36,600 nucleotides of DNA from a virus, in IMG/VR virus record IMGVR_UViG_3300023170_004809, positions 1 to 36,600 of that record; one strand, 5' to 3'. The notes under the pieces were generated by a model. That model ran no database searches. It was not told the origin of the DNA and saw only the letters and a list, made by a program, of their open reading frames with translations. This document shows positions 1 to 36,600 of this stretch, in pieces. A program made the position numbers and the translations under genes. Numbering within the stretch: the first letter of the stretch is position 1; each line of letters starts with the position of its first letter.

Positions 1-228
1 GTCCAAGCCTTTTTGCCAGCCAGAAAACTCCCAGTTTGAATTGTCCCCGGGCAGTATATATACATTGTCAAATATTTCATTTTTTTTCTTTATTCGCTTG
101 TTATTTATAATGAAATATTTTTTTTTGCATGATAGTTTATTTAGTTGCCCAACGATGTAAGCAAAAGAGTCAGGATATTTAGAATAATCATATTGTAGAT
201 GAACGACAGCTAAATTTTTAACACTCAT
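1..228 (-). CDS. Partial glycan-locus protein, N-terminal 76 residues
   Basis: This gene starts with ATG at 228 on the minus strand and stays open to the window edge, so only its first 76 residues are seen and its stop lies outside. It opens with a hydrophobic beta-strand-like stretch (NLAVVHLQYDY) and contains GDNSNWEFSGWQKGL near the cut. From memory, a GDNS-x-x-EFSGW pattern occurs in glycosyltransferase-like proteins of surface polysaccharide loci. That family link is recall, not a computed match. It lies 9 bases downstream of a glycosyltransferase in the same direction, so it is probably the next gene of the same operon. Function is inferred only from context and this motif. Confidence 0.6.
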   Translation of the reverse strand, partial: MSVKNLAVVHLQYDYSKYPDSFAYIVGQLNKLSCKKKYFIINNKRIKKKNEIFDNVYILPGDNSNWEFSGWQKGLD

Positions 229-237
229 TATTGTTTT

Positions 238-1068
238 TCATAATTTTATTTTATTTTCAAATGATTCAATGAAGTAATTAATGCTAATAAATTTTTTATC
301 CATATTTTTCAAATAATCATGCGTCTTCTTTATCAAACTTATGTCATTAATTTTACTGTTTGCTTCTTTTAGACTAGAGAAATAAAATGGATAATTTTCT
401 CCCAAGTATTCTATGACTGCAGGATGCCTACTGATTAATAAAGGAGTATTTCTTCGAACACATTCAACCACACCTGTATTCGCACTTGCATCTTGAAGAG
501 CCATAAATTGAATTGTATTTATAAAAGTCTCATTAAACTTTTTGGCGCACAAGAATTTTTCCTTAGAGGACGGTTGTTTTGGATATGGTGAATCAAGATT
601 ATCCCATATATCGTATGACCTCCCCCAGAGACCTAAACTGCGAATACTTGGATTTGATAAAAAATTTTCTAAATTGAATATTTTATCTCGGTCTGGACAT
701 GGATAAAAAAATTTAACTACTTTTAAATTTGGGAATTTTGATTCCCAATATTTTTTCATGTAATCACTTAAAACAATTAAGCATTTACATTTATCAATAT
801 ATTGATTGATTATATGGTCTGAAAAATCAAATTTATCTAAATACATTTTGTGCTGATGAGCGACTCCAATCCATGAAGAGCAAGAGTCAAAGGCTGACAT
901 ACAGCGAGTTTGATTAATTCTTTGGCTAAAGAAAAATAAATCATCTATTTCGCCACAAAAAAGAACATCTGATCGATTGTCATGCATTCTCTCAACTAAA
1001 TTATCTACTACCCAAGGCCAATTAGTGTTGGCCCATATAGCCCTAGTGTTTGGATTGATATTAATCAT
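238..1068 (-). CDS. GT-B type glycosyltransferase (GT1/GT4-like)
   Basis: This 276-residue protein probably transfers a sugar from a nucleotide sugar to a glycan or protein acceptor in the cytoplasm. Visible signs are a GT-B layout: an N-terminal domain ending in CLIVLSDYMKKYW (about residues 96-108), which resembles the inter-domain segment of GT4 enzymes, and a C-terminal segment at about 191-230 (ASANTGVVECVRRNTPLLIS) that fits the donor-binding region with a conserved acidic residue. It is shorter than most GT4 enzymes (350-400 residues), so it is a compact form. It follows the NodZ-like gene with no gap (stop at 1069, start at 1068), implying translational coupling. The sugar specificity cannot be told. 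Confidence 0.7.
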   Translation of the reverse strand: MININPNTRAIWANTNWPWVVDNLVERMHDNRSDVLFCGEIDDLFFFSQRINQTRCMSAFDSCSSWIGVAHQHKMYLDKFDFSDHIINQYIDKCKCLIVLSDYMKKYWESKFPNLKVVKFFYPCPDRDKIFNLENFLSNPSIRSLGLWGRSYDIWDNLDSPYPKQPSSKEKFLCAKKFNETFINTIQFMALQDASANTGVVECVRRNTPLLISRHPAVIEYLGENYPFYFSSLKEANSKINDISLIKKTHDYLKNMDKKFISINYFIESFENKIKL

Positions 1069-1959
1069 TTAATAACATTTCTCTTGGAAATTAATATGAA
1101 AATTTGGTATACCCTTATAAAGGCAGAACTCATTAAACCTGCTAAAATTTTTAAATAAAAAGTTAGTCTCCTGCAAGAGATAGAAATCAATTAAGGCTTC
1201 TTTGGCAATCTTGGTCCTACCATAATCTTCTTCTTTTTTAAGGACATCTGAGGTGGACTTTTCGCCTTTTTCGTGACCAGTGCCGCATCCCGGTGGAGCA
1301 AAATACCTATCGGAGACTATAGATTGAGGATAGGCATTTTGAAATAAATCAACAAACTGCCGAGAGTCAGAAGCGATGAAAAATTTATAACTATCGCAAG
1401 CTTTTAAGAATGCACGTGGTGAATCAAAAAGAACATGATCTATCCTCTCTTTAAAAATGTGGAAAATAGTTTCAATAGGATTTCTTTCTCCTTGAAAACG
1501 ATTGGAGTTTCCTGTTTTGGGAGGCAAAACTTCGCCATTAGAGCAACGGGCATGAACACCAACAATATAATTACCAGAAAAATTAGAATAGGCAAAAGAC
1601 TCCATTGGTATAGAGACAGATTCGCTAGGGATAATTCTTTTGAAATTTTTATAAAACCGCTTTAAATCTTCGATAGATTTTGAGGCATCTCTAATTTTTA
1701 AAACTTTGGAGGTGTGTCTTTCCGCTTCTTTTTTATTGGCATCAATTTCTGTTTCATCAGTGATGATATTTATATCAGTATCTATCCCTGAAAAATATTC
1801 ATTAAATAAATTTTTTTCTCCCTTGCTCATCCATGCGCCACGAAAGTCGATAAGCATATCTTTTTTGTTGTCCTCGCAATACAAAAGAGCATTTGTTAAA
1901 TGCCAGAGAGTATCACCCCAGCCGGTGTCACGGGTAAAGTAGTAATAGTTGTTCACCAT
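1069..1959 (-). CDS. NodZ/GT23-like fucosyltransferase
   Basis: Likely a fucosyltransferase using GDP-L-fucose. The key sign is GVHARCSNGE at residues 134-143, close to the H-x-R-x-G-N-G-E type motif of NodZ and alpha-1,6-fucosyltransferases (GT23), in which the Arg binds the GDP donor. Further downstream are FFIASDSRQF (about 193-202) and a C-terminal EALIDFYLLQETNFLF, in the places where these enzymes carry their other nucleotide-binding motifs. The 296-residue length is near that of NodZ. The Gly of the GNGE motif is Ser here (SNGE). Genes for making GDP-fucose (gmd and fcl) lie at 15.6-17.6 kb, which supports the assignment. Another GDP-sugar donor is possible. The start is ATG at 1959 after an 83-base gap. 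Confidence 0.7.
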   Translation of the reverse strand: MVNNYYYFTRDTGWGDTLWHLTNALLYCEDNKKDMLIDFRGAWMSKGEKNLFNEYFSGIDTDINIITDETEIDANKKEAERHTSKVLKIRDASKSIEDLKRFYKNFKRIIPSESVSIPMESFAYSNFSGNYIVGVHARCSNGEVLPPKTGNSNRFQGERNPIETIFHIFKERIDHVLFDSPRAFLKACDSYKFFIASDSRQFVDLFQNAYPQSIVSDRYFAPPGCGTGHEKGEKSTSDVLKKEEDYGRTKIAKEALIDFYLLQETNFLFKNFSRFNEFCLYKGIPNFHINFQEKCY

Positions 1960-2042
1960 CTAATATGAATAAATTTATGTTTATCGCTTATCATTTGGAT
2001 TTTTTTGATATCTTTTTTTACACATAAAAATATATTTATATT
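1960..2042. other. Intergenic gap with TATAAATA box on minus strand
   Basis: This 83-base AT-rich gap lies between two leftward glycosyltransferase genes. On the minus strand it contains TATAAATA at 2040-2033, about 74 bases before the ATG at 1959. The same octamer is the T4 late promoter core. It is the only intergenic copy I found, and other copies lie inside genes, so it may be chance. No convincing Shine-Dalgarno sequence precedes the ATG. Confidence 0.25.
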
Positions 2043-2669
2043 TTAATTTGCCCAACTAGTATTCCACCAGTGAACCGCGAAAGCTTCTGGATATATTTCC
2101 TTTAAATTTTCATTCTTTGAATGTTTCTTATCCCACATAAAGGGGTACACATATTTAGGGTCTAAAGAATATGACCTATCAATCAAATCTGTTATATATG
2201 TTGGTCCATATTTTTCAACGCAATGTTTTCCTTTGTGTGTGCTTGATCTTTTTGCAATCCCGTCTACCAGTTTTTTGACGAGAGAATGATGTTTTGTCGC
2301 CGCAAAGAATGCGCCACAAATTGATGGCCCATTGGGGTTCTGGCGACAAACTATAAAATCCCTATTATCAAAAAAAGAATCAAGAGATTTTAAGCATTCA
2401 AAATCCGTGTCAATATAAAGGCCGCCAAACTGATACAATATATCAAACCTTAATATATCAGACTTCATTGAATAATTATCACAATCATCTAAATATTTTT
2501 TGTTTATAATATCTATGCTTTTAAGCGCTTCATCGTCCCAAAAAATAAATTCCCAATCTGGGTTGTGGTCCTTCCAAGTTTTTTGCCATTTTAATTCTTG
2601 ATTAGATAGTGGTTTGCTGCCTAAATGAATTTGATGAATAACTTTTGGTATTTTAATGTTGTATTTCAT
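2043..2669 (-). CDS. GT32-type glycosyltransferase with DXD motif
   Basis: A 208-residue member of the Och1/TcdA-TcdB-related sugar-transferase group (Pfam Gly_transf_sug, GT32). The N-terminus IPKVIHQIHLG (residues 8-17) is the hallmark first strand. FGGLYIDTDFE at 81-91 gives the metal- and nucleotide-binding D87-x-D89. YSMKSDILRFDILYQFGG before it is the usual helix (S-D-x-x-R-x-x-x-L-x-x-x-G-G). The HWW near the C-terminus (about 201-203) is also typical of the family. It should be a retaining, metal-dependent transferase in the cytoplasm. The stop overlaps no gene, but its start overlaps the end of the upstream GT92-like gene by 17 bases, indicating coupled translation. Confidence 0.85.
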   Translation of the reverse strand: MKYNIKIPKVIHQIHLGSKPLSNQELKWQKTWKDHNPDWEFIFWDDEALKSIDIINKKYLDDCDNYSMKSDILRFDILYQFGGLYIDTDFECLKSLDSFFDNRDFIVCRQNPNGPSICGAFFAATKHHSLVKKLVDGIAKRSSTHKGKHCVEKYGPTYITDLIDRSYSLDPKYVYPFMWDKKHSKNENLKEIYPEAFAVHWWNTSWAN

Positions 2670-3540
2670 CCCAATTAAAAAAGTTTAAACCTACTATATC
2701 TTCTTCCAAATCAATGAAACTTTCTTGTCTTTGTGGTTTTTTTATAAAATCATAACCTTTAAAACACCGAATTTTTTCAGCCATTGACTTATCTTTAGCA
2801 TACTTCATTTTTTGTTTTCCGTGGAATTCAATTGAGGTCTTTGCATTTTCATTAAGTTTATAATGATAAAAACACAGATCTTCTTGCTCTATATTTACAC
2901 TAGTTTTATTTTTGCTAGGCGGAAAGTGAGGCGAGGATTTAAAATTTAAGTTAGTTTTTTGTGGGTTAAATATGTATTTAGGGCCAACTCTGGAAAACTT
3001 ATCTAGGCATTTAGTTTTTTGGGTTACTAAATCACCAACATTAATAAATAAAGATTCAAAAAACTTACAACCTAATAATAAAATATCACCTTTATTTTTG
3101 TCTAAGAAGGTCTTTATGTTATTGAATTTTTTGCTAAATAGAAATTCATCACAATCTATCGTAGAGACTCGATCATGTTTCTTAGCGTAATTTTCGTAGA
3201 AATGTTTTAATGCGGTTTGTTGTTCGTAGGCGTGTATTTGATGGTGAGGCAAATAATTTCCGTCTTTATCTTTTGGTAACCATTTTATAAAAGTACAATA
3301 ATCACTATATCTATCACGTATTTTATCGTAATATTCATAAATATCCTTATAAGGAATATCTCCAACCAGAGGAATATCTATTTGTCTTTTAGTATCTTTT
3401 TGAAGGCAAGGTATGCCTGAATGAGAGCTTTCATAAAAATAAAAGTGGTCTACGCCAAAATCAATGTGATATTTTAACCACTCTTCAAAATGAAAGACAT
3501 TTGGCCTGAAAAATAAATGATTAACAATAGCATAGTTCAC
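2653..3540 (-). CDS. GT92-like GT-A glycosyltransferase
   Basis: A 295-residue protein resembling the GT92 (DUF23) or Glyco_tranf_2_4 group. The first 40 residues contain FHFEEWLKYHIDFGVDHFYF (16-35), the family pattern in which an E-W-x-x-Y-H helix is followed by a G-v-d-h-f-y strand. A central TIDCDEF at 127-133 supplies the DXD-type metal-binding site (D129, D131) with the E132 that usually follows. The start is GTG at 3540, overlapping the stop of the upstream sulfotransferase as GTGA, so it is probably translated by coupling. The donor sugar is unknown; galactose is common in the family but cannot be shown here. Confidence 0.75.
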   Translation of the reverse strand: MNYAIVNHLFFRPNVFHFEEWLKYHIDFGVDHFYFYESSHSGIPCLQKDTKRQIDIPLVGDIPYKDIYEYYDKIRDRYSDYCTFIKWLPKDKDGNYLPHHQIHAYEQQTALKHFYENYAKKHDRVSTIDCDEFLFSKKFNNIKTFLDKNKGDILLLGCKFFESLFINVGDLVTQKTKCLDKFSRVGPKYIFNPQKTNLNFKSSPHFPPSKNKTSVNIEQEDLCFYHYKLNENAKTSIEFHGKQKMKYAKDKSMAEKIRCFKGYDFIKKPQRQESFIDLEEDIVGLNFFNWDEIQH

Positions 3541-4337
3541 AAGATGACTTTCTCGCTGCCATATTTATCAAACATTTTCTGATAGTTTGATATTTTGTCA
3601 TAAGCTTTTTTGCCAAAGACTCTTCTGTCTGTACCTAAAAAATTAGATACATTGTTTTCGTCAATTTCAACGCCTAAATATTCTATGATTTTATTGAATT
3701 GCTTTACTCGATCTTCATAAGTTTCCAAGCTATATAAATCTTCATACTTAGAAACAAAACTATTCTTGGGTAGAAGATTATGGTAGTAAGGTAGGTATTT
3801 CTTGTACCATCGCACCCGGCGTTGAATCGGGGGCTCTTCAAGATCTTGATATTCAAAAGAATCAACTTTTGATTTATGCTCCTTATTCTCTCCTAGCTGC
3901 CAAACTTGAACTTGGTTTGCGAGCTGCCAAGAGATAGCAGGATAAAAAGCGCTTTCTCTATACTGATAGATGATTTTTATGCCATGCTCCCCGCAATAAT
4001 CTAAAAAATTTTCATTACCTATTTCAGAAACTGTACACCATACATGTTTAACACCATCAAACGTTTCGAAAAGAGAATCTAAAAAAGAAAAAAGCTTATC
4101 TTTATCTTCTGATATATTGTTAAATCTATTAAAGTATGGAATGCTTTTTGATTTAGGAAGAAGAGATGGATCCATATTATGCTTTGCAATTATATCTGCA
4201 TAGCGAGGGTTGTGTTCTAGGTCTCCCGTAAGGCTCGACAGAGGCTCGTGAACGATTCTGTCGTTCTTGTTTAAGGCAGAGATAAGACTAGTGGTGCCAG
4301 CTCTTTCTTGGCCGAATATTACAAACTTAGAATCCAT
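3537..4337 (-). CDS. Stf0/NodH-like sulfotransferase
   Basis: Likely transfers sulfate from PAPS to a carbohydrate. The N-terminus has FVIFGQERAGTTSL (residues 5-18 from the ATG at 4337), which matches the 5'-phosphosulfate-binding loop. A central IIYQYRESAFYPAISWQLAN is in the position of the 3'-phosphate-binding motif and resembles the R-x-D-x-x-x-Q-A-x-S-x-x-x-A pattern of Stf0/NodH carbohydrate sulfotransferases, including the Trp-containing stretch after it. The length of about 266 residues fits. A TTG at 4343 would add two residues, but ATG is preferred. The gene overlaps the preceding sulfotransferase by 11 bases. No PAPS synthesis genes are in the window, so PAPS would come from the host. 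Confidence 0.75.
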   Translation of the reverse strand: MDSKFVIFGQERAGTTSLISALNKNDRIVHEPLSSLTGDLEHNPRYADIIAKHNMDPSLLPKSKSIPYFNRFNNISEDKDKLFSFLDSLFETFDGVKHVWCTVSEIGNENFLDYCGEHGIKIIYQYRESAFYPAISWQLANQVQVWQLGENKEHKSKVDSFEYQDLEEPPIQRRVRWYKKYLPYYHNLLPKNSFVSKYEDLYSLETYEDRVKQFNKIIEYLGVEIDENNVSNFLGTDRRVFGKKAYDKISNYQKMFDKYGSEKVIL

Positions 4338-5013
4338 AACCAAAATAATTAAGATCAGCAGAAAAATGATTCTCTATAAAATCTTTAGAGTATTCTGAAT
4401 AATAATCTTTATAGCTTTTTTTCTTCTTATATTCAGAGCTGCTATTTTGTCGCCAATCATTAAATCCTGATTTATTTTCAAAGTTAAACCTTTCAGAAAG
4501 ATCTGACGTACAAGATTTGATGTCTTCCATTTTATAGAACTTATCTATTGCTACTTTTCCGTAAAGCGATACTCGGTCAAGATTGTTTTCATAATAGCCC
4601 GCATGAAACTTTTTGATATTGCCTTCTTTATAGGCATAATCAATAAAGCCGTCAAAATCATTTGCGAGGTAATATTTCCTAAATTCTTGAACGTATGGCA
4701 TCATTGGAGAATCGATTTTGTTCTCAATAAAATAATCAAACTTCCAACCACCCAAATAAGAGAACATGGAAACAACCCTATCAAAAGGATTGCGAACTAT
4801 CGTAAACTTAAAATAATCTTTATAATCAGGAACTTCTGGTACGACAGCGCTTAAAGCTCGTTCGCAAGTAGTCTTGTATTTATCGTCGTAATCTTGTTGG
4901 TTTTGGTTTTCTTCGTAACCTTCTTCTATGTTTGACAATAGAAAATGCTTTATGAATGTTCCTGCAGATTTAGGGATATGGACATATATGAACTTATGAT
5001 CGCGACTATACAT
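4327..5013 (-). CDS. Sulfotransferase family 2 protein
   Basis: A 228-residue protein of the membrane-type carbohydrate sulfotransferase family (Pfam Sulfotransfer_2). The 5'-PAPS loop is HIPKSAGTF at residues 12-20, and the 3'-phosphate site is FTIVRNPFDRVVSMF at 70-84, with R74 and S82 as expected. It has no N-terminal membrane segment, unlike the Golgi enzymes, so it should act in the cytoplasm. It lies directly beside a second, differently built sulfotransferase, which suggests that two positions or two sugars are sulfated. Its start overlaps the stop of the upstream GT8-like gene by 8 bases. Assignment to the family is firm; the acceptor is unknown. Confidence 0.88.
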   Translation of the reverse strand: MYSRDHKFIYVHIPKSAGTFIKHFLLSNIEEGYEENQNQQDYDDKYKTTCERALSAVVPEVPDYKDYFKFTIVRNPFDRVVSMFSYLGGWKFDYFIENKIDSPMMPYVQEFRKYYLANDFDGFIDYAYKEGNIKKFHAGYYENNLDRVSLYGKVAIDKFYKMEDIKSCTSDLSERFNFENKSGFNDWRQNSSSEYKKKKSYKDYYSEYSKDFIENHFSADLNYFGYGF

Positions 5014-5857
5014 CTATCTTCTCCATTACTTCAGGGTTGTCAAGATTATCTAGAAGGAATTGTTTTCCATCTTCTCCACATAAATGACACAAGTAAAACT
5101 CTTTGTTTTGATCGCCCTTTTGAAAGCAAGCTTGATAGTTTGCATTCCATACCCATTGAAGGGGTTTATGGTAATCGGTCACATTAGTTTTTGCATATGC
5201 ATATCCATACATGTCTTGATCAATAAAATCTTTGCGCTCACCAAGGATTTCAAGAACTGGATTGTCGATCAATCCGTGCTCTTTTAAGAAATCTACTATC
5301 GTATGTTGATCAGGTAAAACTTTTACCATTTCAGAGACGATCTTTCTGCTCATGATATAACAACCCAAATTAAGGTTGTATTTAGGAATGTTTCTCTGAG
5401 TCTTTTCATTAAACCAATATACATCCTCATCTTGAGGTATTACTTTTAAGTAGTCCTTTAAAAAGATTTCGTTTTTCTTTACGACAGCTTCGTTGAAGCC
5501 GTACTGCATCATGAAGTCTTCGTCTTTGTGAGCTTCAAAAATATCAGGAGCAGTTTTGCTTACAACCATATCAAGATCAAGCAGTGCAAACTTATCATAA
5601 TCAGACTTCATAAATTCATGAAGAAACAAGATTTTTACGAATGTACTTTTTTGATAATGAGAAAAACTATACTTATGTATTTCCTGATAAGCAGGAAAAT
5701 CATTCATTGATATAATTTGAAGATCTACGCCGATTTTATCAGCATACTTTTCCAAGGAGCCAAGGCAGTGCGGAACCCACGCAACATCTTTATACCCCGG
5801 ATTTGCAAAATTGGTATCCTTGGGTAAATCATTAATGACATATATAACATTACTCAT
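5006..5857 (-). CDS. GT8-like GT-A glycosyltransferase
   Basis: A 283-residue GT-A fold enzyme. FALLDLDMVV at about 90-99 gives the DXD (D94, D96) at the end of a hydrophobic strand, as in GT8 and related retaining transferases. FYLCHLCGEDGKQFLL near the C-terminus recalls the H-x-x-G-x-x-K-P/Q metal and diphosphate site of GT8. The middle FIDQDMYGYAY is in the position of the D-Q-D acceptor motif. Together these support a GT8-like transferase, but the family call is by motif only. It overlaps both neighbours by 4-8 bases within the leftward glycan operon. Confidence 0.7.
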   Translation of the reverse strand: MSNVIYVINDLPKDTNFANPGYKDVAWVPHCLGSLEKYADKIGVDLQIISMNDFPAYQEIHKYSFSHYQKSTFVKILFLHEFMKSDYDKFALLDLDMVVSKTAPDIFEAHKDEDFMMQYGFNEAVVKKNEIFLKDYLKVIPQDEDVYWFNEKTQRNIPKYNLNLGCYIMSRKIVSEMVKVLPDQHTIVDFLKEHGLIDNPVLEILGERKDFIDQDMYGYAYAKTNVTDYHKPLQWVWNANYQACFQKGDQNKEFYLCHLCGEDGKQFLLDNLDNPEVMEKIDV

Positions 5858-6783
5858 AATTCAGTTACCTCCAAATCTTCGTCAAGTAAACCCCAATTAT
5901 CTGGATTTGGATTATCCATAAGTTTATTTCTAACATCAAGGGAATTAGTTTTTCTTTCTCCTTCTTGTTGAGCGTGTGGTTGAGTCGTATCATTTGCTGC
6001 CCCGTCATCTCTACCATGAAACTGATGGTAAAAGTCAGCGTCAATAGCTAAGCACAAATTATAAATCTCTTCTTTAGCGGCGATTCTATTAAGAAATTCG
6101 GTATCCATACTATTCATGTAAACAAGCTGCTCATTGAACCCTTTATGCTCAAGATAGCATTCTCTTTCAACCATCATTACCCCAACAGCGCCACCATAAA
6201 AAGAAAAGATCTGCTTGTTCGGCATTAATCTAGTATAATGATTATGCTCATGGCAAATCTCAACTTTTTTAGAAAGCTCTTGATCATATACGAAATCACG
6301 AAAAACGGAATGATGAGACTGGGATTCGTCTAGATTTCTACGACTGCAAAAAGCTGCACGAGGCCAAGGCCATCCGTAATCTTTAACTTCAAACTCATGG
6401 TAGAACCAGTCCATAAATCTTTGACCTACGAGAGTGTCTTGATCAATTCTGGCAAAATGTTTTCCGCTCATTTTCCTAAAGCCGACATTCATAGCATGAA
6501 CCTCAGAAAAAGGAGAATCGCCTTGATGCTTATTGGCTATATCGGGTGGTACGGTAACAATCTTTAAGACGCCTTTCGTTTGTGGAACAAGACGGTTTTT
6601 AATGGCGTCTTTAAGCGGTTCTTTTTTTGAACACCAGTCAACTAGAACAACCTCAGATTGATCTTCAACATTGTTTTTGGCGATGATTTCACAAGCGTGA
6701 TTAACAGTATTTACGCAACGCCCAACAGAATCTCCATTGTAATTGTCGTTACGAGAAACGCATATATAAGATATTCTTTTCAT
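5854..6783 (-). CDS. GT2-like glycosyltransferase
   Basis: A 309-residue GT-A protein. It begins ISYICVSRNDNY (residues 4-15), like the first strand and nucleotide loop of GT2/GT27 enzymes, and has FARIDQDTLVG at 110-120 with D114-x-D116 as the DXD. The Gly-rich FYGGAVGVMMVERECYLEHKG segment and the following N-S-M-D-T-E-F-L resemble the acceptor side of GT27 and chondroitin-type transferases, where an ED or DxE acts as base. The C-terminal 50 residues are polar and low in structure. The start overlaps the stop of the upstream unknown gene as ATGA. Acceptor and donor are unknown. Confidence 0.75.
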   Translation of the reverse strand: MKRISYICVSRNDNYNGDSVGRCVNTVNHACEIIAKNNVEDQSEVVLVDWCSKKEPLKDAIKNRLVPQTKGVLKIVTVPPDIANKHQGDSPFSEVHAMNVGFRKMSGKHFARIDQDTLVGQRFMDWFYHEFEVKDYGWPWPRAAFCSRRNLDESQSHHSVFRDFVYDQELSKKVEICHEHNHYTRLMPNKQIFSFYGGAVGVMMVERECYLEHKGFNEQLVYMNSMDTEFLNRIAAKEEIYNLCLAIDADFYHQFHGRDDGAANDTTQPHAQQEGERKTNSLDVRNKLMDNPNPDNWGLLDEDLEVTEL

Positions 6784-7430
6784 CCTTCTGGTACTAATCT
6801 TTTACAATTAAAACAAAAAACTCTACTTGGATTAGGGACGGTAACCTGCTTTCCTCCTATAGATTTTAACATATTCATATATATAGAACCCGGAGTAGAT
6901 ACATGTTTATCTAAATGCTTTAAACAATGAAAATTAATTGTTGACCTATATTTTTCATCGATATTTGCGTTAAATGTATTGGGGCAAATATAATGAATTT
7001 TATTCATCCAGTTAAAAGTATTATGAAGTTTCAATAATATTTCTTCAGAATCAGTAACTACAAAAAAATTAGCTTGCCTAGCATTAATTTGTACTTTATT
7101 CATCTGCGCGATATATACGTTAATATCTTGTACTTTTTCTGATTCCAATATTACTCCCCAAGTATGATCAGTAATACCTTTGCTGATTCTTATTATTTCC
7201 TCTATAGCTTGCTCCGGAAGGGAGCTTAAGCTATGAATTTCGCTATCGAATTTATAAGCAGAATACTCCATTGTTAGTTTGTTTATAGTTTTTTGTTCGG
7301 TATAATATAGTTGTGAATCTAGATAATCTAATTCTTTATCTAGAGTTTTATGTAGGCGATCAATTTTATTTTGATAACCTTGTTTTATATTACACAAAAA
7401 CTTTTTACTATTTTCGAGTAAACTAATCAC
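6780..7430 (-). CDS. Unknown protein with predicted coiled-coil N-terminus
   Basis: A 216-residue protein that I do not recognise. Residues 1-60 are rich in Lys, Glu, Leu and Gln with heptad-like spacing and probably form a coiled coil. Residues about 75-215 contain alternating hydrophobic strands, including ANFFVVTDSEEILLKL (about 119-134), which recalls the segment FF-x-A-S-D-S in fucosyltransferase-like GT-B proteins. It ends with CFNCKRLVPEG. It could be a degenerate transferase or an accessory subunit of the glycan operon, but this is a guess. The start is GTG at 7430, overlapping the TGA of a 29-codon ORF as GTGA. No other start exists after the in-frame stop 21 bases upstream. Confidence 0.6.
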   Translation of the reverse strand: MISLLENSKKFLCNIKQGYQNKIDRLHKTLDKELDYLDSQLYYTEQKTINKLTMEYSAYKFDSEIHSLSSLPEQAIEEIIRISKGITDHTWGVILESEKVQDINVYIAQMNKVQINARQANFFVVTDSEEILLKLHNTFNWMNKIHYICPNTFNANIDEKYRSTINFHCLKHLDKHVSTPGSIYMNMLKSIGGKQVTVPNPSRVFCFNCKRLVPEG

Positions 7431-7516
7431 GTTGGGGGAGCAGGAGCCCTTTTATGTATAAGCAAAGCCAACTTCTTAACCAATAATTTAGCACCTTTTT
7501 TGATTAGAAGAGACAT
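7427..7516 (-). CDS. Possible 29-residue leader peptide of the glycan operon
   Basis: A short ORF from ATG 7516 to TGA 7427 encodes 29 residues: a basic, amphipathic first part (MSLLIKKGAKLLVKK) followed by a Leu-rich part and a Pro-rich end (RAPAPPT). Its TGA overlaps the GTG start of the next gene as GTGA. A promoter-like pair, TTGTAA-17 bases-GATAAT, ends 8 bases before its ATG. These two facts suggest that it heads the leftward glycosyltransferase operon and couples translation to the next gene. It could be a true small peptide or only a translational leader. There is no Shine-Dalgarno sequence. Confidence 0.4.
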   Translation of the reverse strand: MSLLIKKGAKLLVKKLALLIHKRAPAPPT

Positions 7517-7524
7517 GGCTTATG

Positions 7525-7553
7525 ATTATCATGGTCTATAACACTCATTACAA
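7525..7553 (-). promoter_or_regulatory. Promoter-like site before the glycan operon
   Basis: On the minus strand TTGTAA (7553-7548) and GATAAT (7530-7525) are separated by 17 bases. The predicted transcription start falls 1-2 bases before the ATG at 7516. Both boxes differ from consensus by one or two bases. The call rests on pattern only. Confidence 0.45.
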
Positions 7554-7565
7554 TAAGCGTCAGGC

Positions 7566-8060
7566 CTATCCGCTGCTAATCATTAATGCGCCATTATCAA
7601 TCCAAACGCGACCCCTTGTATTAGGATTTGACTTAGGAAGACTATCGTAATTTAGTATTACATGGGCTCCGCTCAAACAAGAGGAACCATTAACGTGAAA
7701 TGTATAAAGAGGGTTAGAGATATTTACCCCAACATCTCCACTATCTGTAACTACAAAAGTAGTTAGATTGCCGGTTCCAATAGTAGCTTCGTTTTCAAGA
7801 AAGCCACTATGCCCAGTCATAGTTAAATAGATTCCGCTTTCACCACTAAACCTAGAGTGGCCAAGTTTGCCAATAGGCATCCAATCAGTCAATTTATCGT
7901 AATCACCAGTTTTTTCATATAATTGATTGTCGTTAGAATCTCTGTAATTTGTGCCAATAATACCAGCCGCTTTTGAGCTGCCACTAGGATGACCAGCATC
8001 AGTAATCATTGGGCGACGAATGCCCAAGTTTGCGTTTACATATTCTTCAAAAGCACCCAT
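7566..8060 (-). CDS. Fibre-type virion protein, 164 residues
   Basis: Probably a small tail-fibre or fibre-tip protein. The C-terminal half has GDVGVNISNPLYTFHVNGSS (residues about 108-127), the recurrent pattern of phage fibres in which a short beta repeat G-v-x-i-x-x-x-P-x-y-x-l-h-v-x-G leads into the tip, followed by a short RVWIDNGALMIS end. The composition is Gly, Ser, Asn and Thr rich. A strong ribosome-binding sequence AAGGAGG lies just upstream, inside the end of the large fibre gene, and the two genes are one base apart, so they are co-translated. It may be an accessory fibre subunit bound to the larger protein. Host range function is inferred. Confidence 0.7.
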   Translation of the reverse strand: MGAFEEYVNANLGIRRPMITDAGHPSGSSKAAGIIGTNYRDSNDNQLYEKTGDYDKLTDWMPIGKLGHSRFSGESGIYLTMTGHSGFLENEATIGTGNLTTFVVTDSGDVGVNISNPLYTFHVNGSSCLSGAHVILNYDSLPKSNPNTRGRVWIDNGALMISSG

Positions 8061-8061
8061 T

Positions 8062-10722
8062 TTAATCCTCCTTTATACTTGCTGTAGCTGGAACAGATAC
8101 CGAAGTATTTGCATCTCTGATAATTTTATCTAGATTATAACAATAATCCCCAGTAGTAGAAACAACGCCAGCGGAATCACAAACTGCAAATTGATTATCG
8201 AAATCCATGCTGTCTACTAACTGAGTCCCGTCAGCAAAAGATTTATAACTATAAATAGTTCCACCATTTGGACCAGAACCCGGGCCAGTCGCGCCCTCTG
8301 CAATATTCTCAAAAGTCACATCGTTAGGATCTGATATAGTGGTACCCACAGGAAAAAGACCTCTTCCTAGCGCTGTGGATGGATTTGAAGCTACAGTCCT
8401 TGCGGAAAAACCTGCTAAAACATAATTTGGATTAACTGAAACAGTATTGGTTTCTATCCCCGCTAAATTTTGGCCACTAACAACCCAAGCGAAGGTTCCT
8501 TTTGTGTCTCCATCGTCAACTGTAATTCTATAATTGTTAGAACTAGTATTAGTTCCTGATGCTGTAGCAACTAAATCAGAAGGGACTGTTTGAGATGGAT
8601 TAGTTTCTAAAGATGGAATTTCCAACATCTGTTGAGAGGAAATTAAATTAAAATCGTCACTAACTCCAGCAGGAGAACTAGATAGTGTAGACGCCAAATT
8701 ACTAACAGAAAAAGTTAATGAATCATGAGCGATTTTTACTACTGTGCTTGCGGATCTAACCATACCGTTTGAGTTTTTTGTCGCTGTAACGGTAAAGTTA
8801 TCGGTACTGATATTGTAAGAACCAGCTAACCTGTCACAATTTTTCGAAGCTTCAAAAGTAGATGGATTTGATATAGTGAGCTGACTATTTGGGCTAGTAT
8901 ACTCTATGGAATCATAATTTAACGCAGAATTTGAAACAGTTGCAGATTCAGTATTTTTCAAAGCTCCTTGGCTGCCGGGATAAGAAACAGAAGAAATGTT
9001 CAACAATGGAAAGACGCTGTTGTTAACTGGGTGGCTTGTAGTGGATATCACGGAGTCACTTTCAGTAAGAAAATTATTTCGGGCAGTGACCGTAATAGTA
9101 TCTTCACCATCTCTAGCCGTAGAACTTGTTACATTAACGATAACTTCGTATTGATATTTTCCAGAATATGTGCCAGCGGACATAACTTGATTGATGTTAT
9201 AATATGCAAAAGCAGTTTGGCTTCCATCTGATATTCCATTATTGGCAACAGATAATTCAATTTGGCTTATGTCAACTCCATTTCCGTCAACATAAACATA
9301 GCATTTAATAGTATCTCCGCCTTTTATTTCACTAGAACCAATAACATTTGGAGTTGCCGCAGAGCTAGCAGAGCTATCCATTGTAGCAGCTTCGATAATG
9401 GGCCCATTGGCGATTTTAACCGCAACATTTTCATCATCAGTAGCGCCGTTACTAAAACGACTTGCAGAAATCGTGATATTATCTGAGTTACTGAAAATTC
9501 CGTCGTTATAACTAACTGTTTTTGGGTCTTGAAAAACTCCACTACTAGAAATAACTATATCACTGTTTAAACCAGAATATAATACCGTGTCACCAGCACC
9601 AGCAGACCAATTAGAAATAGAATTGACAAAAGTAGTTGATTCACCTTCTCTTAAGCCGTCAGACCTTCCATTATAAAAAGCCGGGTCAGATGCAGAAATA
9701 GAAGGATAAGTTTGGTCTAAAGTTATGCTATTAGAAGAAACGGCATCATTCCCAGCCGTACCAAAATTGTTATTAGCTACAATAGCTACAGGCTGAGAAC
9801 CAACCCTTACAGAATCAATAGAAACAGGAATTGTGGCGGTATAATTACCATCTCCAGTATCAGTTAATGCATAAGATGTATAACCAATTCCATCTGAAAT
9901 CCCAGAATCATAAACTTTTATACCTGTAACGTCAGAAGTATCAAAAGTAGCAAAAACATTAATTGTATCATCTCCTTTTAATGCCGAATTACCAAGGTTT
10001 TCTCCCGGTTTTGGAGTAGCATTTGAAATATCATCAATAGTTACATGCAAAGGATTCGGGCCAGCACCGGCTTCAGATAAAGACATTGTACCAGTAAATC
10101 CATTAGCAACACCAGTAACTTCAGTTTTTCCAACCAAATTTAAGCCAGAAATATAACCTTCAAATCTTCTTGTATAATCTCCTAATTCAACGATATTTCC
10201 AGTATCGATTTGTTGTCCGTCAATAAATCCAGACCCCATGTAAGAATCATTAGGCCCATCCCATCTTAAATACAAGGTAATATCATTTGCGGAATCAACA
10301 TCTATTCCAGATAAATATGTATCGGAAGTAGGGGTGGTATAATAAGTTTTTTGAATTATACCTTGATTATTCAAGGCATTTGAGAAAAACGCAAAAGAAG
10401 CAGATGGTATGGACGGTCCGCCTCCACCGCCAGAAGCATTGATAGTTATACTTTCAAGACCAGAAACTATGCTAATATTATCACCAGCTTGAATTGTCTT
10501 AACTTTTATATCGCTACCAACAACCCCACTAACCAGATCGACTCCGCTTCCAATATTAGTAGCAGTAGTATCATCCCCACTAACACCAGAAAGAAAATCT
10601 CTAGCTGAAATCTTGACTACTTTTCTTGAAGATGTAGAATTAGGATTAATTTCTGCAATGAGAATGTCATTATCATCTAATGATGATACTCCTGATAGTT
10701 GATCTGGTCTTAAATTTGGCAT
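8062..10722 (-). CDS. Large fibre/adhesin with two Ig-like repeat units
   Basis: An 886-residue virion-type protein. Residues 1-60 (DQLSGVSSLDDNDILIAEIN and on) resemble the N-terminal attachment segment of phage fibres of the LSGVSG type, and a GGGGG hinge lies at about 98-102. The body has two related beta-rich units at about 228-440 and 445-667. They share SALKGDDTI/SEIKGGDTI, GISDG and a closing VAVKIANG/STVVKIAHD, so they look like Ig-like or invasin-like domains from an old duplication. The C-terminus (about 670-886) differs and may be the binding tip. There is no signal peptide. It lies six bases after a small gene and one base before the 164-residue fibre gene. It is a plausible acceptor for the glycan cassette downstream. 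Confidence 0.75.
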   Translation of the reverse strand: MPNLRPDQLSGVSSLDDNDILIAEINPNSTSSRKVVKISARDFLSGVSGDDTTATNIGSGVDLVSGVVGSDIKVKTIQAGDNISIVSGLESITINASGGGGGPSIPSASFAFFSNALNNQGIIQKTYYTTPTSDTYLSGIDVDSANDITLYLRWDGPNDSYMGSGFIDGQQIDTGNIVELGDYTRRFEGYISGLNLVGKTEVTGVANGFTGTMSLSEAGAGPNPLHVTIDDISNATPKPGENLGNSALKGDDTINVFATFDTSDVTGIKVYDSGISDGIGYTSYALTDTGDGNYTATIPVSIDSVRVGSQPVAIVANNNFGTAGNDAVSSNSITLDQTYPSISASDPAFYNGRSDGLREGESTTFVNSISNWSAGAGDTVLYSGLNSDIVISSSGVFQDPKTVSYNDGIFSNSDNITISASRFSNGATDDENVAVKIANGPIIEAATMDSSASSAATPNVIGSSEIKGGDTIKCYVYVDGNGVDISQIELSVANNGISDGSQTAFAYYNINQVMSAGTYSGKYQYEVIVNVTSSTARDGEDTITVTARNNFLTESDSVISTTSHPVNNSVFPLLNISSVSYPGSQGALKNTESATVSNSALNYDSIEYTSPNSQLTISNPSTFEASKNCDRLAGSYNISTDNFTVTATKNSNGMVRSASTVVKIAHDSLTFSVSNLASTLSSSPAGVSDDFNLISSQQMLEIPSLETNPSQTVPSDLVATASGTNTSSNNYRITVDDGDTKGTFAWVVSGQNLAGIETNTVSVNPNYVLAGFSARTVASNPSTALGRGLFPVGTTISDPNDVTFENIAEGATGPGSGPNGGTIYSYKSFADGTQLVDSMDFDNQFAVCDSAGVVSTTGDYCYNLDKIIRDANTSVSVPATASIKED
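8067..8073 (-). promoter_or_regulatory. Strong Shine-Dalgarno site for the 164-residue fibre gene
   Basis: The minus strand reads AAGGAGG followed by six bases and the ATG at 8060. It overlaps the last codons of the upstream fibre gene. It shows that this phage does use classical ribosome-binding sites inside operons. Confidence 0.8.
8722..10041 (-). repeat. Two diverged ~215-residue protein repeats in the fibre gene
   Basis: The parts coding residues about 228-440 (10041-9403) and 445-667 (9390-8722) align by eye at several anchors (KG-x-DTI, GISDG, NNF near the middle, VKIA at the end). DNA similarity is low, so the duplication is old. Confidence 0.6.
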
Positions 10723-10728
10723 CTAATT

Positions 10729-10977
10729 TTATTTATTTTCGGAGATTGTTGAAGATACTTGAATGGTATCTCCACTTTCTATTTCTAGTAAGAAACCTTC
10801 ATTCTTTTCCGTAGTTATTAAAGAGCTAGCTTCATTAATTAACAGAACAATATCTCGCGAATAAAAACCTTTCTCTATATAAGATGCTTCAATTTTTTTA
10901 GACGAATCTGATACAGACGATTCTGTTTTCTTTTGAGAAATAGAAGAACAATTTTTACTTTGATTAATCTTCGACAT
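10729..10977 (-). CDS. Small unknown protein, 82 residues
   Basis: Start ATG 10977 is preferred over an in-frame ATG at 11004 because AAGGA lies about nine bases before it. It overlaps the end of the ribbon-helix-helix gene by 14 bases. The first 40 residues are Ser, Lys and Gln rich and probably disordered. The second half (GFYSRDIVLLINEASSLI and on) looks like a small alpha/beta domain with an acidic end. I recognise no family. Its place between the regulator and the fibre gene suggests a partner of the regulator or a small virion component, but nothing in the sequence decides this. Confidence 0.6.
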   Translation of the reverse strand: MSKINQSKNCSSISQKKTESSVSDSSKKIEASYIEKGFYSRDIVLLINEASSLITTEKNEGFLLEIESGDTIQVSSTISENK

Positions 10978-11173
10978 TTTCAGCATCCTTTCTAAATGGA
11001 ACATCGCGATGTTTCATAGGGTTAAATTCTGGCATTAAATCTCTAATGATATATTCAACACCCCTGCGCATGAGCTCGGAAACAGTATAACCAGTTTCGT
11101 CAGAAATAGCTTTTAATGCTTTTTTCTGATTTTCGTGCAACCAAAACTCAATTTTCTCTTTATTACCTTTCAT
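10964..11173 (-). CDS. Ribbon-helix-helix (CopG/Arc-like) DNA-binding protein
   Basis: A 69-residue protein that is probably a dimeric transcription repressor. Residues 4-10 (NKEKIEFWL) form the expected DNA-contacting beta strand. QKKALKAISDETG (16-28) is the first helix, and YTVSELMRRGVEYIIRDLM (29-47) is the turn and second helix with the usual S-E-L-M-R-R-G-V pattern. The last 20 residues are polar. Two tandem 11-bp repeats sit just upstream over its -10 box, which fits autoregulation. It could also control the fibre genes downstream in the same transcript. Family confidence is good; the target is inferred. Confidence 0.8.
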   Translation of the reverse strand: MKGNKEKIEFWLHENQKKALKAISDETGYTVSELMRRGVEYIIRDLMPEFNPMKHRDVPFRKDAENVED

Positions 11174-11187
11174 GCAAAAGACTCTAT

Positions 11188-11209
11188 TATATACATGTTA
11201 TATACATGT
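11188..11209. promoter_or_regulatory. Tandem 11-bp operator-like repeats and -10 boxes
   Basis: TATATACATGT occurs twice head to tail at 11188-11198 and 11199-11209, exactly one helical turn apart. ATACATGTAT at 11203-11212 is a perfect palindrome. On the minus strand TATAAT lies at 11191-11186 and again at 11217-11212, flanking and overlapping the repeats. The position directly before a ribbon-helix-helix gene suggests that it is that protein's operator. Confidence 0.55.
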
Positions 11210-11252
11210 ATATTATATGAAAAGAGAACTATTTTTTAGTTTTTAACATAAA

Positions 11253-13706
11253 TTACTGGCAGCTCTCGCAGGTACCGCCGTTTTTCATAGCTTCAATGCT
11301 ACAGGCAGATGGTTCTGGAGATGAATCTGGAGCAGTAGACTTTTCTACTTTAGTAGCTGCACGATTGCGCAAGTAATAAGTGGTTTTTAAACCTGCTTCC
11401 CAGCAAGACATGTAAATATCATTAAGATATTTTAATGAGGTAGTCTTATTATAAAGGTTGAAACTTACAGCTTGATCAATCCATTTTTGACGTACAGCAT
11501 TAGCTTCTATAAGCTTAAACATATCTCTGTCGAAAGCTGTTTTGTATTTCTCTTTGATTTCTTCAGGTATAGATCCGTTTAATAAAGATAGATCACCGTC
11601 AACACTCTTAATCATGTTTGCCATTTCGTAGGACCAGAGACCAAGATCTTTCATGTCTTTTACGAAATGTTGATTAGTAATAAAAAAGTTTCCGGATTTA
11701 TTTTCGTAAACAAATAGAACAGAAAAATTAGGTTCAATACTTTGCTCTACGCCATTAATATAACCAATAGTAGCTGTTGGAGCAATAGCCATGACATTTG
11801 AGTTTCTCATGCCATGCTTATTTACATGAATCCTGACTTTTTCCCATTCTTCTAGAGTTTGACCTTTGCCCGTCAATTGTTTTCCTGTAACTGATTGTTT
11901 TGGAACTTTTTGTTTGCCTCTATAAACCATAAGGTTATTATAAGAATCTATTGGAAAAACCCCTCCGTGCCAAAGAGATCCTTCATATGTTTCATATGAA
12001 CCACGCTCTTCAGCCAAAATAGAACTTGCATATATAGCATGCAAAGAATAAAATTCGAAAAGCTTATCATTAAACTCAACCGCTTCGTCGCTATCTATTT
12101 GAATATTTTTTACATGAAGCACATCATGCAAGCCCATCATTCCTAGCCCAATTGGGCGGTGCCTTAAATTTGATTTACTTGCTTCGAGAGTAGGATAAAA
12201 ATTAATATCAATAACGTTATCTAATATTCTAATTGCAGTATGTATGGTTGACTTTAATAACTGATAATCAAGATCTTCTTTACCATCCATATGGTTTAGT
12301 AAATTGACCGATCCAAGATTACAAACAGCAGTTTCTCCAATATCAGTCTTTTCACCTTTTTCATAAGAAGAAGCTTTTGTGTGCAAGGTGATTTCAGTAC
12401 AAAGATTGCTACTATGAACTACGCCTTGATGTTGATTTGTATATCTAATATTGCAAGGATCTTTAAATGTATTCCAAGGATGAGAAGTTTCAAAAAGAAC
12501 TTTGAGCATTTTTTTCCAAAGATCTTTCGCTGGAGTCTTCCTCCAGTTATCAATATGACCATTCTCGGCAAGATCAATTAATGAATTATATCTATAATCA
12601 AACTCTTCCCCAAAGCAATCATGAAGGTCGGCATCTTTAGGGTCAAAGAAATACCAATCTTGTTCAGCTTGAACTCTTCTCATGAATTCATCACAAACCC
12701 AAGAAGCGGTATTCATATCATGACATCTCAATCTATCGTCGCCAGTATTCCTACGAAGATTAAGAAAATCTTCAAAATCTAAATGCCAAGGTTCTAGATA
12801 AGCACATCCCGCGCCGGGACGCTTACCTCCTTGATTTACTGCTATCAAGAGATCATTGAATATTTTCAACCAAGGAATTAAACCGCTCGAAACTCCATTA
12901 GTTCCGACAATGTGAGATCCAGTTGATCTAAAAGGAGTAACATCCAAGCCAAGGCCACCAGCAAACTTAGACTTTCTTGCTTCTTGCCAAGCGCCGTCAA
13001 AAATACCATCAATAGAATCATCAAAAGTATTTAAATAGCAAGAGCTTAATTGAGAATGGGTTGTTCCACTATTAAATAAAGTGGGGGTGGAAGGGGTGTA
13101 AAGCATTTTGCTAAATACATTATAAAACTCAATGGCTTTTTCAGTTTTATGCTCTTCATTTATAGACAAGCCCATAGCGACCCTCATCCAGAAAGATTGT
13201 GGGGTTTCCATTATTTTTCCATCTTGCCTGATAAGATATCTATCAAATAAAATTTGAATACCTAGATATTTAAATTTTTTATCCCTTCTAATTCTTAAGG
13301 CTTCAGAAAGTCTAGATAAATCAAAATTGAGCAAGCGTTTATCTAGCCTATTATCTTTTACTAGCTTCTTAATATTTAAAATAAAACTCTTTCTATATTG
13401 TAACTCGAAAGTATCTGAGTCAACGCCTTCCTTGAATACCTCTTTATAAAGACAGTTTAGTAGAAGCCTTGCGCCAGCATAAGAATAATTTGGTTCTTTT
13501 TCAATTTTTTCTCTTGCAGATAAAATAAGAGCTTGGTCAATTTCTTTTGTAGTGATCTTATCGAACAACTGAAGTTGAGCATCTAATACGATTTCACTTG
13601 CGGAAACATTTTCAATTTCTTCACATGCTCTTTGAGCACTTGCATTGATCTTATCTACTTCAAAATTTTCTAAGCGACCATTTCTTTTTTTAACCTTAAT
13701 ATCCAT
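11253..13706 (-). CDS. nrdA: Ribonucleoside-diphosphate reductase alpha chain, class I
   Basis: Makes deoxyribonucleotides from ribonucleoside diphosphates for phage DNA synthesis. At 817 residues it has an ATP-cone at about 1-90 (VKKRNGRLENFEVDKI), then the ten-stranded barrel. Visible catalytic residues are C223 (SSCYLNTFDD) and C462 (AVCNLGSVNLL) as the redox pair, N434-L-C436-T-E438 in the active loop, the PTATIGYINGVEQS loop and the radical-transfer pair Y777-Y778 (TTYYLRNRAA). The C-terminal C813-x-x-C816 would re-reduce the active site through thioredoxin or glutaredoxin. Positions closely match the E. coli enzyme except for a longer C-terminal part. The beta chain nrdB is not in the window. 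It has its own start region with TAGAAT six bases before ATG and no Shine-Dalgarno sequence. Confidence 0.97.
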   Translation of the reverse strand: MDIKVKKRNGRLENFEVDKINASAQRACEEIENVSASEIVLDAQLQLFDKITTKEIDQALILSAREKIEKEPNYSYAGARLLLNCLYKEVFKEGVDSDTFELQYRKSFILNIKKLVKDNRLDKRLLNFDLSRLSEALRIRRDKKFKYLGIQILFDRYLIRQDGKIMETPQSFWMRVAMGLSINEEHKTEKAIEFYNVFSKMLYTPSTPTLFNSGTTHSQLSSCYLNTFDDSIDGIFDGAWQEARKSKFAGGLGLDVTPFRSTGSHIVGTNGVSSGLIPWLKIFNDLLIAVNQGGKRPGAGCAYLEPWHLDFEDFLNLRRNTGDDRLRCHDMNTASWVCDEFMRRVQAEQDWYFFDPKDADLHDCFGEEFDYRYNSLIDLAENGHIDNWRKTPAKDLWKKMLKVLFETSHPWNTFKDPCNIRYTNQHQGVVHSSNLCTEITLHTKASSYEKGEKTDIGETAVCNLGSVNLLNHMDGKEDLDYQLLKSTIHTAIRILDNVIDINFYPTLEASKSNLRHRPIGLGMMGLHDVLHVKNIQIDSDEAVEFNDKLFEFYSLHAIYASSILAEERGSYETYEGSLWHGGVFPIDSYNNLMVYRGKQKVPKQSVTGKQLTGKGQTLEEWEKVRIHVNKHGMRNSNVMAIAPTATIGYINGVEQSIEPNFSVLFVYENKSGNFFITNQHFVKDMKDLGLWSYEMANMIKSVDGDLSLLNGSIPEEIKEKYKTAFDRDMFKLIEANAVRQKWIDQAVSFNLYNKTTSLKYLNDIYMSCWEAGLKTTYYLRNRAATKVEKSTAPDSSPEPSACSIEAMKNGGTCESCQ

Positions 13707-13712
13707 GAAGTT

Positions 13713-13718
13713 ATTCTA
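13713..13718 (-). promoter_or_regulatory. -10 box six bases before the nrdA ATG
   Basis: The minus strand reads TAGAAT, six bases, ATG. No good -35 box is visible at 16-18 bases. If used, transcription would start at the A of the ATG. Confidence 0.35.
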
Positions 13719-13745
13719 CACGATTGGAGTATATATTTTTACTAA

Positions 13746-13810
13746 AAACTTCTTTTTTGCGAAGTTTCTATAATAACACAAAAAATTGTGTAATGCAAGA
13801 ATAATCTTGC
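13746..13810. terminator. Three short hairpins between ugd-like gene and nrdA
   Basis: Three inverted repeats follow each other: AAACTTC/GAAGTTT at 13746-13767, ACACAA/TTGTGT at 13776-13791 with a four-base loop, and GCAAGA/TCTTGC at 13795-13810 with a four-base loop. For leftward transcripts from the dehydrogenase gene, the last hairpin is met first and T-rich DNA follows. They may end the sugar operon or insulate nrdA. The stems are short, so the strength is uncertain. Confidence 0.4.
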
Positions 13811-13817
13811 AGAGTTA

Positions 13818-14657
13818 TTAACAATTATCTTTATTGACGGCAGACTCTGATCGACCCCAGTCAAAATCTTTTCTGACGTCAAGGTTGACTGACCATGCAG
13901 ATTTTAAAATTTTTGGATCGATGCCATTTTTTTCGAATGTCTTGATAAGTGCGTTAATGTCTTTAGGGAAACAAGTACCACCGAACCCTTTGTCTCCATC
14001 GTGGCCGGGAACTTGAAAATGAGAATCCCCAATTCTTCTATCTCCCATAACGCCATTAATGATAGAGTTCCAGTCTAGTCCTAGTTTTTCAATTAATAAA
14101 AATATCTCGTTGAAAAAACTAACTTTTGTAGCAAAAAAACAATTCGCAATATATTTAACAGATTCAGACTCATCGCTTTTCATCATTAAGCAAGGAATAT
14201 TAGGGAAGGCTGACTTAAATAAGTTTGAAGCTTTTTCGCCAATACTTTTCTTTTTAACGTATCCAACGATATGTCTATCCGCATTTAAAAAGTCCTCTTT
14301 AGCAAATTTAGCAGTCAGGAATTCTGGGGAATGAACTATATTTATAGATGGGTGGCATTTTTGAAGCCTAGAGGTTGTTCCTATGGGAACGGTAGATTTT
14401 ATTATAAAAATAGCATTTGATCCAATTGCTTCAATTTCCTTGAAGCAAGATTCGATAATTGAAAGGTTGCAATCGTCTCCCATAATGTCTTTCATGGGGG
14501 TAGGAACGCATACAAAAACGAAATCTTGTTCTAATACATTTTCTAGAGAATTTTTTGAAGTTTCTGGATTTTTGTCAAAAATTTTGACATCGTATTTTGA
14601 AAACCCGTTAGCTACGGCAGAGCCAACGAACCCATTGCCGACTACCCCGATTTTCAT
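13818..14657 (-). CDS. Short UDP-glucose/GDP-mannose dehydrogenase-like protein
   Basis: Related to UDP-glucose 6-dehydrogenases, which oxidise UDP-glucose to UDP-glucuronate with two NAD+. The Rossmann motif GNGFVG lies at residues 7-12, VCVPTP at 49-54, the strand IIKSTVPIGTT at 85-95, and the catalytic Cys is C229 in GFGGTCFPKD. K178 and N183 lie in the central helix. At 279 residues it ends about 50 residues after the catalytic Cys, so the whole C-terminal UDP-binding domain of the usual 390-450-residue enzyme is missing. It could still act with a non-standard active site, or bind another protein for the missing part. It overlaps the epimerase gene by four bases. Substrate is uncertain. 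Confidence 0.8.
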   Translation of the reverse strand: MKIGVVGNGFVGSAVANGFSKYDVKIFDKNPETSKNSLENVLEQDFVFVCVPTPMKDIMGDDCNLSIIESCFKEIEAIGSNAIFIIKSTVPIGTTSRLQKCHPSINIVHSPEFLTAKFAKEDFLNADRHIVGYVKKKSIGEKASNLFKSAFPNIPCLMMKSDESESVKYIANCFFATKVSFFNEIFLLIEKLGLDWNSIINGVMGDRRIGDSHFQVPGHDGDKGFGGTCFPKDINALIKTFEKNGIDPKILKSAWSVNLDVRKDFDWGRSESAVNKDNC

Positions 14658-15583
14658 TCAAACCTTCGGTCAAGTATGGGTTTATTAGACTCTATCCAGT
14701 CTTCAAATTTAACTTTTGGATTCCAGTTAAGTAAAGATTTTGCTTTGGTGTTGTCGGCTAACGTCTCTCGAGCTTCACCCGGCCTTTCTGGTATATGAAC
14801 GTGACTACCACCAATCAACTTTACAATATCCATTACCGAATGATTAGTTCCCGTGCCAAGATTAAAGAGCTCTCCAATAATTTCTTTCTTTTCAGATTCT
14901 CCAGCTAGAAACATAGCTTCAACGATATCAGTAACATGAGTGTAGTCGCGAGTTTGAAGACCATCTCCGACAACAGTCATATCTTCACCGTTTTCTTTTT
15001 GTCTAAAAAACAGCCCAACTACTGGCGCATAATCTCCAGCAATAGGCTGGCGCTCTCCATAAACATTGAAAAATCTAAACAATACAGTTTCAAGCCCGAA
15101 AAGCTTCGTATACATCTTGCAAAGCTCTTCGCAGTTAGATTTACTAACTGAATAAGGATTAAGGCAATCGTTTGGCATGTCTTCCCTTAGCGGGATTGGA
15201 TTTTTCAACCCGTAACAAGAAGAAGTTCCTGCAAACATTACGCGCTTGCATTTATTAAGTCGAGCGGCTTGAAGAACATTGCACGTTCCGAGAGAGTTGT
15301 TTTTAACTGCATCAGCCGGATCTTGAACGCAAATTTGGATTCTAGAACGAGCTGCTAAATGAAAAACTAGATCAACACCTTTGAATAAAGGCTCTAATTT
15401 ATCGAAGTCGCAAATATCAACCTTATGATTTTCGGTATCATTTCTCCAGATGAAATTGGCATTAGCTGTGGACGATTCATCATCAACAACGACAACTTCA
15501 CGACCTGCTTTAAGAAGTCTTTCAACTAAATGGCCGCCAATAAAACCAGCGCCACCTGTAACTAAACATTTTTTCTTGGACAT
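14654..15583 (-). CDS. NAD-dependent UDP-sugar epimerase/decarboxylase (extended SDR)
   Basis: An extended short-chain dehydrogenase of 309 residues acting on a nucleotide sugar. It has TGGAGFIG at 9-16 for NAD, HLAA at 75-78, the catalytic Y144-SVS-K148 with Ser at 121-122, and the substrate segment RFFNVYGERQ in the middle. The C-terminal RPGEARETLADNTKAKSLLNW part is typical of GalE-like and UDP-GlcNAc or UDP-glucuronate 4-epimerases; UDP-xylose synthases are also similar. Beside the UDP-glucose dehydrogenase relative, a UDP-glucuronate substrate is plausible. The ATG follows TATAAT by five bases and has no Shine-Dalgarno sequence. Confidence 0.85.
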   Translation of the reverse strand: MSKKKCLVTGGAGFIGGHLVERLLKAGREVVVVDDESSTANANFIWRNDTENHKVDICDFDKLEPLFKGVDLVFHLAARSRIQICVQDPADAVKNNSLGTCNVLQAARLNKCKRVMFAGTSSCYGLKNPIPLREDMPNDCLNPYSVSKSNCEELCKMYTKLFGLETVLFRFFNVYGERQPIAGDYAPVVGLFFRQKENGEDMTVVGDGLQTRDYTHVTDIVEAMFLAGESEKKEIIGELFNLGTGTNHSVMDIVKLIGGSHVHIPERPGEARETLADNTKAKSLLNWNPKVKFEDWIESNKPILDRRFE

Positions 15584-15588
15584 GATTT

Positions 15589-15594
15589 ATTATA
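15589..15594 (-). promoter_or_regulatory. -10 box five bases before the epimerase ATG
   Basis: The minus strand reads a perfect TATAAT, five bases, ATG in the 17-base gap after the GDP-fucose synthase gene. No consensus -35 is seen, so it is a candidate internal promoter. Confidence 0.35.
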
Positions 15595-15600
15595 CACTAA

Positions 15601-16557
15601 TTAACAATTATCTTTACTTTTTTTTATGAACCAATCATAAGTTTTTTGAATTCCGAGCCTTAATGGGGTTTTGGGGGCAAATCCAGTATTAGACATTCTT
15701 GAATTGTCCATTTTCTTTCTAAAAGTACCGTCTGGCTTAGATGAATCAAAAGAAAGATCTCCACTATATTCAACAACAGATTTTATGAACAAAGCGAGAT
15801 CTTGAATAGAAACTTCATCATTTGATCCACAATTAAGATGAGAGATATTTAAATCATATATGTCTTTTGCTTCAATATTTTTAAGACAATGAATAACTGC
15901 ATCGGCAAGATCTTCGACGAAAAGAAATTCCCTGAGAGGTTTTCCGCTTCCCCAAACTTCGACTTTTGAAGAGCCTTTTTCTTTAGCGCAATGAATTTTA
16001 TTAATTAATGCAGGAAGCACATGAGAAGTTTGTAAATCGAAATTGTCTCTTGGTCCATACAAATTACAAGGCATGATAGAATAAAAATTATCTTCGTATT
16101 GCTTGTAGAAACTCTCGCACATTTTAAGAGCCGCAATCTTGGCGATTGCATAAGGCTCATTTGTATATTCAAGCTCACCAGTAAGTAGATATTCTTCTTT
16201 GATGGGAATTTTGGAATCCCTTGGGTAAATACAAGAAGATCCAAGATTAATTAATTTCTTTACGCCAGAGTCATGAGCCGATTTAATGATATTAGATGAT
16301 ATCATCAAGTTATCATATATGAAATCACCGCGATAAGTATTGTTGGCTAAAATACCACCGACTTTGGCAGCGCATAAAATAACTACGTCTGGGGAGTTTT
16401 TTTCGAAAAACCTAGAGACCCTAGCGCTATCAGTTAAATCTAAACTAGATCTAGTTCTAGTTATTATATTGTTATAACCTAAAGACTTTAACTTTTTAAC
16501 TACGGATGATCCGACCATTCCTCGATGGCCAGCAACGAAAACTTTTTGATCGGTCAT
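15601..16557 (-). CDS. fcl: GDP-L-fucose synthase
   Basis: Converts GDP-4-keto-6-deoxy-D-mannose to GDP-L-fucose by epimerising C3 and C5 and reducing C4 with NADPH. The 318-residue protein has the family signature GHRGMVGS at 10-17. The catalytic residues fall at the same numbers as in the E. coli enzyme: S107, C109, Y136, K140 and H179 (SSCIYP, EPYAIAK and TSHVLPALI). WGSGKPLREFLFVEDLADA in the second half is the usual substrate-side segment. The start overlaps the stop of gmd as ATGA, so the two consecutive enzymes are translationally coupled. All visible key residues are intact, so the enzyme is likely active. Confidence 0.96.
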   Translation of the reverse strand: MTDQKVFVAGHRGMVGSSVVKKLKSLGYNNIITRTRSSLDLTDSARVSRFFEKNSPDVVILCAAKVGGILANNTYRGDFIYDNLMISSNIIKSAHDSGVKKLINLGSSCIYPRDSKIPIKEEYLLTGELEYTNEPYAIAKIAALKMCESFYKQYEDNFYSIMPCNLYGPRDNFDLQTSHVLPALINKIHCAKEKGSSKVEVWGSGKPLREFLFVEDLADAVIHCLKNIEAKDIYDLNISHLNCGSNDEVSIQDLALFIKSVVEYSGDLSFDSSKPDGTFRKKMDNSRMSNTGFAPKTPLRLGIQKTYDWFIKKSKDNC

Positions 16558-17585
16558 TTAGATAAGAGCTCGTAATCGTTTTCGTACATTTTCTTGACCA
16601 GACCTTCGAAGCCAGTTTTACGAACCCACCCCATCTCTTGTTCTGCAAGCGAGCAATCACCGCAAAGTTTATGAACTTCTGCTGGGCGATAAAATTTAGG
16701 ATTGACTTCAAAAATCAATTGACCATCTTTGGTGAAGTACTTCTCTTCGTCTTCCGAACCTTTTGATATAAATTCTATACCAGCAAATTCAAGAGACTTA
16801 TCGAGAAACTCTCTTACGCTATGCATTTCTCCGCTAGCCAAAACATAAGCTTTTGGCCTGTCTTGATTAAGCATGAGCCAAACTCCCTCCATGAAATCTT
16901 CAGCATCAGTCCAATCTCTTTGCGCATCAAGATTGCCTAGTTGTAAAATTGGAATCTCTTTACCTTGTTCTAGAGCATGTTTAATTTTTGCTACTCCGTT
17001 GGTGATTTTTCTAGTAACAAAATCAAGACCTCTTCTGGTGCCTTCATGATTGAATAGCCAACCTTGAATGGCGAATAACCCATAAGACTCTCGATATACT
17101 CTAACTATATGGCGAGCTGCGCATTTTGCTGCCCCATATGGAGATTGAGGGCGAAGTGGATGATCTTCGTTTTGGGGTGTGCAAATAACATCACCAAACT
17201 CTTCAGATGATCCCGCGTTGTAAAACCTGCAGTGAGGAGCAAATCGACGAATGGACTCTAAAATATGAAGAACCGCGTCAGCGTCAGTATCCCAAGTTTG
17301 AATAGGATAGTCCCAACTACCAGCAACAAAAGATTGCGCGGCAAAGTTAATAAAGTAGTCAGGCTGAATATCAATAATGACATCACGCATGCTGTGTGCA
17401 TCGTTAAGGTCCATATTGATTAATTCAAATCTAGGTTCATTATCCAAATGAAGAATGTTTTCGTGATTCTTTACGCTTAGCCTTCTTACCGCGCCATAAA
17501 TTTTATGATTTGTATTGGCTAATAAATAGTCAGCCATATGGCTTCCGTCTTGACCTGTGACCCCAGTAATGATAACTTTTTTCAT
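16554..17585 (-). CDS. gmd: GDP-mannose 4,6-dehydratase
   Basis: Makes GDP-4-keto-6-deoxy-D-mannose from GDP-D-mannose, using bound NADP+. The 343-residue protein starts with ITGVTGQDGSHMADYLL (6-22), has VRRLS at 33-37 for NADP, and shows the active site as S126-S-E128 with Y150 and K154 (SPYGAAK), equivalent to T132, E134, Y156 and K160 of E. coli. NHEGTRRGLDFVTRKI and LGNLDAQRDW are the expected substrate and tetramer segments. Its product feeds GDP-fucose synthase next door, and may also feed the perosamine-synthase-like aminotransferase at 20.3 kb. All key residues are present. The second active-site position is Ser rather than the usual Thr. Confidence 0.96.
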   Translation of the reverse strand: MKKVIITGVTGQDGSHMADYLLANTNHKIYGAVRRLSVKNHENILHLDNEPRFELINMDLNDAHSMRDVIIDIQPDYFINFAAQSFVAGSWDYPIQTWDTDADAVLHILESIRRFAPHCRFYNAGSSEEFGDVICTPQNEDHPLRPQSPYGAAKCAARHIVRVYRESYGLFAIQGWLFNHEGTRRGLDFVTRKITNGVAKIKHALEQGKEIPILQLGNLDAQRDWTDAEDFMEGVWLMLNQDRPKAYVLASGEMHSVREFLDKSLEFAGIEFISKGSEDEEKYFTKDGQLIFEVNPKFYRPAEVHKLCGDCSLAEQEMGWVRKTGFEGLVKKMYENDYELLSK

Positions 17586-17608
17586 AATTAGAATTTTAAG
17601 TAATTATA

Positions 17609-18433
17609 TTACCAATAGCAACCATTCTCAACTAAATTTTTACCAGAAGGCGTTTCATGCTTAAAAGGTCTAGTCCAACACTTAGTATTGTACCAAGAAG
17701 AATTAATGAACTTTTCTGAATTGTCCCACCTGCCTCCAGATATCCCAAAAAGAAGTTGGTTTCCGCCGCCTAAGTGAATGCATGGCTTGCCCATTTTCTT
17801 AATAAAATCACAAATAAGCAAAGAAAAACCTCCAGCGCCAACAGTGGCTACATCAAACTCTCCTATTGAGGATAACTCTTCAAAAATATAGTCTAACTTT
17901 TCGCTCCATAAGACAGGAGGTTCTCCGGTCAAGGCTTCCGGGTAAGGAGTTCTAACAGCTTTAGTATTGCCTATTTCGCAATTCCATATATCTTTGTATT
18001 TCTCTGATTGAGATAGAACTGTATCCTTAAAAGGGCCAACAGAAAGTAATGTTTTATCCTCTAATTTTTTATGCCAACCTTCATCCATGAAAAAAGGCTC
18101 AAGACCTTTGAATTCATTAAAAAGAAATTTACCTTGCCATACGTTATTGATTACTAGTTCATCACCTTGTTCTGGGCACCACTGAAGCATATAGTCGGTA
18201 TTTTTTACAGCGTTTAAATAAGAATCACACCAAAGTTTTAGCTGTTCTTCTGTTTCTACGTAAATTCCAGCGTTGACAAAAAGAGTATTACCTCTTACGA
18301 GTGCAGGCCTGTTATGCGTAAGGTAATAAGCTAAATGTGATGATTCGATCCCGCCTATTTTGCCAAAAATTGAAGGGGTTTTATTTTCAATACAATTTAT
18401 TATTTCAGAATTAACTTGTTCTGGAGATATCAT
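17609..18433 (-). CDS. Putative GT-D fold glycosyltransferase
   Basis: A 274-residue protein resembling the GT-D/DUF1792-type transferases of polysaccharide loci. From memory, its C-terminal segment (about 195-240) with DVATVGAGGFSLLICDFIKK followed by GKPCIHLGGGNQLLFGISG is close to the VGAG...H-L-G-G-x-x-Q-x-L-F-G-I-x-G-x-R-W pattern of that group. The N-terminal GKIGGIESSHLAYYL may replace the usual F-G-D-G-E-x motif, which is changed here. Five Trp and several Cys residues mark the C-terminal half. It lies between gmd and the FkbM fragment, seven bases after the latter. The fold call is by recalled pattern and should be treated as moderate. Confidence 0.6.
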   Translation of the reverse strand: MISPEQVNSEIINCIENKTPSIFGKIGGIESSHLAYYLTHNRPALVRGNTLFVNAGIYVETEEQLKLWCDSYLNAVKNTDYMLQWCPEQGDELVINNVWQGKFLFNEFKGLEPFFMDEGWHKKLEDKTLLSVGPFKDTVLSQSEKYKDIWNCEIGNTKAVRTPYPEALTGEPPVLWSEKLDYIFEELSSIGEFDVATVGAGGFSLLICDFIKKMGKPCIHLGGGNQLLFGISGGRWDNSEKFINSSWYNTKCWTRPFKHETPSGKNLVENGCYW

Positions 18434-18440
18434 CTTTAAT

Positions 18441-18614
18441 TTACAATTCTTTTTTAAATAAGAAACGAACTTTGCATACTAGCGATTTTTCAAGTAATAA
18501 TGTGTTGTTTTGTGAAATTCCGTCCGTAGATCCAGCTTCTATAAAGAAACCGTTTTCGATTTCCTTAAAAAGCTCTACAAGCTGCACATCGATATTATGT
18601 TGAGAATGGGCCAT
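18441..18614 (-). pseudogene. Truncated FkbM-type methyltransferase, 57 codons
   Basis: From ATG 18614 to TAA 18441 the minus strand encodes 57 residues with FFIEAGSTDGISQNNTLLLE at about 23-42. This is the SAM-binding motif I of FkbM-family methyltransferases (E-A-G-x-x-D-G-x-x-x-x-N-T). FkbM proteins normally run to 200-300 residues, and the part after L-E-K-S-L is replaced by a short Lys-Phe-rich tail and a stop. No continuation is visible in other frames, as the GT-D-like gene begins eight bases later. It is probably a remnant left by a deletion or recombination inside the sugar cassette. It could also be a short expressed protein. Confidence 0.65.
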
Positions 18615-18678
18615 AGGAACGAATATTTTAAAGTTTGGATTTATAAGATATTATTAAATCCCTCAAGTATTTAAAGTT

Positions 18679-19530
18679 TTATTTTTCTAGATCGTACTTT
18701 AGTTGAGAGTAGTTTACATACGAAGGCAAGTTTCCTGAAAATTTTTTAATGCCCATAGATAGATTGGGGTTTGGGTGCATATTGGGGTAACCTAAAATAT
18801 CGTGCGGTTGTAAATCTATAGATTCATCAAAAGGAACCCAAACATCTTTCCAGTATTTCTCATAAAAGGTGGCGTACTGAGGGTTTCCAGTAGGAGGTCG
18901 AGAGTAATGGTTTAGTTTATTCTTTACCCTACTACTACCCAACCAAGCAAAATGATAGTATTTTTGATTTTCTAAAAATAGAGTTTTAGGAAATTGGTTT
19001 TGAATACCGCAATGACTATAAATATTCCCTTTCTTGTGGCGACACACCCGTGCATACAAAGGGAGCGTATCTTTATCTAGGGAACATAATATATACTCAA
19101 AATTCTTCCAGAAAATATAATGTTCTAAATCAATCGAATTAACTTCCGGGAATCTATGAAAACAGTCCTCTACCTCATCGATAAAAGTCTCGTGAAAAAA
19201 TTCGTCTAAATCAGTGCACCAAAATATATCTATATCATCATTAACATAACGAGACCCTAATGCAAACATTTTTTGCTTTGCTATAGACCCACTACCGCAA
19301 TAGTCCTCAATGCCACTAATGTCAGTTTCATTAATTAAAGTTATCTTATTAGCGGGATCCGGATAGTCCTGAATAAACTCGTGAGAGCCATCAGTTGAGA
19401 AATGAGGGTTATAAGTTCCAACGTTTAAATCGAAAAATATAAGTTGCTCGAACCTTTCGTAAAGAAAAGGTAACTTCTGCTTTAAGAAGGGAAGTTCATT
19501 ATACAAAATACTGAAGTGGCATTTTTTCAA
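18679..19530 (-). CDS. GT2/GT92-like GT-A glycosyltransferase
   Basis: A 283-residue protein with a GT-A pattern. FWCTDLDEFF at 103-112 carries D107-x-D109-E110, the metal site of the Glyco_tranf_2_4/GT92-like group. IFFDLNVG at 31-38 resembles the nucleotide-side strand. The C-terminal half has YYHFAWLGSSRVKNKLNHYS, which is common after the DXD in these transferases (H-F-x-x-x and a K-x-x-H-x segment). The start seems to be TTG at 19530, because the only nearby ATG is out of frame and a stop lies 24 bases upstream. No good Shine-Dalgarno sequence is seen, so the start is less sure than the gene. Confidence 0.7.
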   Translation of the reverse strand: MKKCHFSILYNELPFLKQKLPFLYERFEQLIFFDLNVGTYNPHFSTDGSHEFIQDYPDPANKITLINETDISGIEDYCGSGSIAKQKMFALGSRYVNDDIDIFWCTDLDEFFHETFIDEVEDCFHRFPEVNSIDLEHYIFWKNFEYILCSLDKDTLPLYARVCRHKKGNIYSHCGIQNQFPKTLFLENQKYYHFAWLGSSRVKNKLNHYSRPPTGNPQYATFYEKYWKDVWVPFDESIDLQPHDILGYPNMHPNPNLSMGIKKFSGNLPSYVNYSQLKYDLEK

Positions 19531-19558
19531 AATTTCGATTTTTCTATATAGTTACCTT

Positions 19559-19867
19559 CTAATATGTTTTGTATTTTCGTTGTATATTTTTACCGTCGTC
19601 CAAATCTTTACCAGAGAGACCTTGTTTTAAAATCTCTATAACTTTTTCGTCAATCTCGTCTATGAGTTGATTTCTTTGAACATTAAGATCGCAACATTTC
19701 TTTAGGCAATCCCAAAGGTTTTTGGCGCCATCCTCGCAATTGAAATATTTTTCCTTGTACTCATCAAAAGTCATCTTGCGAATTTCATACAGAAGCTCTT
19801 GATTGTTCCACATTTTTAAATCAGCGGTAGTAAGTTTATCAATTAAGGATCCAAGCGTATCAGCCAT
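19559..19867 (-). CDS. Conserved small helical protein of sugar loci
   Basis: A 102-residue, probably all-helical protein beginning MADTLGSLIDKLTTADLKMW. I recall short proteins with this start (L-x-x-L-x-D-K-L-x-x-x-x-L-K-x-W) in bacterial and phage surface polysaccharide loci, but their function is not known to me. It contains a Cys pair (LKKCCDLNVQRNQLIDEI) in the second half. It has a ribosome-binding sequence GGGAG nine bases before the ATG and lies between the GNAT acetyltransferase and a glycosyltransferase. It may be an accessory or regulatory protein of the cassette; this is inference from place only. Confidence 0.6.
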   Translation of the reverse strand: MADTLGSLIDKLTTADLKMWNNQELLYEIRKMTFDEYKEKYFNCEDGAKNLWDCLKKCCDLNVQRNQLIDEIDEKVIEILKQGLSGKDLDDGKNIQRKYKTY

Positions 19868-19884
19868 CTTTAGTAATCTCCCTG

Positions 19885-20286
19885 TTAAGTGTTTTTAAAA
19901 TAACAATAAAAGATATTATTAGTTTGCTTGTAGATTTTAAAGCCATGAGATAAATAAAGATTTATAGCTTTGAAATTGTCTTTGTCTACCGTTAAGTGAA
20001 TTTCGTGCTTCCCCCTTTTATCCAAAAGAGATTTGAGAATTATTTTTCCATGACCTTTGCCAATGCAAGAATCAAAAACGCACATACCTAGCCACATTTT
20101 ATCATCTTCGTAGTCTAAATGTCCATACCCAACAGGATCTGGATCGTTCAAAATAAAATGATAAAAATGATTATCAAAACAACTTTCGTCTCTAGAGTCA
20201 AAATAGCGAAAATGAAATTTTAAATTGGGATTTTTATTAACTATTTTTTTCACCCTATCAAAAGATATGTTTTCCTCAATAACCAT
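19885..20286 (-). CDS. GNAT-family N-acetyltransferase
   Basis: A 133-residue acetyltransferase of the GNAT fold. The acetyl-CoA binding motif A is GKGHGKIIL at 76-84 (the R/Q-x-x-G-x-G/A pattern), preceded by the strand MWLGMCVFDSCI. Motif B (EIHLTVDKDNFKAINLYLSHGFK) gives the typical N-x-x-A-x-x-x-Y-x-x-x-G-F ending. It lies 13 bases after the GDP-perosamine-synthase-like aminotransferase, so it probably N-acetylates the amino sugar made by that enzyme. Known perosamine acetyltransferases usually have the left-handed beta-helix fold, so a GNAT here would be a different solution. Acetylation of another substrate remains possible. Confidence 0.85.
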   Translation of the reverse strand: MVIEENISFDRVKKIVNKNPNLKFHFRYFDSRDESCFDNHFYHFILNDPDPVGYGHLDYEDDKMWLGMCVFDSCIGKGHGKIILKSLLDKRGKHEIHLTVDKDNFKAINLYLSHGFKIYKQTNNIFYCYFKNT

Positions 20287-20299
20287 TTAAATATTCCTA

Positions 20300-21415
20300 T
20301 TAACTTTTTTTCTGGTTAAAATAAAAAGATTTAATTTGGTCGCATATAAAGCAAACCTGTCCTCGTGTTAAACTGGGAAAGCTAGGAAGCATGATAACTT
20401 TTTCATATAAATCAGCTGCAGCTTCATCGGGTTCGAAACTTTTATAATGATTATGATAATTTATGGGGGGGAACATAATCCTTGAGTCTATTTGATTTTG
20501 GTATAAATGGAGTTGTAAATCTGAGATTTTTGATTTGCCCTTAATAGCGAACATCCAGTTAGAGTGAGTAGTATTTTTCTCAATCTGTTGAAAACAGATC
20601 TCATCTATCGACTGAAGTTCGTCTTTGTAAAGATTGAATATTTCCTGTTTTTTCTCTAAAATTTCATTAATATTCAATAATTGACCATAAAGAAGAGCGG
20701 CTTGAATGTTAGTCATTCTATAGTTGTAACCTAATTTACTGAAAACATAATTTTGTGAAGAATGACCTTGATTTCTTACTGAGTTTAAATAATGATATGA
20801 GTCTTCATCATCCGTAAATAAGGCGCCACCTTCTCCACTAGTAAGAGTTTTGTTACCAAAAAAAGAAACCGAAGAAAAGAGCGAGGCGCTTCCGGATGGA
20901 GAGCCATCATAAGAACCCAAAAAGCCTTCGCAATTATCTTCTACGAAAATTACGCTATCATTATCAATGCGACTCTTGAGGGAAGGAACATTTACTATAT
21001 TCCCTATATTATGAACGACTAAAACACCTATTTCGCTATCATGACATGGTTGGGGCGCCGATTCTCTAATGGCTCGCTCATACTCTCCATTCCATGTGTC
21101 TGGATTTACTGAACAAAGTTTGAAATCAAAATTCTCTGACATTCTGAAACTGTTCCAAGCGGCAACGTAGACGCTATTGGGAACAATGAGACTTTTAAGA
21201 TTAGGGTATTTATATTTTAAACCTATAGAGACAAGATGGGTTGCTGAAGTTCCGTTGTTAGTTAAAATAACAAACTTTGATTGGTTGGTCTCCTGAAGAA
21301 GCTCTTCGGTTTTTTGGATATAAGCTCCATGAGAAGATACCCATTTAGAATCCAAAGCGTTGTGGGCATATTTAAGAATATGCTTTGGTAGGTATGGTTC
21401 ATATATGGGTATCAT
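20300..21415 (-). CDS. DegT/DnrJ/EryC1 sugar aminotransferase, GDP-perosamine synthase-like
   Basis: A 371-residue PLP enzyme that should aminate a keto sugar. MIPIYEPYLP at 1-10, WVSSHGAYI at 25-33 and SFFGNKTLTSGEGGALF (K189 forms the PLP Schiff base) with YNYRMTNIQAALL are very close to the pattern of GDP-perosamine synthase (RfbE/Per), which uses GDP-4-keto-6-deoxymannose and glutamate. FVEDNCEGFLGS (158-169) holds D160 for the PLP ring nitrogen. As gmd in the same cassette makes exactly that keto sugar, GDP-perosamine is the best guess. Other 4-amino-sugar products cannot be excluded. The neighbouring GNAT gene supports an N-acetylated product. Confidence 0.85.
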   Translation of the reverse strand: MIPIYEPYLPKHILKYAHNALDSKWVSSHGAYIQKTEELLQETNQSKFVILTNNGTSATHLVSIGLKYKYPNLKSLIVPNSVYVAAWNSFRMSENFDFKLCSVNPDTWNGEYERAIRESAPQPCHDSEIGVLVVHNIGNIVNVPSLKSRIDNDSVIFVEDNCEGFLGSYDGSPSGSASLFSSVSFFGNKTLTSGEGGALFTDDEDSYHYLNSVRNQGHSSQNYVFSKLGYNYRMTNIQAALLYGQLLNINEILEKKQEIFNLYKDELQSIDEICFQQIEKNTTHSNWMFAIKGKSKISDLQLHLYQNQIDSRIMFPPINYHNHYKSFEPDEAAADLYEKVIMLPSFPSLTRGQVCFICDQIKSFYFNQKKS

Positions 21416-21424
21416 AGTAAATAA

Positions 21425-22111
21425 TTATTTTGAATTAATAGCTTTCCATTTATCATTATTCCTAATTTTAATAGGGGATCCAAAATCTCTTTCTGATCGA
21501 AAAGTGTAATGATAAGCTAGTTGATTAGAGCGGGGTAAGTTCATTATTTCTGCAAGGCACAAAATACTGCTACCCATTAAATGCAATTCCTTGGCATTTT
21601 CAAGTATAGGTATAAGTTCAAAAACATTCAAAGATTCAATGTTTTTAATGATAGGTAGCATACTACTTGGTTTTGGCCCATCATTGTTTATATGACTAAA
21701 AGCATAAGGTTCGGGAAAAGGCGTATGATCCTTTAGTATGTCCATGGAATTTGATATAACTGGAAGTTTACAAAAATCAAATTTTATATCATAATTCAAA
21801 TATAGATTAGTATAATGATCTTCATCCCAGTGAGAAGCAAGAGGGTTATTTATTGAAGTGCGTACTAGGCTTAAATTAAGCGATGATGAAAGATGTTCTA
21901 CTTCCATCTTCTCGCTACTGGGATTATTGCTAACTTTAATAGGGTTTATCTCAGGGTAGTCTTTGTAGAGAAAAGAGATATTATTAAAGTTTCTATCTTT
22001 TGTGGCTACATGGATAGGCACACTATAAGTTTCATGGAGATAATGAACTAATCCATTGCAACCTATTTGATCCCCCAGCCCAAGGTGTGAATGAAAAATT
22101 ATACCACTCAT
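21425..22111 (-). CDS. Putative GT-B type glycosyltransferase fragment or small family
   Basis: A 228-residue protein starting MSGIIFHSHLGLGDQIGCNG from ATG 22111; a TTG at 22114 would add one residue. The HLGLGDQIGCNGLVHYL segment resembles the glycine-rich first loop of GT-B enzymes such as GT9/GT11-like proteins (G-x-G-D-x-i-x-x-x-G). ELHLMGSSILCLAEIMNLP near the C-terminus looks like the donor-side H-x-x-x-S-S-x-x-H/C-L-A segment of the same enzymes, with Cys in place of the usual His. It is short for a GT-B protein, so it may be a compact form. It lies seven bases after a GT-A gene and nine before the aminotransferase. The call is moderate. Confidence 0.5.
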   Translation of the reverse strand: MSGIIFHSHLGLGDQIGCNGLVHYLHETYSVPIHVATKDRNFNNISFLYKDYPEINPIKVSNNPSSEKMEVEHLSSSLNLSLVRTSINNPLASHWDEDHYTNLYLNYDIKFDFCKLPVISNSMDILKDHTPFPEPYAFSHINNDGPKPSSMLPIIKNIESLNVFELIPILENAKELHLMGSSILCLAEIMNLPRSNQLAYHYTFRSERDFGSPIKIRNNDKWKAINSK

Positions 22112-22118
22112 CAAAATT

Positions 22119-22787
22119 CTAAGAATTGGTATTTAAATGAGAATTTAATGCATCAAGGTGGGATTGATCGTAGACGTCATTCTCATCAAAAACTTGACCT
22201 ACAAATTGATTCTCTTCTCTTGGATTCGGGAAGTCAATACCAGTAAAAAAGGGATCGTGAACCATTATATACTCAAGAGGGACTTGTCCAATTATCGCAT
22301 CAAAAAATCTGTAATCAGTTCCGTAATTATCGGTTTGAGAAAAGCGAGCGCATAAATCTTTCATATTATCTAGGATACCTTTCTTGACGCCAAACATTCC
22401 GCCAAGAACATTAAATCCGTGATGTGGGTGATCACGCATGATATGAAAAAGTTTTTCACTATTCATAAATTCATAAACAGCGTCAGCTTCTCTTTGGTTT
22501 AAGCGACTATCACAATCTCTAGAAAGCATTACAGAGACATCTTCTTCTGAAATAGACTCAAACCTCCAAAACATTCCAGTCCAATTAGCCGCGCGATCTT
22601 CAATGACAACTTCAGTACCATCGGTGGATTGAAGAGATTTAATGTATTCGCTTGGAACGTCTTTATGAACATGGAACCTGCAGACCCAGTCAGGGTAGTA
22701 TTTTTCTCTTAATTCTGAATTCTTAATTGCCCCAACGCAATATTTTGGATTGTCGCCCCAAACTGAGAATGATATAATTTTTTTCAT
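22119..22787 (-). CDS. GT-A glycosyltransferase-like protein with DCD motif
   Basis: A 222-residue protein starting IISFSVWGDNPKYCVGAIKN (4-23), a pattern found in small glycosyltransferase-like proteins of phage and bacterial sugar loci. VMLSRDCDSRLNQREADAV at 87-105 carries D91-C-D93, a DXD-type site followed by the S-R-L-x-x-R-E helix typical of that group. HHGFNVLGGMFGVKKG in the middle resembles the acceptor loop. The start overlaps the stop of the upstream GT2 gene as ATGA. No exact donor or acceptor can be given. Family membership rests on recalled motif similarity. Confidence 0.65.
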   Translation of the reverse strand: MKKIISFSVWGDNPKYCVGAIKNSELREKYYPDWVCRFHVHKDVPSEYIKSLQSTDGTEVVIEDRAANWTGMFWRFESISEEDVSVMLSRDCDSRLNQREADAVYEFMNSEKLFHIMRDHPHHGFNVLGGMFGVKKGILDNMKDLCARFSQTDNYGTDYRFFDAIIGQVPLEYIMVHDPFFTGIDFPNPREENQFVGQVFDENDVYDQSHLDALNSHLNTNS

Positions 22788-23521
22788 ATGTAAGATGGTA
22801 TATATTGATTTCTTACTTGATTGACTTCGCGAATGGCTTTTTGTAATGTTTTTGATCCAGAAGAAACGCCTTCTGGATTTCTATAATACAAGCCGAGGAC
22901 TTGATCTATTTTTTTCATTTTAGATCCACCCTTGGCAGCTCTAAGCCACATCTCGTAATCCGCTGCGGACATGAGGGATTCATTGAAAAAACCAAACTTT
23001 TCATGCAAGCTTTTTCTCCACATAGGTTGGCAGTGGGGAGAGTTTACTGAGATAAGAGATTCGAAGCAAAAATCCATACATGGAAACTCCATTGTGGCTG
23101 AATTATCCTCAAAACTTTCGTTGGGCTTATCTGTCTCAAGGGTTCTGTAGTATACTAAATCGATATCTGGGTTTGATAAAAGGTTGTCTCGTTGTATTTC
23201 TATTGCCTGTTTAGATCTTCTATCATCTAGATTTGCGTTTGTTATAAAAGTACCCGTTGAGTTCTTGATACCTAAATTCCAGCATCCATAAACTCCGGGG
23301 TCGGAAGATAAACCAAAATCAGAAAAATGAAAATATTTTATGTTTGAATATTTATCTAAGTATTCTTGGACAAAGCGCTTCTCGTTCTCTTCATTAGCAT
23401 CAATAATAACCAACTCAGAATCCGAGAATATAGTCTGAGATATCATGTTATCCATGAATCCCTCGATGAAATCCGAGCAGTTAAACATGGACGTAATCAT
23501 TGAGACTTTCTCTTGTGCCAT
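22784..23521 (-). CDS. GT2 family glycosyltransferase
   Basis: An inverting GT-A enzyme of 245 residues. VSMITSMFNCSDFIEGFMDN (6-25) and ELVIIDANEENE (36-47) are the first strand and UDP-binding acidic loop of GT2. The DXD-like site is NANLDDRRS at 95-103 (D99, D100). SAADYEMWLRAAKGG toward the C-terminus gives the catalytic-base region (the D-x-E/ED-x-x-x-x-x-R pattern). It is the first gene of the leftward sugar cassette, with a promoter-like pair only five bases upstream and no ribosome-binding site. It is shorter than many GT2 enzymes and has no membrane segment. Confidence 0.85.
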   Translation of the reverse strand: MAQEKVSMITSMFNCSDFIEGFMDNMISQTIFSDSELVIIDANEENEKRFVQEYLDKYSNIKYFHFSDFGLSSDPGVYGCWNLGIKNSTGTFITNANLDDRRSKQAIEIQRDNLLSNPDIDLVYYRTLETDKPNESFEDNSATMEFPCMDFCFESLISVNSPHCQPMWRKSLHEKFGFFNESLMSAADYEMWLRAAKGGSKMKKIDQVLGLYYRNPEGVSSGSKTLQKAIREVNQVRNQYIPSYI

Positions 23522-23526
23522 GAATC

Positions 23527-23555
23527 ATATTATCACGTTTAGAGCATTAAGTCAA
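23527..23555 (-). promoter_or_regulatory. Leftward promoter with start at the ATG
   Basis: The minus strand has TTGACT (23555-23550), 17 bases, TAATAT (23532-23527), then five bases and the ATG at 23521. This predicts a leaderless mRNA for the GT2 gene and the sugar cassette. A shifted GATAAT box with a 15-base spacer is also possible. Confidence 0.55.
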
Positions 23556-23585
23556 TAAAAATTTCGCGCGATTTTTATTTTATTA

Positions 23586-23613
23586 TTGACATATATGAAA
23601 TATATAGTATAAT
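23586..23613 (+). promoter_or_regulatory. Perfect-consensus sigma70 promoter
   Basis: TTGACA (23586-23591), 16 bases, TATAAT (23608-23613): both boxes match the bacterial consensus exactly. The predicted start falls near 23620, inside a 12-bp palindrome, and the spacer overlaps the left arm of a 14-bp inverted repeat, so it looks repressible. Confidence 0.65.
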
Positions 23614-23644
23614 ATGATCATATAGTTTTTTATATTTCATATAT
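23591..23644. repeat. 14-bp inverted repeat around a 12-bp palindrome
   Basis: ATATATGAAATATA at 23591-23604 is the reverse complement of TATATTTCATATAT at 23631-23644. Between them ATATGATCATAT at 23612-23623 is a perfect palindrome. They surround the -10 box and start of the consensus promoter, as operator sites often do. Confidence 0.6.
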
Positions 23645-23726
23645 TATAATATAATATACTATATATATAATTTAATAATTATTATTACGTTAGTAATACA
23701 GTACAACTTTTTATGAAAAATTTAGG

Positions 23727-23755
23727 TTGACTTTTTTTGTATTGTGTGATATTAT
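23727..23755 (+). promoter_or_regulatory. Rightward promoter with start at the ATG
   Basis: TTGACT (23727-23732), 17 bases, TATTAT (23750-23755), then seven bases and the ATG at 23763. It predicts a transcript with at most one base of leader. No ribosome-binding sequence is present. Confidence 0.55.
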
Positions 23756-23762
23756 CCATCTC

Positions 23763-24017
23763 ATGGTCAGGAAAAAGTCAAATAAGAAAAAGTTTTTTTA
23801 TATTCAATGCGGAGACTGGGACGGAATTACGGCAGCGAAAAGTCCAAGGGAGGCTTGTGTTCAAGTTGCTTCTCAAGCTTTGGAGCTTTTTAAAGAAAAA
23901 GCTAGATTTTCAAAAGTCATGCTATGCGTTGATTGCGGTAAGTCAGTAGAAAATTCGCAAGATGATAAAGATGCTTTTTTAGTAGAAACAATATTGGAGG
24001 AAGTAAATGAACACTAA
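23763..24017 (+). CDS. Small unknown protein, first rightward gene
   Basis: An 84-residue protein from ATG 23763. A TTG at 23727 would add 12 residues but lies on the -35 box, so the ATG is preferred. The N-terminus is very basic (MVRKKSNKKKFFYIQCGDWDG). The rest has a helix with EACVQVASQALELFKEKA and a CVDCGKS motif that could bind a metal with the earlier Cys residues. As the first gene after the control region it is likely expressed early. I do not recognise a family. It overlaps the next gene by 11 bases. Confidence 0.65.
   Translation: MVRKKSNKKKFFYIQCGDWDGITAAKSPREACVQVASQALELFKEKARFSKVMLCVDCGKSVENSQDDKDAFLVETILEEVNEH
23996..24000 (+). promoter_or_regulatory. Shine-Dalgarno site of the dNMP kinase gene
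   Basis: GGAGG lies six bases before the ATG at 24007 and inside the upstream gene. It contrasts with the missing ribosome-binding site of the first gene of the same transcript. Confidence 0.75.
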
Positions 24018-24588
24018 TTTTATTATAGGGGTTTGTGGGCATGCAAGAAGTGGAAAAGATACTTTTTGCGAACACGCTAAATCAATCCTGTCGAAAAAGA
24101 AGATTGGCGCTGCAAGAGCAGCGTTCGCAGATGAACTCAAGAAAGACTTGGATGATTTGTGTAGGCATAAGATAGGAATCAGTGCATTTACACAAGACTC
24201 AAAAGAGAAAGAAATAATTCGACCATTACTTGTTACATACGGTACGGAGGTCATAAGAAAAATGGATGAGAATTGGTGGATTAATAGGCTTGAAAAGACT
24301 CTCGGTGTTCATCAGTATATGAATATTATACCAATTGTCACCGACGTAAGGTATCCGAATGAAATGGAATGGATACAAAAAAAACACAATGGAGTTGTTG
24401 TATATATAACTAGAAAAGGAATAGGCCCCGCGAACTCCGAAGAAAAGAAAAACAATCCTATCTTGAAAAAAATGGCTGACTACAGAATGATGTGGCCAAC
24501 ATTCGGAGAGGATAACCTAGATGAAGGCGAGAGGTTCTCTAGGAAAATAGTGAACAAGATATTTAGAACAAAAATAAAATGTACTTGA
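24007..24588 (+). CDS. Deoxynucleoside monophosphate kinase
   Basis: Phosphorylates dNMPs to dNDPs for phage DNA synthesis, working with the reductase encoded at 11.3-13.7 kb. At 193 residues it has the P-loop GHARSGKDT at 11-19 and FADELKKDLDDL at about 39-50, a segment in which these kinases bind the nucleoside. YGTEVIRKMDENWWINRL is highly characteristic of the phage T4 gp1-like dNMP kinase group, as is VTDVRYPNEMEWI with its D-V-R-x-P-N-E motif. It overlaps the following sigma-like gene by ten bases, so the two are coupled. It is a little shorter than T4 gp1 (241 residues). Confidence 0.9.
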   Translation: MNTNFIIGVCGHARSGKDTFCEHAKSILSKKKIGAARAAFADELKKDLDDLCRHKIGISAFTQDSKEKEIIRPLLVTYGTEVIRKMDENWWINRLEKTLGVHQYMNIIPIVTDVRYPNEMEWIQKKHNGVVVYITRKGIGPANSEEKKNNPILKKMADYRMMWPTFGEDNLDEGERFSRKIVNKIFRTKIKCT

Positions 24589-25163
24589 GAGATTATGAAC
24601 TCGTTGGAAACATTCAAAAAGAGGTTAACATAGAAGCCTCACTGAAAGAACTTGTAAACAGACATAGCGGAATATTTTATGATATCATAAATAAATATGT
24701 TCCCCAGAATTCAGAGTTTTGCTGTAAGCACGATTTATTCGAAGATAGAGACCTGCATATTTACAACACTGCGCTAAAATTCAATCCAAGCAAAGGTACT
24801 AAGTTCTCAACCTTCTTAGGTAATGAGACTAAATGGCTTTGTTTAAATTCTTACAACAAGGCTAAAAGAAAACATTTTGAAACAAAAACGCCAGAAGAAT
24901 TAGATTTTCTTGACAAAATGGAAAATAATGATAATATTGATAAGAATTTAGTAAATGAAATCTACTTTATCATACAAAAACACCCAGATCCTCGAGTATC
25001 AAAAATATTCAAAATGAGATACAATGACGGACACAATTACAAACTTTTGCCATGGAAGAAAATTGCACCCGAAGTAAAATTAAGCATTCAAGGATGTATA
25101 AACATCCATGACAATGTTATCATAGATCTAAAAAATAAATTATTAAAGAAAGAGTTATTATGA
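24579..25163 (+). CDS. Sigma-factor-like protein
   Basis: A 194-residue protein resembling phage and extracytoplasmic sigma factors. DLFEDRDLHIYNTALKFNPSKGTKFSTFLGNETKWLC at about 51-87 is region 2: the A-x-x-K-F-x-P-x-K-G-x-K-F-S-T-x-x pattern is the core RNA polymerase-binding and -10-recognition helix pair. PRVSKIFKMRYNDGHNYKLLPWKKIA (about 139-165) with the following helix is like region 4, which binds the -35 region. It could direct host polymerase to phage late genes, as T4 gp55 does. The motif read is clear; the promoter it recognises is unknown. It overlaps both the kinase gene before it and the SSB gene after it. Confidence 0.75.
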   Translation: MYLRDYELVGNIQKEVNIEASLKELVNRHSGIFYDIINKYVPQNSEFCCKHDLFEDRDLHIYNTALKFNPSKGTKFSTFLGNETKWLCLNSYNKAKRKHFETKTPEELDFLDKMENNDNIDKNLVNEIYFIIQKHPDPRVSKIFKMRYNDGHNYKLLPWKKIAPEVKLSIQGCINIHDNVIIDLKNKLLKKELL

Positions 25164-25573
25164 ATCATATAGTAGTATCAGGAAGATTGACTAAAGACCC
25201 AGAATGCAAAGAGTTCGACGAAGGAAAGGCTGTTTGCGATTTTACCATTGCGATTAACGGCTATAAAAAAGAAGACACGATGTATGTTAAAGTCAAAGCT
25301 TGGGATGGCAGGGCAAGAAGTTGCGCCAAATTCACCAAGAAGGGAAGTCTTGTAAATGTTTGCGGAGCACTCAGAGAGAATTCTTGGAAAAATAAAGAGG
25401 GTCAACAAAGAAAAGAATTTTATATTCTTGCATCAGATATAGAGTTTGTTCAAAAACCACAAGAACAACAAAGTCAACCTCCCAAAAAGAGCGTTGAGAA
25501 AGTGGATAAAGAGCCTGCGCCAGTCAAGGTAGAAGAGGTTTCTGAAGAAGAGCTTGAAGAAGTCCCATTTTAA
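25160..25573 (+). CDS. ssb: Single-stranded DNA-binding protein
   Basis: Coats single-stranded DNA during replication. The OB-fold spans residues 1-105: NHIVVSGRLTKDPECKEF opens it, CDFTIAINGYKKEDTMYVKVKAWDGRA holds the conserved W/F residues, and GSLVNVCGALRENSWKNKEGQ the later strands. The tail from about 105 is Gln, Pro, Lys and Glu rich, and it ends in EEVSEEELEEVPF, an acidic tip like the D-D-x-x-P-F end of bacterial SSBs that recruits partner proteins. Length 137 is normal. It overlaps both neighbours by 1-4 bases within the same rightward transcript. Confidence 0.93.
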   Translation: MNHIVVSGRLTKDPECKEFDEGKAVCDFTIAINGYKKEDTMYVKVKAWDGRARSCAKFTKKGSLVNVCGALRENSWKNKEGQQRKEFYILASDIEFVQKPQEQQSQPPKKSVEKVDKEPAPVKVEEVSEEELEEVPF

Positions 25574-26658
25574 TGGATACTCTAATATTTAAATGCCCAG
25601 TTAACTCTGTCTCTTTTGGTAACGTTTCCCTTAATCTTTTAAGGGAAATGTTTAACAGAGATATGGTTGTCGCACATTTTCCCATAGGGAATGTCGATGC
25701 ATCTGTTTACGATAAGCTCCCAAATGACTTAAAAGAATGGCTTCAAAATTCCATTAATAATAGATTTAAGTTATTAAAGAAGGATCTTCCTACTCTTCAG
25801 TTATGGCACATTAACGGAAGTGAAAACAGGATTACTCCTAAACATCACTTAATAACCTTTTACGAGCTTGACGAACCAACTGATACAGAAAAAAATATCG
25901 TTGATATACATGACAGCGTTATGTTTAGCAGTGAGTATTCAGCAAAAGCATTTAAATCAATAGGATGCAAAAACGTTTCTCACATCCCAATTGGATTTGA
26001 TCCCGATTTCCATAAAACAGGAAAAGAATATCTTCAAGACAAAGTTCATTTTGGATTGATGGGTAAATTTGAGAAGCGAAAACATACAGGAAAAATATTA
26101 AGGCTCTGGGCAGAGAAATATGGTAATAATTATAATTATCAATTATCTTGCTGTATCAATAACGGATTTATTAAACCTGAACAACTAAATCAATTTATTC
26201 ACCAAGCACTAGAAGGAAAGCAATACGGAAATATTAATTTCTTACCTTTTCTAAAAACTAATTCAGAAGTCAATGAGTTCATGAATGCTATAGATATTGA
26301 TTTAACTGGCTTAAGTGGTGCAGAAGGCTGGAATCTTCCTGCTTTTAATGCTACAGCATTGGGTAAATGGAGTATCGTTCTAAACGCCACATCCCATAAA
26401 GATTGGGCAAATGAAAAAAACTCGATATTAGTTGAGCCATCTGGTAAGACGCCAGCCTATGATGGCATATTCTTTCAAGAAGGAGCCCCCTTCAATCAAG
26501 GAAATATACACACTTTCAATGATGAAGAAGTTGTTTCAAAAATGGAAGAAGCGGAATCAAAATGTAAAAAAGAAAATGTAGAAGGCATTAAATTACAAGA
26601 AAAATTTTCTTACTCAAATATGCTAGATTGTGTAATAAAAAATATTGAAAATAATTAA
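25573..26658 (+). CDS. GT4-like glycosyltransferase
   Basis: A 361-residue GT-B enzyme. The N-terminal half contains a VMFSSEYSAKAFKSIG (about 116-131) inter-domain segment and HIPIGFDPDFH at about 137-147, where GT4 proteins carry the P-x-G-x-d motif that starts the second domain. The next part (VHFGLMGKFEKRKH) is the usual G-x-f-x-x-R/K-K motif that binds the donor phosphates, and GAEGWNLPAFNATALGKWSIVLNA holds the E-G-x-x-x-P-x-x-E/N-A motif, with Asn where the second Glu is common. It is oddly placed among replication genes, on the strand opposite to the main sugar cassette. It overlaps the SSB stop by one base. Confidence 0.85.
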   Translation: MDTLIFKCPVNSVSFGNVSLNLLREMFNRDMVVAHFPIGNVDASVYDKLPNDLKEWLQNSINNRFKLLKKDLPTLQLWHINGSENRITPKHHLITFYELDEPTDTEKNIVDIHDSVMFSSEYSAKAFKSIGCKNVSHIPIGFDPDFHKTGKEYLQDKVHFGLMGKFEKRKHTGKILRLWAEKYGNNYNYQLSCCINNGFIKPEQLNQFIHQALEGKQYGNINFLPFLKTNSEVNEFMNAIDIDLTGLSGAEGWNLPAFNATALGKWSIVLNATSHKDWANEKNSILVEPSGKTPAYDGIFFQEGAPFNQGNIHTFNDEEVVSKMEEAESKCKKENVEGIKLQEKFSYSNMLDCVIKNIENN

Positions 26659-26672
26659 TTTAATTATATTAT
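26645..26672 (+). promoter_or_regulatory. Promoter with start at the ATG of the 63-residue gene
   Basis: TTGAAA (26645-26650), 16 bases, TATTAT (26667-26672), six bases and the ATG at 26679. It overlaps the end of the glycosyltransferase gene. No ribosome-binding sequence is present, so a leaderless transcript is predicted. Confidence 0.5.
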
Positions 26673-26678
26673 ATTGAA

Positions 26679-26870
26679 ATGAAAAAAGATATTAAATTCG
26701 AAGACGGCAAGGCTATTCTCTGCTGTGGTAGTAAAAAGTGCCCCATGCTTCATAAAAATGAAGATGGAATGATCGAAATCCAAGACGATTTTGGCGGAAA
26801 GATTACCATTAGAGAAGACCAAGCTAATCTCATTAATCAAGCAATTAAAGAGATTAACAAGAAAAAGTGA
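26679..26870 (+). CDS. Small Cys-rich protein, 63 residues
   Basis: An unrecognised short protein. ILCCGSKKCPMLH at 13-25 gives three Cys and one His, which could bind a metal or iron-sulfur cluster, and the middle (DDFGGKITI) looks like a beta hairpin. The end is Lys-rich (KEINKKK). It seems to have its own promoter directly before the ATG. The next gene starts at GTG 26867, overlapping its TGA stop as GTGA. Function unknown. Confidence 0.65.
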   Translation: MKKDIKFEDGKAILCCGSKKCPMLHKNEDGMIEIQDDFGGKITIREDQANLINQAIKEINKKK

Positions 26871-27175
26871 CAACAGCCCTGCTGTTGTTGTCATGCGTAG
26901 GTTTTACTTTCATACTAAAGTACGGATCTATACTTAATTGGATTCGCTCTTTTTTATGTAAAGTAAAATTCTTTAATGACCTTTTTAAATGTTCGCTATG
27001 CTTAGGCTTTTGGTCTGGCTTAGCTCATTCAGTATTTTTATATCATTTCAAATGGAATGATATCTACTTTCTTCTTCCTCTAGTATCTTCTTGTGTTTGC
27101 TGGTTTGCTGATTGCATAATAACAAACTTACAGACAATAGAAATATTAATGGATAAAAAAATAGAAAAAGAATAA
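26867..27175 (+). CDS. Small membrane protein with CxxCxGFW motif (DUF1360-like)
   Basis: A 102-residue inner-membrane protein with about three predicted spans: 3-22, about 41-62 and 65-88. FKCSLCLGFWSGL after the first span is the C-x-x-C-x-G-x-W/F-x-G pattern I associate with DUF1360 proteins, which are common in bacteria and phages and have no known role. The GTG start at 26867 overlaps the upstream stop as GTGA, which supports the non-ATG start. A role in lysis or membrane change during infection is possible but unsupported. Confidence 0.7.
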   Translation: MTTALLLLSCVGFTFILKYGSILNWIRSFLCKVKFFNDLFKCSLCLGFWSGLAHSVFLYHFKWNDIYFLLPLVSSCVCWFADCIITNLQTIEILMDKKIEKE

Positions 27176-27516
27176 TGCCCATTTACGTATATCAAAATCC
27201 AAACACCGAAGAATATATAGAAGTATTCCAAGGAATGAATGACGAACATAAATATGTTGATGAATCAGGTCTGGAGTGGAAAAGGGTTTTTATTGCTCCA
27301 AATGCGGCTATAGATCTTGACGCAAATCCTTTTGACAAGCAAAGTTTTATAGACAAAACTAGTAATGCAGGGACAATGGGAGATCTCTGGGACAGAAGCA
27401 AAGAAATGAGTGCCAAAAGAGCCGCTCAATGCGGAGGGGTAGATCCTTACAAAAAGCAGTATTTTAAGGACTACTCAAGTAAAAGAAAAGGCGCTAAGCA
27501 CCATTTGGATAATTAA
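27175..27516 (+). CDS. FmdB-like small protein without its Cys residues
   Basis: A 113-residue protein. Its N-terminus MPIYVYQNPNTEEYIEVFQG matches the MPIYEY...E-E-x-x-x-S/G-x-x-x pattern of FmdB-family zinc ribbons, but the Cys pairs that normally bind zinc are absent (only one Cys, near residue 88). It keeps the strand pattern and the later VFIAPNAAIDLDA, which resembles FmdB regions before the ribbon ends. The C-terminus is Lys-rich. It may be a phage derivative with a structural role. It ends four bases inside the convergent fibre gene. Function unknown. Confidence 0.65.
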   Translation: MPIYVYQNPNTEEYIEVFQGMNDEHKYVDESGLEWKRVFIAPNAAIDLDANPFDKQSFIDKTSNAGTMGDLWDRSKEMSAKRAAQCGGVDPYKKQYFKDYSSKRKGAKHHLDN

Positions 27517-28850
27517 TGTAGCAAGGACCAGATTCCTGTATATCCTGCAAATTTTCCAGAATCAGTATTGTAAATCAACATGCCCTCTACTGGGCTAGAA
27601 ATCGCATTCATTTGAGCGGTTGTCATTCTAGGCATAATTGGAGCACTGACCGTTGTAGATAAATCTAATATCCCTTCTGGGGCAGAAGTTCCAATACCCA
27701 ATCTATCATTTCCAGTATCATAAACAAAACTATTTTTAGAGCAAATTATCCCGGCAGAACCAACCGCTTCTTCAAAAAGTGTTATTCCGCTAACATTAAC
27801 TGTTTTATTGTTCTTTACATCCCCACCACCTAATTTAGGATTTCCGGGCTGTACTAAAATAGTACCTTGATTACTATGATTTCTAATTACATGGCCAACT
27901 GAAACTTGATAGTTTGGTGAAGTTGGTTTGACTCCAGTAACAGCCCCAGATTCTATAGCGAGAAAAACTTCATCTCCAGCAGAAAAAGTTGCCGTATCCA
28001 AACCCCTCACAATCCCATAAGTAGTTATATATCCAAAGTCATTATTGGCTATATCATGAGTTGCTAATCCTATAACCTGAGAATTATCTTCTGAATCAGC
28101 AGAAGCTAAAGTAATTGTTGGTCCCTCTAGTCCAATCGCTCCATTTATTCTTACTGCTTGTCCATTATTTATAGTGCTACCAATAGTATTTTTAGCTCTT
28201 ACATATTCTTCTTGACCAATTTGTAAAGTGATATCAGCTTCGTCGTTATACATTGCTAATGATTTATTGGTATCATCATAAAAAAGTCTTCCTTCTTTAT
28301 GGGCTTGATTAGCGCCAACACCAACAGTAAAATCAATTGCATCAAAATCTCCGGTCAGAGTCTCTAATTTAACTCCGCTTCCATTTACAGTTAGTCCTCC
28401 AGTAAAACTACCGCTTCCAAAAGCTAAGTTCTCCCCAGTAACAAAATAAAAATTCCCAGTTCCCCCAGAAATTGTTCCGTTTTCTACAATTAGATTACTA
28501 TTATTTTTTACGTTAACTTGGTCTTCAAGATTTATTTGTCCGCCACTTACTTGAAGAGCACCCACTGGTGCGGCAGTAGAGTTTCTTGGAGCGCTTATTG
28601 GATAACCTATTTTTACAGCACTAGCAAAAACATTATTTGGAGTATAAATGTTGCTTGGGTCAACTAAAATTCCCTGCGCACCAGAGAAATCGGCGTTGCC
28701 CGCAAAGTATTTCCATCCACTTAAATTAAATGATCCACTGGCAAGCGAATTCACATTTCCTGTCACTTCAGTAATTTGACCCTGTAAATCACCAGATAAA
28801 TTATCAAATGTTTCCTCTAGATTATCTATTTGTTTAAATTTTATCCCCAT
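27513..28850 (-). CDS. Tail-fibre-type protein, 445 residues
   Basis: A virion-type protein lying alone on the minus strand. The N-terminal LSGDLQGQITEVTGNVNSLASG (about 19-40) is a coiled-coil-like stretch typical of trimeric fibres. The body is beta-rich with Gly, Asn, Ser and Thr. The C-terminus has LGIGTSAPEGILDLSTTVSA followed by PRMTTAQMNAISSPVEGMLI and YNTDSGKFAGYTGIWSLL (about 388-444), a well-known phage fibre end. Its start has AAAGGA two bases before the ATG. It is convergent with the FmdB-like gene and divergent from the next rightward gene. Likely involved in host binding. Confidence 0.8.
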   Translation of the reverse strand: MGIKFKQIDNLEETFDNLSGDLQGQITEVTGNVNSLASGSFNLSGWKYFAGNADFSGAQGILVDPSNIYTPNNVFASAVKIGYPISAPRNSTAAPVGALQVSGGQINLEDQVNVKNNSNLIVENGTISGGTGNFYFVTGENLAFGSGSFTGGLTVNGSGVKLETLTGDFDAIDFTVGVGANQAHKEGRLFYDDTNKSLAMYNDEADITLQIGQEEYVRAKNTIGSTINNGQAVRINGAIGLEGPTITLASADSEDNSQVIGLATHDIANNDFGYITTYGIVRGLDTATFSAGDEVFLAIESGAVTGVKPTSPNYQVSVGHVIRNHSNQGTILVQPGNPKLGGGDVKNNKTVNVSGITLFEEAVGSAGIICSKNSFVYDTGNDRLGIGTSAPEGILDLSTTVSAPIMPRMTTAQMNAISSPVEGMLIYNTDSGKFAGYTGIWSLLH

Positions 28851-28887
28851 ATCCTTTATTCCTTAAATAAAATATACACTTTTTTCA

Positions 28888-28916
28888 TTGAAAATATCTT
28901 CAATATATACTATTAT
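28888..28916 (+). promoter_or_regulatory. Promoter with start at the ATG at 28923
   Basis: TTGAAA (28888-28893), 17 bases, TATTAT (28911-28916), then six bases and the ATG. The predicted start is the A of the ATG. No ribosome-binding sequence is present. Confidence 0.55.
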
Positions 28917-28922
28917 CCGAAA

Positions 28923-29474
28923 ATGAGTATTTCTATATATAAACCAAATTCCAAGAACTCAGGGTCTGGGTTCTCTTTTCAAATCGGCATATCAAAAAAT
29001 CAAGAGCCAGCACTTTTTGTCAAATCAATATTGCAAGCCAACTGGGATTCAAATAAAAAACAAGGATCCTTTAAAGAGAATCTTGATAACCCTGAAAAAA
29101 ATATTACAGTTAAGTTCTCCGAATATGAAGTTGGTCATATTATTCACGCAATGAGAACGAGATGTACATATACTACTTATCATTCTTACGAAAGCGATAG
29201 GACTAATATTAAGTTCATGCCTTGGGATAAAAAAGCCAAGAAGTCAATGAAGACAGAAGATGGTGAATGGAAAGATCATTGGGTTGAAGTTCCAGCGTTT
29301 AGTATTTCTTTTGTCAGAAACGGTAATCAAAACTTCGTAATTGGATTGGAACCCGGAGAGACTGAAACTGTCATTGAATTTTTACGCTTTTACCTTAAAA
29401 CTCTTTTTTCTCATAGATTTGACAAGCAAATTTTAGACATCAAGAAAGCAAAAGAACGACGAGGAAATGCGTAA
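28923..29474 (+). CDS. Unknown protein, 183 residues
   Basis: I do not recognise a family. The start is placed at ATG 28923 because a promoter-like pair ends six bases before it; a start at 28830 would place 31 residues on promoter DNA. The sequence is a mixed alpha/beta protein with many aromatic and charged residues: FKENLDNPEKNITVKFSEYEVGHI (about 51-74) and a region of Tyr/Thr/His (RTRCTYTTYHSYESDRTNIKF). The C-terminal helix KQILDIKKAKERRG is basic. It overlaps the glycosyltransferase downstream by eight bases. It may be a DNA- or RNA-binding protein, but I cannot support that beyond its basic ends. Confidence 0.65.
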   Translation: MSISIYKPNSKNSGSGFSFQIGISKNQEPALFVKSILQANWDSNKKQGSFKENLDNPEKNITVKFSEYEVGHIIHAMRTRCTYTTYHSYESDRTNIKFMPWDKKAKKSMKTEDGEWKDHWVEVPAFSISFVRNGNQNFVIGLEPGETETVIEFLRFYLKTLFSHRFDKQILDIKKAKERRGNA

Positions 29475-31347
29475 GAAAAAAATAGTATTCCATAGTAATC
29501 ACTCAAAAGCTTTTACTGGATTTGGTAAAAACGCCAAAAACATTCTACTGCATCTTCATAAGACGGGGAAGTATGATATTGTAGAATTCGCTAACGGTTT
29601 CCAGTGGAGCCATCCAAAAATGAAGCACATGCCTTGGAAAGCATACGGTTCCTTGCCTGACGATCCTGCATTAATTGAAAAACTAAATAGAGATCCACAG
29701 CTAGGTAGAGCTGCTGGTTATGGAGCTAATATGATCGATAAAATCATAGAGCAAGAAAAGCCTGATTTGTATATTGGAGCAGAGGACATATGGGCTTTCA
29801 ACGGATATACGGATAAAGATTGGTGGAACAAAACGAATTGTATGATTTGGACCACCCTTGATAGCCTACCGCTTCTACCAGACGCAGTAAATAAAGCTCC
29901 AGAAATTAAGAATTACTATGTATGGGCTTCTTTTGCAGAAAAGCGGATGCACGAACTTGGCCATAAACACGTAAAAACTCTTCACGGATCTATAGATTGT
30001 TCGACTTTCTATAAGCTCGATAAAGAAAACAAAACTCAATTAAGATTATATCATAATATTCATCCTAATTCCTATGTGATAGGTTTTGTATTTAGAAATC
30101 AATTAAGGAAAAGTGTCCCTAATATCTTAGAAGGGTTCAAGATGTTTATTCATCAAGAACCAAATTCTAATGCGCGATTACTTCTTCATACTCATTGGTC
30201 AGAAGGTTGGGATATAATGAGAATGATACAAGAAAAGGGGATTGACCCTAATTTAATACTAACCACTTACTTTTGTCATAATTGCAACTCTTATGAAGTA
30301 AGACCTTTTAGCGGACAAGAACAACAATGCAAGGTTTGTGGAGAGAAAAAGCTTAATACCACTAATACTACTCACGGAGTTAATGAGCAGCAGCTCAATG
30401 AAGTATATAATCTAATGGATGTTTATTGTCATCCATTCACCTCTGGTGGACAAGAAATTCCAATACAAGAAGCGAAGCTAACCGAACTCATTACCCTCGT
30501 AACTGATTACAGTTGCGGAACTGATAGTTGCACACCTCAAAGCGGCGGCATTCCATTAGAATGGGCTGAATACCGAGAGCCCGGAACTCAATTTATAAAA
30601 GCTAGCACATACCCGTCAAGCATTTCCAAAAACCTTAAAAAGGTTTACAAAATGAAACCAGACAAACGCGCTCAACAAGGAAAAAAAGCAAGGCAGTATG
30701 TTCTTGATAACTATGACACCTCAGTCATCGGAAAAAAACTTGAATCAATTATAGATGAAATGCCAGATTTAAATTGGGATTTCGATTTTTCCTTCAAAGA
30801 AAGAGATCCTAATTATAACCCACCAAATATCGAAAGCGATAGCGATTGGATTATTGATTTATATAAAAACATTTTGATTCAAGACGTTGACGAAAGAGAT
30901 GAAGGTCATCAGCATTGGATGCATAGGCTCAAAACTGATATGAATAGACAGCAAGTTCTGGAATATTTTAAGTCAGTAGCATTAAAAGAAAACCGAGAAA
31001 ATATAAAAATCAATTTTGAAGACCTGTTCGAGCAAAACAAAAAAAAGAAAGCCTTAATGATATCCTCTGCTGATGCCGCATTGGTTTTTTCGGCAACTTC
31101 TTTATTCGAATCTTTTCATGAAGTTTATAAAAATACTGATTTGTATTTTGCATGCCACCCGCAATTTAAAGATATTTTAAATGGAAACCCGCATGTTAAA
31201 AAGGTTCTTCAATACCAACCAGAAATGGAAGACGAATTCCTAATGATAGGCAGGGGTTCACATAAAGGTTATGTTGATTATTATATAAATCTCAATAATT
31301 CTCATTTAAAAAATATAAGCGCTAAAAAACATTATGAATTTCGTTGA
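29467..31347 (+). CDS. GT4 glycosyltransferase with zinc-ribbon insert, DUF4214 and partial GT9 domain
   Basis: A 626-residue multidomain protein. Residues 1-440 are a GT-B enzyme of GT4 type: HSNHSKAFTGFGKNAKN at the start, VIGFVFRNQLRKSVPNILEGF near 205, and PFTSGGQEIPIQEAKLT near 325 with a conserved Glu. A Cys-x-x-Cys pair at C270 and C273 and another at about C289 and C292 form a zinc-ribbon-like insert. Residues about 460-509 (DLYKNILIQDVDERDEGHQHW) match DUF4214. From about 525 a GT9-like heptosyltransferase N-terminal domain begins (ALMISSADAALVFSATSLFE). It breaks off at a TGA while the next frame continues the domain. A multi-step glycan-building role is likely. It overlaps the next gene by 14 bases. 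Confidence 0.8.
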   Translation: MRKKKIVFHSNHSKAFTGFGKNAKNILLHLHKTGKYDIVEFANGFQWSHPKMKHMPWKAYGSLPDDPALIEKLNRDPQLGRAAGYGANMIDKIIEQEKPDLYIGAEDIWAFNGYTDKDWWNKTNCMIWTTLDSLPLLPDAVNKAPEIKNYYVWASFAEKRMHELGHKHVKTLHGSIDCSTFYKLDKENKTQLRLYHNIHPNSYVIGFVFRNQLRKSVPNILEGFKMFIHQEPNSNARLLLHTHWSEGWDIMRMIQEKGIDPNLILTTYFCHNCNSYEVRPFSGQEQQCKVCGEKKLNTTNTTHGVNEQQLNEVYNLMDVYCHPFTSGGQEIPIQEAKLTELITLVTDYSCGTDSCTPQSGGIPLEWAEYREPGTQFIKASTYPSSISKNLKKVYKMKPDKRAQQGKKARQYVLDNYDTSVIGKKLESIIDEMPDLNWDFDFSFKERDPNYNPPNIESDSDWIIDLYKNILIQDVDERDEGHQHWMHRLKTDMNRQQVLEYFKSVALKENRENIKINFEDLFEQNKKKKALMISSADAALVFSATSLFESFHEVYKNTDLYFACHPQFKDILNGNPHVKKVLQYQPEMEDEFLMIGRGSHKGYVDYYINLNNSHLKNISAKKHYEFR

Positions 31348-32500
31348 ATCACTATCTCTTTGCGCAGGACTAAAGCATTCAAGACCTTTTATAGAAGAAT
31401 CTTTTTTTCCCGTTGTTCCCGAAAAGTATATTACTTTTTGCACTGAAAATCATCAAAGCAAACAGTGGGACCACTTTCAAGAATACTTAAATATAATAAC
31501 GCCCATACTGAAAAAAAACGGAATAAGCGTTGTTGAAATTGGGGATAATGAAGTTAATTTAAATTCTTCAAATATAAGCTTAAAAGGAGCTACTAGGCCC
31601 AATCATTGGTCGTATATAATAAGAAGGTCTTTGCTTCATATAGGTCCGGAGAATTTTATTTCTCAATTAGCTTCTTTTCATGACATACCATTTATCGCTT
31701 TCTTCTCAAATACTAACCCCGAATACTCAGCGCCAATTTGGTCAGATAGAAAAAATCAAATTTTAATCGAAGCTGATTTAAAATCTAACAAGCCTTCTTT
31801 TTTGGGGCACGAGCAAATAAAAACCATTAATAATATAGCCGCTGAAGAAGTGGTTCAAAAAACGCTAAACGCTTTAAATATAGAAAATGATTTTAAAAAA
31901 TACGAAATATTTTCAATAGGATCTTATTTTCACCAAACTCTAATAGAAGTCGTGCCGGACTTTATTCCTGAGCCTAATTTCTTTCCTCGTTCTCTTATAA
32001 ATATAAGGATGGATTATCATTTTAATGAATCGGCCCTCCCTCATTTGGCTAACAATAGAAAGATATCTATAGTAACAGAAAAAGAAATTAATATAAATAT
32101 ATTACTTCATATCAAACCTGCCATAGAACAAGTTTACTATAAAATAGATGAAAACTCCAATGAAAAATACGCCCTTGATTTAAAAAGAAAAGGCATTGGG
32201 GTCACTCTTATTCTTAAAAAGAAATGTGATATTGAGTTAACTAGGCTAAAATTTTTTGATTGGGAAATCCACGAAGAAGAAAATAAAACAAAAAAAGATC
32301 TTGACAATTCATCTAAAATATGCGATACTACACGATATAAAAGTTCAAAAAACATATTCAGTAAAGATGGTCAATTCTCCTCAAAATCATCATTTGATAA
32401 AAAAATTAAAATTCACGAAGATCAAATCATCATTGACGAAGATGAGTTTTGGGAAGACTCTGACTACTTTAAATTATACAACCTAAAAAAAGATGGCTAA
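31334..32500 (+). CDS. GT9-like C-terminal domain protein, out of frame with the gene before
   Basis: A 388-residue protein whose first half completes the GT9 domain begun in the previous frame. RPNHWSYIIRRSLLHIGPEN followed by FISQLASFHDIPFIAFFSNTNPE and the preceding KYITFCTENH are the second-domain motifs of ADP-heptose-type transferases (the D/E-S-x-x-x-H-x-A-x-x-x-x-x-P region, with Asn in ENF for the usual S). The second half is Lys, Asp, Glu and Ser rich with strand-like segments and no recognised domain. It starts at ATG 31334, 14 bases before the end of the previous gene. The two may be one protein joined by frameshifting or two chains of a split enzyme. No ribosome-binding sequence is visible. 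Confidence 0.7.
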   Translation: MNFVESLSLCAGLKHSRPFIEESFFPVVPEKYITFCTENHQSKQWDHFQEYLNIITPILKKNGISVVEIGDNEVNLNSSNISLKGATRPNHWSYIIRRSLLHIGPENFISQLASFHDIPFIAFFSNTNPEYSAPIWSDRKNQILIEADLKSNKPSFLGHEQIKTINNIAAEEVVQKTLNALNIENDFKKYEIFSIGSYFHQTLIEVVPDFIPEPNFFPRSLINIRMDYHFNESALPHLANNRKISIVTEKEININILLHIKPAIEQVYYKIDENSNEKYALDLKRKGIGVTLILKKKCDIELTRLKFFDWEIHEEENKTKKDLDNSSKICDTTRYKSSKNIFSKDGQFSSKSSFDKKIKIHEDQIIIDEDEFWEDSDYFKLYNLKKDG

Positions 32501-33230
32501 AAGCAAGATAGATAATTCAATTGGTCCAGAAAGTTTCCAAAGAGATGAGCATGGTTTACTCAAGAATATACAATATGTATTTAATGATGATGGATCAATT
32601 AATTGGAGAAAAATGGTTAACGACGAGCATCTTTTCCCAAATGCTCAAGCATTTAATGGCAATCCACCAAATTCAATTGAAGGAATACCAGACCATAAAT
32701 TATTAATTAAGCTAGCTGGAATTAAAGAACTTGCCAGACTCAGGGGGTTTTCTGATATTGCTTATGAAGTTGTAAAGTGTGAATTAGATCATGTAGCGGT
32801 TGTTTGCACTATTAATTTTATAGGGAACTACGAGACCTCTAATGAATCAATCTCTTTTCAAGATATGGCGAACGCAACGCTTGATAATACTCATGATTTT
32901 GGACAAAGCTTTTTGGAGACCATGGCTTGTAATAGATCTTTCGTTCGCGCTGTTAGAAATTTTCTTAACATACATATTGTCGGAGCAGACGAAATAGACA
33001 AGTCTAATAAAAAATCTTCTTTCAAGAAATCGAATTCAAAACCTAGCCTTTCTCCTCAATCTATGCTAGACACTGCATTTGATGGAAATTTCGATGATTT
33101 CATTTCTGACTTACGAAAACTTTGGGCAAAAAATATCTACAAAAATAAAGATATTACCAACTGGAAAAGCTTTGACGATATACCTATAAAAGAAGCTCGC
33201 ATATTAATTAAACTAATTAAAGAAAATTAG
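32493..33230 (+). CDS. Possible single-strand annealing or recombination protein
   Basis: A 245-residue protein with LLIKLAGIKELARLRGFSDI and LETMACNRSFVRAVRNFLNI (about 141-160). The second segment resembles the A-E-T-R-A-x-x-R-A-x-R-x-x-L-G-I helix of Erf/Rad52-like annealing proteins. Between them is a beta-rich core (DHVAVVCTINFIGNY). The C-terminal part is Ser/Lys rich, then helical. It is a likely DNA metabolism protein, but the family call rests on a short recalled pattern and is weak. It overlaps the previous gene by eight bases. Confidence 0.45.
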   Translation: MAKSKIDNSIGPESFQRDEHGLLKNIQYVFNDDGSINWRKMVNDEHLFPNAQAFNGNPPNSIEGIPDHKLLIKLAGIKELARLRGFSDIAYEVVKCELDHVAVVCTINFIGNYETSNESISFQDMANATLDNTHDFGQSFLETMACNRSFVRAVRNFLNIHIVGADEIDKSNKKSSFKKSNSKPSLSPQSMLDTAFDGNFDDFISDLRKLWAKNIYKNKDITNWKSFDDIPIKEARILIKLIKEN

Positions 33231-33244
33231 TTGATAAATTAAGT

Positions 33245-33267
33245 GTAACCTTATACTATAAGGTTAC
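33245..33267. promoter_or_regulatory. Perfect 23-base palindrome before a virion-type gene
   Basis: Two 11-base arms (GTAACCTTATA and its reverse complement TATAAGGTTAC) flank a single C. It ends five bases before the ATG at 33273. A weak promoter pair, TTGATA at 33231 and TACTAT at 33254-33259, overlaps it, so it could be an operator. As RNA it would form a hairpin that masks the start region. Confidence 0.6.
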
Positions 33268-33272
33268 GGAAA

Positions 33273-35267
33273 ATGGGCAATATTGTTGGTACAAATTATT
33301 CAAACATCTCTGAACCAGAGGGCGAAGGCGAACCCTCACAACATCCATATTTCGCAATAAGAGGCGTTGATATATTTGACGATGAAAATGGTCTAGATAA
33401 AAAATCAGATGGAAAAGACCCTGTAGATAATGGCGTTAAAAGATTTTTAGTAAACGTTTCTCCTCATTCAAATTGCCTAAGCAGTAATACTATATTAAAT
33501 ATAGATTCTAATCAATTATATGCTCCATCAAACGGAACTAAAAATTCATATACATACGGAGCCTCTTGCGAAGGTTATTATGGTGGAACAGAATATTGCC
33601 CATCTGCAGAAAAAGCGGGAGGCGTATATAGTAATCCAGCTCCTATTGTAGGCGCTCCAGTTCAGTTTAGGCGAGTATTTTTTAGGGGTCGTAATGCTGA
33701 TCCAATAAAAGGGAATATTAGCGGTAGCGAAAGAGCTTATTCTGCAGTTTTTGCTTGCTCTAATCCAGTGGATGTAACCACTATATCAAACGGAGATTGC
33801 TATGGCGACCCTTCAGGAACAATATATAACCCTAGGGATGAAAATGTCCAATACGCAAGTTTTGCGTATGAAAAAGAATGGGATGAAATAGAAATTTTTG
33901 GCGGTGGTTGTAAAAACGCGTTTTCAATCATTTCTGGACAAACTTATGATTCTTATGAAGGTTTAGGGCTAACTGGTTATCAATCTTCTGGTTGCGATAG
34001 CTTTATCTTTTCTGGTTGTAGCGGAATACTTACGCAAATAAGCGGTAATCAAATTACAGTATGCTATACTGGTTCTGGTGCTGGATGCGAAAGCTTCACT
34101 GGATTCTATGCAAATTCCGGTAAATACAAAGCAAGCGGTTGCGATTCTTTTCAATTTACTGGAAAATCAGGAATACACACTTTTATAACGGGCAATGTCC
34201 TAACTATAGCCGATACTGGCTGTCGTGAAACATTCACTGGTTTTTACGCAAATTTTGGAAAATATAAAGCAAGCGGTTGCGACTCTTTTCGTTTTAGGGG
34301 AGTGTCTGGAATACATACCTCTATAACAGGCAATATCCTAACTATAGCCGATACTGGATGTCGTGAAACATTTACTGGATTTTCTGGAGATTCGGGAGCT
34401 TATCAAGCAAATGGTTGCGATTTATTTAATATTAATGGCGGAACAAATATAAAAACCAGAATACAAAGTGATTCACTGACTATTTCTGCGCCAAATTTCG
34501 CGTCTTCTGGATGCATTAATGTATCAAAAAATACAGAAACTAATACCATAACTTATGGAATTAGCAAAAACGAAATGCTTACATGCTTAGGTTATATTGA
34601 AACTGGGTTTAGGGTTCTAATGCCTACTGGAGATGAAATGCCTACTGGTTTTTCAGATCTCACAATGTGCTATTTTGAAATGCTTTACAAATGCCCAGAA
34701 GATGATACTACTTACATTAGCGGATGTTGTGTAGATCCAGAAGGTGCTTGTTGTGAAAATGGAAGCTGTTCTGTTAAATCTGAAGGTGATTGCGGAGGAT
34801 ATTTTTGGGGCGTTGGAACTAATTGTACTGATCAACCGGGTGGTGGTAGCGCACCTTATTATAATTATACTATCGCCCAGCTTTGTCAGGAAGGAGTGGG
34901 GTGCGTTTGGAATAGTGAACCTGCTGGAGGAGGGTCAGATCCGGTTGGATATGAATGTTATGATGGAGGTTTTGGCACAGTTACAAGAAAAGAATACCTT
35001 GATCATATAGCTAGCGATAGTAAATATCATTCAGAAAGCCAGTCGCCTGCCAGCTCTTTTCATGTAGGTGACCAGTGCTCAGACAACCCTTGCGGTACTA
35101 ACACGACTACCACGACTACCACTACCACCACTACTACTACTACTTCAACCTCTACAAGTACTTCAACCTCTAGTACTAGCACTACTACAGACTCTATGTA
35201 CGGAGGCGATGGCGGCGGCTACGGAGGCGATGGCGGCGGCTACGGAGGCGAACCGGGTTATGGTTAA
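33273..35267 (+). CDS. Virion-type adhesin with tandem repeats, Cys-rich domain and mucin-like tail
   Basis: A 664-residue protein, probably a virion surface or fibre component. Its central part has tandem 46-residue repeats around residues 284-375, with weaker copies on each side, each with GCDSF-x-F and ADTGCRETFTGF. A Cys-rich domain at about 474-555 contains GCCVDPEGACCENGSC, a pattern seen in repeat proteins of bacteria. From about 609 the chain becomes a long Thr then Ser/Thr tract and ends in a Gly/Tyr-rich tail with two 7-residue repeats (YGGDGGG). The Thr/Ser tract looks like an O-glycosylation site. A perfect palindrome precedes its ATG. No signal peptide is visible. Confidence 0.7.
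   Translation: MGNIVGTNYSNISEPEGEGEPSQHPYFAIRGVDIFDDENGLDKKSDGKDPVDNGVKRFLVNVSPHSNCLSSNTILNIDSNQLYAPSNGTKNSYTYGASCEGYYGGTEYCPSAEKAGGVYSNPAPIVGAPVQFRRVFFRGRNADPIKGNISGSERAYSAVFACSNPVDVTTISNGDCYGDPSGTIYNPRDENVQYASFAYEKEWDEIEIFGGGCKNAFSIISGQTYDSYEGLGLTGYQSSGCDSFIFSGCSGILTQISGNQITVCYTGSGAGCESFTGFYANSGKYKASGCDSFQFTGKSGIHTFITGNVLTIADTGCRETFTGFYANFGKYKASGCDSFRFRGVSGIHTSITGNILTIADTGCRETFTGFSGDSGAYQANGCDLFNINGGTNIKTRIQSDSLTISAPNFASSGCINVSKNTETNTITYGISKNEMLTCLGYIETGFRVLMPTGDEMPTGFSDLTMCYFEMLYKCPEDDTTYISGCCVDPEGACCENGSCSVKSEGDCGGYFWGVGTNCTDQPGGGSAPYYNYTIAQLCQEGVGCVWNSEPAGGGSDPVGYECYDGGFGTVTRKEYLDHIASDSKYHSESQSPASSFHVGDQCSDNPCGTNTTTTTTTTTTTTTTSTSTSTSTSSTSTTTDSMYGGDGGGYGGDGGGYGGEPGYG
34122..34397 (+). repeat. 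Two 138-bp tandem repeats coding 46-residue units
   Basis: Units at 34122-34259 and 34260-34397 share long identical stretches, such as CTAACTATAGCCGATACTGG. The protein units align without gaps. Diverged copies flank them at about 33980-34121 and 34398-34500. This indicates a fairly recent duplication. Confidence 0.8.
35199..35240 (+). repeat. Two 21-bp repeats coding YGGDGGG
   Basis: TACGGAGGCGATGGCGGCGG plus C occurs at 35199-35219 and again at 35220-35240, and a partial third copy follows. It is GC-rich compared with its surroundings and codes the Gly/Tyr tail of the protein. Confidence 0.85.
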
Positions 35268-35290
35268 ATTACGTGTATAATTAATAAGCC

Positions 35291-36600
35291 ATGGCAAGAA
35301 AAAGGGTAATATACCAAACAGAAGCTTTGTACGTAGGTTCTACTGGAGAATCTTCTCCAAATCAACTCCATAGAGTACAAAGCGCTTCCCATAGTATTGA
35401 TGTTCAATATGTTGACATTAACGAAATGGGTAAGCTTTCTAGGCTTTCGCGTGAAATTGTTGAGGCTCCCGTTGCATCTCTTGACTTTTCTTATTATGTA
35501 CTTGACGGGTACAACGAAAGTAAGATTGGTTTCTCTGTGCCAAACACTTCGGAAAATAGAGTAAGTATAATTTCTGGATTTTTATCTGATCACGAAAACG
35601 AAGAAAAAAATTATTACCTATTAACTGTTCCTGAAGGCCATGACGCAAGTGATGGATCATCCTCTTACGGGGCAGGCAATGGCTTAATGGGCATAGGAAA
35701 CGGTTTTATTACGAGCTATTCAGTTGAAGCTTCTGTTGGAGAAATCCCCATTGCTAATGTTTCGATAGAAGCTGCTAATTTAAGATTTGATACTGGTAGT
35801 AATTCCGTACAAAATCCAGCGATAAATACTGAAGATGGTTCCTTTATTAATAACAATATCACTATTCCAGTTTCTACCACAGGAAACTTGAGCGCTGCAG
35901 CATTAAGACCGGGAGATATTGTGATAGATTTTGGTCAAGAAACTCTTGATCAAGGAGGCGTCCTTTTGGAAGGCATGAATTATAATGATCCAAACTCTTT
36001 AAATAGAGATGGCAAAGCATGTATTCAAAGTTTTTCACTTGATCTGCCTTTGTCTAGGACGCCAATGCTTTGCTTGACTAATTTTCACCCAAAGACAAGA
36101 ACTCTTGACTTCCCAATTACCGCAACGCTTTCAATTAATGCGAACGTTGCAGATATCAGTTCTGGCGCATTAAACGATATAATATGCAATCCTGAAAAAA
36201 CTCGTGATATCACAATTACCCTTAAAAATAAATGTAAACAAGGCACGAGTATGATTTACGAGTTCAGGAAGGCAGTCCTTGATTCTCAAGGGATGAGTTC
36301 TGTTTTCGACTCGAGTAAAACTGTAGATTTGACTTTTAGTACTTCTCTTGATTCTTTTGGTAGTACAGAGAAAGGAGTCTTTTTGAGAGGACATATTGAT
36401 CCGCCTCCAACAACAACCTCTACCTCTACCAGTACCTCTACGAGCACCTCGACTTCTACGAGCACTTCTACGAGCACCTCGACTTCTACGAGCACTTCGA
36501 CCTCGACCAGTACTTCGACTAGTACCTCTACGAGTACTTCTACCAGCACCTCGACTTCTACGAGCACTTCGACCTCGACCAGTACTTCGACTAGTACCTC
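35291..36600 (+). CDS. Partial virion-type protein with long Ser/Thr tail
   Basis: Open from ATG 35291 to the window end: at least 436 residues, stop not seen. Residues 1-370 form a mixed protein with beta-rich segments, for example VQSASHSIDVQYVDINEMG near 30-48 and PRTRTLDF-like strands in the middle. I read it as a phage structural protein, perhaps a tail-tube or decoration-type, but the family is not certain. From residue 374 (base 36410) it is an unbroken alternation of Thr and Ser after a PPP hinge, running at least 63 residues to the cut. It uses many different Thr and Ser codons. TATAAT at 35276-35281 lies nine bases before the ATG. Confidence 0.7.
   Translation, partial: MARKRVIYQTEALYVGSTGESSPNQLHRVQSASHSIDVQYVDINEMGKLSRLSREIVEAPVASLDFSYYVLDGYNESKIGFSVPNTSENRVSIISGFLSDHENEEKNYYLLTVPEGHDASDGSSSYGAGNGLMGIGNGFITSYSVEASVGEIPIANVSIEAANLRFDTGSNSVQNPAINTEDGSFINNNITIPVSTTGNLSAAALRPGDIVIDFGQETLDQGGVLLEGMNYNDPNSLNRDGKACIQSFSLDLPLSRTPMLCLTNFHPKTRTLDFPITATLSINANVADISSGALNDIICNPEKTRDITITLKNKCKQGTSMIYEFRKAVLDSQGMSSVFDSSKTVDLTFSTSLDSFGSTEKGVFLRGHIDPPPTTTSTSTSTSTSTSTSTSTSTSTSTSTSTSTSTSTSTSTSTSTSTSTSTSTSTSTSTSTSTST
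36410..36600 (+). repeat. Thr-Ser coding repeat tract with 72-base period, cut by the window end
   Basis: From 36410 the reading frame codes only Thr and Ser. A 56-base block at 36473-36528 is repeated exactly at 36545-36600, giving a 72-base offset (24 codons). Shorter blocks such as CGACTTCTACGAGCAC also recur. The true length is unknown. Confidence 0.9.

Follow-up and report, generated by a model that had tools for sequence, protein, structure and literature searches.

Siphophage tail tubes frequently carry Ig-like domains as decoration. In phage T5 the tube protein pb6 has a body made of residues 1–374 and an Ig-like domain, residues 375–462, that lies outward of the tube (PMC5717097; PMC8718954), and phage SPP1, with gp17.1 and gp17.1* at 3:1, is the precedent for a tail that contains both a bare and a decorated tube protein (PMC8718954). 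Virion glycosylation by phage transferases has been reported for the mycobacteriophages Che8 and Rita (as cited in PMC11256854). We set beside these systems a linear viral record of 36,600 bases (36.6 kb), analysed as a whole and called the window below, which stops inside a Ser/Thr tract. The protein that bears this tract is, by a prediction of good confidence for its residues 1–373, a tail tube protein with a duplicated domain, as in phage T5. The features discussed are collected in Table 1.

Table 1. Coordinates of features in the 36,600-base window.
Feature	Position	Strand	Basis or remark
NodZ-type fucosyltransferase	1069..1959	-	PF05830, 39.6 bits, over cut-off; conserved in G001 and G002
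Sulfotransferase	4327..5013	-	PF03567, E 7e-17; phrog_3347, galactose-3-O-sulfotransferase
Epimerase, probably GDP-fucose synthase-like	15601..16557	-	PF01370, E 1e-62
GDP-mannose 4,6-dehydratase	16554..17585	-	PF16363, E 9e-107
Repeat-rich, fibre-like protein, 664 aa, with Ser/Thr tract near C-terminus	33273..35267	+	Homologs; cyanophage likeness
Tandem repeats of 138 bp (46 aa), with Cys	34095..34420	+	More copies in G002
GACC-type Cys-rich module	34719..34840	+	Missing from both homologs (G001, G002)
Ser/Thr tract 1	35103..35189	+	29 residues; T14 followed by mixed S/T
Gly/Tyr-rich C-terminal tail after tract 1	35190..35264	+	21-bp repeats
Predicted tail-tube body of the 35291 protein, residues 1-373, tubeB ortholog	35291..36409	+	AF2 model, VIA Z, tree
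C-terminal Ser/Thr tract 2 of the 35291 protein	36410..36598	+	TTT + 30 Ser-Thr pairs; 63+ residues, truncated by contig end
72-bp tandem duplication in tract 2	36455..36598	+	About the last 146 bases; 97%; two synonymous differences between copies

Tract 1 (TTTTTTTTTTTTTTSTSTSTSTSSTSTTT) lies within the 33273 protein, and tract 2 runs to the contig end in an open ORF of 436 aa (35291–36598). When all window proteins, with the tracts left in, were shuffled 2000 times, the longest Ser/Thr run was 10 residues (mean 4.4), so that the two long adjacent tracts of the preliminary description are real. That description erred, however, in having the 33273 protein end in its tract, since 25 Gly/Tyr-rich residues, DSMYGGDGGGYGGDGGGYGGEPGYG, come after it. 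All 63 codons of tract 2 encode Ser or Thr, with strict alternation at 60 of 62 steps, and each tract draws on 8 of the 10 Ser/Thr codons. The GC content of tract 2 is 52%, against about 35% in the rest of the window, and its codon usage also departs from the rest (chi-square p ∼1e-10 for Ser and 2e-5 for Thr, both approximate because the duplicated units are not independent). The earlier argument, that the diversity of synonymous codons reflects selection on the protein, therefore survives in part: the codons are diverse, and orthologs of the 35291 protein keep the Ser/Thr character of the tail with other Thr codons, which makes selection on the protein sequence likely, but tract 2 is partly a 72-bp DNA repeat.

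The AF2 model of residues 1–373 of the 35291 protein, built from an alignment of 48 relatives, has a pLDDT of 78.7 and a pTM of 0.80. It gives VIA Z scores of 20.3 to the tubes of both T5 and P74-26, 20.0 to SH-Ab15497, and 18.6 and 18.1 to DT57C, which agrees with the earlier suggestion that this is a virion-type protein. The top rows of the Foldseek and VIA comparisons are without exception siphophage tail tubes with a duplicated domain (Z 17–20); the next entry below these scores 11.1 and single-domain tubes at most 8.8. In the model a single chain thus contains two fused tube domains, matched over its full length. A tblastn search with the tube body against phage records found no direct homologs, and neither did single-sequence scans; a degenerate DNA motif scan found 121 places, all of them relatives; a profile search of solved structures returned only weak PDZ/DegQ matches; and the genome collection contributed a single distant relative, on a contig of a Halobacteriovorax MAG. 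The window tube protein matches no known major or minor tail protein family, and among its 48 relatives six match phrog_290 and one phrog_9522. Two tube relatives (L134 and L155) carry, in place of a Ser/Thr tract, C-terminal extensions of about 474 residues that look FG-GAP/propeller-like.

The likeness to T5 pb6 extends beyond the duplicated fold (Z 20.3 to 9iny): the body has 373 residues here and 374 in T5, and the C-terminal addition starts at the same place, tract 2 beginning at residue 374 directly after the body. What is added differs, an 88-residue Ig-like (Big_2) domain in T5 and a disordered Ser/Thr tract of at least 63 residues here. Because the arm leaves the body where pb6 bears its Ig-like domain, its expected direction is away from the tail, although this position, like the ring symmetry, rests on fold homology at 8–15% identity; in T5 the two-domain tube bodies form three-subunit rings.

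Further, T5 is described with one tube protein, while relatives of the window phage have several tube-fold genes. G002 (194.5 kb), its 44.8-kb near-copy G003, and L285 (a 103.8-kb contig) each encode a bare tube protein, tubeA, plus a second, tubeB, that bears a Ser/Thr tract immediately after the body; in G002 the order is bare tubeA, a shorter tube-like gene, and tubeB, and that of L285 is identical. On the tree, the 35291 protein is the ortholog of tubeB, forming a clade with the tubeB proteins of G002 and L285 (UFBoot 100; pair also FastTree 1.00). A Ser/Thr tract stands at the body junction in all three tubeB proteins, a small sample in which two are truncated by contig ends, and a Ser/Thr run of at least 8 residues follows the body in none of the 98 that reach the C-terminal end of the profile among 121 other family members (median, 6 residues beyond the body). 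The Thr codon mix of the G002 tubeB tail differs from that of the window tract (p 1e-5), suggesting that a property of the protein has been retained while the DNA has changed. SPP1 is similar in combining a bare tube protein with a C-terminally extended version, which for the present group is seen in G002/G003 and L285, the window showing tubeB only; in SPP1, however, the long form arises by frameshift, carries an FN3 domain and belongs to hexameric single-domain subunits, whereas here the two forms are separate paralogous genes and the extension is a Ser/Thr tract.

The window gene adjoins the fibre-like gene, while tubeB of G002 and L285 sits in a tail module, near the tape-measure gene in G002 and by its position in L285; the window contig contains no tail module. 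In the G002 tail module (L280, 150–166 kb), tubeA, the shorter tube-like gene and tubeB are accompanied by two more proteins that weakly match phrog_290 (minor tail protein). The shorter tube-like protein of L285 terminates in a T20 tail. Three proteins of G002/G003 have Ser/Thr-rich tails ending in Ser-Pro: a fibre-like protein (L267, 9682–12105, +), tubeB (L136, 4495–6432, +) and a 198-aa protein (L278, 2071–2664, −).

On a non-contractile tail the tube surface would be exposed. The family Phage_sheath_1 has no match in G001–G003, whereas control genomes do match, which argues for a non-contractile tail. A tape measure usually corresponds to about 0.15 nm of tail per residue, and G002 has, where a tape-measure gene is expected, an open frame of 4561 codons without a break, which would mean a long tail, near 0.7 micrometre. 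A PHROG 15433 ‘tail sheath’ match of the protein at 8062–10722 (−) was rejected as evidence for a contractile tail: the match is to PhiPA3 gp165, which is annotated like phiKZ gp145 and located between a transglycosylase gene and tail-fibre genes, no Pfam domain was found in the protein, and no sheath family matched in G001–G003; the label looks misleading.

We favor, with moderate confidence, the reading that tract 2 is a disordered arm which decorates a tail-tube paralog on its outer side. The 35291 gene would encode tubeB, a second tail-tube subunit of a long, non-contractile tail, composed of a T5-type body of two fused tube domains and then a long disordered Ser/Thr arm. Rings containing tubeB, or a fraction of subunits, would stand alongside bare tubeA, and the arms would either coat the tail with a hydrophilic brush or flexibly tether small modules like those of the relatives' tubeB, with a similar tail on the neighboring fibre-like protein. 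As the tube paralog carries its arm where other phages have an outward Ig-like domain, the tail is probably decorated; the tract, the predicted fold, the orthology and the shared junction are observed, whereas we infer the outward position of the arm, its presence in virions and its function. The safest statement is that a group of phages has a tail-tube paralog bearing a Ser/Thr arm at the T5 decoration site, with similar tails on one or two more of its proteins. Such a paralog, in which a disordered arm replaces a folded domain, is a natural comparison for asking whether decoration needs a fold or merely a soluble, flexible or sugar-bearing arm. Our confidence in this reading overlaps with that in two of the others, since an arm serving as a tether or as a glycan acceptor would likewise point outward.

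The strongest of these, which we hold tentatively and at somewhat less than even weight, is that the tract is a plain flexible linker tethering a folded C-terminal domain encoded past the contig end. The window tail is truncated and may run on into such a domain, and in tubeB of both G002 and L285 small modules come after the first T-tract; their match (E 3e-11) is to the C-terminal end of phrog_17312, a family of phage tail proteins. Ser/Thr tracts of the same composition, with mixed codons, are common in phage contigs as linkers of environmental phage tail and fibre proteins, and about 96% of those measured are internal: in closed ORFs of other phages, 130 of 135 lie more than 15 residues from the C-terminus and only 5 within that distance. 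The tract here, however, begins where a tube body ends, and G002 has three free C-terminal tails, on its tubeB, fibre-like and 105-kb proteins. Its tubeB runs from body through T-tract and small repeated modules to a final 148-residue tail that is 83% Ser/Thr (the L285 protein, with its T-tract directly after the body, is truncated by the contig end after the modules). Beyond tract 1 of the 33273 protein, too, there are just the 25 Gly/Tyr-rich residues.

Alternatively, one could envision a mucin-like surface, with the Ser/Thr tails as O-glycan acceptors modified by the phage's fucose and sulfate enzymes into a glycan coat. The many transferases claimed for this genome are indeed there: a GDP-mannose dehydratase, a fucose-synthase-like epimerase, a NodZ-type fucosyltransferase, a sulfotransferase and, in addition, several glycosyltransferases. 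The enzymes for fucose and sulfate are conserved in G001, and NodZ and sulfotransferases are present in G002 by homology, where the tails also contain Pro. Che8 and Rita are similar in having phage-encoded transferases and, possibly, decorated virion proteins, although glycans are reported for them (in the work cited above) and would be hypothetical in the window phage. The mucin-like character of the two proteins was only partly borne out: the Ser/Thr stretches (29 and 63+ residues) have such a composition, but the Pfam Mucin match of the 33273 protein (24 bits) falls below the cut-off of 34.7 and the 35291 protein has none. Tails and transferases occur together in the window and in G002, whereas G001 retains the transferases at 85–96% identity though its 33273 homolog has no tail, and family 2 glycosyltransferases are carried equally by tract contigs (21/46) and non-tract contigs (21/46), a coarse comparison in that the non-tract contigs all come from a single tube family, and G003, which carries tubeB and nearly duplicates part of G002, is among them. 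No polypeptide O-glycosyltransferase was recognised among the proteins scanned, the transferase clusters may serve host-surface or other glycans, and a predicted membrane/coiled-coil-like protein of G002 (L268, 7835–9175, −) has a 45-residue tract, so that Ser/Thr tracts are not confined to virion proteins. Our literature search yielded no relevant paper on phage tail proteins that are glycosylated and rich in Ser/Thr. We therefore regard a glycan coat as unlikely, and the fuller scheme, in which duplication of a tube gene gave rise to a decorated subunit and a very long tail is lined by its glycosylated arms as by a mucin-like brush, made by the phage fucose and sulfate enzymes, as a doubtful extension of it. 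If the arms were glycosylated, they would form a coat the length of the tail made by viral enzymes.

Neutral expansion, in which a disordered tail that does no harm and has no function grows by replication slippage and tandem duplication, appears improbable. The 72-bp duplication and the odd GC content and codon usage suggest recent growth, and the tail-less G001 homolog of the 33273 protein is consistent with it, but the exclusive Ser/Thr coding and nearly unbroken alternation of tract 2 are not what such a process predicts, nor is the maintenance of Ser/Thr in three tubeB orthologs, with differing Thr codon usage in the two measured. That the contig end is misassembled or chimeric is very improbable, for although the tract lies there and the gene order is unlike that of G002, short-read assemblies are expected to stop inside repeats (13 of the 80 tract loci listed are within 200 bases of a contig end, consistent with breaks there), the stretch between the genes of the two tracts is compact, the tube body is unremarkable in composition (38% GC), and the body–tract junction recurs in independent contigs.

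The neighbor of the putative decorated tube paralog, the 33273 protein, has homologs only in G001 (45% identity over residues 12–228) and G002. That of G002 has more of the 46-residue repeats and lacks the GACC module, and its last 168 residues form a tail with 89% Ser/Thr; that of G001 has neither the tract nor the Cys module, although this genome is otherwise near the window (mostly 65–96% protein identity). The repeat region is 31–32% like part of a cyanophage ‘baseplate wedge tail fiber connector’, and the 33273 protein is probably fibre- or tip-related, a weak inference given that its AF2 model, from three sequences, has a pLDDT of 29 and no usable fold. Shortly upstream of the gene start, at 33244–33268 of the window, lies a near-perfect inverted repeat, GTAACCTTATA-C-TATAAGGTTAC, to which G001 has a similar, non-identical element.
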